Positions 1-64,000 of a stretch of DNA of 64,000 nucleotides are shown piece by piece; within the stretch, counting starts at the first letter, position 1; every line of letters begins with the position of its first letter. The position numbers and the translations under genes were made by a program. The stretch lies in the NCBI GenBank assembly GCA_030834695.1, contig JAUQXK010000057.1, positions 1 through 64,000 on the forward strand. The letters run 5' to 3'. Below the pieces are notes generated by a model that saw only the letters and a list, made by a program, of their open reading frames with translations, did no database searches and was not told the origin of the DNA. The DNA comes from Desulfobacterales bacterium (GTDB lineage Bacteria > Desulfobacterota > Desulfobacteria > Desulfobacterales > SpSt-501).

Positions 1-431
1 TCCCATACGTCCGCGTTGAGACGGCTTCCCCGGAGGTCCACGGCATTCATCCGGGTCAAAGGGCGCAGGGCTTCCGGCAAACTTTCTGTCGCCGGCATGG
101 CCGCACCGTCCAGCAGGACAGGTATGACCCGAACCCCTCGCTGGATCGCGGTTGAAACCTCTGCACGAACCCAGTCCTTCGGGTCGTGAATCCGCGCTTT
201 CCCCTCACCGTTCTCTCCTAACCACCGCTTACCTATCAGTGCGAGCAATACACTGCACTGGTTGACGGTGGATTCTAACTTTTCTACGAAATCCGCTCCC
301 GGCTCGATTCCAGCCACGTCCATGAAAACCTGCTCCTTCGGAAGATTTTCCACGAGTCGGTCGTGAATAGCATGGGCAAAGCCGGCAGCATCATCTCGGC
401 GGTAGCTGATGAAGACTTTTCGTTTAGTCAT
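1..431 (-). CDS. TIR-domain protein, 3' end beyond window
   Basis: The reverse strand reads open from an ATG at 431 to the window edge, giving about 143 residues, with a GGAGG ribosome-binding site just upstream. The protein opens with VFISYRRDD, continues with VFMDV and a GxEPGADF segment, and has DWVRAEVSTA near residue 87-96. These are TIR-domain landmarks, and Glu91 lies where TIR NADases carry their catalytic glutamate. Bacterial TIR proteins of this type are signalling or NAD+-cleaving modules, often in antiphage defence. The effector or sensor domain that should follow is outside the window, so its role cannot be assigned. It lies on the 3' side of a tRNA-Val gene. The TIR call is firm; a defence role is inference. 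Confidence 0.85.
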   Translation of the reverse strand, partial: MTKRKVFISYRRDDAAGFAHAIHDRLVENLPKEQVFMDVAGIEPGADFVEKLESTVNQCSVLLALIGKRWLGENGEGKARIHDPKDWVRAEVSTAIQRGVRVIPVLLDGAAMPATESLPEALRPLTRMNAVDLRGSRLNADVW

Positions 432-957
432 CTTCTTGCCTCCAATAGCTCTAGTTCATTTTTAATTGGGGGATCGTATCGCAACTCTTTGCGAAGCCTT
501 AAGAATTTAGCGCAGCGCTGTACCGGAACAGCACACCAGGGAGGAGGATGGTATTGGGCCTTTTGGCCCGGACAGATTCAGTTTCAGCTCAGGTTCATAT
601 TGATGTCTTCAAATTTGGGAGTAAGCTTAGGCTGGCCGTGTAGAAAGTCAATATGCTGCCAATGGCGGATCCAATCAAGAGTGGGGACGTCCATTAGCAT
701 ATTAATTGAAAATTGCATGTCCGGCTAAAAGACGCAAAACTGCCCATCGATCGGAAGACCTCGGACCAGACAGGCCAGGAGAGTTCTGTAAAAAGGTAGG
801 CGAAGCAACCTCGTTCCAAATTTATTTTCGAGAATATTGTGCCAGGAGGTTGGAGAGACTTTCTTCATCTGAGCCTGACTGCATTGGGGTTATCATACGA
901 CAGCAGGCCTCAATCATTGTCTTATCCCATGCAAACTATGGTCAGATTGAAAAAAAA
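432..957. other. AT-richer intergenic stretch without a supported gene
   Basis: This stretch of about 525 bases lies between the TIR gene start and the tRNA-Val terminator. It is visibly poorer in GC than the rest of the window. Short open frames occur on the plus strand, but they have no convincing ribosome-binding site and no recognisable protein family. A small GGGCC/GGCCC hairpin lies near 555-570. The TIR gene promoter should be here, but no clear -35/-10 pair was picked out. Confidence 0.5.
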
Positions 958-985
958 CGGGGGCTGTAAGCCCCCGATTTTTTTT
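951..985 (-). terminator. Intrinsic terminator after tRNA-Val
   Basis: A 7-bp GC stem (958-964 with 970-976, loop TGTAA) is flanked by A and T runs on both sides, so it can act in both directions. On the minus strand it follows the CCA end of tRNA-Val directly and should end that transcript. Confidence 0.85.
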
Positions 986-1059
986 GGTAGGCACGCGGGG
1001 ATTTGAACCCCGGACCCCTACCGTGTCAGGGTAGTGCTCTCCCCCTGAGCTACGTGCCT
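985..1059 (-). tRNA. tRNA-Val (GAC anticodon)
   Basis: The minus strand folds as a full cloverleaf. The seven-base acceptor stem AGGCACG pairs with CGTGCCT, followed by discriminator A and an encoded CCA. The anticodon stem CTACC/GGTAG encloses loop CTGACAC, giving anticodon GAC (valine). The T-arm carries GGTTCAAATCC. The gene is followed at once by an intrinsic terminator. Confidence 0.95.
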
Positions 1060-1110
1060 CTATGTAATTTTTTAGTTACCATCGGCCCTGAGAGCTGTCA
1101 AGAGCCGGTT

Positions 1111-1719
1111 TCAGTCGGCGCCGGTTTTGGGTCGGTTTCCGTAGCCGGTCTGCAGCGTGTGGAGGCCGATGTAGGTGTAGTGCAACCCGGACAACACCGT
1201 CATCCCGGCGGTGATCCAGCATAATATGCGCCAGAGGTTAGCCGCACCCTGAACCTGCACCTCAAGCAGCGTTACTGCCACGGTTAAAATTTGAACGACC
1301 GTTGTCCATTTGCTGATCAGGCTGGGCCGGATGTCGAATTGGATCCCGCAGAAGGTCAGGACGCCGATGCCGGTCACGATCAGAACATCCCGGCTGATCA
1401 CCACCACGGCCAGCCATCCCGGAATGTCCTTGAGGATCCCCAGGCTGAGGTAGGCCGCCGACAGGAGCAGCTTGTCGGCGATGGGATCGAGGATGGCCCC
1501 GAGATCGCTGCGCTGGTTGAACATGCGGGCGATCAAACCGTCCAGGCCGTCGCTGATTCCCGCGAATACAAAGAGCAGCAGAGCGTAGCCGTGCAGATCG
1601 CGAATCAGGAAGATGACGAACAACGGGGTGATCAATATCCGTAGGACCGTCAGGATGTTCGGAATATTGATGGTTAGCTTCGGCCGGCGGGGGCGGTTCG
1701 GTGGTGGCAGTGCGTGCAT
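1111..1719 (-). CDS. pgsA: CDP-diacylglycerol--glycerol-3-phosphate 3-phosphatidyltransferase
   Basis: This membrane enzyme makes phosphatidylglycerol phosphate from CDP-diacylglycerol and glycerol-3-phosphate. The 202-residue protein carries the CDP-alcohol phosphatidyltransferase signature DG-x2-AR-x8-G-x3-D-x3-D at residues 60-82 (DGLIAR, then GAILDPIAD) and several hydrophobic helices. The N-terminal PNILTVLRI is typical of PgsA. A longer frame exists, but the ATG at 1719 avoids overlap with the upstream gene and lies 25 bases after its stop; a GGAAGGA motif is about 17 bases upstream, so the start is not certain. It is last in the rimO-ispB-(FlgT_N-like)-pgsA run. Confidence 0.85.
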   Translation of the reverse strand: MHALPPPNRPRRPKLTINIPNILTVLRILITPLFVIFLIRDLHGYALLLFVFAGISDGLDGLIARMFNQRSDLGAILDPIADKLLLSAAYLSLGILKDIPGWLAVVVISRDVLIVTGIGVLTFCGIQFDIRPSLISKWTTVVQILTVAVTLLEVQVQGAANLWRILCWITAGMTVLSGLHYTYIGLHTLQTGYGNRPKTGAD

Positions 1720-1744
1720 GGCCAATCGGCAATGAATCCTTCCG

Positions 1745-2440
1745 TCACTTGGGGGCCAGCGCCACGCGCAAGGCTCCCTCTCCGACCGCAGCGACCGTAA
1801 GCTCGAACGAATCAAACGTCTGCTGCATCAGGGCGGCAGCCAGGTCCTGGGCCGTGCCGCGGTAGGTGATCAGCAACGTCGTCTCGTTCGACTTCATGTC
1901 CCTGACCTGAATCCCCTCCACGCCAGAAATGCCGCCGAGCTCCCTGCGGAACTTGACGAAGTTGGCCAGGTTGCCGCTGCCCTCCACGGTGAGCGCCACC
2001 GGATGCGATGCCGTGGCGGCTTTTCCTCCGACAAGGCCAGCGCCGGCCAGGTAGCTGCCGATCTGCTTCACGGCTACGGTCGCCTGGACCACCACACGAT
2101 GCTGCTTGGAAGCCACCGCCTCCGAAAGCACCTTGAAATCCTGAATGTAAGCGTCAGGCCGATTGAGCAGCAGCTCGTTCAGCTTCTTGAAATTTTCCGA
2201 AAACACTTCCGGCGACAGAATGTCCATGGCGGCGAGGGCGACCGCATTCATCAGGCTGCTGGCGATGGCGGCATCGCGCGCCGCGGTGACGTTGCTGCCC
2301 TGAACCGCAGCCGAACCGATGACAACCAGCGTTCGGGTGTCCTCGGCCTTTTGAGCGTAAGCGCCGCTGCCCAACATCCAGACCCAAATGCCGATCAGCA
2401 GGACCAGCAGCTTCCCGGCGGTGGAAAACGCTTGCTTCAT
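1745..2440 (-). CDS. Exported protein with FlgT_N-like domain
   Basis: The 231-residue product has an N-terminal signal peptide ending near GSGAYAQ (residues 24-30). It is followed by a domain resembling the FlgT N-terminal/LPP20-type fold: a GSAAVQG strand, an AARDAAIASSLMNAV helix and a later VVVQATVAV strand. The second half (about 150-225) looks like another small alpha/beta repeat beginning LTVEGSGNL. A GAGG site precedes the ATG. It sits between ispB and pgsA on the same strand, with about 50 bases to ispB. No enzyme motif is present. The FlgT_N resemblance is from memory of the pattern and does not imply a flagellar role here. Confidence 0.6.
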   Translation of the reverse strand: MKQAFSTAGKLLVLLIGIWVWMLGSGAYAQKAEDTRTLVVIGSAAVQGSNVTAARDAAIASSLMNAVALAAMDILSPEVFSENFKKLNELLLNRPDAYIQDFKVLSEAVASKQHRVVVQATVAVKQIGSYLAGAGLVGGKAATASHPVALTVEGSGNLANFVKFRRELGGISGVEGIQVRDMKSNETTLLITYRGTAQDLAAALMQQTFDSFELTVAAVGEGALRVALAPK

Positions 2441-2492
2441 GGGGCAACCTCATCAAATAGGCAGCAGCCTGCTTGATCTGCCATTTCCCTCG

Positions 2493-3473
2493 TCAGACGC
2501 GCCGATGCAGGGCATAGTCGGCGATATCGACCAGCGTCTCCAGCGCCGCCGAAGGCGGGAACACGGACAGCTCTTTTTTGGCGATGGCGATGAATTTTTC
2601 GGCGGTCTGCTCCGTATGTCGAATGGCACCGCTGGATCCCAGCAGCTCCACCAGCCGGCAGAAGTCTTCGGTTGAAAACTGCGGGTTCCGGATAACGCTG
2701 ACGAGCCACTCCCGCTCGGCCGGCGGCACCTGCCTCAGGGCCTGGATCACCGGCAGGGTCATCTTCCCCTCGCGCAGGTCCGCTCCGACCTGCTTGCCCA
2801 ACTGAGGCGTTTCCAGAGTGTAGTCGAAAAGGTCGTCGGCGATCTGGAAGGCCATGCCGAGGTTGAACCCGAATTGAGCCAGGGCGGATTCTTTTTCCGG
2901 GGAGGCGTCGGCGAGCACGGCGCTGACCCGGCAGGCGGCTTCGAACAACACGGCTGTCTTCCGGCGGATGACGTCCAGGTACTCATCCTCGGCCAGCCGG
3001 ATATCGCCCTTGCGCATGAGTTGGTGAACTTCTCCCTGGGACATCTGCTCGGTCAACTCGGCCAGGATTTGAACGATCCTGACGCTGCCGGTGGCAGCGG
3101 ATACGGACAGCGCGCGGGCCAGCAGAAAATCCCCAACCAACACTGCAATCGGATTGCCCCATTTGATGTAAGCCGCGGGTTTTCCCCGCCTCAGGGTCGC
3201 GCCGTCCACCAGGTCGTCATGCAGCAAGGTAGCCGCGTGCAGATATTCCAGAGCGGTTGAGAAGGTTTTATCGTAGCCGCCCGCGTAGTTGCAGACCCGC
3301 GCGGAAAGCACCATCAGCAGCGGCCGCAGCCGTTTGCCGCCGCTGAAGAGGATATGGCCGGCCACATCGCGTACAAGATCGAGATGGGGGTTGAGATTTT
3401 CCGCGAGGGCGGTTTCAATGGCTTCCAGATCCACCTGCACCGCTGCCAGGATTTTCCGCTTCAGATCGCTCAC
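2493..3473 (-). CDS. ispB: Polyprenyl diphosphate synthase (IspB/octaprenyl type)
   Basis: This trans-prenyltransferase extends isoprenoid diphosphates, probably making the side chain of menaquinone. Both aspartate-rich motifs are present: DDLVD at residues 86-90 (HDDLVDGATLRRG) and DDLFD around residue 210. The N-terminal GGKRLRP is also typical. I chose a GTG start at 3473, giving 326 residues. It overlaps the rimO stop as GTGA and has a GGGGGAAG site inside rimO, so the two genes are translationally coupled. An upstream ATG in the same frame would overlap rimO by more than 60 bases. Confidence 0.88.
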   Translation of the reverse strand: MSDLKRKILAAVQVDLEAIETALAENLNPHLDLVRDVAGHILFSGGKRLRPLLMVLSARVCNYAGGYDKTFSTALEYLHAATLLHDDLVDGATLRRGKPAAYIKWGNPIAVLVGDFLLARALSVSAATGSVRIVQILAELTEQMSQGEVHQLMRKGDIRLAEDEYLDVIRRKTAVLFEAACRVSAVLADASPEKESALAQFGFNLGMAFQIADDLFDYTLETPQLGKQVGADLREGKMTLPVIQALRQVPPAEREWLVSVIRNPQFSTEDFCRLVELLGSSGAIRHTEQTAEKFIAIAKKELSVFPPSAALETLVDIADYALHRRV

Positions 3474-4864
3474 GCAACTTCCCCCATCAGGTCGTACTCC
3501 ATCGCATCGTTGATCCGAGCCCGCGCAAAACACCCGATGGCCAGCGGCGCCGCCGAAGTGCCGGTGTTCACGTAGGTGACTCCGTCCACCTCCGGCGCCT
3601 GGAAGCAGGTGCGGCCGGCAAACATTTGGCTGCCCAGGTGCTCTTCGATCAGCACCTGCAGCGTCCGGCCGATGTGTTTTTGGTTTTTCTCCGCGGCGAT
3701 GTCCATCTGGGTCGACATAAGCTGATCGTAACGATCCTGAGCAACGCCCCGCGGGACATGCTGGCGCAGCCGGTGGGACGGAATATCGTCGGCATCAGAA
3801 TAGACAAAGACCCCCAAATGGTCAAATCGAATCTCTTCTGCGAAATCCAGCATCTGCTGAAAATCCTGATCGGTCTCGCCGGGGAAGCCCAGGATGACGG
3901 TCGTTCGGAGAACGGCGTCGGGTACGATTTCCCGGATGCGTCGGAAAAGCCGGCATAGCTTCTCGCGGGTATAGCGGCGTCCCATACGCTTCAGAATGCG
4001 GTTGCTGGCATGCTGAATGGGCAGGTCGAAATAGGAGCATACTTGAGGGTGGTCGGCTACGGAACGCACGAAGGATTCCTCGATGCTCTCGGGGTTGCCG
4101 TAGAGCACCCGAATCCAAGGGAAGAATTTCGGCTCACTCTCGCCTCCGGCGGACAAGCCGGACAGGCCGCAAATGAGATTTCCCAGCGTCAGGGGAGGGT
4201 TTAAGTCTTGGCCATAGGCGGTGGTGTCCTGAGCCACCAGAACCAGCTCTTTGACGCCGGATGACACCAGTTCCTGCGCTTCGGTCATCACACTTTCAAG
4301 CGGCTGGCTTTTGTGGTGCCCACGCAGTTTGGGGATGATGCAATACGAGCAGCGGTTGCTGCAACCCTCCGCGATTTTCAGATAGGCCATGTGAGGAGCG
4401 GTCAGCACGCGGGAGGCGGATTGATGGTCCAGGCAAGCAAGCTCGGGATCCGGCAGGATGGCTTCGCGGGCGAGCCGATCGTCTCCGGCGGCCTGGACGA
4501 TCTGATCGAACGCCCCGGTGCCCAGGAAAATGTCAACTTCCGGGATGGCCTGAACGATCTGTTCCCGGTAGCGTTCCGGCAGGCAACCCGTGACCACCAG
4601 CCGCTGACAGGAACCGGCCTTTTTATATTCGGCCAGTTCCACAATCGTGTCGATGGATTCCTCGGCCGCCGATTGGATGAAGCTGCACGTGTTGACGACG
4701 ATGGTCTGAGCTTCTTCGGGATCGTCCGTGATAACCCAGCCGGCTTGCTTCAGCCGGCCCAGCATGACTTCGCTGTCCACCTGGTTCTTGGCACAGCCCA
4801 AGCTGACCAGATGCAGTTTCCAGCCGGCGTCGCGGAATCGTGAAGACCACTCTTTTCGGCGCAT
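3470..4864 (-). CDS. rimO: Ribosomal protein S12 methylthiotransferase RimO
   Basis: RimO is a radical-SAM enzyme that methylthiolates an aspartate of ribosomal protein S12. The N-terminal domain (KLHLVSLGCAKNQVDSE) supplies cluster cysteines 24, 60 and 94. The radical-SAM triad CSNRCSYC lies at 168-175. The C-terminal 60-70 residues form the TRAM-like RNA-binding domain. The 464-residue length fits the family (about 440) with a slightly long N-terminus. No good ribosome-binding site precedes the ATG at 4864, so the true start may be a few codons later. It leads the minus-strand group with ispB. Confidence 0.92.
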   Translation of the reverse strand: MRRKEWSSRFRDAGWKLHLVSLGCAKNQVDSEVMLGRLKQAGWVITDDPEEAQTIVVNTCSFIQSAAEESIDTIVELAEYKKAGSCQRLVVTGCLPERYREQIVQAIPEVDIFLGTGAFDQIVQAAGDDRLAREAILPDPELACLDHQSASRVLTAPHMAYLKIAEGCSNRCSYCIIPKLRGHHKSQPLESVMTEAQELVSSGVKELVLVAQDTTAYGQDLNPPLTLGNLICGLSGLSAGGESEPKFFPWIRVLYGNPESIEESFVRSVADHPQVCSYFDLPIQHASNRILKRMGRRYTREKLCRLFRRIREIVPDAVLRTTVILGFPGETDQDFQQMLDFAEEIRFDHLGVFVYSDADDIPSHRLRQHVPRGVAQDRYDQLMSTQMDIAAEKNQKHIGRTLQVLIEEHLGSQMFAGRTCFQAPEVDGVTYVNTGTSAAPLAIGCFARARINDAMEYDLMGEVA

Positions 4865-4892
4865 AAGCAGATCGATCGCTGCAATTCAACAT

Positions 4893-4924
4893 GATCCCGT
4901 CAGAGCGTGCGCTCTGGCGGGATC
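4893..4924. repeat. Long palindrome upstream of rimO
   Basis: GATCCCG-x-CAGAGC is mirrored by GCTCTG-x-CGGGATC around a four-base centre, making a near-perfect stem of about 14 bp. There is no T run, so it is not a standard terminator. It lies in the rimO upstream region after the apbE stop at 5053 (minus strand). It could be a REP-like element or an mRNA-end stabiliser. Confidence 0.6.
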
Positions 4925-5052
4925 AGGTACTGAGCAAAACTCCAAAACTTTCTCACTGATAGTAAGAAGGGCGCCAAGTCCTGTCAACGCCCGCGAACGG
5001 TGAAACGCCGGCACCCGCAAGCGGCTTTTCCTGTCCAACAGTCGGATCCATA

Positions 5053-6078
5053 TCAGGGCGAAGAAGGCTGCTCGATGCGAATGCCCTTGGAAAAATGGTC
5101 CCTGAGGCTCCCGTCCGGAAGCTCCGAAACGATCAGGCCTTCCACGTGATCGAGCCGGTTGATGAGGGCAAGCCCTTTTTCGACCCCCATTACCATGACG
5201 GCCGTTGCCAGCCCATCCGCCAGGGTGCAATTGTCCGCCAAAATGGAAACGCTCACCACCCCTTCATGCACCGGGTAGCCCGTCTGGGGGTCGATGATGT
5301 GGGAGTAGCGCACGCCGTTCTCCACAAAGAAATTGCGATAATCGCCGCTGGTGGCAAAAGCCTGGTCCTTCAAGGAAATGACTTTGTAAACCTCGTCGAA
5401 GCGCGCATCGGCCTTGGGGAGGTTGATGCCGACCCGCCACGGCCGTCCGTCCGGGCGGACGCCGGCGGCATAGACCTCTCCGCCGATTTCGACCAGGAAA
5501 TCGCTGAATCCGGCGCCGCGTACCTCGTCGGCCACTTGATCCACACCGTAGCCTTTGGCGATGGAGGAGAGATCCAGGCTCACGGCGGCATGGCGTTTGA
5601 CCAGGGCCCCTGAATGCCGGACCTCAATCTTTTGGAAGCCGATGTTCCCAAGCATGGCCGCGATTTTTTCCGGCGGCGGCCTCCGATCCACCCGGCCGGC
5701 GCGGCCGAACCCCCAAAGGTCGACCAGCGGGTTCACGGTTCCATCCCATGCCCCTTCGGAAAGTGCGTGAATATGAACAGCCTGCTGCATCACGCGCAGG
5801 AAGTCCTTTGAGATCGGAAACTCTGCGCCGGCCTCCTGAAATCGGTTGAAGCGGCTGATCTCGCTGTCCTTGAGGTAGGGAGACATGCTGTGGTTGATCT
5901 GATCGAGACGCCGGTCGATCTTTTCCTGAAGACCGGACACGGACCCGAAATAGCCGGTAACCACCTTGACGGTGTAGGTGGTGCCCATGGTCCGGCCCGT
6001 GAGCGTGTGCTCGCGCTTGGTGTCGCAGCCTGACGCCAGCAGGAATGCTGCCAGGCAAACAATCAGGCGGACGGGCAT
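5053..6078 (-). CDS. apbE: FAD:protein FMN transferase, lipoprotein
   Basis: ApbE attaches FMN covalently to threonine residues of periplasmic or membrane proteins such as Rnf/Nqr subunits. From the ATG at 6078 the 341-residue protein begins with a lipoprotein signal (lipobox LASGC near residue 15-19). It then shows family landmarks: TGRTMGTTYTVKV, SKDFLRVMQQA, DLSSIAKGYGVDQVA, EIGGEVYAAG and SHIIDPQTGYPV. The start codon lies inside an array of CCCTATGCC units, and no clear ribosome-binding site is seen; a second ATG in the same array at 6099 is possible. No Rnf genes are in the window, so the target is unknown. Confidence 0.88.
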   Translation of the reverse strand: MPVRLIVCLAAFLLASGCDTKREHTLTGRTMGTTYTVKVVTGYFGSVSGLQEKIDRRLDQINHSMSPYLKDSEISRFNRFQEAGAEFPISKDFLRVMQQAVHIHALSEGAWDGTVNPLVDLWGFGRAGRVDRRPPPEKIAAMLGNIGFQKIEVRHSGALVKRHAAVSLDLSSIAKGYGVDQVADEVRGAGFSDFLVEIGGEVYAAGVRPDGRPWRVGINLPKADARFDEVYKVISLKDQAFATSGDYRNFFVENGVRYSHIIDPQTGYPVHEGVVSVSILADNCTLADGLATAVMVMGVEKGLALINRLDHVEGLIVSELPDGSLRDHFSKGIRIEQPSSP

Positions 6079-6103
6079 AGGGCATATGGCATAGGGCATA
6101 GGG
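6073..6103. repeat. CCCTATGCC microrepeat array at the apbE start
   Basis: Three to four imperfect copies of CCCTATGCC/CCATATGCC are read on the minus strand. The array provides the candidate start codons of apbE (6078 and 6099). It begins 7 bases after the stop of the small four-helix-bundle remnant. A related array lies at 8729-8807. Confidence 0.75.
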
Positions 6104-6110
6104 TAAAAAA

Positions 6111-6284
6111 CTATTCGAGTGATTTGATAGAACTGGTGATCCGACGACAAAGCCTGTCCAAATCGGATAGGTTTTTGTCGCATTCTTCTGTCGCAATTCG
6201 GTTTCTTTTCTGAAAGATCAAAAGCCTGTCGGCAACCTCCACCGCCAACTGCCAGATTTTCAAGTCTTGGAACCTGAACTTCAT
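6111..6284 (-). pseudogene. Four-helix-bundle (S23/Avd-like) protein, internally deleted
   Basis: The minus strand encodes 57 residues from an ATG at 6284 to a TAG at 6111-6113. The first 20 residues (KFRFQDLKIWQLAVEVADR) match the start of the four-helix-bundle family related to 23S rRNA intervening-sequence proteins and to Avd. The last 20 (LSDLDRLCRRITSSIKSLE) resemble that family's C-terminal helix. Family members run to about 115-120 residues, so the middle two helices appear to be missing. A GAAGGAATG arrangement precedes the start. It lies between hypE and apbE, flanked by CCCTATGCC-type repeats. Family recognition is by pattern; the deletion is inference. Confidence 0.55.
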
Positions 6285-6323
6285 TCCTTCCCCTCTGCCC
6301 CATGCACGCTGCTCTCTGCTTTT

Positions 6324-7334
6324 TCAACAAATGCGCGGCAGCTGCTCCCCCGTCAGCATATCCACGATGCGCGTGCCGCCGATGCGGGTGTCCATGAAGA
6401 CTTTCCCGGGGTGCTCGGCGGTCACTTCGCCGATGAGCACGGCGTCGTGTCCGTACGGGTCCCGGCGCATGGCCGCCAGCACGGCATCGGTGTCTTCGGG
6501 CGCTACGAAGGCGATCAGCTTGCCCTCGTTGGCCAAATACAGGGGGTCGAGGCCCAGAAGCTCGCACAGGCCGGCCACTTCGGCCTTGACAGCAATGCGG
6601 TCTTCGCGGATGCGAATGCCGATCGCCGACTTTTCGGCGATTTCATTCAGCGCCGTCCCCAGCCCGCCCCGAGTGGGATCCCTCAGGACGTGGACGCCGG
6701 GTCCCGCGGCGAGCATGCTCCGCACCATGTGGTTGAGCGGCGCGGTATCGCTTTGAACAGATGTTTGAAACGATAGCCCCTCGCGGCTGGCCAGCACGCT
6801 CACGCCATGGTCGGCGATAGTTCCGCTCAGCAGCACCCGGTCGCCGGGCCGGGCCAGACGACTGCCGATCTGCACACCGGGCGGGATTGCACCGATCCCG
6901 GAGGTGTTGATGAAGATCTTGTCCACTGCTCCCCGGGGAACGACCTTGGTGTCGCCGGTGACCACCGTGACCCCAGCATGCGCCGCGGCCCGACTCATGG
7001 CCGACACGATCGCTTGCAGCTGGTCCAATGCAAACCCCTCTTCGATGATCAGCGCCGCACTCAGATAGGCCGGTTCCGCCCCGCACATGGCGAGATCGTT
7101 CACCGTGCCATATACGGCCAGTTCTCCGATGTTCCCGCCGGGGAAGAAGATCGGATCGACGGTGTAGGAGTCCGTCGAAAACCCCAGCCGCAGGCCTTGC
7201 AGCTCGAAAATGGCACCGTCGTTCAGTTCGGCGAGGATCGGGTTGTTGAACGCCGGCAGCAGGAGGTCTTGGGTCATGCGATGCGAAATCTTGCCCCCGC
7301 TGCCGTGATCGAGCAGTACCTTATCCGATTTCAT
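6324..7334 (-). CDS. hypE: Hydrogenase maturation protein HypE
   Basis: HypE accepts a carbamoyl group from HypF on its C-terminal cysteine and dehydrates it to a thiocyanate, the source of the cyanide ligands of the [NiFe] centre. The 336-residue protein starts LLDHGSGGK, has the ATP-binding FSTDSYTVDPIFFPGG segment and VVTGDTKVV, and ends exactly in PRIC, with the required terminal cysteine. A GGGG site lies 9 bases before the ATG. It is last of the protease-hypCFDE run, separated from hypD by about 290 bases of repeat sequence. Confidence 0.95.
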   Translation of the reverse strand: MKSDKVLLDHGSGGKISHRMTQDLLLPAFNNPILAELNDGAIFELQGLRLGFSTDSYTVDPIFFPGGNIGELAVYGTVNDLAMCGAEPAYLSAALIIEEGFALDQLQAIVSAMSRAAAHAGVTVVTGDTKVVPRGAVDKIFINTSGIGAIPPGVQIGSRLARPGDRVLLSGTIADHGVSVLASREGLSFQTSVQSDTAPLNHMVRSMLAAGPGVHVLRDPTRGGLGTALNEIAEKSAIGIRIREDRIAVKAEVAGLCELLGLDPLYLANEGKLIAFVAPEDTDAVLAAMRRDPYGHDAVLIGEVTAEHPGKVFMDTRIGGTRIVDMLTGEQLPRIC

Positions 7335-7382
7335 TCACGTGCCCCTTTGGCTTTGATGAACTCGTAAAACGTCATCCGCATC

Positions 7383-7624
7383 GATGACTTCGTAAAGAGG
7401 CCAAGATCCAGGCGCGCGAATCTCGTGCCGCGAGGCGTACAGGTCGTACGCCGCAGCGGCAACGAGATGAAGCGCAACGCAGGGATTGGGCTTCCAAGGA
7501 AGTCGATCTTAGAATCCCCCCACCCCCTTTGCCAAAGGGGGCGGCCGAGGGAAGAAAGCTTTTCGATTTCGTTGTCGAGCAGGGTGGTGCTGCGCGCCAT
7601 AACCCGCTATTTACGAAGTCATCA
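7383..7624. repeat. Composite copy of the GATGACTTCGTAAA palindromic element
   Basis: A copy starts with GATGACTTCGTAAA at 7383 and runs with an inner palindrome (GCGTAC...GTACGCC near 7435-7452) to a degenerate end near 7507. After about 100 further bases, which include a CCCCCTTT/AAAGGGGG hairpin near 7523-7541, another terminus TTTACGAAGTCATC occurs at 7610-7623, adjoining the hypD stop codon. Related copies are at 55446-55574 and 61031-61155. The element fills the hypE-hypD gap. Confidence 0.75.
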
Positions 7625-8710
7625 ATAGTGGTACCGGTAATACGCCGCGCACGTCCCTTCGCTTGACACCATGCACGGGCCCACCGGGTCCATGGGCGTG
7701 CAAACCTTCTTATAAAGTGCGCATTCCGGCGGCGTTTTTTTGCCGGTGAGGATCTCCCCGCAGGCGCAGCCCTTGGGCGGCCCGGCCTCCACCGCATTGA
7801 GGTGGAAGCGCCGCCCGGCGTCATGCGCCGCGTAAGCAGCGCGAATGCGCAGCCCGCTTGAGGGGATCAGCCCGATACCCCGCCAGCAGGCGTCGGCCGG
7901 TTCAAACACCCGGGCCAGTATTTCCTGGGCCTTACGGTTGCCCGCTTCGGTGACCGCCCGCGGGTAACCATTCACGAGCCGTGCCTTTCCGGACTCGATC
8001 TGCTCGATGAGGCTGACGATCGCCTGCAGGATATCGGCGGGTTCGAAACCGGCAACCACACAGGGAATCCGGTGCCGGTCGAAAAATGGCCGATAGGCGT
8101 TGAGCCCGATGATGACGGAGACATGGCCCGGCAGGATGAACCCGTCGATGCGGACGTCCTCCACGGACATGAGCGCGTCAAGGGCTTGCGGCACCGTCTT
8201 GTGGGCCGCCAGCACTGAGAAATTATCAAGCCGGGCTGCCGCCGCCGACAGAATGGCGGCAGCGATGGTGGGCGCCGTCGTTTCAAAGCCTACTCCAAGG
8301 AAGACCACCTGTTTCTCCGGGTGGTTTCGGGCGATGGCGAGTGCATCCATCGTTGAATAAACCACCCGGATGTCACGCCCTTCCGCCCGCTCGGCCTGCA
8401 GGGAGGAGGTGCTGCCGGGAACCCGCATAAGGTCGCCGAAGGTGGCCACGATCACCTCCGGTTGTTTTGAAACCTCGATGAAGGCGTCAATCTCGGCCTG
8501 GTCCGTCACGCACACCGGGCAGCCGGGGCCCGACAAAAGCGAGACGGTCTCGGGAAGCAGGCTGCGGATTCCGCTGCGAAAAATGGAAACGGTGTGCGTG
8601 CCGCAGACTTCCATGAGGCGGACCGGACGTCGGCTGGTGCGTTTGATCTGCTCCGCCAGCTGGCGGGCCAATTCGGCATCCCGGTATTCCTCGATATGTT
8701 TGATGGTCAT
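7622..8710 (-). CDS. hypD: Hydrogenase maturation protein HypD
   Basis: HypD is the [4Fe-4S] scaffold on which, with HypC, the Fe(CN)2CO unit is assembled. The 362-residue product has MEVCGTHT near residue 33, GPGCPVCVT near 62, and a cysteine-rich C-terminus (GCACGEILTG, PPECALYKKVC, GPCMVSSEGTC) that binds the cluster. The ATG at 8710 follows an AGGA site by nine bases; a longer frame upstream runs into repeat sequence and lacks support. The last codons abut a palindromic repeat that follows the TGA. Confidence 0.95.
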   Translation of the reverse strand: MTIKHIEEYRDAELARQLAEQIKRTSRRPVRLMEVCGTHTVSIFRSGIRSLLPETVSLLSGPGCPVCVTDQAEIDAFIEVSKQPEVIVATFGDLMRVPGSTSSLQAERAEGRDIRVVYSTMDALAIARNHPEKQVVFLGVGFETTAPTIAAAILSAAAARLDNFSVLAAHKTVPQALDALMSVEDVRIDGFILPGHVSVIIGLNAYRPFFDRHRIPCVVAGFEPADILQAIVSLIEQIESGKARLVNGYPRAVTEAGNRKAQEILARVFEPADACWRGIGLIPSSGLRIRAAYAAHDAGRRFHLNAVEAGPPKGCACGEILTGKKTPPECALYKKVCTPMDPVGPCMVSSEGTCAAYYRYHY

Positions 8711-8728
8711 ATAAGTTGATCCTTTGAT

Positions 8729-8807
8729 GGCATAGCGCAGAGGGCAAGAGCATAGGGTCCAAAAGGGAAACAACCGGATGTGGCTCTATGTCCCATGCTC
8801 TATGCTC
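8729..8807. repeat. Inverted arrays of CTATGC-type microrepeats between hypD and hypF
   Basis: The left arm at 8729-8757 (GGCATAGCGCAGAGGGC..., reading GCATAG units) and the right arm at 8783-8807 (CTCTATG...CTCTATGCTC) are imperfect inverted copies of the same microrepeat seen at 6073-6103. They enclose about 25 bases. The right arm encodes the last residues and the TAG stop of hypF (8786-8788). Confidence 0.65.
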
Positions 8808-11071
8808 TTAGCCGCAATCACCGCCTGACCGAGTGCGATCCCGCCGTCGTTGGTCGGCACCAGCCGATGGCTGAACACTTCGAAACCCCGGCCTTCCAAT
8901 GCGCGAGCCAAGCCGGTCAACAGGCGCGAATTCTGGAAAACCCCGCCGCTCAGCACGACTTGCTTCAAACCGTGCGCTGCACGGATTCGATCGCACAGGT
9001 CGCTGAACAACCGGATCAAGGTGTTGTGGAACCTGGCGCTGATCAAGGATATCTGGCACCCTTTCCCGACGTCCGTCGCTACGGCGCGGACGATCGGCGC
9101 CGGCGGCATTCGCCAGGGGCCGTCTCCCTCCAAAAAATAATCGTAGAAGGACTCGGTTTCGTTCCGTGCCGCCATCTCGAGCTCCATGGCGGCCTGGCCT
9201 TCAAAGCTGACCCGCGACCGCAGGCCAGCGATGGCGGCCACCCCGTCGAACAGGCGTCCCAGACTGGAGGTGAGCGGCGAGTTGATGCGTTTGACGATCA
9301 TCTCCTGAATCAACCGGACCTTGTCAGGGCCGGTCTCCCGCATGAACGGCAGGTCCAGGCCGCCGAGATTCCCGCCCAAGGCGTCATGCAGATAACTGAC
9401 GGCCATGCGCCAGGGTTCGCGAATGGCGGCCGCGCTGCCCGGCATGGGCACTCCGGACAGGTGGGCGGCGCGTTCAAACCCGCTTGCGGACGCGATCAAG
9501 GCCTCCCCGCCCCACACCGTGCCGTCGGGGCCATAACCGGTGCCGTCGCAGGACAACCCGATCACGCTTCCCTCCAGCCGGTGTTCGGCCATACAGCTCA
9601 CGATATGGGCGTGGTGGTGCTGGACCCGCACCTTGGGGATATCCCTCTGTTCATCGGCCCAACGCGTGCTGAGGTAATCCGGGTGCAGATCGCAGGCGAT
9701 GATTTCCGGCCGCACCGCGAGGATGTTGCGCATGTGGTCGATCGTTTTCTGAAAGAACTCATAAGTGGCCAGATTTTCCAGGTCGCCGATGTGCTGGCTG
9801 ATGAAGGCCTGGCTCCCCTTGGTGAGGCAGACCGTGTTCTTGAGCTCGGCTCCGCAGGCCAGAATCGGCGGCAGCGCCTGCCTCAGGAATACCGGCACGG
9901 GAACGTATCCGCGCGAACGCCGCAGGAAGCGCGTAGCGCCCGCGGCATGCCGCACCACGGAATCGTCGCTGCGCAGGTAGATGTCGCGGTCGTGGATGAG
10001 GAAGGCATCGGCGATGTCGGCCAGGCGTTCGAATGCATCATCGTTGGCGATGGCGATCGGCTCCTCGCTCCGGTTGCCGCTGGTCATTACCAGCGCGGTG
10101 AAGCCAGCTCGCAGCAGAAGATGATGCAGCGGCGTGTAGGGCAGCATGGCGCCGACATACCGGTTGCGGGGTGCCACCTCTTCGGCCAAGTGGTAGGAGG
10201 ACGCTTTTTCCAGAAGCACGATCGGCCGTTGGATCGAGCGGAGCAGGCTCCCCTCCGCCGCCTCTACAATGGCATAGCGCTGGATCGCCGCCAGATCGGG
10301 CGACATGACCGCAAAGGGCTTTTCCTCCCGCAGCTTGCGTTGCCGCAGGCGGGCTACGGCCTTAACGTTCAGCGCATCCACGGCGAGATGATAGCCTCCC
10401 AGGCCCTTCACGGCCAGTATTTTCCCCTGCCGGATCAGGTCTGCGGCGGCGGGGATGGCATCCGCCGTGCGGGTCGGCTGCCGGTGGCTGCCCCACAGAC
10501 TGACTTGCGGGCCGCAGGCCGGGCAGGCGTTGGGCTGGGCGTGAAAGCGGCGGTTCAGGGGGTCGTCGTACTCGGCCTGGCAGAGCGGGCACATGGTGAA
10601 GTGCCGCATGGACGTCTTGGGCCGGTCGTAGGGGATGTCGTCGATAATGGTGTACCGCGGACCGCAGTTGGTGCAGTTGATGAAGGGGTAGCGATAACGC
10701 CGGTCGGCAGGGTCGAACATCTCCTTCAGGCAATCGTCGCAAACGGCGACGTCCGGAGAGATGAGCGTGGCCATGGCCGCCTGCCCGCGGCTGGAGGTGA
10801 TGCGGAAGTCCGCATAGTTCTGAAGCGGATGCGGATGGCTTTGGATCTCGACGATGTGCGCCAGCGGGGGGCTTTTTGCAGCGAGGTCTTTTTCGAATGC
10901 GATGAGGTTTTCGGCCGGTCCCTCGATTTGGATGGAAACGCCGGCGGAGGTGTTGGCCACCTCGCCCTTCAGGCCGTATCGAGCGGCCAATTGATAAACG
11001 AACGGCCGGAAGCCGACTCCCTGAACGATTCCGTTGACCTGCAGCCGTCTGGCTTCCAAACCCTGCGCCAT
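8786..11071 (-). CDS. hypF: Carbamoyltransferase HypF
   Basis: HypF converts carbamoyl phosphate to a carbamoyl adenylate and loads it on HypE. The 761-residue protein shows the full domain order. First comes an acylphosphatase domain (VQGVGFRPFVYQLAARY, residues 15-31), then paired zinc-finger motifs (CDDCLKEM, CTNCGPRYT, CPLCQAEY, CPACGPQ, residues 107-190), a YrdC-like domain, and a Kae1-like C-terminal domain with HHHAHIVSCMAEH. It starts three bases after the hypC stop. The final residues and stop lie inside a dispersed microrepeat, so the natural C-terminus may have been altered slightly. Confidence 0.95.
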   Translation of the reverse strand: MAQGLEARRLQVNGIVQGVGFRPFVYQLAARYGLKGEVANTSAGVSIQIEGPAENLIAFEKDLAAKSPPLAHIVEIQSHPHPLQNYADFRITSSRGQAAMATLISPDVAVCDDCLKEMFDPADRRYRYPFINCTNCGPRYTIIDDIPYDRPKTSMRHFTMCPLCQAEYDDPLNRRFHAQPNACPACGPQVSLWGSHRQPTRTADAIPAAADLIRQGKILAVKGLGGYHLAVDALNVKAVARLRQRKLREEKPFAVMSPDLAAIQRYAIVEAAEGSLLRSIQRPIVLLEKASSYHLAEEVAPRNRYVGAMLPYTPLHHLLLRAGFTALVMTSGNRSEEPIAIANDDAFERLADIADAFLIHDRDIYLRSDDSVVRHAAGATRFLRRSRGYVPVPVFLRQALPPILACGAELKNTVCLTKGSQAFISQHIGDLENLATYEFFQKTIDHMRNILAVRPEIIACDLHPDYLSTRWADEQRDIPKVRVQHHHAHIVSCMAEHRLEGSVIGLSCDGTGYGPDGTVWGGEALIASASGFERAAHLSGVPMPGSAAAIREPWRMAVSYLHDALGGNLGGLDLPFMRETGPDKVRLIQEMIVKRINSPLTSSLGRLFDGVAAIAGLRSRVSFEGQAAMELEMAARNETESFYDYFLEGDGPWRMPPAPIVRAVATDVGKGCQISLISARFHNTLIRLFSDLCDRIRAAHGLKQVVLSGGVFQNSRLLTGLARALEGRGFEVFSHRLVPTNDGGIALGQAVIAAKSIEHGT

Positions 11072-11074
11072 GGT

Positions 11075-11329
11075 TTATTCACCCGGTTCCTCCCGCTGAC
11101 CCCCCTTGGCCTCCACCAGAGCGGCGGCCTCCCTCAGCAGCGCCAGGGTCTCGAGGGCCGCAGTTTCGTCAAGCTTCGATATCGCAAAACCGGCGTGAAC
11201 GATGACGTACTCGCCGACCTGGGCGTCTTCCACCAGCAGCAGGCTGCACTCCCGCCGGACGCCGTCCACATCGATGACGGCCATGTTGTTTTCAATCTGG
11301 GTTATTTTCGATGGAATCGCGAGACACAT
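11075..11329 (-). CDS. hypC: Hydrogenase assembly chaperone HypC
   Basis: HypC is the small chaperone that binds HypD and delivers the iron-ligand unit to the hydrogenase large-subunit precursor. The 84-residue protein begins MCLAIPSKI; the cysteine at position 2 is the essential metal-binding residue once the initiator is removed. It has the OB-like core (VDGVRRECSLLLVEDAQVGEYVIVHAGFA). Its start overlaps the end of the upstream protease gene and hypF follows within a few bases, so the three are coupled. Confidence 0.95.
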   Translation of the reverse strand: MCLAIPSKITQIENNMAVIDVDGVRRECSLLLVEDAQVGEYVIVHAGFAISKLDETAALETLALLREAAALVEAKGGQREEPGE

Positions 11330-11873
11330 GATTCGTGGAATCCTTCCTGCGGTAGGATACGCCCAGGCGCTCCAGTTCTTTCAGAACCATTCCGGCCACG
11401 GGCTCCACCTGGGCCTGGACCGTCGGCGTCAATACCAGGCTGAGGGTCTGGATATCTTCGGGCTCGACTCCAATGATAACGGTTTTCGGCACGTTGTCGA
11501 GAGCCTGGCAAAGGGTCAACGCCTCCAGAAAATCGACCTGGTGCAGAGAATTCTTGGCGCGGATGCGCTCCGGGATGGCCTCCCCCTCAATGCGGTAGAG
11601 GTCGCCGGGCTTCCCGTGGTTGCGCATGGTATCGACGACGATGAGGTGCCGGGGCTTTGAGATCACGCCCAGCAGATTGATGCCCAGGACGCCGCCGTCC
11701 ACTACGAGAACGTTGTCCGGGAATTCATATTCTTTTTCGATCTTCTGAATGACCTGGATGCCGAACCCGTCGTCGGAAAAAAGGATCGACCCGATCCCCA
11801 GAATCATGATGTCCGGGGAGTAGATGTCATCGAACGGGCTGGCCCCATTGGTCGTCAACGGTATATCCTCCAT
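11292..11873 (-). CDS. [NiFe] hydrogenase maturation endopeptidase (HyaD/HynC family)
   Basis: This protease removes the C-terminal peptide of the hydrogenase large subunit after nickel insertion. The 193-residue protein contains the family opening ILGIGSILFSDDGFG (about residues 24-38), with the nickel-sensing acidic residue in SDDGFG, and VVDGGVLGINLL. A later His (NSLHQVDFL) is also typical. It has about 20 extra N-terminal residues, so an internal start is possible. The substrate should be the large subunit encoded just upstream, whose DPCxxCxxH tail has the usual cleavage point. A terminator separates it from the structural genes. Confidence 0.85.
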   Translation of the reverse strand: MEDIPLTTNGASPFDDIYSPDIMILGIGSILFSDDGFGIQVIQKIEKEYEFPDNVLVVDGGVLGINLLGVISKPRHLIVVDTMRNHGKPGDLYRIEGEAIPERIRAKNSLHQVDFLEALTLCQALDNVPKTVIIGVEPEDIQTLSLVLTPTVQAQVEPVAGMVLKELERLGVSYRRKDSTNHVSRDSIENNPD

Positions 11874-11902
11874 GCCGCTGCTGATCTCAGGGCATCGGCG
11901 GT

Positions 11903-11940
11903 AAAAAAACCGGCCTCCCCCCGTCAGGGAGGAGGCCGGT
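11903..11940 (-). terminator. Intrinsic terminator after the hydrogenase large subunit
   Basis: On the minus strand a 10-bp stem (ACCGGCCTCC with GGAGGCCGGT) is followed by a run of T residues. It lies 15 bases after the large-subunit stop and upstream of the protease gene, so the maturation genes are set apart from, or reached by read-through from, the structural genes. Confidence 0.88.
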
Positions 11941-11955
11941 CGTACTAAGCTTCCA

Positions 11956-13611
11956 TTAAAGCGCCTTAATCTTATAGACTTGGTTGGAGTCCGGGTCGAT
12001 CACATGTACCGCACAGGCAATACAGGGATCAAAGGAGTGCACGGTGCGCAAGATCTCGAGTGGTTTTTTGGGATCGGCGATCGGCGTCCCAATGAGAGAC
12101 TCTTCGACCGGTCCCAGCTTGCCCTTGGCGCAACGCGGCCCAAGGTTCCACGTGGAGGGCACCACGTACTGGTAATTCTTGATCTTCTTGCCATCGATCA
12201 CGACCCAATGCCCGAGGGCGCCGCGTGGCACGTCGTTAAGGCCCACGCCTTGTCCCTTGTCCGGCATTTCGTAGGCCGCACAGGTCTTGGAGTCCCCACT
12301 CTTGAGGTTCTCCACCAGTTCCATGACCCAGCCCTGCATGGCTTCGCCGACAACCAGGGTTTCGATACCGCGCGCGGCGGTCCGGCCCAGGGTCGAGAAC
12401 AACGCATCGGCATTGACGCCCAAGGTGTTGATGACTTTGTCCACCACAGGGGCGATCTGCTTGTGGCCGTAACCATAGGCCACCAGGACGCGGGCGAGCG
12501 GGCCGACCTCGCACGCATTGCCGTCGTACCGTGGAGCTTTCAACCACGTATAGCGTCCGTTGTCGCTCTTGGTGTCGTATTGGGGATCAGCCTGGATAGG
12601 CTTGGTCTCTCCCTGGTACGGATGCTTGTCGGCACTGCCTTCATACCAGGAACGCGCCACATGCTCGGTGATCTTTTGCGGATCGACCGGCTTTACGCCG
12701 GACATGCTGCGGTTGGTAATAATCCCGCGCGGCAGGAAAAGGCTTTCGGGTTCCTTCTCGCTCTGCGGAAAGTCGCCGTAGGCCAGGAAATTGCTCGTGC
12801 CGCCGATGGCGCCCCAGTCCTTGTAGAAGGAGGCTACCGCCAGCAGGTCAGGAATGTACACGTTTTTAATGAAGTCCTGGGTTTCCTTGGTGATATACAG
12901 GAACTCGGCGATCCGTCCCGGGGTCAGGTCGCCCACGCAGCTGACACCGCCGGTGACTAGAAACTGCGGATGCGGGTTCTTGCCGCCGAAGATGGCGTGC
13001 ATGCGGGCGGCCTTGGCTTGCAGCCGCAGAGCTTCAATGTAATGGGCCGTTGCCATGAGATTGGCTTCCGGCGGCAGCTTGTAGGCCGGATGGCCCCAGT
13101 AGGCATTTGCGAATGGCCCCAGTTGACCGCTGTCAACGAACGTCTTAAGCCGTTGCTGCACGTTTTTGAAATATGCGCTGCCACCCCACGGAGCATTGGA
13201 AACATTGTCGGACAGGGCCGCCGTCTTGGCCGGATCGGCCTTCAGCGCACTGACCACGTCCACCCAGTCCAGGGCGTGGAGGTGATAGAAATGGACAATA
13301 TGATCGTGCTGGTACTGCGCACCATGCATCAAGTTGCGGACCAAGCGTGCATTCTTCGGGATCTTCACACCGACAGCGTTGTCGACTGCCCTCACCGAGG
13401 ACAGAGCATGGATGTACGTTCAGACCCCGCAGGAGCGCTGCACGAAATGCTGGGCATCCCTCGGATCGCGCCCCTGCAGAATGATTTCAATACCGCGGAA
13501 CATCTGCCCGGAGCTCCAGGCGTTAACAACTTTGCCTCCGGCCACCTCGACCTCGATCCGGAGGTGCCCCTCAATTCGGGTTATGGGATCAACCGTGATT
13601 CTCTCAGCCAT
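11956..13611 (-). CDS. hynA: [NiFe] hydrogenase large subunit with in-frame TGA (putative selenocysteine)
   Basis: This is the catalytic subunit of a periplasmic uptake hydrogenase. Read through one TGA at 13420-13422 it gives 551 residues, the usual length. The start at 13611 follows GGAGG by five bases; the frame opens with [19 protein letters not shown]. The N-terminal nickel-site motif should read RSCGVCTYIH, but the second cysteine codon is TGA, so it reads RSCGV(TGA)TYIH. The frame continues without change ([15 protein letters not shown]). The C-terminal motif is intact with cysteines, DPCIACAVH, followed by a cleavable tail. A hairpin fitting a bacterial SECIS follows the TGA. A nonsense mutation or base error (TGC to TGA) is the alternative. 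The symbol follows sulfate-reducer usage, which varies. Confidence 0.85.
13386..13404 (-). promoter_or_regulatory. Candidate bacterial SECIS hairpin in the hydrogenase large-subunit gene
   Basis: On the coding strand CTGTCCTC pairs with GAGGGCAG (8 bp including one U-G) around the loop GGU. The loop begins 23 bases after the in-frame TGA, and its first base is G. Known bacterial SECIS elements have a short apical loop with a G among its first two bases, roughly 16-37 bases after the UGA, so this one fits. The hairpin is coding (LSSVRA), so conservation in cysteine-containing homologues must be checked. Confidence 0.6.
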
Positions 13612-13669
13612 TATATCCTCCATATCGTTCTTTTAAGAATGTTCGTCGCTGTCGTTCGAATGCCGGCAG

Positions 13670-14614
13670 TTATAGCTCCTGGTAGAACGGAGTAAACTTG
13701 TCCCAGAAATCAGGCTGGCTGCAGCCGATGCAGGGATGCCCCGCCTGAACCGGCCAGCTGGCACCGTCGTTGAACTTGGCGATGGGGCAGTTGTTGTATG
13801 TCTCAGGGCCGCGGCAACCGACTTTGTACAGGCAATAGCCGAGCGCAGCCTCTTCGGATCCGAATTCAGTGACGAATTCTTGATTTTCAAAGTGGCCTCG
13901 TCGCGGGCAGTTGTCGTGGATAGTCTGACCGTAGGCGAACAAAGGCCGCCCGAGATCATCCAGCGCGGGCAATTTGCCCATCAGAAGATAGTTAACCACA
14001 GTGCCCACGAAGTTGATGGGATTCGGAGGACAGCCGGCGATGTTGACGGTTTTGATTCCAAGCGCTTCGCCCACACCTTTATAACCGCCCGGATTGGGTT
14101 TGGCTGCCTGGATGTTGCCGTAGGATGAGCACTGGCCGATGCAGATGACACCGGCTGCCTTTGGGCAGATATCCTTGGCGATTTGCAGAAAGCTTTTGCC
14201 GCCCACTTTGCCGTATCCGCCGTTGAACTTGGTAGCGATGGCGCCTTCCACCACGCAAATGAATTTGCCTTTGTATTTCTCTACCGCGTTGTGCAAAGCT
14301 TCTTCGGCCTGGTGGCCAGCCGCCGCCATGATGGTTTCATGGTAGGCTACGTCGAGCACGTCCAGCACCAACTGGTCGATCCACGGATACATGGACCGGA
14401 TCAACGCCTCTGAGCAACCTGTGCATTCTCCGAGATGCAGCCAGATCACCGGTGGCCGTTGGGCGGGCTGAGCAAAAACCTCGGCCACCTTCGGAACGAA
14501 CGAGGAGGACAGGCCCATCGTTGCCGTAAGGAACGTGCAGAACTTCATGAAATCCCGCCTGGAGACGCCCTTGCCCTCCAGTCTTTCATAAAAAGCTCTT
14601 TCTTCTTTGTCCAT
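13670..14614 (-). CDS. hynB: [NiFe] hydrogenase small subunit, Tat-exported
   Basis: This electron-transfer subunit carries three iron-sulfur clusters and is exported with the large subunit through the Tat pathway. The N-terminus has the twin-arginine motif SRRDFMKF at about residues 18-25, then a hydrophobic stretch ending near VFAQPAQ. Proximal-cluster cysteines are in LGECTGCSE and in IGQCSSYGN/NIAGCPPNP. Medial and distal ligands follow in HDNCPRRGHF, GCRGPETYNNCPIAKFN and HPCIGCSQPDFWD. I use the ATG at 14614, five bases after AGGAGG. The protein (314 residues) lies 58 bases upstream of the large subunit. No membrane-anchor or cytochrome subunit is adjacent, so a soluble enzyme working with cytochrome c3 is likely. 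Confidence 0.95.
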   Translation of the reverse strand: MDKEERAFYERLEGKGVSRRDFMKFCTFLTATMGLSSSFVPKVAEVFAQPAQRPPVIWLHLGECTGCSEALIRSMYPWIDQLVLDVLDVAYHETIMAAAGHQAEEALHNAVEKYKGKFICVVEGAIATKFNGGYGKVGGKSFLQIAKDICPKAAGVICIGQCSSYGNIQAAKPNPGGYKGVGEALGIKTVNIAGCPPNPINFVGTVVNYLLMGKLPALDDLGRPLFAYGQTIHDNCPRRGHFENQEFVTEFGSEEAALGYCLYKVGCRGPETYNNCPIAKFNDGASWPVQAGHPCIGCSQPDFWDKFTPFYQEL

Positions 14615-14863
14615 TTGCACCTCCTTGATGCGATTGTTGATTTAACTCACACCGCTTCCGCTATTATGGCAACACTACAAGTTACCCTTGCAGCAAGGTC
14701 TCGGAATAAGAGTGGTGCAGCAAAAAAAAAGTGCAGGAAAAAAACATCAGGCGAGGTTAGATGCGCCTGCCTAAAAGATTAAGGCTCCCCGTTCGCATGC
14801 CTAATTATTTCAGTATTGCTCGCAAGTCAATCGAAAACTATGGCAAGTAAGTGACAATCGCTG

Positions 14864-15340
14864 TCAGCTCTCGTCTTCAATATCCGAGAATTCATCATCC
14901 TCGATCTTGAGGGTCGTATCTATTTTTTTGATCTCATCGCCTTCCTCGAACTTGTCATCGTCGAGCCCCACGTCCAGCAGTTCGTCGATTTCGCCCGGCT
15001 CCCCTTCATAGCTTTTTGCGGCTTCGGCCGGTTCGTGCTCGCGGGACAGAAACTCGATATCGTCGAAGACGAGCTCATCCGCTACCTTGCCCTTGGCCCC
15101 CAAGATTTCAATTACCTTTTCGGCGATCTTGCCGGCGTACATCCCCGGCGGGTATAGGTTCTTGGTCCGTAGGGCGGCGATGAGCGCATCCCGGCCCATG
15201 CCCATCGCTGATTTGACCGCCTTCCGATCATAGCTTTCTTCGCACAGCAGCGACATGGTATCCTTGTCCAACTCCGCGAATTCACGGATGATCAGGCGCT
15301 TATTTTCATCATCTCTGAGAATTTCGTATTTTTGTTTCAT
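14864..15340 (-). CDS. Uncharacterised acidic protein
   Basis: I do not recognise this 158-residue protein. From the ATG at 15340 the first 95 residues are mixed in charge and mostly helical (KQKYEILRDDENKRLIIREFAELDK; YDRKAVKSAMGMGRDALIAALR). The last 60 residues are strongly acidic with runs such as DVGLDDDKFEEGDE and EDDEFSDIEDES, probably disordered. There is no signal peptide or membrane segment. A further in-frame start 30 bases upstream is possible. It is a single gene between the hydrogenase operon and the tRNA-Ser pair. Confidence 0.65.
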   Translation of the reverse strand: MKQKYEILRDDENKRLIIREFAELDKDTMSLLCEESYDRKAVKSAMGMGRDALIAALRTKNLYPPGMYAGKIAEKVIEILGAKGKVADELVFDDIEFLSREHEPAEAAKSYEGEPGEIDELLDVGLDDDKFEEGDEIKKIDTTLKIEDDEFSDIEDES

Positions 15341-15541
15341 CCCTGATAGTTTCCTTCCCCAAAGGTTCAATAATCAACCAGCTATTTGATAAACTTGCGA
15401 TTTTTATCCCTTACGCTACGATATGTCAACAGCCAATGAGCCGGACGACCGGCTGCCGTTATACCGCCCGAACCAGCATTTTGCATCCACGCTCGTCGAT
15501 CATTCATTGGGCGGCGGGAGCATCCAACTATGTAAAAATTA

Positions 15542-15570
15542 TTGACCTCAAGCTGCGGGCAATGTTAGAA
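15542..15570 (+). promoter_or_regulatory. Candidate promoter of the tRNA-Ser pair
   Basis: TTGACC (15542-15547) and TTAGAA (15565-15570) are separated by 17 bases and end 14 bases before the first tRNA. The -35 box is strong and the -10 box weak. Confidence 0.4.
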
Positions 15571-15584
15571 ATACAAATTCATCC

Positions 15585-15672
15585 GGAGGGATGGCTGAGT
15601 GGTCGAAAGCGGCGGTCTTGAAAACCGTTTCCCGGCAACGGGACGTGGGTTCGAATCCTACTCCCTCCGCCA
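15585..15672 (+). tRNA. tRNA-Ser (TGA anticodon)
   Basis: The acceptor stem GGAGGGA pairs with TCCCTCC, followed by discriminator G and an encoded CCA. The anticodon loop CTTGAAA gives anticodon TGA (serine). The long variable arm (CCCGGCAACGGG) is typical of class II tRNAs. The T-arm carries GGTTCGAATCC. Confidence 0.96.
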
Positions 15673-15691
15673 AAGACAGGCATAAATCCAC

Positions 15692-15784
15692 GGAGAGATG
15701 GCCGAGTAGGTCGAAGGCGCTCGCCTGCTAAGCGAGTAAACTGCGAAAGTGGTTTCCCGGGTTCGAATCCCGGTCTCTCCGCCA
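15692..15784 (+). tRNA. tRNA-Ser (GCT anticodon)
   Basis: The acceptor stem GGAGAGA pairs with TCTCTCC, then G and an encoded CCA. The anticodon stem CTCGC/GCGAG encloses CTGCTAA, giving anticodon GCT (serine). The variable arm is long (ACTGCGAAAGTGG). It lies 19 bases after tRNA-Ser(TGA) and is probably co-transcribed with it. Confidence 0.96.
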
Positions 15785-15793
15785 CCAACCATC

Positions 15794-15832
15794 CAGAAGC
15801 CGTTTTGAGGGGTGCCCTCAAAACGGCTTCTG
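15794..15832 (+). terminator. Strong hairpin after the tRNA-Ser pair
   Basis: A 17-bp perfect stem (CAGAAGCCGTTTTGAGG with its complement) closes a GGTGC loop ten bases after the second tRNA. Only a short ATTTG follows instead of a T run, so termination may be partial or the hairpin may mark the processing end. Confidence 0.65.
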
Positions 15833-15901
15833 ATTTGAGTGAAAAGTTTGGAATCCCCTTGAAAAAGAATCGAGAAGGGCTAACTGTTCGACCATAGGCA
15901 C

Positions 15902-16642
15902 TTAGAGCTTCATTTTGATCACATGGAGCTGGCCGGTATCCGCCTCTTTCAGCTGAAGACGAAGCTCCTTTGCAGAAGGCGCTTCTCCCGGGAAAAACAG
16001 AAATCCGAACGACAGGCTACGGGGGTCAACGGGCTTGCTCTGCAGGGTCTTGCGTTTCAGGTCGTTGATGACGACTTGCCGCGCATCATTGGAGAAATAA
16101 CCCTTGGCCCCTCCCAATGAGGCGCCTGCCGCGCCTCCGACGGCGGCCCCCTTGCCCGTCGTCACGGCCACGTTTTCACCGGTCACGATGCCCACGGCGG
16201 CACCGATGATCGCGCCTGCGGCGGCACCGAGGAACGCATGGTAAGCGCCCTCCGTAAAAACTTGCTTGGTTTGAGTATATTTGGTGGCTCGATCATAGGC
16301 GGTTTCCCGGTCCAATATCGGCCAGATATTGCCCGCGTCATCTTCCAAGAACGTCTGCCCGCTGTTGATCTCGATGGGATGATCGCCGATATTGTCAAAA
16401 ATAACCTGCACCGGCAGCATCCCCGCCGCGCGGATGTCGAACCCGAAGGCCTCCTTGGCTTGTTCGGCGTCTGCAAAAGCCTGGGCCGCGATCGTCGCAT
16501 CGGCAACCTCAGTGGCATTCGGGTAGGCGGAGGGAGTTTTGAAGGGCAGGGGCTTGGCCACATAGGTAGTTGAACACCCGCCGGACACAATAAGGAGAAA
16601 TCCGGCTGCCAGAAACAAAGTTGCCGCCAGTGCTTTTTTCAT
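15902..16642 (-). CDS. Glycine-zipper lipoprotein, function unknown
   Basis: The 246-residue protein has a lipoprotein signal (AAGFLLIVSGGC, cysteine near residue 23) and is likely anchored in the outer or inner membrane. Residues about 138-180 form a glycine-zipper segment (FLGAAAGAIIGAAVGIVTG ... GGAAGASLGG) typical of membrane-inserting surface lipoproteins. The flanking parts are beta-rich (PVQVIFDNIGDHPIEINSGQ; SFGFLFFPGEAPSAKELRLQL). An AAAGGT site precedes the ATG. It is a single gene, divergent from the PEBP gene. The specific role is unknown. Confidence 0.75.
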   Translation of the reverse strand: MKKALAATLFLAAGFLLIVSGGCSTTYVAKPLPFKTPSAYPNATEVADATIAAQAFADAEQAKEAFGFDIRAAGMLPVQVIFDNIGDHPIEINSGQTFLEDDAGNIWPILDRETAYDRATKYTQTKQVFTEGAYHAFLGAAAGAIIGAAVGIVTGENVAVTTGKGAAVGGAAGASLGGAKGYFSNDARQVVINDLKRKTLQSKPVDPRSLSFGFLFFPGEAPSAKELRLQLKEADTGQLHVIKMKL

Positions 16643-16985
16643 TTTTGACCTTTCGACGCTCTAATGAGGTGCAGAGAATCGGCTCATGAATCCGGCCGAT
16701 CTTATTTGGTCGAACCGGCATATAGTCAAATATATAACATCCGGAAGCCTGCTGTAAACGGCGGCAGGGGCCTTGATGGCAACCAGATTTCGGCCGGCCG
16801 ATTGGCGTTGGCCGGGACGGCTCCCGCCGACGGAGCTCCCGGAACGGCTTCAGCGCCCCTGATAACCGATTGACACCAGAATTAAAACAACCTAAACAGA
16901 AAGTTATCCTGCTTTCTTAATGTCCGGCGCTTCCGGCTGCGCCGGAGCGGTCCGGAACCTTTGTCCCCGCAAAGGAGGGCCCGAC
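16643..16985. other. Divergent intergenic region between lipoprotein and PEBP genes
   Basis: No gene is seen in these 343 bases. On the plus strand TTGACA at 16870-16875 with TAAACA 17 bases later (16893-16898) is a plausible but weak promoter for the PEBP gene. A hairpin (TCCGGCGC with GCGCCGGA, 16923-16946) lies in the presumed leader. On the minus strand an AT-rich TTGACT region near 16720-16740 may serve the lipoprotein gene. Confidence 0.45.
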
Positions 16986-17444
16986 ATGACCATTACCCTC
17001 ACATCTTCCGCGTTCACCGAGGGGGCGATGATTCCCCGCAGGCACACCTGCGACGGCGAAGACACCTCTCCCGACCTGAAGTGGTCCGGCGTGCCGAACG
17101 GCACGCAAAGTTTAGCCTTGATCTGCGACGACCCGGACGCCCCGGTCGGCACCTGGGTGCACTGGGTGCTGTTCAATCTCCCGGCAGACGCCACAGCGCT
17201 TCCAGCCGGCATCCCGGCCGATTCTGCGCTTAAAACCGGCGCCCGTCACGGCAAGAACGATTTCCGCAAGCTCGGCTACGGCGGCCCCTGTCCACCGGGC
17301 GGCCTGCATCGCTACTTCTTCAAAATTTACGCCCTCGACACCGTGCTCACCCTGGAAAGCGGCAGCACCAAGGTCCAGTTGTTGGCCGCCATGAAAGGCC
17401 ATACCCTGGCCGAGGGGCAGTTGATGGGAAGGTACAAGCGCTGA
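16986..17444 (+). CDS. YbhB/YbcL family PEBP-like protein
   Basis: The 152-residue protein belongs to the phosphatidylethanolamine-binding/Raf-kinase-inhibitor family. Landmarks are IPRRHTCDGEDTSPDLKW (residues 16-33), the ligand-site CDDPDAPVGTWVHWVLFNLP (47-66) and GYGGPCPPGGLHRYFFKIYALD (98-119). The ATG at 16986 follows AAAGGAGGG. The bacterial members bind small anionic ligands and have no settled role. There is no signal peptide, so it is cytoplasmic. Confidence 0.9.
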   Translation: MTITLTSSAFTEGAMIPRRHTCDGEDTSPDLKWSGVPNGTQSLALICDDPDAPVGTWVHWVLFNLPADATALPAGIPADSALKTGARHGKNDFRKLGYGGPCPPGGLHRYFFKIYALDTVLTLESGSTKVQLLAAMKGHTLAEGQLMGRYKR

Positions 17445-17502
17445 TTCTTGGCCGTCGCGCTGCGGCGGATTCCTTGCGTGTAGAATACGAACGGAATAAA
17501 TT

Positions 17503-17892
17503 ATGACAACGCGCCGATGTTATCGGAAAAAGGCTGACCAATTTGTGGTCGCTGTCCAGCTGGACCTGGATACCGCTGGATTCACCTATCGAAAGTGGGG
17601 AGCCGAACAGCGCTGCAAGCATGGGGACTGGCTGGTCGACAACCAGGGGGATATCTATACGGTAGACCATGCGGTGTTTGCCAAGACCTACCGCCGCATA
17701 GGCCCCGGCACTTATGTAAAGACCACCCCGGTGTGGGCTGAACGGGCGACCCAGCCCGGTAGCGTTGCGACGAAGGAAGGACGATCTCACTACAACACCG
17801 GCGACTATTTGGTTTATAACAACGAGGACGGCACGGACGCCTACTGTATTGCGGCCGCCAAGTTTGAGGCGATGTACGAGCCGGCCGAATAG
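17503..17892 (+). CDS. PGDYG-like small protein with internal duplication
   Basis: This 129-residue cytoplasmic protein contains two related units. GDWLVDNQGDIYTVDHAVFAKTY (about 46-68) and GDYLVYNNEDGTDAYCIAAAKFEAMYE (about 100-126) both run GD-[WY]-LV-x-N, then a tyrosine-containing strand, then an F-x-x-x-Y ending. This matches the PGDYG-type pattern. The function of such proteins is not established. It lies 58 bases after the PEBP gene and may be co-transcribed. A dispersed palindromic repeat follows 40 bases downstream. Confidence 0.7.
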   Translation: MTTRRCYRKKADQFVVAVQLDLDTAGFTYRKWGAEQRCKHGDWLVDNQGDIYTVDHAVFAKTYRRIGPGTYVKTTPVWAERATQPGSVATKEGRSHYNTGDYLVYNNEDGTDAYCIAAAKFEAMYEPAE

Positions 17893-17932
17893 GGGGATCC
17901 AGCCTGCCGGAAAATGCCCGGGTTGCACCCTA

Positions 17933-18027
17933 TTGTTACTCCAGCAAGTAAACAGGTTCAACTTGAGCTGAGGTCCGCCGATGGCGGACATGGCCGCATT
18001 GAACGTATTTTATTCCCGGAGTAACAA
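17933..18027 (-). repeat. Dispersed palindromic element, copy 1 (TTGTTACTCC termini)
   Basis: A 95-base element has perfect terminal inverted repeats TTGTTACTCC/GGAGTAACAA. Read on the minus strand, its first 39 bases match about 34 bases of a second copy at 51144-51241. It lies between the PGDYG-like gene and the sat promoter. Confidence 0.8.
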
Positions 18028-18119
18028 AAGCGAGGCCGTTGGAAACGCCCCCGCTCCGGCCTGACGAGCGTCCGTGCCTTTGCCGTACGGCCGGCCGCTC
18101 GGTGAACGGTCGAATGCGC

Positions 18120-18148
18120 TTGACAAACTGCACATTCCCTAATAGAAA
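18120..18148 (+). promoter_or_regulatory. sat: Candidate sat promoter
   Basis: TTGACA at 18120-18125 and TAGAAA at 18143-18148 are separated by 17 bases, about 80 bases before the sat start. The -35 box is perfect; the -10 box matches four of six positions. Confidence 0.45.
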
Positions 18149-18228
18149 TACACTCTTCGTACTGTAGCCATTGAGCCCGGGGTGGACCGGGCGGAACCAT
18201 AACAACGCAGGAAAGGAGAGAGGAATTT

Positions 18229-19512
18229 ATGTCACAGTTGATACCCCCCCATGGCGGAAAAGGATTGACGTGTTGTCTGCTGGAAGGCGCGGCGTTGGAG
18301 GCCGAAAAGAAAAAGGCGGCCGGCTTGAAACAGATCCCGGTTTCTGCGCGTGAAAATGGCGATCTGATTATGATGGGCATCGGCGGCTTCAGCCCCTTGA
18401 CCGGCTTCATGACCAAGGCCGACTGGAAAGGCGTCTGCGACAATTATTTGTTGGCGGACGGCACCTTCTGGCCGATCCCGGTTACTCTTTCCGCCTCCAA
18501 GGAGGATGCGGCCAAGATCAATGTCGGGGAAGAAATCGCCCTGTACGACCCCGAGGGCAAGGAAATCATGGCCACCATGAAGGTTACCGAGAAGTATGAC
18601 ATGGGTGCGGCCGAGAAAAAGTACGAGTGCGAAAAAGTCTTCATGGGCGAAGGCACCAAGACAGCCGAGGAATTCTGGAAGATCGCTGAAAAGGACCACC
18701 CGGGCGTCCAGATGGTCATGAATCAGAAGGCCGTCAATCTGGCCGGCCCCGTTAAGGTTCTGAGCGAAGGTGAATTTCCGAAGAAATACGCAGGCGTCTA
18801 TATGCGGCCGGCCGAATCCCGCAAGATTTTCGAGGAACGCGGGTGGAAGGAAATCGCGGCCCTGCAGCTGCGCAACCCCATGCACCGCTCCCATGAGTAT
18901 CTTTGCAAGATCGCGGTGGAAGTCTGCGACGGCGTCTTCATCCATTCCCTGGTCGGCAATCTGAAGCCCGGCGACATCCCCGCCGATGTTCGCGTCAAGT
19001 GCATCGACGCCTTGGTCAAGTACTACTTCGTCGAGAAGAACGTGCTCCAGGGCGGCTATCCGCTCGACATGCGCTACGCCGGTCCGCGCGAGGCCCTGCT
19101 GCATTCCACCTTCCGCCAGAACTACGGCTGCTCGCGCATGATCATCGGCCGCGACCATGCCGGCGTGGGCGACTTCTACGGCATGTTCGAGGCTCAGACC
19201 ATCTTCAACAAGATTCCCTATCCCAAGGAAGCCGGCAAAGCCCTGCTCTGCAAGCCGCTCATGATCGACTGGACCTTCTACTGCTTCAAGTGCGACGGCA
19301 TGGCCTCCCTGCGCACCTGCCCGCACGGCAAGGAAGACCGGGTGCTGCTCTCCGGCACGGCGTTGCGCAAGATGCTGTCCGAAGGCGCCAAGGTGCCCGA
19401 TCACTTCGGCCGAGACGAGGTCCTTGCCATCCTGGGTGAGTACTACAAGGGTCTGACCGAAAAGGTCGAGATCAAGATGCACGGCGCCGCCACGGGCGAC
19501 ACCAAGAAGTAG
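18229..19512 (+). CDS. sat: Sulfate adenylyltransferase (ATP sulfurylase), dissimilatory
   Basis: Sat activates sulfate with ATP to adenosine 5'-phosphosulfate, the first step of dissimilatory sulfate reduction. The 427-residue protein has the catalytic [15 protein letters not shown] motif (about 209-223), GRDHAGVGD near 305, and a zinc-binding C-terminal set ([16 protein letters not shown]). There is no APS-kinase extension, as expected for the dissimilatory enzyme. The ATG follows a GGAAAGGAGAGAGG leader. It converges on the aprBA-qmoABC genes, with two terminators between, so the pathway is complete to sulfite. Confidence 0.97.
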
Positions 19513-19535
19513 AATTTTTCTGGATCCCTGAAATC

Positions 19536-19572
19536 AAACGGGGTGCCCGCATCTGCGGACACCCCGTTTTTT
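19536..19572 (+). terminator. Intrinsic terminator after sat
   Basis: AAACGGGGTG pairs with CACCCCGTTT, with an inner CCGC/GCGG stem, followed by TTTTTT. It begins 24 bases after the sat stop. Confidence 0.92.
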
Positions 19573-19634
19573 ATGAAATGAATGGCAGGATTGGATCAAA
19601 AATGGCGGCCAATCTGCCGGGTCGCTTGAACGTG

Positions 19635-19677
19635 AAAAAAGCGGCATCCGATTTTTGCGGATGCCGCTTTTTTTTAT
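19635..19677 (-). terminator. Bidirectional terminator between sat and qmoC
   Basis: A GCGGCATCCG/CGGATGCCGC stem is flanked by A and T runs on both sides. On the minus strand it lies a few bases past the qmoC stop and ends the qmo transcript. Confidence 0.92.
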
Positions 19678-19680
19678 TCC

Positions 19681-20829
19681 TTATTTACGCCCCGCAAACT
19701 CCGCATACGTCATCGCCACCGTGCGATAGACCAAATGGGCCAGCTTCGAGAACGGCAGGTAGGCGAAGGTGAACCAGACCAGAATCAGGTGGATAAAATA
19801 GACAGCGTAGGATACTCCCGCCCACCCCGCCAGCCGGGTCAACTGCGCCCCCATGCCGGTGACGCCCAGGCCCAGAACGAGCCCGAGCAGCAGCCAGTCC
19901 TTGTAAGCCGATTTCTGGTCGGGTTTGCTCATACGGGTCTTGATCAGCAAGATGCTGCCGATGATGAGCGCCACGCCGCTCACGTTGGCCAGCCACTTGA
20001 CCGGGTTCAGCTGGGAGTAGGGACCGTGAATCTGCAGGCCGTAGATCGCCACGAAGAAAATGGAGGTGACGATGAAAAGCCCGATGAAGGCAAAAAGGAC
20101 CAGCATGTGCGAGACGCCCCGTTCCTTGTTTTCCGTGCATTCATTGAACTTGGCGTGCCGCAGGATGGCGGGGATGGTTCGGATCAATGCCTGGATGAAC
20201 CCGCCGGCGTCGATAGCCTGCTGGGTCGTCTTGCCTTCGGCCAGGGCGTTCTGATGGATGTCGCATAGGAAGCGCTTCACCCCGTTGAAGAAGGTCAGTG
20301 CAGCAAAGCCCGCGGCCGTGAGCATGACGACGTCCACCAACCAGGTGGAAACCATCTTGGCGTGCACGATGGTGCCCTCCGGGCTGAAGTTGAGAAACTG
20401 GAAATTGAATATCTTGCCCATGATGGTGCCCATGATCAGGATGTAGACCGCCGGCACCAGCAACAGGATCGGGAGCATCTTGGGATTGTTCAACGCGTTC
20501 GCCAGCACCTTCGGCCCCGAGTACTCGCTAATGGCCTGGGCGCGGATTGCGGCGAGCACATCCGCCGGCTTGGCCTTGCGCGGGCAGCGCGTCGAACAAT
20601 CGCCGCAGTTGTGGCACAGCCAGGGATCAGCGCTTTTCACCAGCTTGTCCTTCAGTCCCCAGGAGGCTGCGATCATCTCCTTACGAGGAAACGGCCTGTT
20701 ATCGGGGGAGATCGGACAAACCACCGAGCAGGTCGCGCACTGGTAGCACTTTTTCAGATCTTCGCCGCCCAGCATTCCCACATCTTTGATAAAATTGAGA
20801 TCCGGTTCAATCACTAATCGTTCGGTCAT
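19681..20829 (-). CDS. qmoC: Quinone-interacting membrane-bound oxidoreductase subunit QmoC
   Basis: QmoC is the membrane subunit that takes electrons from menaquinol for APS reductase. The N-terminal 100 residues resemble HdrC, with two [4Fe-4S] motifs (CYQCATCSVVCP and CHNCGDCSTRCP). The rest resembles HdrE/NarI, with about six hydrophobic helices and histidines for haem b. I chose the ATG at 20829, seven bases after AGGAGG; the ATG at 20835 would be too close to that site. The 382-residue length is normal. It is last of the qmoABC set. Confidence 0.95.
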   Translation of the reverse strand: MTERLVIEPDLNFIKDVGMLGGEDLKKCYQCATCSVVCPISPDNRPFPRKEMIAASWGLKDKLVKSADPWLCHNCGDCSTRCPRKAKPADVLAAIRAQAISEYSGPKVLANALNNPKMLPILLLVPAVYILIMGTIMGKIFNFQFLNFSPEGTIVHAKMVSTWLVDVVMLTAAGFAALTFFNGVKRFLCDIHQNALAEGKTTQQAIDAGGFIQALIRTIPAILRHAKFNECTENKERGVSHMLVLFAFIGLFIVTSIFFVAIYGLQIHGPYSQLNPVKWLANVSGVALIIGSILLIKTRMSKPDQKSAYKDWLLLGLVLGLGVTGMGAQLTRLAGWAGVSYAVYFIHLILVWFTFAYLPFSKLAHLVYRTVAMTYAEFAGRK

Positions 20830-20897
20830 GCCCATACCTCCTGTGTGGCAGCGGGAAGGGGCGGCTTCCCGCCCCGTCCCGAATGATCATCATCGCT

Positions 20898-23234
20898 TTA
20901 GAATCCCTTGAACGGATTCGGGCCGAGGCCTTCGATGGTCCCGACGAACTCCTGGAGCATCTGCGGGATCTTGTCGTACTCGTCGATGGCGACCTGGAAC
21001 TGAGCCACGCGCTCCGGCTCGAGGGCCAGGCTGGAGAGCGCCTCGCCGATTTTCTTCACGCGGATTTCGGCCAGTTCACTTCCTTTGACAAAGTGGCACT
21101 GGTAGTCGTCGCCGTGCTTGCAGCCCATGAGGAAAACGCCGTCCATGCCCTTGGAAAGCGCGTCCTTGATCCAGATCACGTTGACCGAGCCCAGACAGCG
21201 CACCGGGATGAAACGCACGTCCGCGTTCCAGGACAGGCGATTCATCCCGGCGATATCCAACGCCGGGTAGGCGTCGTTCTCGCAGATCAGCCCCAGGATG
21301 CGCAAAGGCGGCTCGTCGAAATCGTCGGTCGAGGGCACCTTGATCGCCTTAACCATCGAGCTGACGCTGTCGATGCTGTAGTTGGCGAAGTTGATGATGC
21401 GCTCGGGGCAGGCTCCCATGCACGTGCCGCAGCGGCGGCAGCGCGTGGGGTTGGGCTTGGGGGTGCCGCGCTCGTCGTCGTCGAGCGCACCGAAGGGGCA
21501 TTCCTGGGTGCAGCGTTTGCACTGCGTGCAGCGCTGGAAGAAGAAATCCGGGAAGGTCAGGTCCCCGGACCGCGGGTGCACGGAGACCCCGCGGTTGACC
21601 GACTCCAGGCACTGGATAGCCTTGAGAGCTGCGCCGGTCGCGTCCTCCATGGCCTCCTCTGTGGTCATGCTGCGCCGCACGCCGCCGGCCGCATAAATGC
21701 CGGTGCGCTGGGTTTCATACGGAAAGCAGATGTAGTTGGAATCCGCGTAATCGTTGAAAAGAGCGTTGTCGCGGAAGGCCGGACCCTGGCGGTAGGCCAA
21801 GTTGATCACCGGGTCGTCCTTGGTGGCCGGCACCATGCCGGTGGCGAGCACCACCAGATCAGCCTTGATCTGGATGGCCTTGCCGAGCAACGTGTCGTCG
21901 GCTTCGACGATGAGGCCGGCGCCGTTCTTGGCGACTTTGGTCACCTGGCCTTTGGTGAGGAAGACACCCGGGTCCTGCTGCACCGCCTTGTAAAAGTTTT
22001 CAGTCATCCCCGGGGTGCGCATGTGCTGGTAGATGATGAAGGACTTGCCGTCGGCGTAGTCGGCGCGCACGTAAGTCGCCTGCTTGAGAGCCACCAGGCT
22101 CGTGACCGAGGCGGCGTAAGGGAAGTCCTGGTCACCGCCGCCTTGGCCGGGGCTCTGGATGAAGACCACAGACTTGGCCTCCTTGCCGTCGGAGGGACGC
22201 TTGATTTTGCCGGCTGCGGCGATCTCTTCGAAATGGGCATTGGTGACCACGTCCGGTGTCACGCCGAAGCCCAGGTGGGCGTATTCGTTCTCCTGGGGCT
22301 GGTACGGCCGCCAGCCGGCCGCGAGCACCACGGCGCCGAACTTCTCGCCGTTCGGGTCGGAGGTCAGGATGTCCACCCTGCCTTGGTTGTATTCCAGGTA
22401 GCGCGCGTGGAGTTTTTCAGCCTCGAGCTCCTTGCCGCTTTCATCCACGCGCATCTCCGGCGGCAACGGGAATGGCACGTCAAACTCGATCTTCTCGCCC
22501 GGCTTCTTGAAGGTCACGGTGAAATCCCCGGGCTGTCCGGCGATGCGCGCCACCACGGTCCCGGTCTTGATTGCGATCCCGGGATAGCTGCCGAGCTCCT
22601 TGATCTTGGACTGGATCACCGGGGCCATGGGCTTTTCGTAGGGGTAGTCCGTGGGCAGCTGCTTGCGCCACTTGAGGGCGTTGCCGCCCAGGGCGGCCTC
22701 CTTCTCAACGATGGTGACCTCGTAGCCGGCCTTGGCCGCATCGATGGCAGCTGAAATGCCGGTGATGCCGCCGCCGATGACGAGGATCTTCTTGGTGAAC
22801 GTATCAAGCTTGTAAGGCTCGGGCAGCTTGATTTTCTCCACCTTGGCCAACGCCATCTTGAGGTAGTCGGAGGCCATCATCTGGACGTGATCGATGAACG
22901 TCTCGTCGTCCTTCTGCTCCTCGGTGGGCGCCAGCCAGGTCGTGCGCGGGTGGGACCACACCACGTGCTCGCGTATGTTGACCCGCTCCACGATGCAGCC
23001 GTCAAAGCGAAAGGTGTCGTAAAGCACGCGCGGCGAGCAGGCGGCGATGACAAGCGTGTTGACCCCGGCGGCGACGTCCGCCTTCAGCAGCTCGACCCCC
23101 TCCTTGCCGCAGAGGGCCGGGCAGGCCTTGACCGAGTAGCCCTCGTCGGAGGCCACTTCGCTCAGCTTTTCGATGTTGAGGGATTCGCCGATCCCACAAC
23201 CTTGGCAGATATAAACCCCATATTTTTTGTTCAT
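20898..23234 (-). CDS. qmoB: QmoB, HdrA/MvhD-like flavoprotein
   Basis: QmoB is the large soluble flavin and iron-sulfur subunit linking QmoC with AprAB. The 778-residue protein has an N-terminal CQGCGIGES segment, then an HdrA-type FAD domain (ILVIGGGITGISAAIDAAKAGYEV near residue 150). A double ferredoxin region (CTQCKRCTQECP ... CRRCGTCMGACPE) lies near 580-625, and a C-terminal MvhD-like domain has VRCLGSVNVIWI and GCKHGDDYQCH. A strong GGAGG site precedes the ATG. It follows qmoA with 10 bases between. HdrA/MvhD relatives take part in electron bifurcation, which has been proposed but not settled for Qmo. Confidence 0.95.
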   Translation of the reverse strand: MNKKYGVYICQGCGIGESLNIEKLSEVASDEGYSVKACPALCGKEGVELLKADVAAGVNTLVIAACSPRVLYDTFRFDGCIVERVNIREHVVWSHPRTTWLAPTEEQKDDETFIDHVQMMASDYLKMALAKVEKIKLPEPYKLDTFTKKILVIGGGITGISAAIDAAKAGYEVTIVEKEAALGGNALKWRKQLPTDYPYEKPMAPVIQSKIKELGSYPGIAIKTGTVVARIAGQPGDFTVTFKKPGEKIEFDVPFPLPPEMRVDESGKELEAEKLHARYLEYNQGRVDILTSDPNGEKFGAVVLAAGWRPYQPQENEYAHLGFGVTPDVVTNAHFEEIAAAGKIKRPSDGKEAKSVVFIQSPGQGGGDQDFPYAASVTSLVALKQATYVRADYADGKSFIIYQHMRTPGMTENFYKAVQQDPGVFLTKGQVTKVAKNGAGLIVEADDTLLGKAIQIKADLVVLATGMVPATKDDPVINLAYRQGPAFRDNALFNDYADSNYICFPYETQRTGIYAAGGVRRSMTTEEAMEDATGAALKAIQCLESVNRGVSVHPRSGDLTFPDFFFQRCTQCKRCTQECPFGALDDDERGTPKPNPTRCRRCGTCMGACPERIINFANYSIDSVSSMVKAIKVPSTDDFDEPPLRILGLICENDAYPALDIAGMNRLSWNADVRFIPVRCLGSVNVIWIKDALSKGMDGVFLMGCKHGDDYQCHFVKGSELAEIRVKKIGEALSSLALEPERVAQFQVAIDEYDKIPQMLQEFVGTIEGLGPNPFKGF

Positions 23235-23244
23235 GGTCGACCTC

Positions 23245-24522
23245 CTACCGTCTCACCAGGGTTTGAATCGCTTTGAGGGCCATACCGGTGGCGTTCTGGT
23301 TGGACGAAACGACGTCCGCCGGTTTGTTGGCACAGCCGGCTCCGAACATTCCGCCACCGGCAAAGTCATTGAGGATGAAACCGTCCGGGGTGGTTCGGAC
23401 CGCGCCGGGCAGCTTTTGCACGGCGGCGGTCGGCTGCATGCCGGTCGCGAGCACTACCATCTCGACCGCTTGCTGGATCTTCTCGCCGGTGACCGCGTTT
23501 TCCGCGACCACGGTGATGTTGCCGGTGGCCTTGTCCTCGCGCACTTCCGCGACTTTGCCCTTGATGAAAAAGACGTTGGGGTCCTTTTTGATGTTCTCGT
23601 AGAATTTCTCGTAGCGATACCCCGGCGCCCGCAGGTCGATATAGAAAATGTAGATCTTGGCCTCGGGATACTGGGCGCGCACGTAGGTGGCCTGCTTTAG
23701 AGAGGCCATGCAGCAGATGTAGGAGCAGTAGGGGAGGTAGTTCTCGTCTCGCGAGCCGGCGCACTGCACGAAGGCGATGCTTGACGGCGCCTGGCCGTCG
23801 GAGGGCCGGGTCACCTTGCCCTGAGTCGGCCCGTTCGGTGCGGCCAAGCGCTCCATCATCATGTTGGTGATGATGTTCTGGTGCTTGCCGAAGCCGAGGT
23901 TGTCCATCTTTTTAGCATCGTAAGGAACCCAGCCGGTGGCCCAGACAATGGCGCCCACGTTGAGGTTGAGCGTCTTGGCCTGCATCTCGAGATCGACCGC
24001 GTCGTACGTGCAGGCCGCCTTGGCCCTTTTGCCGTCCTCGGTCCCGACGATGCGGGGGTCAATCACGAAACGCGCCGGGAAGGCCATGGCAAAGGGCAGA
24101 TAGGCGCCCTTGATCTGCTTCATGCCGAAATCGAACTCGCTGGCGATCTCGCCCTGGCAGGCCTCACTGCACGCCCCGCAGCAGGTGCAGTTCTCGTTCA
24201 CGTAACGCGGCTTTACTTTAACAGCGACCGAGTAGTTCCCGGGGGAGCCCTCGACTTTCTCTACCTCGGCCATGGTCAGGACCTTGATGCGGGGGTTGTC
24301 CTTGATGCGCCGGAAGTTGATCTCCAGGCCGCAGGTCGGCGGGCAGAGCTTCGGGAAATACTGGTTCAGCTGGGCGACCCGGCCTCCCAGGTAGGGGTTC
24401 TTCTCAACCAGAAACACCTCGTAGCCAACTTCGGCCGCCTCAAGGGCCGTGGTGAGCCCGCTGATGCCTCCGCCGACAACCATGATGCTTCCACTCACAG
24501 GGGCTGCTTTTTCTTCTGTCAT
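23245..24522 (-). CDS. qmoA: QmoA, HdrA-like flavoprotein
   Basis: This 425-residue FAD subunit resembles HdrA. The FAD-binding motif VVGGGISGLTTALEAAEVGYEV lies at residues 14-35, and a further signature GGRVAQLNQYFPKLCPPTCGLE follows. A [4Fe-4S] ligand set is at CTCCGACSEAC (about 132-142). The conserved CYSYICCMASLKQATYVRAQYP-type region is present. A GGAGG site precedes the ATG. It is separated from aprA by about 240 bases containing a terminator-like hairpin, so qmoABC may have lower or separate expression. Confidence 0.95.
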   Translation of the reverse strand: MTEEKAAPVSGSIMVVGGGISGLTTALEAAEVGYEVFLVEKNPYLGGRVAQLNQYFPKLCPPTCGLEINFRRIKDNPRIKVLTMAEVEKVEGSPGNYSVAVKVKPRYVNENCTCCGACSEACQGEIASEFDFGMKQIKGAYLPFAMAFPARFVIDPRIVGTEDGKRAKAACTYDAVDLEMQAKTLNLNVGAIVWATGWVPYDAKKMDNLGFGKHQNIITNMMMERLAAPNGPTQGKVTRPSDGQAPSSIAFVQCAGSRDENYLPYCSYICCMASLKQATYVRAQYPEAKIYIFYIDLRAPGYRYEKFYENIKKDPNVFFIKGKVAEVREDKATGNITVVAENAVTGEKIQQAVEMVVLATGMQPTAAVQKLPGAVRTTPDGFILNDFAGGGMFGAGCANKPADVVSSNQNATGMALKAIQTLVRR

Positions 24523-24684
24523 GCCTTCCCTCCGTGCTGTGTCCGGATGTTGGACAGCGGTTGGTATTTACATTCGCCCGACAGGCGATATCCTTACAGT
24601 TATCTGAATCGGAAAACGCTCCCTGTTGCGGCAGAGCCCTTTCCCATTGAGACAACCCTGAACCCGCCGGCTCCAATGTTACAA

Positions 24685-24722
24685 AAAACCTCCAGGTGCC
24701 TTCCGGCACCTGGAGGTTTTGA
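24685..24722 (-). terminator. Hairpin terminator/attenuator between aprA and qmoA
   Basis: A 16-bp perfect stem (positions 24685-24700 with 24705-24720) closes a four-base loop and is followed on the minus strand by six T residues. It lies 42 bases after the aprA stop. It should end most aprBA transcripts and let part of transcription into qmoABC. Confidence 0.9.
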
Positions 24723-24763
24723 GCGTTACCTACTGATTCTCTGACTCACGATACAATCCATCA

Positions 24764-26740
24764 TTACGGGATGAGCTTGATGTAGTCTTTCTTGAACACA
24801 TCCCACTTGCCGGCCTTGGGATCGTACTTGGAGTTGACGAAGCAGAACCAGTTTTTGTCGTCTTGGCCGGGATGATCGGCCTGATAGTAGAAACCCGGGT
24901 AGCGGGTTTCTTTACGGAACTGGATGTGACGCAGGTGTGACTCGACCGTCCAGATGCGGTGGATGATCTCCCAGCAGCGCATCAACTCGTGCAGGTCGCC
25001 CGCCGCCAGCTTCTCGCAGTCTTCGCGCATCCAGGCCAGCATCTCCATGACGATCTCGAGGTTCTTGTTGGTCGTCATGTAGAAGGTCGCCGTGCCGGCG
25101 CCGTACTCGTGGGTGGCCTTCATCATCCGATACATCATCCCGTTCGGCTTCAGGTAGTTCGGGTTGATGTCCTCTGCCGTGGTGTAGGCGGCAAACTGCA
25201 AGTAGGTCCGGACCGGTTTGTAGACCAGGTCGAGGATCTGGTCCTTGCTCAGGGCCAGCTCGGGCTTGAAGCTGGCGTTGTCCTTGGCGTAGCGCACCAT
25301 CTGCTTGGCGACGATACGGCCCTCGGCATGGGACCCGGAGGAGAACTTGTGGCCGGAGCAGCCCACACCGTCGCCGGAGGTGAACAAACCGTCGACCGTG
25401 GTCATGCGGTTGTAGACCTTGCCGTTGGCGGCCTTGATCTTATAGGCGGCCGGAATCCAGTCGAAATCCGGACCGGAGACCCAGAATCCGCAGCAGCCGG
25501 AGTGGGACCCGAGCAAATACGGTTCGGTCGGCATGACTTCGGAGTTCTTCTTCTCGGGCTCGGTGTTCGTGGCGCACCACAGGTTGGCCTGGCCGCAGGT
25601 CATGTCCAGGAAGTCTTCCCACGCCTCGGACTCGAGGTGCTTGAGTTCCTTCTTGTCCATGGTCTTGCCGAGTTCGGCCAGTGCCGTCACGGTATCCATC
25701 ATGATTGGCCCGCGGCCTTCCTTCATCTCGAAGAGCATCAGGTGGTTGCGCAGGCAGGTCGGGGTGATGGCGGCCGTGCCGTACGGGGCGTACTTCTGCA
25801 GCTCTTTTTTGGCGGCTTCGCCCCCTGCAAAGTTCTCGCCCAGACCGTTGAGGGTCTTGGCCTTGAAAAGCAGGAACCATGCGCCGACCGGGCCGTAGCC
25901 GTCCTTGAACCGCGCCGGGGTGAAACGGTTTTCCATCATGGAGAGTTCGGCGCCGACTTTCGCACCCAGATAGTAGGTGGAGCCGGAGTTCCACACCGGG
26001 TACCAGGCCCGGCCCTTGCCCTCGCCGACCGACCGCGGCTGATAGATGTTGACCGCGCCGCCGCAGGCGATCATGGCGGTCTTGCATTTGATGATGTAGA
26101 CTTTGTTCTCGCGCACCGAGAAACCGGCCGCGCCGGCGATCTGGTTGGGTTTGTTCTTGTCCAGGAACAGCTCGACGATAAAGACGCGCTCGAGAATGTT
26201 GGTGTCGCCAATGGCTTTCTTGGCGGCCTCGGCGACAATCCGCTTGTAGGACTCGCCGTTGATCATGATCTGCCACTTGCCGGTACGGACCGGCTTGCCG
26301 CCGGCCTTCAGGGTCCCCATCTTCTTACCCTTAATGCCGTCGAGGTTCTTGCCGGCTTCGTCTTTTTTCCAGATCGGCAGCCCCCATTCCTCGAACAGCC
26401 ACACCGAGTCGTCCACGTGGCAGCCCAGGTCGAAGATCAGGTCTTCGCGGACCAGGCCCATCAGGTCGTTTCTGACCATGCGGACGTAGTCGTCCGGGGA
26501 GTTATCACCGATGTAGGTGTTGATAGCCGACAGGCCCTGAGCCACCGCGCCGGAGCGCTCGAGGGCGGCCTTGTCCACCAGCAGGACGGTCTGATTCGGC
26601 TGGAGCCATTTCTTCATTTCAAAAGCCGTGCCGCAGGCAGCCATGCCGCCGCCGACGATGAGGATGTCCACTTCCTTTTCGACAACTTCGGGGTCCTTAA
26701 CGGCCTTGAGTTCACCCTTGGGTTTGTTCGGCAATGCCAT
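24764..26740 (-). CDS. aprA: Adenylylsulfate reductase alpha subunit
   Basis: AprA carries the FAD at which APS is reduced to sulfite and AMP in the cytoplasm. The 658-residue protein has the fumarate-reductase-type FAD motif DILIVGGGMAACGTAFEMKKW (about residues 25-45), RSGAVAQGLSAINTYIG, an active-site region with HVDDSVWLFEEWGLPIW, and GDGVGCSGHKFSSGSHAEGR near 455-475. The length is typical. An AGGAGG site lies seven bases before the ATG. aprB precedes it, with a 63-base gap containing the ribosome-binding site. Confidence 0.97.
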   Translation of the reverse strand: MALPNKPKGELKAVKDPEVVEKEVDILIVGGGMAACGTAFEMKKWLQPNQTVLLVDKAALERSGAVAQGLSAINTYIGDNSPDDYVRMVRNDLMGLVREDLIFDLGCHVDDSVWLFEEWGLPIWKKDEAGKNLDGIKGKKMGTLKAGGKPVRTGKWQIMINGESYKRIVAEAAKKAIGDTNILERVFIVELFLDKNKPNQIAGAAGFSVRENKVYIIKCKTAMIACGGAVNIYQPRSVGEGKGRAWYPVWNSGSTYYLGAKVGAELSMMENRFTPARFKDGYGPVGAWFLLFKAKTLNGLGENFAGGEAAKKELQKYAPYGTAAITPTCLRNHLMLFEMKEGRGPIMMDTVTALAELGKTMDKKELKHLESEAWEDFLDMTCGQANLWCATNTEPEKKNSEVMPTEPYLLGSHSGCCGFWVSGPDFDWIPAAYKIKAANGKVYNRMTTVDGLFTSGDGVGCSGHKFSSGSHAEGRIVAKQMVRYAKDNASFKPELALSKDQILDLVYKPVRTYLQFAAYTTAEDINPNYLKPNGMMYRMMKATHEYGAGTATFYMTTNKNLEIVMEMLAWMREDCEKLAAGDLHELMRCWEIIHRIWTVESHLRHIQFRKETRYPGFYYQADHPGQDDKNWFCFVNSKYDPKAGKWDVFKKDYIKLIP

Positions 26741-26803
26741 ATTGATTCCTCCTTAAGAATATAGTCGTAAGTGATCGGTAAATATTCGTGAGAACCGTAC
26801 CGC

Positions 26804-27244
26804 CTACTTCACGAGCTCCTTGGGTTTCGGCAGCTGCCGGCCTTCGGCCTCTTCCGTGGACAGGAGCTGGCTTTCCAGGTCCTTGCCCTTCAGGTTCTCG
26901 TAGGCATTGGCCGCGCCCTCCGGAGTGGTCCGGATGGGGAACTTGAACCGTTTGATGACGCCGTTGCGGAATTTGCAGGTCCACATGACATCCTCGGTGC
27001 CCAGCATCGGCATGACGCTGCTACCCATCGGGACGAAATCCGCATAGCCGCGCACCTCGATTGCCTGAGTGGGGCAGATCTTCACGCAGGAAAAGCACTC
27101 CCAGCACTGATCGGGCTCCTGGTTGTAGGCCTTCATCACCGTGGGGTCCAGGACCATCAGGTCGTTGGGGCAGATGTACATGCACGCGGTCTTCTCGCCG
27201 CCCTTGCAGCCGTCGCACTTTTCATTGATGACAAAACTTGGCAT
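26804..27244 (-). CDS. aprB: Adenylylsulfate reductase beta subunit
   Basis: AprB is the iron-sulfur subunit passing electrons from Qmo to AprA. The 146-residue protein has two [4Fe-4S] ligand sets: CDGCKGGEKTACMYICP at residues 10-26 (with the loop insertion typical of AprB) and CWECFSCVKICP at about 47-58. A C-terminal tail follows that in known structures wraps around AprA. AGGAGG lies seven bases before the ATG. It is first in the aprBA-qmoABC cluster. Confidence 0.97.
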   Translation of the reverse strand: MPSFVINEKCDGCKGGEKTACMYICPNDLMVLDPTVMKAYNQEPDQCWECFSCVKICPTQAIEVRGYADFVPMGSSVMPMLGTEDVMWTCKFRNGVIKRFKFPIRTTPEGAANAYENLKGKDLESQLLSTEEAEGRQLPKPKELVK

Positions 27245-27744
27245 TGAGGTACCTCCTAAATGGTTTCAGGGTGATTAAGAATAGTGACTCGAAATACAGC
27301 GGTTGATTGGCTTAGTTGGGTGATTTTGCACCTCCCTTCCTTTCATTGACGTTAAACCAGCAGGGCTGATAGCCAAGATGTTCTGGATGAACAACGCGCC
27401 GGCAGGCTCCGAGGCCGGACGCACGATGCAACTAAAAAATAAAAATTTGTCATTGAAATCAGAGAGATAAATCACTAGCAGGCGTAGGAACATACCATTC
27501 CCCATATGCCTTGTCAAGGGTTTTTGAGCGCATGAAAACTCTCAAATCCCGCGGATTTCGGGGCTTCGCCGAAAGGTCCATATCTGGGCGGCAATCATCT
27601 TTTCGGCACAAAATGTGGGATAAAATACCAGGCTGTGTGGTTGCGCTATCGCCCTCCGGATTAGAATCAACGCTAGATTTCAAATGACAATTTGCTAAAA
27701 TTAAAATATCTAACTGCTGAATAAAGAACCTCAGGACTTCGCTC
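27245..27744. other. Upstream region of aprBA and the YkgJ-type gene
   Basis: These 500 bases hold no supported gene. The region is AT-richer than its surroundings, with an A-rich block near 27428-27445 and another near 27690-27715. It must contain the promoter of the strongly expressed aprBA genes on the minus strand and that of the YkgJ-type gene on the plus strand, but I could not single out a convincing -35/-10 pair. Confidence 0.45.
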
Positions 27745-28470
27745 ATGGATGCTCGCTTAACTTCTATTGGTCGGGACGGTTCTTTCAAGTTCTGCTGCTC
27801 GCCGCAGACGGCCTGTTTCAATGAGTGCTGCCGGGACCTTAATCAATTTCTGACCCCCTATGACGTGCTCCGGTTGAAAAACGGAATCGGGCTGCCTTCC
27901 CAACGCTTTCTCGCCCAGTATACCCGACGCCATATCGGCCCTGGATCCGGGCTTCCGGTCATCACCCTGGTCCCGGGCGATCCGGATCGATTGACCTGTC
28001 CATTCGTCACACCGTCCGGCTGCCGGGTTTATGCCGACCGCCCTTCCTCCTGCCGGACCTATCCGCTGATGCGGATGGTTCGTCGCTCCCGCGACGCCGC
28101 CGATCTGGTGGAAGAATACCGGATTCTTAGAGAACCGCACTGCCAGGGGTTCGATACGGCGCACCGGCAAACCGTAAATGACTGGATCGTGGATCAGGGT
28201 CTCGAGGAATACAATGCCGAAAACGACCGCCTGATAGAGGTGATCCGTCTTAAGGCCCGCCTGAGTTCGAAAGCGCTTCCGCCGTCGCTGGCCGATCGGA
28301 TTTATACGGCGCTGTATGACCTGGATGGGTTCAACGAACGGCTGCACGACGAAAGCCCGGCCGGTATTCACGTCGAGCGGATGGGGAACGCACGAACGAA
28401 CGAGGTGGCGCGGCTGCGCCTGAGTTTGGAATGGGTTAAGCAGCTCTTGGAAAAGACGTTAGCCCGTTAG
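27745..28470 (+). CDS. YkgJ-family cysteine-cluster protein
   Basis: The 241-residue protein has the zinc/iron-chelating cysteine pattern of the YkgJ family: FCCSPQTACFNECCRDL near residues 16-32, CPFVTPSGCRVYADRPSSCRTYPL near 90-113, and a further cysteine in EPHCQGFD. The cysteines probably bind an Fe-S or zinc site. No substrate is known for this family. The C-terminal third is helical and without motif. It lies downstream of, and divergent from, aprBA and about 40 bases before the SDR gene. Confidence 0.8.
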   Translation: MDARLTSIGRDGSFKFCCSPQTACFNECCRDLNQFLTPYDVLRLKNGIGLPSQRFLAQYTRRHIGPGSGLPVITLVPGDPDRLTCPFVTPSGCRVYADRPSSCRTYPLMRMVRRSRDAADLVEEYRILREPHCQGFDTAHRQTVNDWIVDQGLEEYNAENDRLIEVIRLKARLSSKALPPSLADRIYTALYDLDGFNERLHDESPAGIHVERMGNARTNEVARLRLSLEWVKQLLEKTLAR

Positions 28471-28511
28471 CCCGTTTTCCGGTTCACCCGTTTGATCATG
28501 GAGGCCTGGAT

Positions 28512-29327
28512 ATGGAATTGGCTGGCAAAGCTGCCTTGGTGCTGGGCGGCATCAAGGGCATCGGCAAGGCCATCGCCCTGTCGTTGGCAAAGGCCGGCGC
28601 CGCGGTCGCGGTGAATTACTTCGACTGGGAAGACGAACTGAATGCCCTGAAGTCGGAAATGGATGCCGCCGGCGGAGGCGGCCTCGTCCTCAGGACCGAC
28701 CTGCGGAAGCCGGACGGCATTCCCGGCATGGTGCAGGCCGCCGCCGAACGCTTTGGTCGCCTGGATGTGCTGGTCAACAACATCGAACGGGGAGGCTGGC
28801 CGGTCGTCCATGGGCCCTATGTCCTCGATCAGTGGGACCTCGAAATTGAGACCACCCTGCGGGCCAAGCGTTGGGTGTTTGCCGCGGCCCTGCCTTTCCT
28901 CAGGGCCTCGGGCGATGGGGCCGTAATCAACTTTTCTTCGATCGCCGCCGTCGTCGGCCGTTCGGGGGCGGCCGCTCCGGTGTTCAACGACGGATACGCC
29001 GCCGCCAGCCGCGCCGTATCGCTGTTTACCGAAACCTGGGCCCGCGAGGCCGCCCCCGAGGTCCGTGTCAATGAGATCATGCTCGGTTTTATGGAAACGC
29101 GCCATGGCCCGGGCACCCGAGGGTGGGGGCTTCTGAACGATACACAGAAACAGGCGATCCTCGGCCACACCCTTCTGGGCCGAACCGGTACGATCGAGGA
29201 TGTCGTCAAGGCCGTGATGTTTATTCTGCGCGACGCCGCCTTCATGACCGGCAGCGTGCTCCGGCTGGACGGCGGCTATGTGCTGGGCGGAGACCCGATG
29301 CAACCGATGCCGAAAGGGGTTGTTTAA
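28512..29327 (+). CDS. SDR-family protein with degenerate catalytic motif
   Basis: The 271-residue protein has a short-chain dehydrogenase fold. The nucleotide motif is GGIKGIGKAIA (residues 12-22), the structural NNAG is NNIE (about 89-92), and the catalytic serine is likely in NFSSIAAV. The tyrosine is present in DGYAAASRAV, but the lysine of YxxxK is serine, so normal hydride-transfer chemistry may be lost. The C-terminal FMTGSVLRLDGGYVLGG is typical of FabG-like proteins. A GGAGG site lies seven bases before the ATG. It follows the YkgJ-type gene and may share its transcript. Confidence 0.85.
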   Translation: MELAGKAALVLGGIKGIGKAIALSLAKAGAAVAVNYFDWEDELNALKSEMDAAGGGGLVLRTDLRKPDGIPGMVQAAAERFGRLDVLVNNIERGGWPVVHGPYVLDQWDLEIETTLRAKRWVFAAALPFLRASGDGAVINFSSIAAVVGRSGAAAPVFNDGYAAASRAVSLFTETWAREAAPEVRVNEIMLGFMETRHGPGTRGWGLLNDTQKQAILGHTLLGRTGTIEDVVKAVMFILRDAAFMTGSVLRLDGGYVLGGDPMQPMPKGVV

Positions 29328-29373
29328 GCGCTTGAGGGTGCCATTCGATCAGGGCAAGACCTGCGCCGGGGCA

Positions 29374-31152
29374 TCAGTGCACCAGGCTGACGCCGATACC
29401 GAATCGGGCATCGGTCTCGCCCTGGGCGGCGAGATCTCGGCACCATACCACTTTGCTGTTCATCACGTTTGAGATCGAAGCGAGGAGCGGTTTTTCGAAG
29501 CGGACCCTGATCGATTCACCGGGAGGTATGGCAAACCCGGATCGAAGCATCAGGCCTTCGGCACTGAAGTTGTTCAATTGCGCCGGGCCGATGGTCTCCG
29601 ATTCGGATTTTTCAACAAGTACCGTTTCCAAACGTTCATATCGCCGGCTCTTTCTCAGTTCCGGGCCGCCGGCGCGCACCGACAAAGCACCCGGCGGGGC
29701 AGCCTGGCTCCGCCGCAGGGCCGCCATCCGGACCTGATAGCCCGCCCGGATTTCTTCACGCAGCTGATCATTGCAATATTCCTTGCGGAGCACCGTAAGA
29801 TCGGCTTGCGGCTGCCCGCCCGAATGAAACCCATCCAATTTGAGTTCAAGCTCCGGCCGCTTTTCGTTCAGCATTTGAACGGCCTGGTCCAGGGCGAACG
29901 CATCCAGGCCGCCGGCGCCCGGCTCCAGCGCAAGCCCTAACGTCGGCAGTTGCCTGAACAGCCGCTCGAATTCTCCCGGCCGGAAGTTTCTATCTTTCGG
30001 AAATGGAATCTCTCCGGCCGGGTCGCAAAAGATATAGTCGCATTTTATGCCCTCGATCCGCCATTCATGCCGGGTGGCGCGATAGATCTGCGTGCCGGTG
30101 AGATCCGACCGTGAGAGGTCGGCCCGGTTCAGGTTGGCTTCACGCAGATTGGCTTTTCGAAGATCGGCGTCTCTCAAGTCCGCATCGCTGAGGTTTTTTC
30201 CGAACAGATTGACCTCGCTCAGATTGGCGCCCTCGAGATGGGCGTTTCTCAGAATGGCTTTGCTCAGATCCACTCCGGTGAAATCCACCCGGCTGAAATT
30301 CGCCTCACTGAAATCGACACCGCTGAGATTCACGCCATTGAGGTTGGCCTCGCTGAAATCGGCGCCACTGAGGCGGGCGGCGCGGATATCCACGCTGCTG
30401 AGATTGGCTCGCGTGAGATCGGCCTTGGCGAGATTCGCCCCCGTGACGGCAGCCTCTCGCAGGTTGGCTGAGTTGAGATTTGTTTCGCTCAGGTTCGCGT
30501 CCGTTAAATCGGCTCCTCTCAGATTCGTCCCGTTCAGGTCCAGGCCGCTGAGATTGGCACCGCCCAGATAGGCGCTGCTAAGATTAGCCGTTCGGAGATT
30601 GGCACCCCTGAGGTCTATACCGCTGAGGTTGGCACCGTGCAGATTGGCTTGAGCCAGATTGGCGCTTTTGAAGCTGACGCCGCTCAGATTCGCCTGGCTT
30701 AAATTCGCGCCGCTCAGGTCGATCTCCCGGAGATCGGCCCCGCTGAGATCGGATCGGCTGAGGTTGGCCCCGCTGAGATTGGCATCTTCGAACCTGACCT
30801 GGCGCAGATTCGTCCCGCTCAGATCAGCGCCGCGGAGATCGGAGAAGCGAAAAACGGTTCCGTCAAGATTAGCATCTCTTAAGTCGGCATCGCGCAGGTC
30901 GGAGGAAGTGAGGTTGGCCTCGCTGAGATCGGCATGTTTGAAATCGGTCGAACTTAAATCAAACACATGCAGGTACGTTCGGCGGAAGTTCACCCGGGTA
31001 AAATCCGTCCGGCTGAAATTCGTGGTGCCGAGGCCCAATTTGAAAATATTTTCGTTGCTGAGATCGGGGACAATGTGGGGCTTGTCCTGCCGCCACTGGT
31101 TCCAGGCGGCCAGGCCCTGTTTGAGGATTTTGAGATGGGCTTTGTTTGCCAT
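29374..31152 (-). CDS. Pentapeptide-repeat protein with C-terminal PilZ domain
   Basis: Residues about 35-365 are an unbroken run of roughly 60 pentapeptide repeats of the A(D/N)LSx type (GANLS, GADLR, EANLN), which fold as a right-handed square beta-helix. Residues 370-490 are mixed. Residues about 500-592 form a PilZ domain with the c-di-GMP motifs RKSRR (RxxxR) and NFSAEG ([D/N]xSxxG). There is no signal peptide, so it is probably cytoplasmic. Some pentapeptide proteins mimic DNA and inhibit gyrase, but nothing here proves that. The pairing with PilZ suggests c-di-GMP control of a scaffold. It converges on the SDR gene. Confidence 0.88.
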   Translation of the reverse strand: MANKAHLKILKQGLAAWNQWRQDKPHIVPDLSNENIFKLGLGTTNFSRTDFTRVNFRRTYLHVFDLSSTDFKHADLSEANLTSSDLRDADLRDANLDGTVFRFSDLRGADLSGTNLRQVRFEDANLSGANLSRSDLSGADLREIDLSGANLSQANLSGVSFKSANLAQANLHGANLSGIDLRGANLRTANLSSAYLGGANLSGLDLNGTNLRGADLTDANLSETNLNSANLREAAVTGANLAKADLTRANLSSVDIRAARLSGADFSEANLNGVNLSGVDFSEANFSRVDFTGVDLSKAILRNAHLEGANLSEVNLFGKNLSDADLRDADLRKANLREANLNRADLSRSDLTGTQIYRATRHEWRIEGIKCDYIFCDPAGEIPFPKDRNFRPGEFERLFRQLPTLGLALEPGAGGLDAFALDQAVQMLNEKRPELELKLDGFHSGGQPQADLTVLRKEYCNDQLREEIRAGYQVRMAALRRSQAAPPGALSVRAGGPELRKSRRYERLETVLVEKSESETIGPAQLNNFSAEGLMLRSGFAIPPGESIRVRFEKPLLASISNVMNSKVVWCRDLAAQGETDARFGIGVSLVH

Positions 31153-31189
31153 GCGATGGGTCTCGTCAAACGCCTAACGCGCCTATCCG

Positions 31190-31241
31190 AAAAAAAACGG
31201 GGCCTCCATCGGCTGGGCGCCGGGTTCGACGTGAGGCCCCG
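31190..31241 (-). terminator. Intrinsic terminator after hydroxypyruvate isomerase gene
   Basis: On the minus strand CGGGGCCTC pairs with GAGGCCCCG (31198-31241), followed by eight T residues. It begins 16 bases past the stop of the isomerase gene and ends the minus-strand catabolic run. Confidence 0.88.
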
Positions 31242-31256
31242 CATGCACCAGCAATT

Positions 31257-32036
31257 TCAGCTGCCGAACGGCTCAAGCCATTTCAGCCCGTCCTCGGTCT
31301 TCCCGGCGGGCTTGTATTCACATCCGATCCAACCCCGGTATCCGGCGGCATCGATCGCTTTGAATAGGTTGGCAAAATTGATCTCGCCGGTGCCCGGTTC
31401 GTTGCGGCCCGGGTTGTCGGCGATCTGGATATGGGCGATCCGGCCGAGGTTCGCCCGGATGGTCTGGGTCAGGTTTCCTTCCATGATCTGCATATGGTAG
31501 ACATCGTACTGCGCGAAAACGTTGGGGTGGCCGACCTCCTGGATGAGGGCCAGCACGTCCGCCGTGCGCACCAGGTGGAAGCCCGGAATGTCTTTGTCGT
31601 TCAGCGCTTCCACCAGCAGGCGGATGCCTTCCTTCGCGAGGGCGGCGGCGGCGAAACGGAGGTTCGCAACGAGGGTCTGGCGCACTTTTTCAACCGGAGC
31701 ATTTTTGGGGGTGAGTCCCACCAGACAGTTGACCTGAGCGCATTTCAGGGCCTTGGCGTATTCGATGGCCCGGCCGACCCCCTCCTGGAATTCGGCTTCC
31801 CGTCCCGGGATGCAGGCAATGCCCCGCTCGCCGGCATTCCAATCGCCGGCCGGCAGGTTGTGCAGCACCTGGATGAGGCCGTGGGCACCGAGCTTCTCCA
31901 CCAATTGCTCTTTTTGCCAGGCGTAGGGGAAGAGATACTCGACGCCTTTGAAACCGGCCCTGGCGGCCTTCTCGAAACGGTCGAGGAATTCCACTTCATT
32001 GAACAGCATCGTCAAATTCGCGCAAAACTGAGGCAT
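31257..32036 (-). CDS. hyi: Hydroxypyruvate isomerase family protein
   Basis: Hyi-family TIM-barrel enzymes interconvert hydroxypyruvate and tartronate semialdehyde. The 259-residue protein starts MPQFCANLTMLFNEVEFLDRF, close to the family opening. Expected metal-site acidic residues appear in LLVEALNDKDIPGF (Glu), FAQYDVYHMQIMEG (Asp/His), and GWIGCEYKP (Glu). I use the ATG at 32036, eight bases after GGAG; another ATG two codons earlier is too close to that site. With the aldolase and the plus-strand GarR-like reductase it makes a plausible tartronate-semialdehyde module. OtnI-like oxo-tetronate isomerase activity is an alternative. Confidence 0.85.
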   Translation of the reverse strand: MPQFCANLTMLFNEVEFLDRFEKAARAGFKGVEYLFPYAWQKEQLVEKLGAHGLIQVLHNLPAGDWNAGERGIACIPGREAEFQEGVGRAIEYAKALKCAQVNCLVGLTPKNAPVEKVRQTLVANLRFAAAALAKEGIRLLVEALNDKDIPGFHLVRTADVLALIQEVGHPNVFAQYDVYHMQIMEGNLTQTIRANLGRIAHIQIADNPGRNEPGTGEINFANLFKAIDAAGYRGWIGCEYKPAGKTEDGLKWLEPFGS

Positions 32037-32071
32037 CTTCATTTCTCCTTTCGGGCATTTGAAGCAACGCA

Positions 32072-32962
32072 TTAATTCAAAAGACCCATATCGGCAAGGA
32101 TTTTCTTGAGTTGCCGGCGCTCCTCGGCGCTCATGGGGCCTACCGGCGCCATGCACGCACCGGCGTCGATGCCGAGCAGCTCAAGGCTTTCCTTGATCAC
32201 TGCGGGGAAGGTCCCGAGGTTGAACGCAATCCGCAGGGGCGCCAGCTTGAACTGCGCTTCGAGCGAGCCCTGGACGTCGCCCGCCACGTACTTGTCGTAA
32301 ATGTCCGCCACCAATCGTGGCGCCACGTTGGCGCAGGCGGCGATGGATCCCCTGCCGCCATAGCACAGGCCGGCATGGATGAGCGTGTCGCGGCCCAGCA
32401 GGACGTGGAAGTCCCTGCCACGCGTCAGGCGGATGTATTCGCCGGTGAGGGTGAAGTCTCCGGACGAGTCCTTGATGCCGACGATGTTGGGTACGTCGGC
32501 GAGCTTGGCGACCGTGCCCGCGGCGAGGTTCACCCCGGTTTTGGGCGGGTTGTTGTAGAGCAGCACCGGCAGGTTCGTGGAGGCCGCGATGGTCGTGTAG
32601 TGCTCGATCAGCTCGTTCTGGCTCGGGTTGATGAACATCGGGGTCAGCACCGACACCGCGTCCACCCGGGCCTCCTCGGCGTAGCGGGTCAGCTGGATGA
32701 CTTCGCGCGTCGTGATCGCGCCCGTGCCGGCATACACCGGGACTCTCCCTTTGGCTTGATCCACCGTGATTTCGAAGAGCTTCTTCTTTTCCTCGGGTGA
32801 AAGCCCGTAAAACTCTCCGGTGGTGCCGACCACGAAAAGCCCGTGGGACCCGCCCTGAATCAGGTAATCGGCAAACTGGCGGAGGCCTTTTTCGTTGACC
32901 TTCCCATCCGTCGTGAGCGGCGTCACCATGGCAGGGATGATGCCCTTGGGAATGAATGCCAT
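32072..32962 (-). CDS. DapA/NanA-superfamily lyase
   Basis: The 296-residue TIM-barrel protein has the superfamily features GTTGEFYGLS (residues 46-55), the catalytic tyrosine in LLYNNPPKTG and the Schiff-base lysine in GIKDSSGD. Lysine biosynthesis is unlikely given the neighbours. Catabolic members include 2-keto-3-deoxy acid aldolases and 5-keto-4-deoxy-glucarate dehydratase, which would suit this locus. The start at 32962 lies two bases after the stop of the upstream dehydrogenase gene, and its AGGAGG site is inside that gene. The exact substrate cannot be told from sequence alone. Confidence 0.85.
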   Translation of the reverse strand: MAFIPKGIIPAMVTPLTTDGKVNEKGLRQFADYLIQGGSHGLFVVGTTGEFYGLSPEEKKKLFEITVDQAKGRVPVYAGTGAITTREVIQLTRYAEEARVDAVSVLTPMFINPSQNELIEHYTTIAASTNLPVLLYNNPPKTGVNLAAGTVAKLADVPNIVGIKDSSGDFTLTGEYIRLTRGRDFHVLLGRDTLIHAGLCYGGRGSIAACANVAPRLVADIYDKYVAGDVQGSLEAQFKLAPLRIAFNLGTFPAVIKESLELLGIDAGACMAPVGPMSAEERRQLKKILADMGLLN

Positions 32963-32964
32963 TT

Positions 32965-33930
32965 TTACCTCCTTTTCGCCGGATCGTTCACCGGCCAGGT
33001 GGGCCGCCGGCCGGACAAGACTTCGTCGATTCCCTGGGCCGCGTGCAGGGCCATGCGGATCATGCACTCCCGGGTCTGGGAGGCGTTGTGGGGCGTCAGG
33101 AGCACGTTGCTCATGCTCATCAGCGGGTTGTCCTTCTGCGGGGGTTCTTTTTCAAAAACGTCGATCGCCGCACCGGCGATCGCCCCGTTGCGCAGGGCCT
33201 CAATCAGGGCCGATTCGTCCACTATGTCGCCGCGCGAGGCATTGATGAAAAAAGCCGTCTTCTTCATGAGGCCGAACTGCTTCTGTCCGACCGCCCCCTT
33301 GTTGGAAGCACCGCCCGGGATGTGCAGGGTCAGGAAATCCGCGGTGCTGAATACCTCATCCATCGAAGCGGCGGGAGTGGCGAATTCGGCCATCTGCTCC
33401 GGCTTCAGGAACGGATCGTAGCCGACGACCTTCATCTCGAGGCCGCGCCCGGCCTTCTGCGCCACCCGGCGTCCGATTTTTCCCAACCCGACGACGCCAA
33501 GCGTTTTCCCGGCCAAGTCCGAGCCGAAGAGCTTGTCGCGGATGGAAAAATTTCCGGCCCGTGTCTCCCGGTCGAGCTGGATGAAATTGCGTGCCAGGGT
33601 GAGGATGCAGCCGATGGCGTGCTCGGCCACGGTGTTGGCGTTGGACTCCGGCGCAAAGGTTACCCATATGCCCAGCTCCGTCGCCTTGGCCACGTCGATG
33701 TTGTCATAGCCCACCCCGTGGCGCGCGACGACCTTGAGCTGCTTGCCCGCCTCGAAGACCTTGGCCGGAAAGGGCGCCGTACGCGCCAGAATGGCGTCGC
33801 AGTCGACCACGTCGGCCGCGATGGACTCCGCCGTGACGCCGCTGCCCATCTTGATCTCATACCCGCGCTCGCGCAGGTAGTCTTTGCCCGGCTGCGCCAC
33901 ATCCTGCGGGATCAATACCTTATAAGCCAT
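32965..33930 (-). CDS. D-2-hydroxyacid dehydrogenase (SerA/GhrB-like)
   Basis: This 321-residue NAD-dependent dehydrogenase has the nucleotide motif GVVGLGKIGRRVA near residue 147, the catalytic arginine in NASRGDIVDE, the glutamate in DVFEKEP and the histidine in LTPHNAS. It ends without an ACT domain, so it is probably a catabolic hydroxypyruvate/glyoxylate reductase-like enzyme and not the full biosynthetic SerA. It sits between the HpaI-type aldolase gene and the DapA-like gene, with two bases to the latter. Likely substrates are C3-C4 2-oxo or 2-hydroxy acids. Confidence 0.88.
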   Translation of the reverse strand: MAYKVLIPQDVAQPGKDYLRERGYEIKMGSGVTAESIAADVVDCDAILARTAPFPAKVFEAGKQLKVVARHGVGYDNIDVAKATELGIWVTFAPESNANTVAEHAIGCILTLARNFIQLDRETRAGNFSIRDKLFGSDLAGKTLGVVGLGKIGRRVAQKAGRGLEMKVVGYDPFLKPEQMAEFATPAASMDEVFSTADFLTLHIPGGASNKGAVGQKQFGLMKKTAFFINASRGDIVDESALIEALRNGAIAGAAIDVFEKEPPQKDNPLMSMSNVLLTPHNASQTRECMIRMALHAAQGIDEVLSGRRPTWPVNDPAKRR

Positions 33931-33977
33931 TTAAAAACCTCCTTGCTCGTTTCAATCGGATGGATGGATCGCGCGGA

Positions 33978-34739
33978 TCAGGTTTTGTACTTAAGGCAGA
34001 TCGCCTTGAAGCCGGCCGTAAGAATATTCGTGTCCAGATTGCTCATGAGGAGCGCGAGTCCCTTGGGCACCCAGCGTTCGGTGAGCGGATCCGGGGCGTG
34101 CATGCCGAAAATCTTGCCGTGCTTCTTGGCGGCGGCCGCCACTTTGCCGATGGCCTTGTCCAGCGTCTCCCCCAAAAGATCGCCGGCGCATCCCATCGAT
34201 ATGGCGAGATCGTTGGGCCCGATGAGCAGGGCGTCGATGCCCGGCACGGCGGCGATGGCGTCGATGTTTTGGATGGCTTGGGCGGTTTCGATCTGGGCGA
34301 TGGCCACCGTGTCGACGTTGGCTTTGGCCATGAAGGCCGGGGTGGCGTCCGGGGTGACCCCGATGAAGTTGCTGTGGCCGCCGGCGCCGCCGAAGCCGCG
34401 CCCGCCGAGCGGCGCGAACTTGGCCCAGCGCACCAGCAGCTCGGCCTGCTCCACCGACTCCAGCATCGGCACCATGACGCCGGTGGCGCCGCAGTCCAGT
34501 GCGCGCGAAACGTAGCCCTTGGCGAGCTCCGGCACACGGACGAAGCAGCCGATGCCGAGGGCCCGGCCTACTTTGAAGACATCGCCAACCGTTTCCATGG
34601 AGTAGGGGCCGTGTTCCAGGTCGAGCATGATGAAGTCCATGCCGGCGTTGTGCGCCACGACGGCCACGGCGGGGTTCTGGATCATGCGCACCATCGTACC
34701 GACAACTCTCTTGCCTTCACGAAGCTTCTGAACTGCCAT
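33978..34739 (-). CDS. HpcH/HpaI-family class II aldolase
   Basis: The 253-residue protein belongs to the metal-dependent pyruvate aldolases that include GarL and HpaI. It shows the His base in FIMLDLEHGPYS (about 38-49), the arginine-containing FVRVPE, and metal ligands in AIAQIETAQAI (Glu) and LIGPNDLAISMG (Asp). GarL-type members split 5-keto-4-deoxy-glucarate to pyruvate and tartronate semialdehyde, and a GarR-like reductase and Hyi are encoded nearby, so that chemistry is plausible. It is the first enzyme gene after the GntR regulator on the minus strand. Confidence 0.88.
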   Translation of the reverse strand: MAVQKLREGKRVVGTMVRMIQNPAVAVVAHNAGMDFIMLDLEHGPYSMETVGDVFKVGRALGIGCFVRVPELAKGYVSRALDCGATGVMVPMLESVEQAELLVRWAKFAPLGGRGFGGAGGHSNFIGVTPDATPAFMAKANVDTVAIAQIETAQAIQNIDAIAAVPGIDALLIGPNDLAISMGCAGDLLGETLDKAIGKVAAAAKKHGKIFGMHAPDPLTERWVPKGLALLMSNLDTNILTAGFKAICLKYKT

Positions 34740-34780
34740 GAGGTTTACTCCTTTGGTGGTAATCGGCTTGAGTTGAATTC

Positions 34781-35446
34781 CTACTTATTATTGCCACTGG
34801 AAGACACTTCGAGCATGCCGGGGTAAAACTGGTCCACGACATTCCGGCAGGTTTCCCGCAGATGCTCGCGCATTAACTGTTCGCCTTTTTCCTCGTCCTG
34901 CTGAAGCATGGCGTTGATGATATTGAGATGGGCGTCGCCCGAGGCTTTTTCGATGGCGGGCGAGCGTTTGGTGATGTTGGCCGTGAGAACGGTCAGGTTT
35001 TCAAGCCGTTCATTGATATCCGCCATGATGCCGTTGTTTGCGGCGCTCATAATGGCCCGGTGAAGTTCGCGACCCAGCGCGATTCCCAACGAAGGATCGG
35101 ATTCGATATTGGCTTTGGCGATTTTTTTCTTGATGTCGAGCAGCGTTGCGCGAAACGTCTCGCCGCCCCTGCGGCAGGCCAGCCGCGCGGCCATTCCTTC
35201 GATGGCTTCCCGCGTCTGGAAGATCTCGAAGATCTGCTCAAGGCCGAGCCGGCGGACCACAAACCCCCGGTTGGCCTCCTGTTCAAGAAAACCGTCGGCC
35301 GTGAGCTTCCAGAGAATCTCCCGGATGGGGGTACGGCTCATGCTGTAGGTTTCACAGAGCTCGCGCTCGATCAACCACTGCCCGGGCGCAAACTTCTCCT
35401 CGACGATCTGTCGCCGGATGTCTTCGTAAACCGTGTTTTTATCCAT
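34781..35446 (-). CDS. GntR-family regulator with FCD domain
   Basis: The 221-residue protein has an N-terminal winged helix (YEDIRRQIVEEKFAPGQWLIERELCETYSMSRTPIREILWKL, residues 7-49 in parts) and a C-terminal all-helical FCD ligand domain. The metal-binding histidines of FCD are likely in LGRELHRAIM, DAHLNIINAM and MREHLRETC. It is probably the local repressor, released by a carboxylate ligand. It leads the minus-strand catabolic genes and is divergent from the corrinoid/Tct genes. Perfect inverted repeats in the shared upstream region are candidate sites. No clear ribosome-binding site precedes the ATG. Confidence 0.9.
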   Translation of the reverse strand: MDKNTVYEDIRRQIVEEKFAPGQWLIERELCETYSMSRTPIREILWKLTADGFLEQEANRGFVVRRLGLEQIFEIFQTREAIEGMAARLACRRGGETFRATLLDIKKKIAKANIESDPSLGIALGRELHRAIMSAANNGIMADINERLENLTVLTANITKRSPAIEKASGDAHLNIINAMLQQDEEKGEQLMREHLRETCRNVVDQFYPGMLEVSSSGNNK

Positions 35447-35455
35447 AGTGGCAAA

Positions 35456-35499
35456 ATTGTATACAATCAGAATCTATTTGTCAATTATTTTATTGACAA
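35456..35499. promoter_or_regulatory. Candidate GntR operators between divergent catabolic operons
   Basis: Two inverted repeats lie in the AT-rich divergent region: the 12-base palindrome ATTGTATACAAT (35456-35467), of the TTGTATACAA type known for FCD-family GntR regulators, and TTGTCAAT-N6-ATTGACAA (35478-35499), perfect in both arms. A third weaker near-palindrome, ATACAATTGGTAT, follows at about 35505-35517. They could control both directions. Confidence 0.65.
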
Positions 35500-35602
35500 T
35501 TAAAATACAATTGGTATTATCGCGGAACCCAACCAGTCATCGATGAATTCTGATGCCCGGCCCAAGTCCCAGATGCGGCTTTCCTGAAGGGAGAATCAAG
35601 CG

Positions 35603-37516
35603 ATGATGACCCACCGACAGCGATTGCTCGCAGCCGTCCGGGGCAACATGCCCGACCACATCCCGTACGCCCCCCGGATCGACCTGTGGTACAATGCCAA
35701 TTCCCTGAACGGCACTTTGCCTCAACGGCATCAAGGCAAAACCAGAGACCAGATCGCCCTTTCCGAGGGCTGGGCTTTGCATAAAGTGGTTGCGGATCAC
35801 CTCAACCAGCCCCATCCCGACGCCATGCTGCACCGCGCCTTGGGCGTGCACTTTATGAAGGAATACGTGGTGCACTTTGCGTTCACCGATCGGGTGCGAA
35901 TCGACGTGCAGCGTGAAGGGGACCGGACGCGGGTCCGCTACACCACCGCCAAGGGCGCCATCACCACCCGCACGGTGTACAGCCAGGAAATGCGGCGATC
36001 CGGAATCTCGGTGCCCTGGATCGAAGAGCATGCCGTCAAGACCCCGGATGATTTGAAGGTTCTGGCCCACCTCTTCGAGAACATGGATGTGACACCCTGC
36101 TACGAGCCCTTCAAGGCCTTCCAGGCGGCGGTGGGCGAAAACGGACTGCCGGTCACCTCTTTCACGGTGGCGGCCGGACCGGTTCACCACATCCAGAAGT
36201 ATTTTTTTGATGCCACTGATTTTTTTCATTACTACCACGACCACCAGCCCGAAATTCTCTACCTGGCCGACGCCCTGGCGCCGCTGTACGAGAAGGCCTT
36301 GCGCATCGTCGCGGAATCGCCGGCGGAGGTCGTCCAGTGGGGCTCGAACTTCGACGAAATGCTCACGTTCCCGCCGATGTTCGCCAAACACTTCGTCCCC
36401 TGGATCCATAAGGCCAAGGGCGTGCTCGGCCCCAAGAATATTCGAGTTCTCTGCCACACTGACGGCGAGAACCAGGGGCTCATGGATCTGATCCGCGATT
36501 CCGGCACGGATGTGGCCGAAGCGGTTTGCCCGGCGCCGATGACCAAGGTGTCCATCCAGGAGTATTACCGGCGCTGGGGCGACCGCATAACCATCTTCGG
36601 TGGAATTCCTTCCAACCTGCTGCTGCCCCAGCTGACTCCCGAGGACCAATTCAAGAGTTTTATAGAAGGGCTATTCGCCGCCATCGGCGACGGTTCCCGA
36701 TTCATTTTGGGGATTGCGGATACGACCCCGCCGGAGGCGGATTTCGAGCGCCTGGTCCGCATCGGGGATATGGTCCGTGAGAAGGGCCGCCTGCCGCTTG
36801 AGGCCGGCGCCTTCCGAGCGGTGGATACGGTGGGGACGGCCGCGGTTCTCGTCAAAAAGCACCCTGCGGCGTTGGTCCGGCCGGACACCCGCTTCACGAA
36901 AGTTCGACAGGCGATCCTCGACGGGCAGGAGCAGGAACTCATCGAACAGGTCAAAGATCTGCTCGCGCAGAAGGTTGCTCCCAAGGACATCATCGACCAG
37001 GGCATGGTCGCCGCCATGGACACCCTCAACCAGTCGTTCAAAGACGGGACCGTCTTCATCCCGGAGGTGCTGGTGGCCGCCCGGGCCATGAACGCGGCCG
37101 TGCTTTTTCTGGAGCCTTACCTGGCGGACACGGACAAGCGCGGCGGCGGAAGGATTCTGATCGGCACGGTCCGGGGCGACCTGCACGACATCGGCAAGAA
37201 CATGGTCGCGACCATGCTGCGCGGGGTCGGTTTTAACGTGGTCGACCTGGGGATCAACGTGGCCGCTGACGTTTTCGTCAAAGAAGTGGCCAGGGAACGG
37301 CCGCAGGTGCTGGCGCTGTCCGCCCTGCTGACCACCACCATGCCCGAAATGGGCAAGGTCATTGGAGCCCTGTCGCAAGCCGGCATACGGGAGACGGTAA
37401 AAGTCATCGTCGGCGGGGCACCGGTGAATCAGAATTTCGCCAACGATATCGGCGCAAATGGATATGCCAAGGACGCCGCTGAGGCCATCGACCTCGTCCG
37501 CGGCCTGATCCGATGA
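35603..37516 (+). CDS. UroD-type methyltransferase fused to corrinoid-binding domain
   Basis: The 637-residue protein joins two modules. Residues 1 to about 400 resemble the uroporphyrinogen-decarboxylase/MtaA methyltransferase family, with a likely zinc site around VLCHTDGENQG and a later EAVCPAP. Residues about 420-637 form an MtaC/MetH-type corrinoid protein: a helical cap (KVAPKDIIDQGMVAAM; FIPEVLVAARAMNAA) and a Rossmann domain with the cobalt-ligand motif GDLHDIGKN (near 528-536). A protein carrying both methyl-acceptor corrinoid and methyltransferase in one chain recalls archaeal Mts fusions in the opposite domain order. No reductive activator (RamA-type) gene is in the window. It opens the plus-strand operon. 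Confidence 0.88.
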   Translation: MMTHRQRLLAAVRGNMPDHIPYAPRIDLWYNANSLNGTLPQRHQGKTRDQIALSEGWALHKVVADHLNQPHPDAMLHRALGVHFMKEYVVHFAFTDRVRIDVQREGDRTRVRYTTAKGAITTRTVYSQEMRRSGISVPWIEEHAVKTPDDLKVLAHLFENMDVTPCYEPFKAFQAAVGENGLPVTSFTVAAGPVHHIQKYFFDATDFFHYYHDHQPEILYLADALAPLYEKALRIVAESPAEVVQWGSNFDEMLTFPPMFAKHFVPWIHKAKGVLGPKNIRVLCHTDGENQGLMDLIRDSGTDVAEAVCPAPMTKVSIQEYYRRWGDRITIFGGIPSNLLLPQLTPEDQFKSFIEGLFAAIGDGSRFILGIADTTPPEADFERLVRIGDMVREKGRLPLEAGAFRAVDTVGTAAVLVKKHPAALVRPDTRFTKVRQAILDGQEQELIEQVKDLLAQKVAPKDIIDQGMVAAMDTLNQSFKDGTVFIPEVLVAARAMNAAVLFLEPYLADTDKRGGGRILIGTVRGDLHDIGKNMVATMLRGVGFNVVDLGINVAADVFVKEVARERPQVLALSALLTTTMPEMGKVIGALSQAGIRETVKVIVGGAPVNQNFANDIGANGYAKDAAEAIDLVRGLIR

Positions 37517-37577
37517 AGCGAATGCAGCCCAACGCGGCCGTCCTGAAGCCGTCGAGGCCACTTATGCCGGAGGATAT

Positions 37578-38075
37578 ATGAGCAAGTCTGGCCAGGCCGC
37601 CAATCTGGTCGTTATCGGACTGGGTATTTTCGTTGTCTACCACTCCTATTATTATCTCAAGCTCGGCATCCTGATTGCTCCGGGCGCCGGCTTCCTGCCG
37701 TTTCTCTGCGGGCTGGCTCTCGTTGCCCTGGCGGTCATATGGCGACTTCAAACCACTCTGCTCAAACCGCGCTCGAAAGCCGGACCCGTCGGGGATCCCA
37801 GGACAGCGGCCGGTGAGGCGGATAGCGCGCCGCAGCCGGTTTCGCGGGTTAAGCTGGTATCGGCGTTTGCGACCACCGTCGTTTATGCTGTTTTGTTCGA
37901 ACGGATCGGTTTTTTTCCGGCCACGCTGGTGTTCATGCTCGCCTGGCAGGTGGTCGTTGAGCGGCAGCATTGGCTGAGGGCCATCGTCATCACGGTGCTC
38001 TGTTCGGCCGGCTTGTACGCGCTGTTCCGATTGCTGCTGCATGTCGAGCTGCCGCCCAATCCGCTGTTCGCCTAA
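37578..38075 (+). CDS. tctB: Tripartite tricarboxylate transporter small membrane subunit TctB
   Basis: The 165-residue protein has four predicted hydrophobic segments: NLVVIGLGIFVVYHSYYYL, FLPFLCGLALVALAVIW, VKLVSAFATTVVYAVLF and AIVITVLCSAGLYALFRLLL. It also has the TctB-typical PGAGFLPF near residues 34-41. A polar linker of about 40 residues separates helices 2 and 3. GGAGG lies a few bases before the ATG. It works with TctA and an exported TctC binding protein in sodium- or proton-driven carboxylate uptake. It is second in the operon, 61 bases after the corrinoid gene. Confidence 0.88.
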   Translation: MSKSGQAANLVVIGLGIFVVYHSYYYLKLGILIAPGAGFLPFLCGLALVALAVIWRLQTTLLKPRSKAGPVGDPRTAAGEADSAPQPVSRVKLVSAFATTVVYAVLFERIGFFPATLVFMLAWQVVVERQHWLRAIVITVLCSAGLYALFRLLLHVELPPNPLFA

Positions 38076-38093
38076 ATCGGAGGAGGTCCTGGC

Positions 38094-39581
38094 ATGAGCA
38101 TCTTTGATGGAATCATCTCGGGGTTCGGCATTGCGCTTACGCCCATGAACCTCCTGTTCGGTTTTTTGGGAGCTTTGATCGGCACGGCGGTGGGTGTATT
38201 GCCCGGGTTGGGGCCCGCCGCCACCATCGCGTTGCTGCTGCCGATCACCTATTCGATTCCCTCCCCGGTCCCCGCGGTGATCCTGATGGCCGGAATCTAT
38301 TACGGGGCCATGTACGGCGGGTCCACGACATCGGTTCTGCTCAACCTGCCGGGCGAGGCCGCCTCGGTGGTGACCTGCATCGACGGCTACAAGATGGCCC
38401 AGCAGGGCCGGGCCGGCGCGGCGCTGGGGATCGCGGCCATCGGGTCCTTCGTCGCCGGCACCGTGGCCGTGGTCGGGCTCACGCTCTTCGCGCCGCCCAT
38501 CGCCGAGTTCGCGCTGGGCTTCGGCCCGCCGGAGAAATTTGCCCTCGCGCTCTTGGGCCTGTTGATGGCGGTGACGCTTTCGGGCGATTCGGTCGTCAAA
38601 GGGCTGATCATCATGGTCCTGGGCCTGCTCTTCGGAACGGTCGGCATCGACCCGATCTCGGGGAAAAGCCGATTCGATTTCGGCGTTACCGAGCTCCAAA
38701 GCGGGTTTGATTTCGTGACGCTGGCCGTGGGCGTCTTCGGCTTGGGGGAAATTTTTTACAACCTGGAACAGCAGGGCGCCGCCGAGATCGTCACCACCAA
38801 GGTGGGGCAGGTGTTTCCCAAAATGGCGGACTGGACCAAAGCGCGGATGGCGATCCTGCGGGGCACGCTGGTCGGCTTCTTCATCGGCATCATCCCGGGC
38901 GGCGGCGCGGTGATTGCCTCGCTCGTGTCCTATGCGGTCGAAAAGAAAGTCTCCAAGCACCCGGAAGAGTTCGGCCAGGGGGCCATCGAGGGGGTCGCCG
39001 GCCCCGAATCCGCCAACAACGCGGCTTCGAGCGCATCGTTCATCCCCCTGCTCACCCTCGGCATCCCGAGCAATGCCTCCATCGCCATGATTTTCGCATG
39101 CCTGTTGATCAAGGGGGTGACGCCCGGCCCCTTCCTGATCGTCGAGCACGCCGACGTGTTCTGGGGCGTGATCGCCTCCATGTACATCGGCAACGTCATG
39201 CTCATCATCCTGAACCTGCCGCTGGTCGGGATCTGGGTGCAGCTGTTGCGCGTACCTTACAGCATTCTGGCACCGGTGGTGATCCTCTTCACGATGATCG
39301 GGTCCTACAGCATCGCCAACCAGGCCTTCGATCTTTACACCTTGATCGCCTTCGGCGTGCTCGGCTATGCGCTGCGCAAGCTCAAATTCGAGGCGGGGCC
39401 GCTGCCGCTGGCTTTCATTCTGGGTCCCATGATCGAGGGGGCCATGCGCCAGTCGCTGCTGATGTCCGGAGGGAGTTTCTCGATTTTTTTCACCCGCCCC
39501 ATATCGTTGACCATCGTGGCTTTGTTTGCACTCTTCGTGGTGGGGCAGATTTTTGTCAGCGTCCGTCGATCGAGCCGTTGA
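38094..39581 (+). CDS. tctA: Tripartite tricarboxylate transporter large membrane subunit TctA
   Basis: This 495-residue permease has about 11-12 transmembrane helices and the family sequence GVLPGLGPAATIALLLPITY near residue 38-57, YYGAMYGGSTTSVLLNLPGE near 70-90 and IIPGGGAVIASLVSYAVEKK near 265-284. These repeated GLGP/PGGG motifs are the substrate and ion region. GGAGGAGG precedes the ATG. It lies 18 bases after tctB and 69 before the first tctC. Confidence 0.95.
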   Translation: MSIFDGIISGFGIALTPMNLLFGFLGALIGTAVGVLPGLGPAATIALLLPITYSIPSPVPAVILMAGIYYGAMYGGSTTSVLLNLPGEAASVVTCIDGYKMAQQGRAGAALGIAAIGSFVAGTVAVVGLTLFAPPIAEFALGFGPPEKFALALLGLLMAVTLSGDSVVKGLIIMVLGLLFGTVGIDPISGKSRFDFGVTELQSGFDFVTLAVGVFGLGEIFYNLEQQGAAEIVTTKVGQVFPKMADWTKARMAILRGTLVGFFIGIIPGGGAVIASLVSYAVEKKVSKHPEEFGQGAIEGVAGPESANNAASSASFIPLLTLGIPSNASIAMIFACLLIKGVTPGPFLIVEHADVFWGVIASMYIGNVMLIILNLPLVGIWVQLLRVPYSILAPVVILFTMIGSYSIANQAFDLYTLIAFGVLGYALRKLKFEAGPLPLAFILGPMIEGAMRQSLLMSGGSFSIFFTRPISLTIVALFALFVVGQIFVSVRRSSR

Positions 39582-39650
39582 GCCAGGGCCCTGAAGGGGG
39601 CTTGACCGGCAGGCCAATTCCTGTTTTCTTAAAACGAAAGGAGAAGACGC

Positions 39651-40631
39651 ATGAAACGGATTTTAGTCAACAGCTTCGTCATCGCAATGCTGGCTGCCCT
39701 GTTGGTAACGGGCGCCGCGCTGGCTCAGGACAAATACCCGTCCAAACCGGTTTCCGGCATCGTGCCGGCCTCTGCCGGGGGTTCCACGGACCTGATGAGC
39801 CGTGCACTCGAAAAGGTGTGGCCCAAATACAGCCCCCAGCCGCTGGTGGTGGTCAACAAACCCGGGGGCGCCGGGGTCGTGGCAACGGAGTTCGTCGTGC
39901 GATCCAAGCCCGACGGCTACACGCTCTACTTAGGTTACGGTTCGGGGCACGATATCGTCATGCCGCACCTCCAGAAGATGCCCTACGACCCGTATAAGGA
40001 CCTCATCCCGATCGCGCGCGTATCGGTCCACTCCGTTGTGGTGGTGACCGGAGCCAAGTCGGAATTCAACAGCCTGCCGGGCATGATTGCGTGGGCCAAG
40101 AAGGAGAACAAGCCGATCACCACTTCCGTGTCCATGAAGGCCGGTGCCCAGGACATCACCATCACGGCCATCGCGAAGGCGGCCGGAGTCAATATCGTGA
40201 CCGTTCCGTTCGCCGGGGGCGCAGACGCCGTCACGGCGCTGGCCGGCGGCCATGTGATGCTCGGCGCCGGGCACCCCTCGGAGGTTGCGCCGCACATCAA
40301 GGCCGGCCGCTTCAAGCCGCTGGCCATCGCCCTGCCCGAGCGCGACCCGTCGATGCCGGACATTCCCACTCTCAAGGAGCAGGGCATCAACGTCTCCACG
40401 TGGGGCTCGGTCAAGGGAGTCGGTGCGCCCGCCGGGACGCCCAAGGAGGTGGTCGAGTATCTCGAAGCCACCCTCCGTAAAATCTGCGAGGATCCCGAGT
40501 TCAAGAAGACCATGGCGGATCTCAATCAGCCGGTCATGTACCTGAACGGCGCCGATTTTGCGAAGTTCCTGCAGGAGGCCCATGCCGACTACGGCAAGCT
40601 CATCAAAGACTTGAACATTACGATCCAGTAA
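39651..40631 (+). CDS. tctC: Tripartite tricarboxylate transporter substrate-binding protein, copy 1
   Basis: This 326-residue periplasmic binding protein of the Bug/TctC family has a signal peptide ending near GAALAQ (residue 25). Family features are YPSKPVSGIVPASAGGSTDLMSRALE, VVNKPGGAGVVATEFV and PDGYTLYLGYGSGHDIVMPHL. AAAGGAG precedes the ATG. The next gene is a close paralogue, about three quarters identical by eye. Bug proteins bind dicarboxylates or tricarboxylates and related acids through water-mediated contacts, so the ligand cannot be told from sequence. Confidence 0.93.
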   Translation: MKRILVNSFVIAMLAALLVTGAALAQDKYPSKPVSGIVPASAGGSTDLMSRALEKVWPKYSPQPLVVVNKPGGAGVVATEFVVRSKPDGYTLYLGYGSGHDIVMPHLQKMPYDPYKDLIPIARVSVHSVVVVTGAKSEFNSLPGMIAWAKKENKPITTSVSMKAGAQDITITAIAKAAGVNIVTVPFAGGADAVTALAGGHVMLGAGHPSEVAPHIKAGRFKPLAIALPERDPSMPDIPTLKEQGINVSTWGSVKGVGAPAGTPKEVVEYLEATLRKICEDPEFKKTMADLNQPVMYLNGADFAKFLQEAHADYGKLIKDLNITIQ

Positions 40632-40649
40632 GCCGAAAGGAGCAACGGT

Positions 40650-41627
40650 ATGAAACGAAAGATCGTCAGCAGTTTGGTCATCGCGTTGGTCGTCGCTTTC
40701 ATGGTCCCGGCGGCATTTTCGCAGGACAAATTTCCGTCCAAGCCGATCAACGTGATCGTTCCGTTTGCGGCCGGCGGCTCGTCGGATCTGCTGGCCAGGG
40801 CCGTTGAAAAGATCTGGCCGAAATATTCACCCCAACCTTTGGTCGTCATCAACAAACCCGGCGGCGGCGGTGTGGTCGGAACGGAGTTCGTGGTCCGATC
40901 CAAACCCGACGGGTACACCTTATATGTAGGGTACGGCTCAGGCCACGATGTGGTCATGCCGCACCTGCAAAAAATGCCCTATGACACTTACAAAGACCTG
41001 GCAGCCGTTTCGAGGCTGTCCGTCCATTCGGTTGCGATCTGCACGGGTGCTAAGTCTGAGTTCAACAGCATCAAAGACATGGTGGCGTGGGCCAAGAAGG
41101 AGAACAAGCCGATCACGTCATCCGTTTCGACCAAAGCCGGCGCGGTCGACATCACCATCACCGCACTCGGCAAGGCGGCAGGCATAAACATCGTGACGGT
41201 GCCTTTTTCCGGGGGTGCGGATGCCGTGACCACGCTTGCCGGCGGACACGTGATGATCGGCGGCGGGCATCCATCGGAGGTTATGCCGCATATCAAGGCC
41301 GGCCGTTTCAAGCCGCTGGCGGTGGCCTTGCCCGAGCGCGACCCGTCGCTGCCCGATGTACCGACCCTGATAGAGCAGGGGTTCAACGTCCACACGTGGG
41401 GTTCGATCAAAGGCGTGGCGGCACCGGCAGCGACTCCCAAGGAAGTGGTGGAGTATCTTGACGGCACTTTGAAAAAAGTGTGTGAGGATGCCGAGTTCAA
41501 GAAACTCATGACCGACTTGAGCCAGCCGATCATGTACCAGAACGGCGCCGATTTCGCGAAGTTCCTGCAGCAGGCCTACGGCGATTACGGCAAACTCATC
41601 AAGGACTTGAATATTACGATCCAGTAA
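40650..41627 (+). CDS. tctC: Tripartite tricarboxylate transporter substrate-binding protein, copy 2
   Basis: This 325-residue Bug/TctC protein follows copy 1 by 18 bases and matches it closely, including the C-terminal KLIKDLNITIQ, so the pair arose by tandem duplication. Its signal peptide ends near AAFSQ (residue 25). Differences cluster in the first third (KPINVIVPFAAGGSSDLLARAVEKIW) and in scattered surface positions. Copy 2 has the more typical VPFAAGGSSD, while copy 1 has VPASAGGSTD. Two binding proteins for one TctAB pair suggest two related ligands or different affinities. Confidence 0.93.
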   Translation: MKRKIVSSLVIALVVAFMVPAAFSQDKFPSKPINVIVPFAAGGSSDLLARAVEKIWPKYSPQPLVVINKPGGGGVVGTEFVVRSKPDGYTLYVGYGSGHDVVMPHLQKMPYDTYKDLAAVSRLSVHSVAICTGAKSEFNSIKDMVAWAKKENKPITSSVSTKAGAVDITITALGKAAGINIVTVPFSGGADAVTTLAGGHVMIGGGHPSEVMPHIKAGRFKPLAVALPERDPSLPDVPTLIEQGFNVHTWGSIKGVAAPAATPKEVVEYLDGTLKKVCEDAEFKKLMTDLSQPIMYQNGADFAKFLQQAYGDYGKLIKDLNITIQ

Positions 41628-41774
41628 GGTTGCTGATAGAAAGAAGAGCCAGTTCAACGAGACCGGTGCCCGGCCGACGGATTTCAGGCATCCGTCGGCC
41701 GGATGTGCCGACAGTCGATGTGTTTATTTCAGAGCATGGATCGCTCGCAAAAATCAGGACAGGAGGAGCAAGAG

Positions 41775-42659
41775 ATGAAAATTGGATTCGTGGGTTTGGG
41801 TATCATGGGGAAGCCGATGGCGAAGAACCTCTTGAAGGCGGGGTACCAGCTGGTCGTGTACGATGTCGTCCCCGGCCCGGTCAAGGAATTGGCCTCGGCA
41901 GGAGCCGAGGCCGCTACGTCGGGCAAAGAAGTCGCACAAAAAACGGACATCGTCGTTACGATGCTGCCGAACTCCCCCCACGTGAAGGCCGCCGTCTTGG
42001 GGCCCAATGGGATTTTGGAAGGCGCCAAACGTGGAACGATCATTGTGGACATGAGCTCCATTGCGCCGCTCGCAGCCAAGGAAGTCGCAGCCAAAGCGGC
42101 CGAGAAGGGCGTTGAGATGCTCGATGCCCCCGTAAGCGGCGGGGAACCGAAAGCCATCGACGGAACGCTTTCGATCATGGTCGGCGGCAAAAAGGAAATC
42201 TTCGATAAATGCCAGGCTATCCTGAGCAAGATGGGGGCATCGGTCGTGCTTTGCGGAGACATCGGGGCCGGCAACACGACCAAGTTGGCCAACCAGATCA
42301 TCGTGGCCCTGAACATCGCCGCCATGTCGGAGGCACTCGTGTTGGGTGCCAAGGCCGGCGTCAATCCCGAAACCATCTACAAGGCGATCCGGGGTGGATT
42401 GGCCGGAAGCACCGTGCTGGATGCCAAAGCCCCCATGGTGCTGAGCGGCAACTTCAAGCCGGGTTTCCGAATCGAGCTGCACATCAAAGACCTCGCGAAC
42501 GCCATCGAGACCGGGCATGAAGTCGGAGTGCCCCTGCCACTAACCAGCCAGGTGATGGAAATCATGCAAGCGCTGAAGGTCGACGGCAAGGCGGGCAATG
42601 ACCACAGCGGCATTGCCCAGTACTATGAAAAGCTCGCGAAAATAGAAGCTCGCAAATAG
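41775..42659 (+). CDS. garR: 2-hydroxy-3-oxopropionate (tartronate semialdehyde) reductase-like protein
   Basis: The 294-residue beta-hydroxyacid dehydrogenase has the NAD motif IGFVGLGIMGKPMAKNLLKAG (residues 3-23), the substrate motif DAPVSGGEPKAIDGTLSIMVGG (about 118-139), and the catalytic lysine in GNTTKLANQIIV (about 166-177). The family includes GarR/GlxR, which reduce tartronate semialdehyde to glycerate, and 3-hydroxyisobutyrate dehydrogenase. The Hyi and HpaI-type genes nearby favour the first. The ATG at 41775 has a GGAGGAGCAAGAG leader; a longer upstream frame lacks support. Confidence 0.85.
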   Translation: MKIGFVGLGIMGKPMAKNLLKAGYQLVVYDVVPGPVKELASAGAEAATSGKEVAQKTDIVVTMLPNSPHVKAAVLGPNGILEGAKRGTIIVDMSSIAPLAAKEVAAKAAEKGVEMLDAPVSGGEPKAIDGTLSIMVGGKKEIFDKCQAILSKMGASVVLCGDIGAGNTTKLANQIIVALNIAAMSEALVLGAKAGVNPETIYKAIRGGLAGSTVLDAKAPMVLSGNFKPGFRIELHIKDLANAIETGHEVGVPLPLTSQVMEIMQALKVDGKAGNDHSGIAQYYEKLAKIEARK

Positions 42660-42716
42660 TCCCGGCGCCCGGTGCGATCTTGATGTAAGAACGCCGGTTG
42701 TTTCACAGGAGGTCCC

Positions 42717-43769
42717 ATGCCCATCAGCAATGCCGAAAAACTGGATTTCATAAGGAGAACCTGGAACCTGGAGGAGACGGGTGCCGTCCCGTATGTCATC
42801 GAGGTCGGCCGGCCTCACCATGCCACCGCCGCCTATTACAACGACGACGCGGCCGAGTTGACCTGGCATGAGGAGTACCACCGTCGCCAGGCCGGCATTG
42901 CTGATTTTTACATTCCCAACCTCAAACCCAATATGGGCATCAGCAACCTGGCGGCCGCGTTCGGCTGTCCCCTTAAAACCGTGGACGATGCCGACCCCTG
43001 GGTGGGGCACCTGGTTTCCAACCAGGACCCGGGGGCGGCCCGCCGCATCCGCAAGCCCGATACCGGGAACAATCCGATCTATGCGCGCATGGCCCAGCGG
43101 CTGGCATTTCTCCAGGCCAACAGCTCGTTGCCGCTGCGTCTGGTCAACGTGGCCTCCCCGATGGTGACCGCCTCCCTGATTTGGGATTACACCGACCTGA
43201 TGATGGCACTGCTCCAATACCCCGCCGAGGTTCACGCCCTGCTGGAAGTGATCACCGAGGCCACCATCGATTACGTGCGGTGGCAGCTCCGGCATATCAA
43301 GAACCTCTGCACCATGGGCCACGAGCCCGAGATCCTGCCCCCGGAAATCGGCCTGCGCATCAGCGACGACACGGCGGCCCTCCTGTCTCCCGCGCTGTAT
43401 CGGGAATTCGCAGGTCGGTATAACGGGAAACTCGCCGAAGCCTTCGGCGGCGTCGTGGTTCATTCCTGCGGCGACTGCAGCCGGGTGGTTTCGGCCATGC
43501 TGGAGACTCCGGGGTTGCGCGGGCTGGAGCTGACCATCCCGCAGAACACCAAATGGGAAGCCATCCAGCCGGCAGTGGGGCGGATCGCCTTGAGTCTGCG
43601 TCACAAATTCTGGGACCACGGTCCGCAGGCTCCCGACCCCGTTGAATACACCCAGAAGATTCTCGATTGTTTCGGGCGCCGGGGCGTCTTCATCCTCACA
43701 TCCACAGACACTTTCGAAGAAGCCCGTTCGCTGGGCGAGAGACTCTGGCCCGTGCTGGGGCCCCGCTGA
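42717..43769 (+). CDS. UroD-type (MtaA-like) methyltransferase, stand-alone
   Basis: The 350-residue protein belongs to the uroporphyrinogen-decarboxylase/cobamide methyltransferase superfamily. The zinc-site motif HSCGDC (near residue 245) has the H-x-C arrangement of MtaA/MtbA, not the decarboxylase arginine pattern, so a methyltransferase role is more likely. It lacks a corrinoid domain and could take the methyl group from, or give it to, the fusion protein encoded at 35603. AGGAGG lies before the ATG. It is the sixth gene downstream of that fusion gene in the same direction. Confidence 0.8.
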   Translation: MPISNAEKLDFIRRTWNLEETGAVPYVIEVGRPHHATAAYYNDDAAELTWHEEYHRRQAGIADFYIPNLKPNMGISNLAAAFGCPLKTVDDADPWVGHLVSNQDPGAARRIRKPDTGNNPIYARMAQRLAFLQANSSLPLRLVNVASPMVTASLIWDYTDLMMALLQYPAEVHALLEVITEATIDYVRWQLRHIKNLCTMGHEPEILPPEIGLRISDDTAALLSPALYREFAGRYNGKLAEAFGGVVVHSCGDCSRVVSAMLETPGLRGLELTIPQNTKWEAIQPAVGRIALSLRHKFWDHGPQAPDPVEYTQKILDCFGRRGVFILTSTDTFEEARSLGERLWPVLGPR

Positions 43770-43795
43770 AACAACCGAGAGATCGGAAGCAACGT

Positions 43796-45079
43796 ATGAC
43801 GTCCGGAACCGGCATCATTAATCAGCTGCTTAAAAGCATCGTCATCCCGCGGGTTGTGAAGGTCCGTCAGAACTTCGAACGACCGATCCTCGAGGACGTC
43901 GAAACAGCGTTTCGCGAGCGCCTGGACAGCTCGCAGGTCCTCGACCGCGTGCAGCCGGGCATGAGCATCGGCATCGGGGTCGGCAGCCGTGGCATTACCA
44001 ACCAGCACTTGATCGTGCGAATCCTCATCGACCGTCTCCAGACCAAGGGCGCCAACCCGTTTATCTTCCCCGCCATGGGCAGCCACGGCGGTGCCACGGC
44101 CGCCGGGCAAAGGGACCTGCTCGCTCGGATGGGCATAACCGAGCAGACAATGGGCGCGCCCGTGCGCGCCACCATGGACGTGGTCGACATGGGAACGGCT
44201 GAAAACGGCCTCACAGCCTGGTTCGACGCTTACGCCGCCGCAGCGGACGGCATCGTGCTGGTGAACCGGATCAAGCCCCATGTGTCCTTCCGGGGCCGGT
44301 ACGAAAGCGGGCTGATGAAGATGATCGCCATCGGCCTCGGCAAACAGAGAGGGGCCGAAGCCTGCCATCAACTGGGCATGGAGCGGATGCTCGACAACAT
44401 CGTGGCGATCGGGCGGTCGGCGCTTTCGACCCAGAAAATATGGTGCGGCGTCGCGTTGCTCGAAAACGCCTATCACGAGACCTGCCGAATCGAGGTTATT
44501 CCTGCTCACTGCATCGAGAAGGAGGAGGTCGAACTCCAGGCAGAAGCCAAACGCCTTGAACCGCGGATTCTTTTCGACCAGCTGGACGTCCTCATCATCG
44601 ACGAAATCGGCAAGAACATCTCCGGAACCGGTTTCGACAACAACGTGGTGGGCCGCTATCACCTGCCGCACATGAAGTCCGAAGGCCCGTTCATTACGCG
44701 CATCGCCGCGTTGGACATCGCCGAGGCGTCCCACGGCAACGGCAACGGCCTGGGGATCCTGGACTTCACGACCGATCGGGCCTACCGGAAGTTCAACTTC
44801 GAAGAGACCTATCCCAATTCGCTTACGTCCACGGTGCCGGCCAGTGCCAAAATCCCCATGGTTCTTAAAAGTGACCGGCTGGCCATCCAGGCGGCGATCA
44901 AGACCTGCAACATTGCGGACTTCCGGCAGGTGCGGCTGGGGCGCATCAAAAACACCCTTGAGGTCCACCAAATGGAGATCTCGGAGAACCTCCTCGGCGA
45001 ATCGCGTACGAACCCGAAGATGGAAATTCTATCCGAGCCATTCGAACTGGACTTCAATTCAGAGGGCGATCTTTGGTAG
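43796..45079 (+). CDS. LarA-superfamily (nickel-pincer) isomerase-like protein
   Basis: The 427-residue protein resembles lactate-racemase-type (DUF2088) proteins. Visible features are FPAMGSHGGATAAGQRDLL (about 84-102), with a histidine where LarA has a catalytic one, and VNRIKPHVSFRGRYESGLMKM (about 157-177), with the second histidine and nearby lysine. LarA enzymes use a nickel pincer nucleotide to racemise or epimerise 2-hydroxy acids. The larB, larC and larE cofactor genes are not in the window. In this locus it could invert a hydroxyl of a sugar acid or hydroxycarboxylate. The ATG at 43796 is chosen over an upstream in-frame start overlapping the previous gene. Family placement is moderately sure; the reaction is inference. 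Confidence 0.65.
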   Translation: MTSGTGIINQLLKSIVIPRVVKVRQNFERPILEDVETAFRERLDSSQVLDRVQPGMSIGIGVGSRGITNQHLIVRILIDRLQTKGANPFIFPAMGSHGGATAAGQRDLLARMGITEQTMGAPVRATMDVVDMGTAENGLTAWFDAYAAAADGIVLVNRIKPHVSFRGRYESGLMKMIAIGLGKQRGAEACHQLGMERMLDNIVAIGRSALSTQKIWCGVALLENAYHETCRIEVIPAHCIEKEEVELQAEAKRLEPRILFDQLDVLIIDEIGKNISGTGFDNNVVGRYHLPHMKSEGPFITRIAALDIAEASHGNGNGLGILDFTTDRAYRKFNFEETYPNSLTSTVPASAKIPMVLKSDRLAIQAAIKTCNIADFRQVRLGRIKNTLEVHQMEISENLLGESRTNPKMEILSEPFELDFNSEGDLW

Positions 45080-45262
45080 GCAAAACCGTTATCAGCGCCT
45101 TCCCGGTCCTATCGCTTGAGCTGTCTCAAGGCTTATCGAGCGAATCTCTTCAAGAGCTGACCTGAAAAATTCCACCGCCGCTGCTCGGACCGCCCTATTT
45201 ACTTGTGGAAGGACCGTGCCCACTATTCCACTAAACCGCACTACTTTAAGGTCAGGATCGTT

Positions 45263-46252
45263 ATGCGAAAGACAGCCTTTTATCTCATCCTGTTCGGGTG
45301 CGTCGCCTTTTCGGCCCCGGCCTGCGCTGCGACGCAGGCCGAGGAGGTGCTCAAGGCCATTGTAAAGATCCGGGCCTTGATCCCGGAGGGAGCGCGCACG
45401 GCGGCCGTCCTCGGCACGGAACGCGAAGGCCACGGAATCCTTTTTGATTCCAAGGGCCATATCCTGACGACGGGATATCTGATCGTCGAATCCGAACGCA
45501 TCGAGGTAACGGGTTCCGACGGCCAGAAGCTCCCGGCGGCGTTCGTCGGATACGACCACGCCACCGGCTTCGGCATCCTGAGAGCCGAAGGCCTGCTCAA
45601 TGTGGAACCCATGAAGTTCGGCAGGGCATCAGAGCTAAAAGAGGGCGATCCGGTGATCGTGGCCGGCCACGGCGGCTTGGAGGCCGCCATCGGCGCCCGC
45701 GTGGTGGCGCGCCGTGAATTTACCGGCTACTGGGAGTACATCCTCGATCAAGCCATCTACACCGCTCCGGCGTATGCTCAGTTTGCCGGCGCCGCGCTTA
45801 TCGGGCCCCAAGGCGAACTGCTCGGGATCGGTTCGCTTTTCACCCAACTGACCGTTCCGGGGCTGGGCCTGCTGCCGTGCAACGTCTTCATCCCGATCGA
45901 CCTGCTCACTCCCATCCTGGACGACCTGATTGCGACCGGCCGCTCCAAACAACCGGCAAGGCCCTGGTTGGGGGTCAACGCGGAAGAGACCCGCCACCGC
46001 GTCTTCATCACGCGCATCACCGAAGGAGGGCCGGCCGAGGAGGCCGGGCTGCAAGCAGACGATCTCATTCTCACGGTAAACGGAAAACCGGTGATGGGAC
46101 TCTCGGATTTCTACCGCAAGGTGTGGGAAGCCGGCAGCGCCGGCACAGAAATCAAGCTGGGCATCCTGAAAGGGATCGAAATCAAGGAAATCTCGGTGCG
46201 GACCGGCGACCGCAACCGATTCCTTTTGATGAAGCCGAAGAAAACAATCTAG
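45263..46252 (+). CDS. Catalytically dead S1C (DegP/DegQ-like) protein with PDZ domain
   Basis: The 329-residue protein has a signal peptide (to about CAAT, residue 23), a trypsin-like double beta-barrel and a C-terminal PDZ domain (RPWLGVNAEET ... GGPAEEAGLQADDLILTVNGKPV). The catalytic triad is absent. The histidine region reads ILTTGYLIV where DegP has LTNNHVV, the aspartate region is GYDHATGFGILR, and the GNSGGAL serine site is QFAGAALIGPQGELLGI. It is probably a periplasmic scaffold, chaperone or peptide-binding pseudoprotease. AGGA precedes the ATG by five bases. It lies between the LarA-like gene and aroC. Confidence 0.8.
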   Translation: MRKTAFYLILFGCVAFSAPACAATQAEEVLKAIVKIRALIPEGARTAAVLGTEREGHGILFDSKGHILTTGYLIVESERIEVTGSDGQKLPAAFVGYDHATGFGILRAEGLLNVEPMKFGRASELKEGDPVIVAGHGGLEAAIGARVVARREFTGYWEYILDQAIYTAPAYAQFAGAALIGPQGELLGIGSLFTQLTVPGLGLLPCNVFIPIDLLTPILDDLIATGRSKQPARPWLGVNAEETRHRVFITRITEGGPAEEAGLQADDLILTVNGKPVMGLSDFYRKVWEAGSAGTEIKLGILKGIEIKEISVRTGDRNRFLLMKPKKTI

Positions 46253-46329
46253 TTGAAAGCGTTCGATAACCGAGATATTACCGACCGTCATACCGAATTA
46301 TTTTGACCGGCTCAACGGAAGGCTTATCC

Positions 46330-47409
46330 ATGTCGAGCACCTTCGGGACCGTATTCAAAGTGACAACCTTCGGGGAATCCCACTGCGCCGGGGTCGGTGT
46401 CGTGGTGGACGGCTGCCCGTCGCGGCTGCCGCTGGTCGAAGCGGATATCCAACGTCAGCTGGATCGCCGCCGGCCGGGCCAGAGCCGCCTCTCGACCGAT
46501 CGAGATGAAGCCGACTCCGTCACCATCCTGAGCGGAACGGAGAGCGGCCTCACGTTGGGCACCCCGATCGCCCTGCTGGTCCCGAACAAGGACCAGCGGC
46601 CGACCGACTATGCGTCCATGCAGCAGGTGCCGCGCCCTTCCCACGCCGACTATACCTATCAGATAAAATACGGCATCCGCGCCGCGAGCGGCGGCGGTCG
46701 CTCCAGCGCGCGGGAAACCATCGCCCGGGTGGCCGCCGGTGCGGTCGCGGAGAAACTCCTGCGCGAGCGCTTCGGGGTGGAGATCGTCGCCTGGGTCGGC
46801 GCAGTGGGCGATGTGGACGCCCCGGATGTCGATGTGCTGACCGTCAACCGTGCCGGCGTGGATCGGTTCGACGTGCGCTGCCCCCATGCCGAATCCGCCG
46901 AACGCATGATGGCTGAGATTGCAAGAGTGAAGGCCGCCAAGGATTCGGTGGGCGGTGTCGTCGCCTGTGTCTGCCGCAACGTGCCCGCCGGATTGGGAGA
47001 ACCGGTGTTCGGCAAGACGGAGGCCCTCTTGGCTCAGGCCATGTTGTCCATTCCGGCCACCAAGGGATTCGAGATCGGTTCGGGGTTTTCCGGGGCGCGG
47101 ATGCTGGGCAGCCGCCACAACGACCCTTTCGTGCCCAAGGACGGCCGGCTCGGCACCCTGACCAACCGCAGCGGCGGGGTGCAGGGAGGCATCACCAACG
47201 GAGAACCCATCGTATTCCGCGTGGCCTTCAAGCCGCCGGCCACCATCGGCCGCGCCCAGGACACGGTCGACTTCGTCGGCACCCCTGTCACGCTGGAAGC
47301 CAGGGGCCGCCACGATCCCTGCGTGGTTCCGCGCGCGGTGCCCATCGTCGAGAGCATGGCCGCCCTGGTGCTGGCCGATCTGGCGCTGATCCAGAGCATG
47401 CGCCAATAG
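46330..47409 (+). CDS. aroC: Chorismate synthase
   Basis: AroC converts EPSP to chorismate with reduced FMN, the last step of the common aromatic pathway. The 359-residue protein has all three family signatures: [17 protein letters not shown] (residues 15-31), [24 protein letters not shown] near 113-136, and the C-terminal [19 protein letters not shown] near 326-344. An AAGG lies before the ATG at 46330. It appears to be a single housekeeping gene; the adjacent genes have no link to aromatic synthesis. Confidence 0.96.
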
Positions 47410-47491
47410 CCGGGATTCCCTGCGGGAGAGCCGCCGGGAAAGCACTCGCTTTGCGCATCTTTATTGGCCTGTTTTTTTGCCGGCAAAGGCA

Positions 47492-47519
47492 TTGACATTT
47501 GCTTGTCTTCGAGTATCCT
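47492..47519 (+). promoter_or_regulatory. Candidate promoter of the TAXI-TRAP operon
   Basis: TTGACA (47492-47497) and TATCCT (47514-47519) are separated by 16 bases in the 231-base gap after aroC, about 120 bases before the TAXI gene. The long leader has no obvious structure. Confidence 0.5.
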
Positions 47520-47640
47520 GCCACCTGCCTTTTCAAGCGCAGCAACCATGAATACGGTTCCCAGGCAATTTCTGCGCCCGCCAAACGGGTTTTTTTGTTC
47601 TGAAGGTTTCACCAATCCAATCGGAAAGGAAGATCTCGCA

Positions 47641-48651
47641 ATGAGAATCAATCGTCTGCTCTCAAAAGATGAAGGCATCGGACGCCGGGAATTTCTGAAA
47701 ATCAGCGCAACGGTCGGCGGAGCCGTTCTCCTGAATCAGGTCCCCGGTCTTTACGCGCAGGACAAGAAGCGGATATCGGTGGCAACCGGCGGCATGGGCG
47801 GGGTTTATTTCGTTCTGGGCGGCGGAGTTGCAAGCGTTCTCACCAAATATGCCGGGGTCGAAGCCACGGCCGAGGTGACGGCCGCTTCCGTGGACAACTG
47901 CAAGCTCGTCGGCGCGAAAAAGGCCGATTTGGCTTTCTGCATGAACGATGTGGCCTATGATGCCCTCAAGGGACAGGGGAATTTCAAAGCCGCGCTTCCG
48001 CTTCGAACCCTCTGCGTCACCTACCCCAACATTATGCATGTGGTGACCACCGAGGGTACGGGAATCAAGAAAGTGGCCGACCTGAAGGGCAAGCGCGTGT
48101 CCACGGGCGCGCCCGGCAGCGGGACCGAGGTCAAGGCGCTGCGAACGCTGGAGGCCGCCGGGCTGAACCACGAAAAGGATGTCAAGAAAGACCGCCTGGG
48201 AGCGGCCGAGTCGGCCGGCGCCATGAAGGACGGCAAGATCGATGCCTACTTCTGGGACGGCGGTGTCCCCACCTCCTCGGTCCTGGACCTCTCCGCCTCC
48301 CCCGGGATCAAGATGGTTCTCATCCCCCATGAGGACTTGATCGCGCCCATGAGCGCCAAATACGGCCCGGTGTATTACAAGTCCATCATTCCCAAGGGCG
48401 TTTACACCGGCATCGATTACGACACCCCCGTGTGCGGGGTGGCGAACATCATCATCTGCAACGAAGCCATGGACGAAGCCCTGGCCTACCAGATCACCAA
48501 GGTGGTCTTCGAACACCAACCCGAACTGGTGGCCATTCACAAGGAGGCCACCAACCTCACCCTGGAAAACGGTTCCTCGAACAAGGCGCTGCCGTACCAC
48601 AAGGGCGCGGCCAAGTATTTCAAGGAAAAGGGGTTGAGCGTGCCGGTGTGA
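47641..48651 (+). CDS. TAXI-family TRAP transporter solute receptor
   Basis: The 336-residue protein is a periplasmic TAXI-type receptor. Its leader has a twin-arginine-like GRREFLKIS motif (about 14-22) and a hydrophobic stretch ending near LYAQ. Family landmarks are the opening ISVATGGMGGVYFVLGGGVASVL, VTAASVDNCKLV and STGAPGSGTEVKALRTLEAAGL. GGAAAGGAAG precedes the ATG at 47641. TAXI receptors serve fused TRAP permeases and take up organic acids; the ligand here is unknown. It overlaps the DUF1850 gene at its stop. Confidence 0.92.
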   Translation: MRINRLLSKDEGIGRREFLKISATVGGAVLLNQVPGLYAQDKKRISVATGGMGGVYFVLGGGVASVLTKYAGVEATAEVTAASVDNCKLVGAKKADLAFCMNDVAYDALKGQGNFKAALPLRTLCVTYPNIMHVVTTEGTGIKKVADLKGKRVSTGAPGSGTEVKALRTLEAAGLNHEKDVKKDRLGAAESAGAMKDGKIDAYFWDGGVPTSSVLDLSASPGIKMVLIPHEDLIAPMSAKYGPVYYKSIIPKGVYTGIDYDTPVCGVANIIICNEAMDEALAYQITKVVFEHQPELVAIHKEATNLTLENGSSNKALPYHKGAAKYFKEKGLSVPV

Positions 48652-49121
48652 ACCGGAAGGGACCTCGGGCCGGCCGCTGGACGGTTTTTATCGTACTGGC
48701 GCTCGCCTGCCTGGCGGCCGGCATCCGGCCATTGGTGCTGGAGATCGGGTCTCAAGGCCCTCGTCTGTGGGTTCGCGAGGGAGACCTGATCTCTCTGCAC
48801 TACACTCAATCCATGTACGGCGTGCCGGTGGCGGAGCACCTGCGGGTGGAAGACGGCCGTTTGGTCCTCTTCGAGGTCGTCTCCTCCGAGGCTGCGCTCG
48901 AGTACCTCGGTATTGAAGCCAAGGGTCCCAACAATGTGCGAAGGGTCCTGCAGGAGTTTTCGATCCCGGCGGACAGCGTCGGCAACCACGTGCTGTGCGC
49001 GGGCGGGCGCCGCCTCCCCTTGGCATCCGTCCCGGCGGACGAGGGCCGAATTCTCATCCGGCTGACCCGGCCACCGCTTTTCATTTATCTGATTCACGCA
49101 CTCAGGGAGTTTTGGAGATGA
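48648..49121 (+). CDS. DUF1850 protein associated with TAXI-TRAP transporters
   Basis: This 157-residue protein begins at a GTG that overlaps the receptor's TGA stop (GTGA). It has one N-terminal hydrophobic segment (WTVFIVLALACLAAGI, about 11-26) and a beta-rich periplasmic domain (LISLHYTQSMYGVPVAEHLRVEDGRLVLFEVVSSEAALEY region). DUF1850 genes are typically found between TAXI receptor and fused TRAP permease genes, exactly as here. Its role in transport is not established. Its own stop overlaps the permease start as ATGA. Confidence 0.85.
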   Translation: MNRKGPRAGRWTVFIVLALACLAAGIRPLVLEIGSQGPRLWVREGDLISLHYTQSMYGVPVAEHLRVEDGRLVLFEVVSSEAALEYLGIEAKGPNNVRRVLQEFSIPADSVGNHVLCAGGRRLPLASVPADEGRILIRLTRPPLFIYLIHALREFWR

Positions 49122-51115
49122 CGGACAAGCAAACGACGATGGAAGCTTCTGGGGCGGACCTCACTGAGGAGCAGAAAAAGAAGCTCGAGCAATTGATGGA
49201 GGAAGAAGAGGGCGCGACGCGCAAGGTCAAAGGGTTCTGGGGTAAGGCCATCACCACTCTGGCAGTGGCATTGTCGCTGTTCGCGCTGTATTCCGCCGTC
49301 GTTCCGGTGACCACCCAGATTCTGAGGAGCGTCTTCGTCGCGTTTCTACTCGCACTTTCGTTCCTCTATTACCCGCTGACGGTGAAGCATAAGGGCAAGA
49401 TCACGATGTTGGACATCGGTCTTGCAGCTCTCGGCCTGGCCTGCATCGGATACATGCTTTTCGATTTCGAGGAGTTCATCTACCGGGCGGTGACGCCGGA
49501 GAGCGGGGACCTGATCTTCGGCGTGCTGTTCATCCTTCTCATTCTGGAGGCCACCCGGCGGTCATCGGGCTGGATCATGCCGATCACCTGCATCCTCTTC
49601 CTGCTGTATGCCTATGTCGGGCCCTGGCTGCCGGCCCCCTGGACGCATCGCGGCTACGACGTGGAACGCATCATCGGCCACATGTACATGACGCTGGAGG
49701 GGGTCTTCGGCGTGCCCATCGACGTGTGTTCCACGATCATCGCGGGGTTCTGCATTTTCGGCGCTTTCCTGACCATCTCGGGTGCGGGTAAATTCTACGT
49801 GGACTTCGCATTCGCCAGCATGGGCCAGAAGCCGACGGCCGCCGGGCGCGCGGTGGTCGCCACGTCCTATTTTCTGGCCATGGCCTCCGGCTCGGGGGTA
49901 GCCAATACCGTGGCGATCGGGTCCGTGGCCTACCCCATGCTCTCGCAAGCCGGCTATGACCGCAACAACGCCGGCGGGTTCCTGGCGGCGGGCGGCATGG
50001 GCGCCATCACCACTCCCCCGGTCATGGGGGCCGCGGCCTTCCTGATCGCGGAGTTCCTGCGGATCAGCTACCTGGAGGTGATCCTGCTCGCTCTGATCCC
50101 GGCGGCACTCTACTACTGGGGGCTGTTGCTGATGGTGGAGTTCGACGCCCGCAAATTCGGGCTCAAAGAAGTCGCCCTCACCCGGCACATAACGGCCGGC
50201 CAGCTGTTCAAGCGCTATGGCTACCACTTCATACCGCTGGCGGCCATCGTCGGCTTTCTGGTCACGGGGTTTACCGCCCAGATCGCCGTCTTCGCGGCCA
50301 TCGTGACCTGCTTTCTGGTCTCTTTCATTCGAAGGGAGAGCTGGTTCACGCCGCCCAAGCTGCTGGAGGCCCTCAAGCAGGGTTCTCTCACCGTGCTCAA
50401 CGTGGGCGCCATTTGCGCCGCGGCGGGCATCATCGTCGGCATCGTGAGCCTGACGGGGCTGGGGCTAAAGCTCTCGAGCATCATCATCGACTATGCCGGG
50501 GGCAGTCTTTTCATGACGGCCGTCTACACCGGCGTCCTCCTCTGGATCATCGGCCTCGCCGTGCCGATTACCGCCACTTATATCATCGCAGCGGTGATTG
50601 CGGCGCCGGCGCTGACCAAGCTCGGTGTGCCGGATTACGCCGCTCACATGTTCATCTTCTATTATGCGCTGCTGTCCGAGGTCTCGCCGCCCACGGCGCT
50701 GTCGCCGTTCGCGGCGGCAGCCATCACCGGCGGCAATCCTTTCAAGACGACCATGATGGCCTGGAAATACACGCTGACCGCCTTCCTGCTGCCTTTCATT
50801 TTCACGGTGCTGCCCGAGGGCAAGGCCCTGCTCCTGCACTGGGAGGGCATCGGCCTGCTGAGCGGGATATGGACCATTATATCGGCTTTCATCGGGATCG
50901 GCCTGCTGGCGTCGGGTTGTTCAGGCTGGCTCCTCCGCAAATCCACGGCCCTGGAGCGGGCCATCACGATTGTGGCGGCCCTGGGGTTTGTCTTGCCGTA
51001 TCATATCGGCAGCATCGCGGGGGCGGTCCTGATTGGCGTGGTGGTGCTGCTGCAGAAAACCAACTGGATCAAGAAACCCCCGCCACGGGAGCCAAAAGAG
51101 GTCTTCCGGATTTGA
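49118..51115 (+). CDS. Fused TRAP transporter permease (DctQM-type)
   Basis: The 665-residue membrane protein combines the small and large TRAP permease subunits in one chain. After a charged, coiled-coil-like N-terminus (EEQKKKLEQLMEEEEG) come about 16-18 hydrophobic helices. The large-subunit core shows TSYFLAMASGSGVANTVAIGSVAYP and GGMGAITTPPVMGAAAFLIAEFL, typical of TAXI-linked permeases. It starts at the ATG overlapping the DUF1850 stop, so all three genes are translationally coupled. It should drive sodium-dependent uptake of the receptor's ligand. Confidence 0.95.
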   Translation: MTDKQTTMEASGADLTEEQKKKLEQLMEEEEGATRKVKGFWGKAITTLAVALSLFALYSAVVPVTTQILRSVFVAFLLALSFLYYPLTVKHKGKITMLDIGLAALGLACIGYMLFDFEEFIYRAVTPESGDLIFGVLFILLILEATRRSSGWIMPITCILFLLYAYVGPWLPAPWTHRGYDVERIIGHMYMTLEGVFGVPIDVCSTIIAGFCIFGAFLTISGAGKFYVDFAFASMGQKPTAAGRAVVATSYFLAMASGSGVANTVAIGSVAYPMLSQAGYDRNNAGGFLAAGGMGAITTPPVMGAAAFLIAEFLRISYLEVILLALIPAALYYWGLLLMVEFDARKFGLKEVALTRHITAGQLFKRYGYHFIPLAAIVGFLVTGFTAQIAVFAAIVTCFLVSFIRRESWFTPPKLLEALKQGSLTVLNVGAICAAAGIIVGIVSLTGLGLKLSSIIIDYAGGSLFMTAVYTGVLLWIIGLAVPITATYIIAAVIAAPALTKLGVPDYAAHMFIFYYALLSEVSPPTALSPFAAAAITGGNPFKTTMMAWKYTLTAFLLPFIFTVLPEGKALLLHWEGIGLLSGIWTIISAFIGIGLLASGCSGWLLRKSTALERAITIVAALGFVLPYHIGSIAGAVLIGVVVLLQKTNWIKKPPPREPKEVFRI

Positions 51116-51143
51116 TCGTAGGAAGCATCTGTCGACGCTCAAG

Positions 51144-51241
51144 TTATTGCTCCGGCAATAAAATATGTTCAATGCGGCCATATTGCTCATCGGCGCGGCT
51201 GACCTCGGCTGGTGGCGTACCGGTTTATGGCCGGAGTAATA
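51144..51241 (+). repeat. Dispersed palindromic element, copy 2 (TTATTGCTCC termini)
   Basis: This 98-base element has termini TTATTGCTCCGG/CCGGAGTAATA. Its first 39 bases match the reverse strand of copy 1 at 17933-18027 at about 34 positions, including AATAAAATA and TTCAATGCGGCCAT. It lies 29 bases after the TRAP permease stop. Confidence 0.8.
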
Positions 51242-51262
51242 TTTAAGCAGAAGGGAGCCGCC

Positions 51263-52372
51263 ATGGTATGCATTATTACTTCGGCAAAATATGCCAAGGC
51301 CCGTCATTCCGGCGAAAGCCGGAATCCGTGCGTCTGGGAGTGGATGCCGGATCAAGTCCGGCATGGCGGTATTGACGCATTTGGCTGCCGGTTTAATAAC
51401 AGAACGAACGCCGCCACACCTGAAGGCAGGCCACGGGCAATTTTAAGGCAGCTTAGAGTCATTCAGGCCATTTTCTTGGTCGCCGCCGCGGTTCTGGTTT
51501 TCACGAATGCGTCCGCCGCCGATCTGGCATTGCCGCCCGTCAATCTCGGAGAGACCAGTTTCCAGGACGGCATTGCGTTCCCGGGTTGGCTCGTGGAAGA
51601 GACCTTCATCTATTACGATGCCAACAGCTTCACCGACTCAAAGGGAAAAGACATTCCGGGTTCCAACCGGTTAACCGCCATGAGCGCCGTCACCCATGTG
51701 GCTTGGATTTCAAGTTTCCGCCTGCTGGGAGGGTTCTACGGGGCGGAGGTCCTTCTCCCGCTGGCCGATCTCGACGTTGATACCGATTTCGGACCCAACG
51801 GCCGGGAACGCGGCGTGGGGGATTTGATCGTAGGGCCTTTTTTCATCCAGTGGAGCGACAGCAAGCTTTTCGGCATGCCCTATTTTCACCGGTTCAACCT
51901 CGACTTCGTCCTGCCCACCGGCGAATACCGCCAAAATTCTTCGGTCAACGTCGGCAGCAATATTTACACCTTCAATCCTTACTATGCCTTCACCCTCATT
52001 CCGACCGACCGGCTGGAGGTGAGCGCGCGCCTGCATTACCTGTGGTGCTCGGAAAACAGCGATCCCTTCGTGGGCCTGGGCGCCGACAACACCCAGCCCG
52101 GGCAGGCATTCCACGCCAACTTCGCCGCTTCCTACGAGATTTTGAAGGGTCTCCGGCTCGGCCTCAACGGCTATTTTCTTCAGCAGTTCACCGATGACCA
52201 AGTGGACGGCGACGACCAGGCCCGATCAAAGGAACGCGTCCTGGGCATCGGCCCCGGCCTCAAGTACACCTACGAGCGGCTGTCGCTTTACCTGAACACC
52301 TATCACGAGGCTGCCGCGGAAAATCGGCCGGAGGGATTCCGGGGAATCTTTCGGCTGTCCGCGGCGTTCTAA
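51263..52372 (+). CDS. Outer-membrane (phenol-degradation MetA-like) protein, repeat-derived N-terminus
   Basis: From about residue 70 the product has a signal peptide (VIQAIFLVAAAVLVFTNASAA) followed by a beta-strand-rich domain of about 280 residues. This resembles the SphA/MetA-pathway phenol-degradation family of outer-membrane proteins (DLIVGPFFIQWSD; FNLDFVLPTGEYRQNSSVNVGSNIYTFNPYYAFT region; LGIGPGLKYTYERLSLYLN). Such proteins are thought to be channels for hydrophobic or aromatic substrates. The ATG at 51263 has a GGGAG site five bases upstream, but the first 70 codons cross a dispersed repeat, so the real start may be a later non-ATG codon near the signal peptide. It lies downstream of the TRAP operon. 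Confidence 0.7.
   Translation: MVCIITSAKYAKARHSGESRNPCVWEWMPDQVRHGGIDAFGCRFNNRTNAATPEGRPRAILRQLRVIQAIFLVAAAVLVFTNASAADLALPPVNLGETSFQDGIAFPGWLVEETFIYYDANSFTDSKGKDIPGSNRLTAMSAVTHVAWISSFRLLGGFYGAEVLLPLADLDVDTDFGPNGRERGVGDLIVGPFFIQWSDSKLFGMPYFHRFNLDFVLPTGEYRQNSSVNVGSNIYTFNPYYAFTLIPTDRLEVSARLHYLWCSENSDPFVGLGADNTQPGQAFHANFAASYEILKGLRLGLNGYFLQQFTDDQVDGDDQARSKERVLGIGPGLKYTYERLSLYLNTYHEAAAENRPEGFRGIFRLSAAF
51301..51369. repeat. Paired-hairpin dispersed repeat of the GTCATTCCGGC type
   Basis: Two hairpins occur in tandem: ATTCCGGC-GAAA-GCCGGAAT (51306-51325) and ATGCCGGA-N5-TCCGGCAT (51344-51364). This resembles the widespread proteobacterial GTCATTCC(C)GCGAAAGC...GGATCAAG...GGCATG repeat. It lies inside the 5' part of the downstream outer-membrane-protein frame. 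Confidence 0.75.
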
Positions 52373-52690
52373 CCCGCCGGCCAAGCCGCCAAGTCGCAGA
52401 TTAAGGCACGCGGCTACGGCGGCGGTTTTTCCGGCGCGACGGCCATATCGAGCTGCGGCTGGAAAACCCGGCCGATGCCCATCTGCGCTAGGGCCTCGGC
52501 GAGGTCTGGGGTCTTATACAGAAGCTGACAATCATTCCGGACCATGCACCGCAGTGTGCTCAGCATATTGAGACAAAATGATTTATAGCTCATTTTGGAT
52601 TGGGATGTTATGCTGAAAATGCATGCAGGGTTTTTTTCAAGAAACCATCCAATCTTTGTGAGGCGGCGATGCTGGGATTGCATGGGGTAG
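52373..52690. other. Intergenic region, possible gene remnant
   Basis: No intact gene is supported in these 318 bases. The minus strand at about 52414-52570 reads open and ends in a proline-rich tail, and may be the 3' remnant of a lost gene, but I recognise no family. The second half is AT-richer and probably holds the promoter of the CorA-like gene. Confidence 0.35.
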
Positions 52691-53686
52691 GTGAAGGCGA
52701 TGAAGCATTTTGAGTGCACAGCGAATGGACTCGTGGAGTCTAATGAACGCTCGGGGCAGATCCTTATTGCGAGCGCACCCGATGAGCAGGAGCGGGAGTT
52801 CGTCAAAAAGCAGTTTCGCCTTGACGACTACGATTTGGGATCGACGCTCGACGCAGACGAGGTCCCTCGCCTCGAAATCTCAAATGGGCGCCTGCTCCTG
52901 ATCTGGAAGGTCCCACTGTCCGCTACGGTGTCGGATACCGTGGAGTTGGGCATCATCACCATGGGCATCTGCCTCAACCAAGAGCGCCTGGCGTTTGTTC
53001 GCGCCAGTGGCGATGTCGGTCTCGCAGACCGGGAGTTCCGCAGTGTCAGCAGTCCGCGCGATGTGATGTTGGCTCTTCTTCTGCGCACAGTCAGGCACTT
53101 TGTAGGGCACCTCAGGGCCATCCGTCAAATCAGCAAAGAGCTAGAGAAGAAAATCACCGTGTCCATGGAGAACAAGCATCTGCTCCAAATGTTCTCCCTG
53201 AGCGAGGACCTCGTCTACTATCAAGACGCCATAGAAGGCAACGCCGCCGTAATCTCAAAGCTGCGCGCTGTTGCTGGTCAGTTCGGCTTTGATCCCCGCC
53301 AGATCGAGCTGCTCGATGACATTGTGCTGGAGAATAACCAGGCTGCCCGTCAAGCGAGCATCTTCGCCTCCGTACTTAGCGGCCTCATGGACGCGCGCGG
53401 CACCATAGTCAACAATAACATGAACGTCTTGCTAAAAAACCTCACTCTGATCAATATCGTCTTCTTGCCGCTCAATCTCATTGCGAGCATCGGCGGCATG
53501 TCGGAATGGAGCATGATGACGGAAGGCCTTGATTGGAGGCTGTCCTATTTCCTGTTCTCGCTTGGGATGGTGGCCCTTGGGTGGGCGACCTGGATCTTCA
53601 TGAAGAAGGTGATAGATCGTGATGAGTTGCGAAGTCACCCGAAGCGCGCCAGAGAAGCTGAAGACCGCCGCCTAACAAGCCGATAA
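52691..53686 (+). CDS. CorA-family divalent cation transporter-like protein
   Basis: The 331-residue protein has the CorA architecture: an alpha/beta cytoplasmic domain, long helices (about 130-245), and two C-terminal transmembrane segments (NIVFLPLNLIASIGG and LSYFLFSLGMVALGWATWIFM). The signature GMN loop between them reads GMS (IGGMSEW), a departure expected to affect Mg2+ selectivity. Its start is either GTG at 52691 or ATG at 52700. Other substrates (Zn2+, Ni2+, Co2+) are possible. It is a lone gene before lexA. Confidence 0.82.
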   Translation: MKAMKHFECTANGLVESNERSGQILIASAPDEQEREFVKKQFRLDDYDLGSTLDADEVPRLEISNGRLLLIWKVPLSATVSDTVELGIITMGICLNQERLAFVRASGDVGLADREFRSVSSPRDVMLALLLRTVRHFVGHLRAIRQISKELEKKITVSMENKHLLQMFSLSEDLVYYQDAIEGNAAVISKLRAVAGQFGFDPRQIELLDDIVLENNQAARQASIFASVLSGLMDARGTIVNNNMNVLLKNLTLINIVFLPLNLIASIGGMSEWSMMTEGLDWRLSYFLFSLGMVALGWATWIFMKKVIDRDELRSHPKRAREAEDRRLTSR

Positions 53687-53826
53687 AGCCGCGGACTCCT
53701 GCGGCGCCTGCAGCTTATGGACAGGCGTTTCGTGAATATCACCGCAAACTGACTCCCCCAAAAACTGCCTTATTGACGGCGACCGGCAACATATCAGATT
53801 TACAATAAGATAACAAAAAATTAACA

Positions 53827-53854
53827 TTGACATTAACATTTTGTTTGTTAAAAT
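53827..53854 (+). promoter_or_regulatory. lexA: lexA promoter with candidate LexA operator
   Basis: TTGACA (53827-53832) and TAAAAT (53849-53854) are separated by 16 bases. The spacer and -10 box contain the inverted repeat TTAACA-N7-TGTTAA (53833-53851), well placed for autorepression. LexA binding sequences vary among deltaproteobacteria, so operator identity is inference. Confidence 0.55.
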
Positions 53855-53918
53855 ATGCAGAAAACACAGAGCAAGCGGCGGACGGCCGCTTCCAACGCCC
53901 TTTGAAGAACCACCAGGT

Positions 53919-54590
53919 ATGAAGGCCATGCCGAACCCACTGACTCCCACCCAGCAGCGCCTGATGGATTACCTGCGCCACAAAATTGCGGCGGACGGCC
54001 GGGCGCCCAGCCTGCGCCAGGCGGCGGCAGACATGAAGGTCAGTCACGTGGCCATCGCTCGGACCCTGCGAACGCTGGAATCCAAAGGGCTGCTGAAGCG
54101 CGAGGGCCGCTATGGCCGCACGGTGCACCTTTTAAATCACGGCCGCGAGATGGCGGCGTTGCAGCGTGGCCGCGACGTGCCGGTCATCGGGCGCATCGCG
54201 GCGGGTTTGCCTATGTATGCACAGCCGGAATGGGACAGCAGCATCATCGTGGATGCCGAGATCTTCCGCGGCCAGAACCTTTTTGGTCTGCGGGTGCGCG
54301 GAGACTCAATGAAGGAAGCGGGCATTCTGGACGGGGATCTCGTTATCTGCGAGCCGCGCCAGTACGCCCAGAACGGCGAGATCGTCGTGGCATTGATCCA
54401 CGAGGAGGCCACTGTGAAACGATTCTTCCGGCGCACCGGCCACATCGAGCTGCGCCCGGAGAACCGAAACCACTCGCCCATGCGCTACGGTTTCGACGAG
54501 GTTCTCGTGCAGGGGAAGGTGGTGGGGTTGGTGCGCACCATGACGAGCGTTCCCATGGAGGGGTTAGGAACGCCACAGGGACGCTTCTAA
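53919..54590 (+). CDS. lexA: LexA repressor
   Basis: LexA represses SOS genes and is inactivated by RecA-stimulated self-cleavage. The 223-residue protein has an N-terminal winged helix (TPTQQRLMDYLRHKIAADGRAPSLRQAAADMKVS region), a cleavage site in IAAGLPMY (Ala-Gly near residue 93), the nucleophile in VRGDSMKEAGILDGD (Ser near 129) and the general-base lysine in EATVKRFFRR (near 166). The start may be 53919 or the ATG three codons later. It heads a plus-strand run lexA-DUF72-imuB-dnaE2, so it probably controls that damage-inducible cassette. Confidence 0.93.
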   Translation: MKAMPNPLTPTQQRLMDYLRHKIAADGRAPSLRQAAADMKVSHVAIARTLRTLESKGLLKREGRYGRTVHLLNHGREMAALQRGRDVPVIGRIAAGLPMYAQPEWDSSIIVDAEIFRGQNLFGLRVRGDSMKEAGILDGDLVICEPRQYAQNGEIVVALIHEEATVKRFFRRTGHIELRPENRNHSPMRYGFDEVLVQGKVVGLVRTMTSVPMEGLGTPQGRF

Positions 54591-54631
54591 CGCCTTAACG
54601 TTTTCGCAAAGCTGCTCCGAACAGGCGGCAT

Positions 54632-55459
54632 ATGAACACCTCCACCCGTGGAATTCGCGACACCGCCTGCCCCATCCTTGTGGGCACGAGCGGTTACTCA
54701 TACGCCGAGTGGACGGATGCCGGGTTTTATCCACCGGGCACCAAGGCCGGTGAAATGCTGCCCTTGTATATCAGGCAGTTCGGCATTACCGAGCTCAATT
54801 TTACATGGTATCAGATGCCCAAATCCCAAGCCATCGAGCGCATGGTCCGCTTAGCGCCGCCCGCCTTTCGTTTCACCGCCAAGCTGACACGCACACTGAC
54901 CCACGAAGTCGATTCCGCCCAGTGGCGCGGGCACGCAACGCGTTACCGGGAGGGAATTGCGCCGCTGATGCAGTCCGGGCAGCTCCAGGCCGTGCTGTTG
55001 CAGTTTCCGCCCGGTTTTGTCCGCAACCCCACCGGCCGCCGGTACCTTGCCGAGCTGCTGGATGCGCTGGACGGTCTGCCGCTGGCGGTGGAGTTTCGCC
55101 ATGCTTCGTGGGCTGCTGATCGGGTGTTTGCTGAACTGGAGCGCCGCCGCGCCACACTCGTGGCGGTGGACGCGCCGATGCTGCCCGATCTGTTTCCCAG
55201 GCTCGATGTGGTCACCAATCCCGATCTTTTCTACGTCCGCTTCCACGGCCGCAACGGCCGGGGTTGGCGCTCCGGTAACATGCAGAAACAGTTCGACTAT
55301 GACTACAGCGACGATGAGTTGCGCGAGTGGACCGCCGGCCCCATCCCCGGCATGGCGGCCCGGGCGGCGCTGGGGGTGATCTTTTTCAATAACCACGTTC
55401 GTGGCCAGGCGCCGCGCAATGCTGTGCAGCTCATCCGGCTGCTCGGGGCGGCTTCGTAA
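54632..55459 (+). CDS. DUF72 (YecE-like) protein
   Basis: This 275-residue TIM-barrel-like protein has the family start VGTSGYSYAEWTDAGFYP (about 16-33), FRFTAKLTRTLTHE near 76-89, VEFRHASW near 150 and FYVRFHGRNG near 198. DUF72 has no proven biochemical function, though a nuclease or DNA-metabolism role has been suggested from context. It lies 41 bases after lexA and before imuB, so it belongs to the likely SOS transcript. Its TAA stop is inside the left terminus of a palindromic repeat (TTCGTAAG). Confidence 0.88.
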   Translation: MNTSTRGIRDTACPILVGTSGYSYAEWTDAGFYPPGTKAGEMLPLYIRQFGITELNFTWYQMPKSQAIERMVRLAPPAFRFTAKLTRTLTHEVDSAQWRGHATRYREGIAPLMQSGQLQAVLLQFPPGFVRNPTGRRYLAELLDALDGLPLAVEFRHASWAADRVFAELERRRATLVAVDAPMLPDLFPRLDVVTNPDLFYVRFHGRNGRGWRSGNMQKQFDYDYSDDELREWTAGPIPGMAARAALGVIFFNNHVRGQAPRNAVQLIRLLGAAS

Positions 55460-55574
55460 GAGGCCCAATGCCGGCGTTGCGCTTCGTCCCGCACTCGCTT
55501 GCGGCGTACAGGGAGTACGCCTCGCTCGGCGGGGACTCGCGCGCCTTGGCCTTGGGCCTCTTACGAAGCCGCCC
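55446..55574. repeat. Palindromic element with GGCGGCTTCGTAAGAGG termini
   Basis: The 129-base element has long terminal inverted repeats (GGGCGGCTTCGTAAGAGGCC mirrored at 55555-55574) and an inner GGCGTAC...GTACGCC palindrome. It belongs with the copies at 7383-7624 and 61031-61155 (shared GCGTTGCGC, GCGGCGTAC, GTACGCCTCGC and GCGCGCCTTG). It occupies most of the gap between the DUF72 and imuB genes. Confidence 0.82.
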
Positions 55575-55631
55575 GATGCGGGACGAAAACGACCGTGGTG
55601 ATCCGCCTTCATCGAGAATCCAGCATCCCGT

Positions 55632-57017
55632 ATGGACCGCAGCATTATCCATTTGAACGTGGCTGATTTCGCCGTGGCGGTGGAGGGGGTCATCGACCGA
55701 CGGCTCGCCGGCCGGCCGGTCGTCGTCGCCCCGCTGGGCGCGGTGCGGGCAGCCGTCTACGACATGAGCGAGGAGGCCTACCGGGCGGGCGTCCGCAAAG
55801 GCATGGCGCTGGCCCGGGCGGTGCGTCTATGCCGTGACGCCTGCCTCCTGCCGCCGCATCCCGAACGCTACGCGCAGGCCATGCGCACGCTTTTGCAGCA
55901 CGCGCTGCCCTACTCGCCGCGCATCGAAGCCGGCGACATCGACGGCCATCTCTTCATCGACGCGACCGGCACCGGCCGCCTCTTCGGTTCGCCGCAAGAT
56001 GTGGCCGCGCGTCTGCGCCGGGAAATCCGCGCAAGCCTCGGTCTGGCTCCCATCTGGTCGGTGGCCCCCAACAAGCTGACCGCCAAGGTGGCCACCCGCC
56101 TGGTCAAGCCCGAGGGCGAGTGCAGCGTCGCGGCGGGCGAGGAGCAGTCGTTTTTGGCCCCCCTCGGCCTGGAGTTGATCCCCGGCATCGAACAGGATGA
56201 CCTCATCCGCCTGCGTGAGTTCAATCTGAGGCAGGCCTATGAAGTGGCGGCCCTGCGCCTGGAGGACCTGCGGGTGCCGTTCGGAAGCCGCGCGATGTTG
56301 CTCTACGAGGCCGTCCGCGGCATCGACGCTTCCCCCGTGCTGGCGGTCGGTGAAAAACCCCCAAGCATTACGGCAGACTACACGTTCGCAACCGACACCA
56401 ACGACACCGACGCCCTGCTTGCCGTCCTTTACCGTCTAATTGAGCAGACAGGAGAGGAACTTCGCCGACGGCGGCGGGCGGCGCGGCGGGTGGCTGTCGC
56501 CCTGGACTACTCCGATGGCGCACGCTGCATCCGCCGGTCCGCGGCCCGGCCCGCCACCGCGAACGACATCACCCTATTTGAAACCGCCCGCAAGGCACTG
56601 TTTCTGGCCTGGGTCCGGCGGGTGCGGGTTAGACACCTGCAGCTGGTCTGCGACCGACTGGTGTTCCCGCCGGCCCAGATTGCCCTGTTCGGTGACGACC
56701 GGCAGCACCCCGAAAAGTGCGACCGTCTCATCGGCGCCGTCGATGCCGTCCGCCGGCGCTTCGGCCGGGAGGCCATCGCTATCGGTCGGACGGTTTGCGC
56801 CGCCAGCGCAACGCTCCGGCCCAAGGACAAAACGATGCTGGATGCTGGATGCTCGATACTGGATAAAGGAAGGCACAACCTCGCGGAACCGGCTACCGGT
56901 CTTCGCGGCCAGAGTCGCTTCGGCGCAGCAGACTCCAGCCTCAACAGCCAAAGCCGGGCGATAGGCGCCCATTCTTTATCGAGCATCGAGCATCCAGTAT
57001 CCAGTATCGCCCCATGA
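55632..57017 (+). CDS. imuB: ImuB-like inactive Y-family DNA polymerase
   Basis: ImuB is a catalytically inactive Y-family protein that links the beta clamp with DnaE2 in damage-induced mutagenesis. The 461-residue product has the Y-family palm, fingers and little-finger layout. The first catalytic aspartate (D-x-x-x-F-F-A-S) is replaced in HLNVADFAVAVE (Asn at residue 9), and the SIDE motif reads DIDG, losing the glutamate. Two of three metal ligands are therefore missing, as in ImuB. The last ~65 residues from about KDKTMLDAG come from a repeat element, so the normal C-terminus seems displaced. No typical ribosome-binding site precedes the ATG. It overlaps dnaE2 as ATGA. Confidence 0.82.
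   Translation: MDRSIIHLNVADFAVAVEGVIDRRLAGRPVVVAPLGAVRAAVYDMSEEAYRAGVRKGMALARAVRLCRDACLLPPHPERYAQAMRTLLQHALPYSPRIEAGDIDGHLFIDATGTGRLFGSPQDVAARLRREIRASLGLAPIWSVAPNKLTAKVATRLVKPEGECSVAAGEEQSFLAPLGLELIPGIEQDDLIRLREFNLRQAYEVAALRLEDLRVPFGSRAMLLYEAVRGIDASPVLAVGEKPPSITADYTFATDTNDTDALLAVLYRLIEQTGEELRRRRRAARRVAVALDYSDGARCIRRSAARPATANDITLFETARKALFLAWVRRVRVRHLQLVCDRLVFPPAQIALFGDDRQHPEKCDRLIGAVDAVRRRFGREAIAIGRTVCAASATLRPKDKTMLDAGCSILDKGRHNLAEPATGLRGQSRFGAADSSLNSQSRAIGAHSLSSIEHPVSSIAP
56834..57009. repeat. Inverted-repeat element in the 3' end of imuB
   Basis: The left arm at 56834-56868 (GATGCTGGATGCTGG... ending GGATAAAG) and right arm at 56974-57009 (starting CTTTATCGAGCATCG) are imperfect inverted copies of about 35 bases built from GATGCTGGAT/GATACTGGAT units. 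They enclose about 105 bases. The element encodes the imuB C-terminus and ends four bases before the dnaE2 start codon. A partial unit (ATCCAGCATCCCGTAT) also lies at the imuB start, 55618-55633. Confidence 0.75.
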
Positions 57018-60000
57018 CCCCCCTCATCGTCCGCTCCCATTACTCCCTCATGTGGGGCACGGCTTCGCCCCGGCAGATCTGCCGCGCTGCGCGGCGGATG
57101 GGGTACGAACGCCTGGCGCTGACCGACACCGACAACCTCTACGGGCTGTGGCCGTTTTTATCCGCCTGCCGGCGCGAAGGCATCATTCCCATCGTAGGTG
57201 CTGAAATCACTGACCCGGAAAGCCGCCGCCGTGCCGTGTGCCTGGTGGAAACCGACGCGGGCTATCGCAACCTCTGCCGCCTGCTCACCCGCCGGCACCT
57301 GCGGCCGGCGGAATTCGAGCTGCAGGCGGATCTGCCTGCGCACGCCGCCGGTCTCACGGTGCTGACCACAGACCCCGGCCTGCTCGAATCCTGGCACGCC
57401 GCCGGGGTCGCGGTGGCGGCCGCCATGCCGCGCCGCATGCTTTTGGCCGCGCACCCGCTGCGCACGGCCGCCCGCCGGTTGGGGGCCGCGGCGGTCGCCG
57501 CACCCGGCAGCTTTTTCCTGCGTCCGGAGGAAGTCTCCGTGCACCGCATCCTGCGTGCCATCGCCCGCAACACCTGTCTTTCACGGCTCGAAGCAGAGGA
57601 CTGCGCACCGCCGGATGCCTGGTTCGCTCCGCCGACGGAATACGAGCGGCGGTTTATCGCCAGCCCGGAAGCCTTGGCGGCAACCACCGCGATCGCCGAG
57701 CGCCTGGCCTTCACCGGCCCGCGCTTCGGCACGGTGCTGCCGCCGCTCACGGGGCATGATGTCGGGGCCGCCGGACGGCGGCTGCGCGCGGATGCCTACG
57801 CCGGTGCCGGCCGTCGCTACGGCGCGGAGCTCGGCGAAGCCGTGGTCGAGCGCCTCGAGCATGAGCTCGGCCTGATCGCGCAGATGGGCTTTGCCGCTTA
57901 TTTTCTGATCGTGCGCGACATCGTCGCCTTGAGCCCGCGCACCTGCGGCCGCGGCTCCGGGGCGGCCTCGCTCGTGGCCTACTGCCTCGGCATCACCAAC
58001 GTATGTCCCCTCAAGCACAACCTGTACTTCGAACGCTTTCTGAACCCGGGCCGCACGGATCCGCCTGACATCGACGTCGACTTCGCCTGGGACGAACGCG
58101 ACGCCGTCCTCGCAACCGTGCTCGCGCGCCACGCCGGCCACGCCGCCATGGTGGCCAACCACGTTCTCTTCCAGCCGCGCATGGCCGTGCGCGAGGTCGC
58201 CAAGGTCTACGGCCTGACCGCGGCCGAGATCGACCGGGTGTCCCGGCGCCTGCCCTGGTATTGGCGCACCGCGGATGCCCATGCCGACTTTCTGGCGGAG
58301 CTTAAAGACCAGCCGGAGACCAAAACCTTGGAATTCCCGCCGCCATGGCCGGAGATCCTGCGTCATGCCCAACGAATCATCGGCACCCCCCGGCACCTGT
58401 CGGTGCATCCGGGAGGTATGGTCATCACGCCCCGACCGATCGACGAGTACGTGCCCATCGAGCGCGCTCCCAAGGGGGTGCCGATCATCCAGTGGGAGAA
58501 GGACGCGGCCGAAGACGCCGGGCTGGTGAAGATCGACCTCTTGGGCAACCGCAGTCTGGGTGTCATCCGCGACGCCCAGGCCAATCTGCGGGAGAACGGA
58601 ACCGGCTTGGACGAGTCCCGCTGGGAGCCCGAGGACGATTTCGCCACCCAGCAGGCTGTGGCCCAGGGCCGCACCATGGGCTGCTTCTACATCGAAAGCC
58701 CGGCCATGCGCCTGTTGCAGCAGAAATCACGGGTGGGCGACTTCGAGCACCTCGTCATCCACAGCAGCATCATCCGGCCGGCCGCCAACGACTATATCCG
58801 CGAGTACATCCGCCGGCTGCACGGCGGTCCGTGGGAACCCATCCACCCGCTGCTGGCCGATGTGCTGGAGGAGACCTTCGGCATCATGGTCTATCAGGAG
58901 GACGTGTCGCGGGCGGCCGTGGCGCTGGCCGGGTTCACCCACGCCGAGGCCGACGGCCTGCGCAAGATCCTCTCCAAGAAAGACCGGGAGCTGCAGCTGC
59001 GGGACCACGCCCGGCGCTTTCGGGAGGGCGCCCGGGCGAAGGGGGTTTCCGACAAGCAGATCACGGCGATCTGGGATATGATGATGAGCTTCGACGGGTA
59101 TTCTTTCTGCAAACCCCACAGCGCCTCCTATGCGCGGGTTTCGTTCCAGGCGGCTTATCTGAAGGTTCACCATCCGGCGGAGTTCATGGCGGCCGTCATC
59201 AGCAACCAGGGCGGGTTCTACAGCGTTTTCGCCTATGTCTCCGAAGCCCGGCGCCTGGGCCTCGCGATTCTGCCGCCGGACGTGAACGCGAGCGACCGGC
59301 GCTGGACGGGAAAAGAGGCGGCCCTCCAGGTGGGGCTGCTTTCCATCAAAGGCCTGTCGGCCCAGACCGGCGAACGGATCGTCGCCGCCCGCAGGGACGG
59401 TGCTTATACCGGTCTGGAAGATTTTTTAGACCGGGTGCGGCCGGATGCGGCCGAGCTGCGGGCGCTCGTCCACTGCGGAGCGCTCGACCGCCTCGGTCCC
59501 GGGGCCGGCCGGGCCGAACTCCTGTGGGACGCTACCCGCCGGCTGGCGAAGCTTGGCGGCACCGGGCGAGCCGCCCGCAACCGGTCCTTGTTTGAGACGC
59601 CGCCGGCCGAAGAGCGCCCGCCCTGCCTGCCCCCGGACGACGCACGGGAACGTCTGCGCCGGGAGTTCGCCGTCCTCGGTTTCCTCTGCGACCGGCACCC
59701 GATGGAGCTTTACACCGATGCCGTGCGCCGGGCCGGTGCGGTGAAGGCGGCCGAGATCCCGCGCGGCGTCGGAAGGCGCATCCGCTTCGCCGGCTGGCTG
59801 ATCACCGGCAAGGTGGTCGAAACCAAGCAGGGCGAGCCCATGGAGTTTCTCACCTTCGAGGACGAAACCGGGCTCGTGGAAACGACTTTCTTCCCCGAAA
59901 CCTACCGCCGCTTCTGCCATCTGCTGGACCGCGAGCGGCCGTATCTGCTCGCGGGAAAGGTCGAGGAGGAGTGGGGGGCTGTGACGCTGACCGTGGAAGA

Positions 60001-60022
60001 GGTGGCGGGCATGCGGCCCTGA
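57014..60022 (+). CDS. dnaE2: Error-prone DNA polymerase DnaE2 (ImuC)
   Basis: This alternative DNA polymerase III alpha subunit performs translesion synthesis with ImuB. The 1002-residue protein is shorter than replicative DnaE (about 1160), as usual for DnaE2. It begins with a PHP domain (LIVRSHYSLMWGTASPRQI; ALTDTDNLYGLWPF). The polymerase aspartates are in PPDIDVDFAWDERD (near 350) and KIDLLGNRSLG (near 505). A helix-hairpin-helix region (LLSIKGLSAQTGERIVAAR) is near 775, and an OB fold is at the end (IRFAGWLITGKVVETKQGEPMEFLTFEDETG region). It is coupled to imuB by a four-base overlap. Replicative dnaE is not in the window. Confidence 0.94.
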   Translation: MTPLIVRSHYSLMWGTASPRQICRAARRMGYERLALTDTDNLYGLWPFLSACRREGIIPIVGAEITDPESRRRAVCLVETDAGYRNLCRLLTRRHLRPAEFELQADLPAHAAGLTVLTTDPGLLESWHAAGVAVAAAMPRRMLLAAHPLRTAARRLGAAAVAAPGSFFLRPEEVSVHRILRAIARNTCLSRLEAEDCAPPDAWFAPPTEYERRFIASPEALAATTAIAERLAFTGPRFGTVLPPLTGHDVGAAGRRLRADAYAGAGRRYGAELGEAVVERLEHELGLIAQMGFAAYFLIVRDIVALSPRTCGRGSGAASLVAYCLGITNVCPLKHNLYFERFLNPGRTDPPDIDVDFAWDERDAVLATVLARHAGHAAMVANHVLFQPRMAVREVAKVYGLTAAEIDRVSRRLPWYWRTADAHADFLAELKDQPETKTLEFPPPWPEILRHAQRIIGTPRHLSVHPGGMVITPRPIDEYVPIERAPKGVPIIQWEKDAAEDAGLVKIDLLGNRSLGVIRDAQANLRENGTGLDESRWEPEDDFATQQAVAQGRTMGCFYIESPAMRLLQQKSRVGDFEHLVIHSSIIRPAANDYIREYIRRLHGGPWEPIHPLLADVLEETFGIMVYQEDVSRAAVALAGFTHAEADGLRKILSKKDRELQLRDHARRFREGARAKGVSDKQITAIWDMMMSFDGYSFCKPHSASYARVSFQAAYLKVHHPAEFMAAVISNQGGFYSVFAYVSEARRLGLAILPPDVNASDRRWTGKEAALQVGLLSIKGLSAQTGERIVAARRDGAYTGLEDFLDRVRPDAAELRALVHCGALDRLGPGAGRAELLWDATRRLAKLGGTGRAARNRSLFETPPAEERPPCLPPDDARERLRREFAVLGFLCDRHPMELYTDAVRRAGAVKAAEIPRGVGRRIRFAGWLITGKVVETKQGEPMEFLTFEDETGLVETTFFPETYRRFCHLLDRERPYLLAGKVEEEWGAVTLTVEEVAGMRP

Positions 60023-60095
60023 CGGGGCCTGCGGCAGGGAGCGATAGAACAAAAAACCCTTTTGCTTTTGGCGTCCAGCCGTTAAGATAAGGGGC

Positions 60096-60887
60096 ATGCT
60101 CAAACCCATCCAGCAGTTCCCGCCCGACATGAGGAAGACCGTCCGCTACGTTCTCACGGACATCGACGACACCCTGACCATTGACGGCCGGCTGCCCGCG
60201 GCTGCCTTGGCCGCCATGGAGCGGCTCGAAGCCGCCGGAAAACAGGTCATCCCGATTACCGGCCGGCCGGCCGGCTGGTGCGACCACATCGCGCGCATGT
60301 GGCCGGTGGCGGCGGTGGTGGGCGAAAACGGCGCTTTCTATTACCGCTATGGCCGTGCGCGGCGTAAAATGCAGCGGAGCTATTTCAAGACGGCGGATGC
60401 CCGCGCGGCGGACCGCGGGCGGCTGGACGAGGTGAAAGCGAAAATCCTGGCCGAAGTCCCGGGCTGCGCCGTGTCGGCCGATCAGGCCTTTCGGGAAGCG
60501 GACCTTGCCATCGACTTCTGCGAGGACGTGCCGCGGCTTTCCGCGGAGAAGGTGGACCGGATCGTTCAAATCTTCGAGGCGGCCGGCGCCCAGGCCAAGG
60601 TCAGCTCCATCCACGTCAACGGCTGGTTCGGCGCTTACGACAAGCTGACCATGACCCAGCGGCTGTTTCGGGATGTTTTCGAGGAAGACCTGGAGGCGAT
60701 CAGGACCCAGGTCGTCTTTGCGGGCGACTCCCCCAACGATCAGCCCATGTTCGCATTTTTCCCCCATGCGGTGGGCGTGGCCAATGTCCGGGAGTTCGCC
60801 GAACGCATGGCGGATCTGCCGACCTGGATCACGAAGCAGGAGGGCGGTTTCGGGTTCGCCGAGTTGGTGGAAGTGCTGTTGGCCTGA
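60096..60887 (+). CDS. HAD-superfamily (Cof/SPP-type) phosphatase
   Basis: The 263-residue protein has HAD motif I DIDDTLT (near residue 22), motif II in PITGRPAGWC, and motifs III/IV with a lysine region and FAGDSPNDQPMF. The Cof-type cap lies between motifs II and III, as in sucrose-phosphate or mannosyl-3-phosphoglycerate phosphatases. The substrate is a phosphorylated sugar or similar, not determinable here. A start at 60129 (MRKTVRYV) is possible, since the first ATG is very close to its AAGGGG. It lies 73 bases after dnaE2 and could be on the same transcript. Confidence 0.85.
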   Translation: MLKPIQQFPPDMRKTVRYVLTDIDDTLTIDGRLPAAALAAMERLEAAGKQVIPITGRPAGWCDHIARMWPVAAVVGENGAFYYRYGRARRKMQRSYFKTADARAADRGRLDEVKAKILAEVPGCAVSADQAFREADLAIDFCEDVPRLSAEKVDRIVQIFEAAGAQAKVSSIHVNGWFGAYDKLTMTQRLFRDVFEEDLEAIRTQVVFAGDSPNDQPMFAFFPHAVGVANVREFAERMADLPTWITKQEGGFGFAELVEVLLA

Positions 60888-61030
60888 GCGGCAGGCTTCG
60901 ACCGCATTGATTTGAAAAGATAGAAATTCCCGCTAATTTAAGCCGTTACACGATCTCGCAACTCCTTGGGCAAGGTTGTTTTTAATTGACTTGCGCATCG
61001 GAGTCCGGTAGGTTTGCCAGCGATAACATT

Positions 61031-61155
61031 GATGACTTCGAAAATAGTCCAATCTCTGCGTTGCGCGTCATCTCGCTGCCGCTGCGGCGTACGGTCAGTA
61101 CGCCTCGCGCCGCGAGATTCGCGCGCCTTGATCTTGGCCCCTTTACGAAGTCATC
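61031..61155. repeat. Palindromic element with GATGACTTCG termini
   Basis: This 125-base element begins GATGACTTCGAAAATAG and ends TTTACGAAGTCATC, with an inner palindrome GCGGCGTAC...GTACGCCTCGC. Reverse-complemented it matches the element at 7383-7507 along most of its length and shares core blocks with 55446-55574. The remaining bases between the HAD gene and the ABC binding-protein gene (60888-61213) show no gene. Confidence 0.85.
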
Positions 61156-61160
61156 GATTC

Positions 61161-61184
61161 TGATGGCTTTTTGCGAAGCCATCA
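61161..61184. repeat. Small hairpin next to the palindromic element
   Basis: TGATGGCTT pairs with AAGCCATCA around a TTTGCG-like centre. It resembles a shortened terminus of the adjoining element (TGATGACTTCG) and may be a nested or deleted copy. Confidence 0.5.
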
Positions 61185-61213
61185 ACATTCAACATCGAAA
61201 AGGAGGGTGTACG

Positions 61214-62341
61214 ATGAAAAGAGCGGTTGCGTTGTTCGGTCTCTTTACGTTCGTGCTTCTGGGAGCCTGGTCCCTGTCCTTTGCTCAGGCGCCCGCCATC
61301 GAAAATGAGCTCTACCTCATCACCCCGGTCTCGAAGGATGTCCACGACCCCATGCTGAAGGCCTTCGCGGCCTGGGCCAAAAAGAAATACAACGTCGATG
61401 TGAAGACCAGCGCGATCCCCAAGGGCACGCCGGTCGCCTACGGACAGATCCTGGAGTGGAGGGGCAAACCCCAGGCGGATGTTTTCTGGGGCGGCGAAGG
61501 CACGCTTTTCGACAACCTGGCCGCCGAGGGCCTGCTGGAGCAGATTCAGCTGCCGAAGGCGGCATGGGATGAGATTCCCGCCTCCATCGGCACGCCGGTG
61601 CCGCTGCCGATGAAGGATCCGAAGAAATTCTGGGTGGGCACCACCCTGGAGCCCTACGGCATCATCTACCAGCCCAAGCTTCTGAAGCGCCTGGGCGTCG
61701 AGATCAAGACCTGGGACGATCTCTTGAACCCGAAGCTCAAGGGCCAGATCGCCCAGTGTACCCCGGACCGTTCCAGCTCCAGCCATGCCAGCTACGAGGT
61801 CGTCCTGCAGACCTATGGCTGGGAAAAGGGCTGGGAGTGGCTGACCAAGCTGGCGGCCAACACCGGAATTTTTTCCGCCCGTTCGCGCGACGTGCCGAGC
61901 GTGGTGGCCAAGGGTGAGTTTGCCGTCGGATTCGCGGTTCCGAGCTACATGGCTTTTGCCGAGGTCCTTGGAGGGTATGATGTTAACTTCGTCTACCCCA
62001 AGAACGCCTACGTGACCCCCGAGCCCATGGCGGTGCTGAAGGGAGCCCCCCATACCAAGGCCGGCCACGCTTTCATTGAATTCTGCCTGAGTGAAGAAGG
62101 TCAGTTGCTTCTCTCCGGCCTGGGCGTCTACCCCATTACCCCGAAATTCAAGGTGAAAGGCCCCGAGGGCTCCAACCAGGAGAAGGCCGTGGCTTTCACC
62201 GGCGGCATGCGCTCCTTCTTTGATACAGAGATCGGCAACGTCTACGACGACAAAATCGCCGGCGAGAAGAAGCGCATCGAAGACGTGAACTCCTATTTCC
62301 GCAAGGAGATCGCTGAAAAGCACAAAGACATCGTGAAATAA
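61214..62341 (+). CDS. ABC transporter substrate-binding protein (AfuA/FbpA-like family 1)
   Basis: The 375-residue periplasmic protein has a signal peptide ending near LSFAQ (residue 25). It resembles family-1 extracellular binding proteins of the ferric-iron/2-aminoethylphosphonate/putrescine type, with PQADVFWGGEG near 93-103, LEPYGIIYQPKLLKRLGVEIKTWDDLLNPKLKG near 141-175, and ARSRDVPSVVAKGEFAVGFAVPSY near 220-243. AAAGGAGGG lies before the ATG at 61214. A longer in-frame opening upstream crosses a repeat element and is rejected. The ligand is not identifiable from sequence. Confidence 0.9.
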   Translation: MKRAVALFGLFTFVLLGAWSLSFAQAPAIENELYLITPVSKDVHDPMLKAFAAWAKKKYNVDVKTSAIPKGTPVAYGQILEWRGKPQADVFWGGEGTLFDNLAAEGLLEQIQLPKAAWDEIPASIGTPVPLPMKDPKKFWVGTTLEPYGIIYQPKLLKRLGVEIKTWDDLLNPKLKGQIAQCTPDRSSSSHASYEVVLQTYGWEKGWEWLTKLAANTGIFSARSRDVPSVVAKGEFAVGFAVPSYMAFAEVLGGYDVNFVYPKNAYVTPEPMAVLKGAPHTKAGHAFIEFCLSEEGQLLLSGLGVYPITPKFKVKGPEGSNQEKAVAFTGGMRSFFDTEIGNVYDDKIAGEKKRIEDVNSYFRKEIAEKHKDIVK

Positions 62342-62358
62342 ACCTATTACACGAACTC

Positions 62359-62405
62359 AGGGGGAACCCATCCGGGCCGCTTGCTGCGCCGTGGGGTTTC
62401 CCCTG
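62359..62405 (+). terminator. Hairpin between binding-protein and ATPase genes
   Basis: CAGGGGGAACCC pairs with GGGGTTTCCCCTG across an inner GC-rich region. It lies 17 bases after the binding-protein stop and has only a weak T run (ATCTTTT). Such hairpins often stabilise the binding-protein mRNA and lower expression of the downstream genes. Confidence 0.6.
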
Positions 62406-62434
62406 ATCTTTTAGCGGATGAAAGCGGCAGGCGG

Positions 62435-63514
62435 ATGAAAATAGAACTTCAGGACATCGTCAAACGGTTCGGCACCCTTGAAGCGGTGAGCCGTGTGTCT
62501 CTCGACATCCAGGACGGCGAGCTGTTCACCCTCCTCGGGCCCTCGGGCTGCGGCAAGACCACTATTCTGCGCCTGGTCGGCGGATTCCACCGGGCGGACC
62601 AGGGCCGCATCCTTTTCGGTGACAAGGAGATGACGGGCAAGCCGCCTTACGAGCGCAACATCGGGATGGTGTTTCAGAATTATGCCCTGTGGCCGCATAT
62701 GCGGATTTTCGACAACATCGCCTACGGCCTCAAACTGAAGAAGTTTTCAGGGAGCGAAATTCAGGCGAAGGTGGCCCATGCGATGGGCCTGGTCAACATG
62801 AAGGGGCTTGAAACGCGCTACCCGGGCGAACTCTCCGGCGGCCAGCAGCAGCGCGTGGCCCTGGCACGGGCGCTGGTGCTGAACCCGGATGTGCTGCTGC
62901 TGGACGAGCCGCTCTCCAACCTGGACGCCAAGATCCGGATCCAGGTGCGCGCCGAGATCCGCAAGCTCCAGAAGGACCTCGGCATCACCACCATCTACGT
63001 GACCCACGACCAGGAGGAGGCCCTGACCCTCTCCGACCGCATCGCCGTGCTGAGCCAGGGCAAGCTGCAGCAACTGGGAAACCCCCACGAGCTCTACGAG
63101 AAACCTTACAATCCGTTCGTGGCGGATTTCATCGGCATCAACAACCTCATCCCGGCCAAAGTAAAAGAGGTAATGGACTCCGGCTTGCGCCTGGTCGCGG
63201 AGAGCGCCGCCGGCCCAATCGCGTGCGCCGGTGACGGACGCCTCAAAACCGGTGATGACTGCACGGTTTGTATCCGGCCCGAAACCGCGGAGATCAGTTT
63301 GTCCCCGGCCCCCCCGGATGGCTTTAACAGTATCGCCGGCACCGTGAGCTTCCCCTCCTTTATCGGGAACACCATCCGCTACGACGTGGATGCGGCGGGC
63401 ATCATCTTCAAGGTGGACATTCAAAATCCCAGGGATCACCAACCGCTGTCGGTCGGGACGAAGGTCTATATCCACTTCGCGGTAAGCTCTTCTCTGGGAA
63501 TTCCGGTGGAATAG
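62435..63514 (+). CDS. ABC transporter ATP-binding protein (PotA/FbpC type)
   Basis: The 359-residue ATPase has Walker A GPSGCGKTT (about 36-44), the Q-loop in VFQNYALWPHM, the signature LSGGQQQRVALARAL (about 133-147), Walker B VLLLDEPLSNLDAK and the switch histidine in YVTHDQEEAL. The last 110 residues form a TOBE domain (ITGRPETAEI-like CIRPETAEISLS). This layout belongs to the importers for polyamines, ferric iron and related ligands. It uses an ATG at 62435 with a GGCAGGCGG leader. The membrane subunit follows in nine bases. Confidence 0.93.
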   Translation: MKIELQDIVKRFGTLEAVSRVSLDIQDGELFTLLGPSGCGKTTILRLVGGFHRADQGRILFGDKEMTGKPPYERNIGMVFQNYALWPHMRIFDNIAYGLKLKKFSGSEIQAKVAHAMGLVNMKGLETRYPGELSGGQQQRVALARALVLNPDVLLLDEPLSNLDAKIRIQVRAEIRKLQKDLGITTIYVTHDQEEALTLSDRIAVLSQGKLQQLGNPHELYEKPYNPFVADFIGINNLIPAKVKEVMDSGLRLVAESAAGPIACAGDGRLKTGDDCTVCIRPETAEISLSPAPPDGFNSIAGTVSFPSFIGNTIRYDVDAAGIIFKVDIQNPRDHQPLSVGTKVYIHFAVSSSLGIPVE

Positions 63515-63522
63515 GCGCCCTC

Positions 63523-64000
63523 ATGACAACCCACACGGCTACATTACCGGCTCCGGCAAAAGTCAAGGCGGCAAATGGCATCCATATCGGCGGTCTTCTC
63601 GGCTACGGGGCCATCTGGGCCTTCATGATCGTTTTTCTGATCTACCCCCTGCTGCACCTTTTTTACGACGCCTTCACGACCGACGCCGGGGAGTTCACCC
63701 TCTCGAATTTCCAGGATTTCTTCACGGACCGCTACTATCTCAAGTCCCTGCTGAACTCGCTGCTGCTGGGCGTGGGAACGGTCATCACCACCTCGATCAT
63801 CGGCATCACCTTCGCCTTTTTGCTGCTGCGTTACGAGTTCCCGGGTCGCGGGCTTTTCTCGTACCTTTCCATTGTGCCGATGATCATGCCGCCGCTGGTG
63901 GGGGTGATGGGGTTTGTCTTCATCCTGGGCCGCGCCGGTACGGTCAATGTCATTCTCATGGATTACCTGGGGTTCACCAAGCCCATCAACTTCATGTACG
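63523..64000 (+). CDS. ABC transporter permease, cut by the window end
   Basis: About 159 residues are visible from the ATG at 63523. A polar N-terminus is followed by three hydrophobic helices (YGAIWAFMIVFLIYPLLHLF; LLNSLLLGVGTVITTSIIGITFAFLLL; FSYLSIVPMIMPPLVGVMGFVFIL). FTLSNFQDFF before helix 2 is typical of the CysTW/FbpB-like permease family. It belongs with the binding protein and ATPase just upstream. The EAA loop lies beyond the window, as may a fused second permease half. Confidence 0.9.
   Translation, partial: MTTHTATLPAPAKVKAANGIHIGGLLGYGAIWAFMIVFLIYPLLHLFYDAFTTDAGEFTLSNFQDFFTDRYYLKSLLNSLLLGVGTVITTSIIGITFAFLLLRYEFPGRGLFSYLSIVPMIMPPLVGVMGFVFILGRAGTVNVILMDYLGFTKPINFMY

Follow-up and report, generated by a model that had tools for sequence, protein, structure and literature searches.

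Classical [NiFeSe] hydrogenases, such as HysA of Desulfovibrio and Desulfomicrobium and VhuU and FruA of methanogens, combine the [NiFe] fold with an encoded selenocysteine (Sec) as a nickel ligand that is inserted by UGA recoding. In these enzymes, Sec is the first residue of the C-terminal L2 motif (UxxC), a terminal Ni ligand beside the proton-gate glutamate. In the sources searched, selenium in natural [NiFe] large subunits has so far been described at this L2 terminal ligand only, and its role there has long been debated; other positions have been reached by engineering in E. coli, reportedly including Cys-to-Sec variants of Hyd-1 made by Evans, Krahn, Armstrong, Soll and co-workers in 2021. 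In 2024 work on E. coli Hyd-2, amber-codon engineering introduced Sec singly at each of codons 61, 64, 546 and 549, and according to the available parts of that report all four variants oxidise H2 with lowered activity (PMC11212049).

The available part of a 2026 inventory of 119 prokaryotic selenoprotein families contains hydrogenase large subunits with UxxC only, and a [NiFe] hydrogenase with CxxU in the N-terminal L1 motif is absent from it (PMC13188914). The same part describes UxxU selenoproteins (a Prx-like thiol:disulfide oxidoreductase, NF041115 and an FmdB-type protein) in which two UGAs lie three codons apart, like the double-Sec L1 reported below, but it does not describe these residues as Ni-Fe ligands (PMC13188914). 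An L1-Sec form was likewise not described in the parts available of a 2022 table (PMC9312934), a paper on marine Deltaproteobacteria that covers F420- and methyl-viologen-reducing hydrogenases (PMC8318568), a 2006 survey with FrhA and FrhD (PMC1794560), a 2007 stop-codon survey with periplasmic [NiFeSe] hydrogenase (PMC1914089) and an account of putative [NiFeSe] hydrogenases of sulfate reducers with a C-terminal Sec (PMC4730141), and the accessible main text of a 2025 predictor paper contains no word starting with "hydrogenase" (PMC12013277). A natural CxxU or UxxU L1 hydrogenase was not found in the literature searched; a mention in tables or supplements, in the 2007 Olavius selenoproteome or in the 2021 Hyd-1 work is possible.

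We analysed a window of 64,000 nucleotides from a Desulfobacterales genome, in which a [NiFe] hydrogenase operon lies on the minus strand. The large-subunit gene (11956..13611, minus; PF00374, 747 bits) is a frame of 551 codons plus a stop, and its sole internal TGA is codon 64 (13420..13422, minus). The translation bore out the claim of the first-pass annotation that a single TGA, standing in for the second L1 cysteine, interrupts an otherwise intact frame; if this codon is decoded as Sec, the product has 551 residues and the motif RSCGVU. The first L1 cysteine, Cys61, is encoded at 13429..13431 (minus), and the L2 residues Cys530 and Cys533 (12013..12024, minus) are both cysteine in the motif DPCIACAVH, as had also been claimed. 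With the classical [NiFeSe] enzymes the predicted product shares the [NiFe] fold, an encoded Sec as nickel ligand and UGA recoding, and HysA also occurs in sulfate reducers; the difference is that L2 is CxxC here and Sec would be the second residue of L1 (CxxU). The score with the HysA model NF045518 was 421 bits against a cut-off of 780, and NF033181 (short name NiFeSe_hydrog), compared by score alone, was narrowly missed (591 against a cut-off of 600). Membership in the classical [NiFeSe] group was rejected on the basis of the two L2 cysteines and the HysA score, in keeping with the earlier remark that classical Sec sits in L2, unlike here.

A small subunit and maturation proteins are encoded next to the large subunit. 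The small-subunit gene (13670..14620, minus; TIGR00391, 404 bits; PF14720, PF01058) has an intact frame and a twin-arginine signal (TIGR01409, 25 bits). A maturation protease of the HyaD/HybD type (11292..11873, minus; PF01750) scored above the cut-off of TIGR00072 and slightly below that of TIGR00140 (147.4 against 151.8 bits), and HypC (11075..11329, minus; PF01455), HypF (8786..11071, minus; five HypF domain families) and HypD (7622..8773, minus; PF01924, 512 bits) are also encoded. A further gene of the AIRS family (6324..7334, minus; PF00586, PF02769), whose C-terminus was read and ends in PRIC, is presumably HypE, a name given from its domains and position. The standard group-1 relatives presumably have a small subunit and maturation genes of these kinds as well. 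The PF00374 match, the L2 motif DPCxxCxxH, the partner small subunit and the maturation protease all place the enzyme in group 1, while in place of the four cysteine Ni ligands of that group we found only three, the second one of L1 being replaced by a TGA codon. An ApbE-family gene (5053-6567; residues from 5053-6000 scanned) adjoins the hyp genes, and its overlong ORF start is probably wrong. By eye, sat- and qmo-like genes are also found near the operon. A read-through candidate at 4888 (minus) was rejected as merely the lead-in of another ORF.

For its proximal cluster the small subunit has the usual motif, CTGC, and it is without the extra cysteines that mark O2-tolerant enzymes. No C-terminal anchor was evident in the small-subunit sequence and, since the protein carries a Tat signal, a soluble periplasmic location is likely; these features suggest an uptake enzyme that would pass electrons to cytochromes for sulfate reduction.

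In the comparison with solved structures, the best-scoring entries were periplasmic [NiFe] hydrogenases of the D. vulgaris Miyazaki F type (1h2a, 4u9h and others). Residues 61 and 64 align with residues 81 and 84 of 1h2a, and residues 530 and 533 with 546 and 549. The group-1 periplasmic enzymes (D. vulgaris Miyazaki F, D. gigas, D. fructosovorans) have the same L2; in the alignment with the Miyazaki F enzyme the second L1 ligand of the standard form is Cys, whereas the gene studied here has TGA. According to the available part of a 2025 paper, Cys84 and Cys549 are the Ni-Fe bridges of the D. vulgaris Miyazaki F enzyme (PMC12117559). Since residue 64 aligns with Cys84, we predict that it, too, bridges the two metals, which supports, still as a prediction, the earlier assignment of the second L1 cysteine as a bridge by homology. 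Because the available parts of the Hyd-2 report show H2 oxidation with Sec at each of the four ligands (PMC11212049), Sec at ligand 64 appears to be chemically viable, and the C64U variant of Hyd-2 is the laboratory counterpart of the predicted natural enzyme.

We then compared the locus with its relatives. Among 96 genomes (the source genome and relatives), 74 had some match and 23 had a close homologue (74-100% identical) holding one TGA. When 30 loci from relatives were read, 18 had the TGA, always at the position of codon 64, and 12 had Cys. Named loci were ranked by similarity to a TGA gene; among the best 80 of 107, 41 had this TGA, 2 had TGA at both L1 cysteines, 35 were Cys-Cys and 2 did not cover L1, so that 78 cover it. 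The titles of these best 80 of 107 were mostly Desulfobacterales, Desulfobacteraceae or "Deltaproteobacteria" metagenome assemblies; none of them placed a TGA copy under a named pure-culture species, and the Desulfosarcina cetonica copy has Cys. A DNA pattern for CGxU-T at L1 matched in 58 of 389 genomes sampled from the larger group of the window's order, while its reversed control matched none; one of these matches (L060 in G065) lacks a hydrogenase L1 and is probably due to chance, so that 57 are likely real. With a slightly looser pattern applied across the phylum, 8 of 395 genomes matched (6 of the 17 that belong to the window's order and 2 of the 378 others; reversed control 0). As judged from these sequences, the TGA-bearing hydrogenase is a widespread family trait.

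In total, 165 loci gave 155 extracted sequences and, after merging duplicates, 114 distinct genes, namely 58 C-U, 8 U-U, 48 C-C and no U-C at the two L1 positions. These counts are not frequencies because 43 of the 165 loci were fetched for matching a TGA pattern (of the matches in the 389-genome search, 30 were read as loci) and 80 were chosen by similarity to a TGA gene, which makes the sample of 114 non-random. The ten loci left out are L046 (single TGA, truncated by its contig), L092, L119, L121, L136, L140 and L176 (all Cys-Cys, with a deviating or truncated N-terminal motif), L144 and L148 (L1 not visible) and L060. Of the 66 distinct TGA genes, 63 are open to L2 with no further stop and the other 3 are truncated at a contig end; wherever L2 is visible (63 genes), it has Cys at both positions. 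An in-frame TGA at a redox or metal-ligand cysteine with Cys homologues is a mark of bacterial selenoprotein genes, and it is found here. Since 7 of the 66 TGA genes (L023, L047, L048, L052, L096, L131, L145) also use TGA as their own terminal stop, a genome-wide reassignment of UGA was rejected.

A sequencing error, an assembly error or a pseudogene could also produce an in-frame TGA, and the source genome is a draft of 149 contigs with an estimated contamination of 4.96%. However, the same TGA occurs in open frames in dozens of separate assemblies, and the reversed-pattern controls found nothing in 389 + 395 genomes. For the family this explanation is refuted, and we give it a negligible probability. 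The TGA shared by many assemblies, the intact small-subunit frame and the presence of the maturation genes also agree with the earlier view that this is not a decaying locus.

Bacterial SECIS elements are hairpins shortly 3′ of the UGA with a G in the apical loop. Downstream of the TGA of codon 64 we found such a SECIS-like hairpin, CUGUCCUC-GGU-GAGGGCAG (13386..13404, minus), with a stem of 8 bp. The first-pass annotation had described 8 bp and a GGU loop, which we also see, and had set the start of the hairpin 23 bases behind the TGA, which does not hold: the stem begins at 15 nt and it is the loop that begins at 23 nt. With a spacing of 15 nt, 8 bp and a G in the apical loop, the claimed fit to the bacterial rules stands. 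The bare 19-mer folds with -10.6 kcal/mol (z -3.68), but the z-score weakens to -1.79 in a 29-nt stretch with flanks and to -0.10 in a 47-nt stretch from the UGA, and for this reason folding energy alone is unconvincing.

Conservation gives a much clearer signal. All 8 pairs are formed in 63 of 66 TGA genes versus 1 of 48 Cys genes, and among random synonymous versions of the peptide 577 of 200,000 give all 8 pairs. In the remaining 3 TGA genes one pair is broken, and in L032 both sides of one pair are changed (T-G to G-T). The loop is GGU in 62 of 66 TGA genes and GGC in 4. Across the 58 C-U and 8 U-U genes, none of the six hairpin codons varies in its third base. Third-base pair identity in these codons was 1.0 in 65 of the 66 TGA genes versus 0.463 over 392 other codons, the top of 344 windows; as a comparison, it was 0.345 in the same region (5 usable codons) versus 0.467 elsewhere in 34 of the 48 Cys genes, from which 14 deep or outgroup rows had been removed by hand. 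L094 (TGC), the one Cys gene that retains the complete hairpin, looks like the relic of a Sec-to-Cys reversion that happened recently. Taken together, these results show that TGA and hairpin are kept and lost jointly across relatives, and the opposite outcome that had been considered beforehand, close relatives that all have cysteine with the same hairpin, was not seen: the full hairpin is absent in 47 of 48 extracted Cys genes.

The hairpin region also bears on whether the UGA is a true stop and two polypeptides are made, an N-terminal fragment and a product of downstream restart, in the manner of VhuA/VhuU, which are split hydrogenases. The 3′ arm of the hairpin contains GGUGAGG, which resembles a Shine-Dalgarno sequence, and a formal ORF begins at a GTG within the hairpin. 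In 4 of 66 TGA genes, however, GCG stands in place of this GTG (loop GGC), and the next in-frame candidate codon past the hairpin varies in relatives (e.g., GTG, GTC, ATC), so that a split gene with restart was rejected for want of a constant start codon. In addition, the break would sit within the metal-binding loop, conservation extends beyond the purine run to the exact 8-bp stem, and eight genes have two TGAs in one loop. We regard the split gene as extremely improbable.

A different possibility is that the UGA is read through but mostly cysteine is placed there, by mis-charged tRNA-Sec or by sulfur in place of selenium, which would make an ordinary [NiFe] enzyme. Cysteine is workable at codon 64, being the residue in 35 of the 78 L1-covering loci among the best 80 of 107 named loci. 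Yet UGA is kept in 43 of the same 78, with TGC and TGT one base away and about 20 U-C interchanges on the tree, and the recoding signal is retained with invariant third bases. Bacterial SelA/SelD chemistry is also selective for selenium, which we count against this reading, and we consider it very unlikely.

Some relatives appear to carry selenium at both L1 positions. L111 reads RVUGVU and L135 reads RTUGVU, with TGA at both L1 cysteines, and in the order of the genome of L111 this double TGA (RxUGVU) was found in 8 of 85 genomes, with both codons TGA in 8 of 8 matches. As a negative result, TGA at the first L1 codon was found in 0 of 389 genomes of the window's own order; from this, and from the 85-genome group, which holds no members of the window-order sample, the order of L111 appears to differ from that of the window. 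The frames of the eight double-TGA genes are open across both TGAs, and L2 is intact in the 7 in which it is visible. The downstream stem is kept in 8 of 8, with one G-G mismatch in L111 and L158. When 60 nt from the first UGA were folded, an additional small hairpin at the second UGA was predicted in 8 of 8; the pairing is GCGTC/GACGC in 4 of them and a different one in the other 4, and because the pairing differs between the two sub-groups we mark this hairpin as unproven. The predicted hairpin may assist the decoding of the first UGA. As a side observation, residue 66 is Met in all eight double-TGA genes (L157-L164) but Tyr or Leu in the single-TGA sequences inspected.

The first-pass annotation had proposed a search for selA, selB, selC and selD, and all four were found above cut-off in the source genome. 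There is one selA match (615 bits), two selB matches (375 bits and 281 bits, the latter partial, on a 6.3-kb contig), two tRNA-Sec genes (75 and 58 bits, both with the anticodon TCA) and two selD genes (379 and 363 bits), each with one in-frame TGA. The tRNA-Sec genes are on contigs C140 and C11, selB on C54 and C11, and selD on C65 and C5; the doubling reflects either a duplicated Sec system or co-assembly, the contamination estimate being the 4.96% given above. Because selB is near-universal, above cut-off in 84 of the 96 genomes (the source genome included), its presence does not discriminate, and co-occurrence with the Sec machinery was dropped as a discriminating test. Of the 23 TGA genomes, 4 lack selB above cut-off (G013, G042, G080 and G084, assemblies of 520 to 740 contigs), and G013 has a partial selB match of 219.9 bits; in the named genomes tried, selB was above cut-off in 8 of 8, both double-TGA ones among them. 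A second hydrogenase of the source genome (L185/L188, C87:75776-77026) has RICGIC in L1 and the classical L2 Sec motif DPUISC, so that, judging from the two motifs, a single genome appears to encode two Sec-containing hydrogenases, one with Sec at L1 and the other with Sec at L2. In the window itself, 15585-15668 is a weak match to the tRNA-Sec family (43.9 bits, below the cut-off of 47) and probably represents an ordinary tRNA whose variable arm is long.

We next mapped the L1 residues on a tree built by a quick method. About 20 U-C changes were needed, 11 of them forced by the starred branches alone, and the deep outgroup rows are all Cys. The tree itself is blind to gain versus loss; because the hairpin sequence is so nearly identical across the clade, we read this as one Sec gain followed by many losses. 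At residue 67, three positions past the second L1 ligand, all 65 Sec genes have Thr or Ile, whereas 24 of 43 Cys genes have Val (5 outgroup rows removed). In independent pairs over starred branches, the residue differed in this direction in 4.4 of 10 on average and in the opposite direction in 0.0 (median p 0.125), which hints, without significance, at a second-shell adjustment around the ligand.

That U and C have replaced each other many times in sequences that are otherwise alike would also fit a reading in which Sec is inserted without special catalysis and serves as a selenium-dependent switch on hydrogenase synthesis. The absence of Val at residue 67 in all 65 Sec genes versus 24 of 43 Cys genes speaks against such a switch, though the independent pairs are not significant, and we consider the switch unlikely.

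We are highly confident in the preferred reading, that a natural Sec stands at codon 64 of a soluble periplasmic group-1 [NiFe] hydrogenase, put there via SelB, tRNA-Sec and the hairpin, with Se64 predicted by homology to bridge Ni and Fe. The UGA of codon 64 would be decoded as Sec by the ordinary bacterial route, with SelB and tRNA-Sec acting on the hairpin 15 nt downstream. The protein would then fold, and the Ni-Fe(CN)2CO site would be installed by the Hyp proteins and the operon's own protease, with the metals held by three cysteines and one selenocysteine. In the oxidised inactive forms of standard enzymes, S-oxygenation occurs at the L1 bridging cysteine, so that selenium at this bridge could make such damage reversible; as a guess, reversible ligand oxidation may allow quick recovery after O2 in sediments, and the repeated reversion to Cys may have occurred where the O2 advantage or selenium was missing. 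We infer Sec in the protein, selenium as the bridge and an effect on catalysis from gene sequences.

With somewhat less confidence, we think it probable that the L1 pair as a whole is a natural selenium site. This would comprise the bridging-selenolate family (CxxU) and, in an apparently different order, a UxxU lineage with two selenium atoms on Ni, one terminal and one bridging, in which one downstream hairpin would serve two UGAs nine bases apart, the second small hairpin perhaps helping. What appears new against the literature searched, and is supported by the sequences compared here, is a putative selenoprotein [NiFe] hydrogenase with Sec at another ligand, predicted to bridge, together with a double-Sec lineage. 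The Se-bridge family, the double-Se site and the natural Cys versions offer a ready comparison of selenium at each ligand with regard to oxygen recovery, proton transfer and catalytic bias.

Ordinary gene calling splits the large-subunit gene of the window at the TGA. This suggests that a periplasmic hydrogenase common in Desulfobacterales and gutless-worm symbionts is fragmented in annotations, and surveys of such communities may therefore miss part of their H2 uptake. In the plasmid collection, 139 records held homologues, all below 60% identity, and 4 records of the phage collection held distant homologues, one of them at 60-80%. Five further hydrogenases with an internal TGA (G083:C200, G028:C97, G077:C103, G089:C137 and G040:C19) are 35-47% identical and may be classical L2-Sec enzymes. 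The Olavius-associated group carries the gene (L089, L105 and L123); L089, from Olavius Delta1, has the L1 peptide SCGVUTYTHALSSVR, and L123 and the window have the same L1 tryptic peptide of 15 letters.
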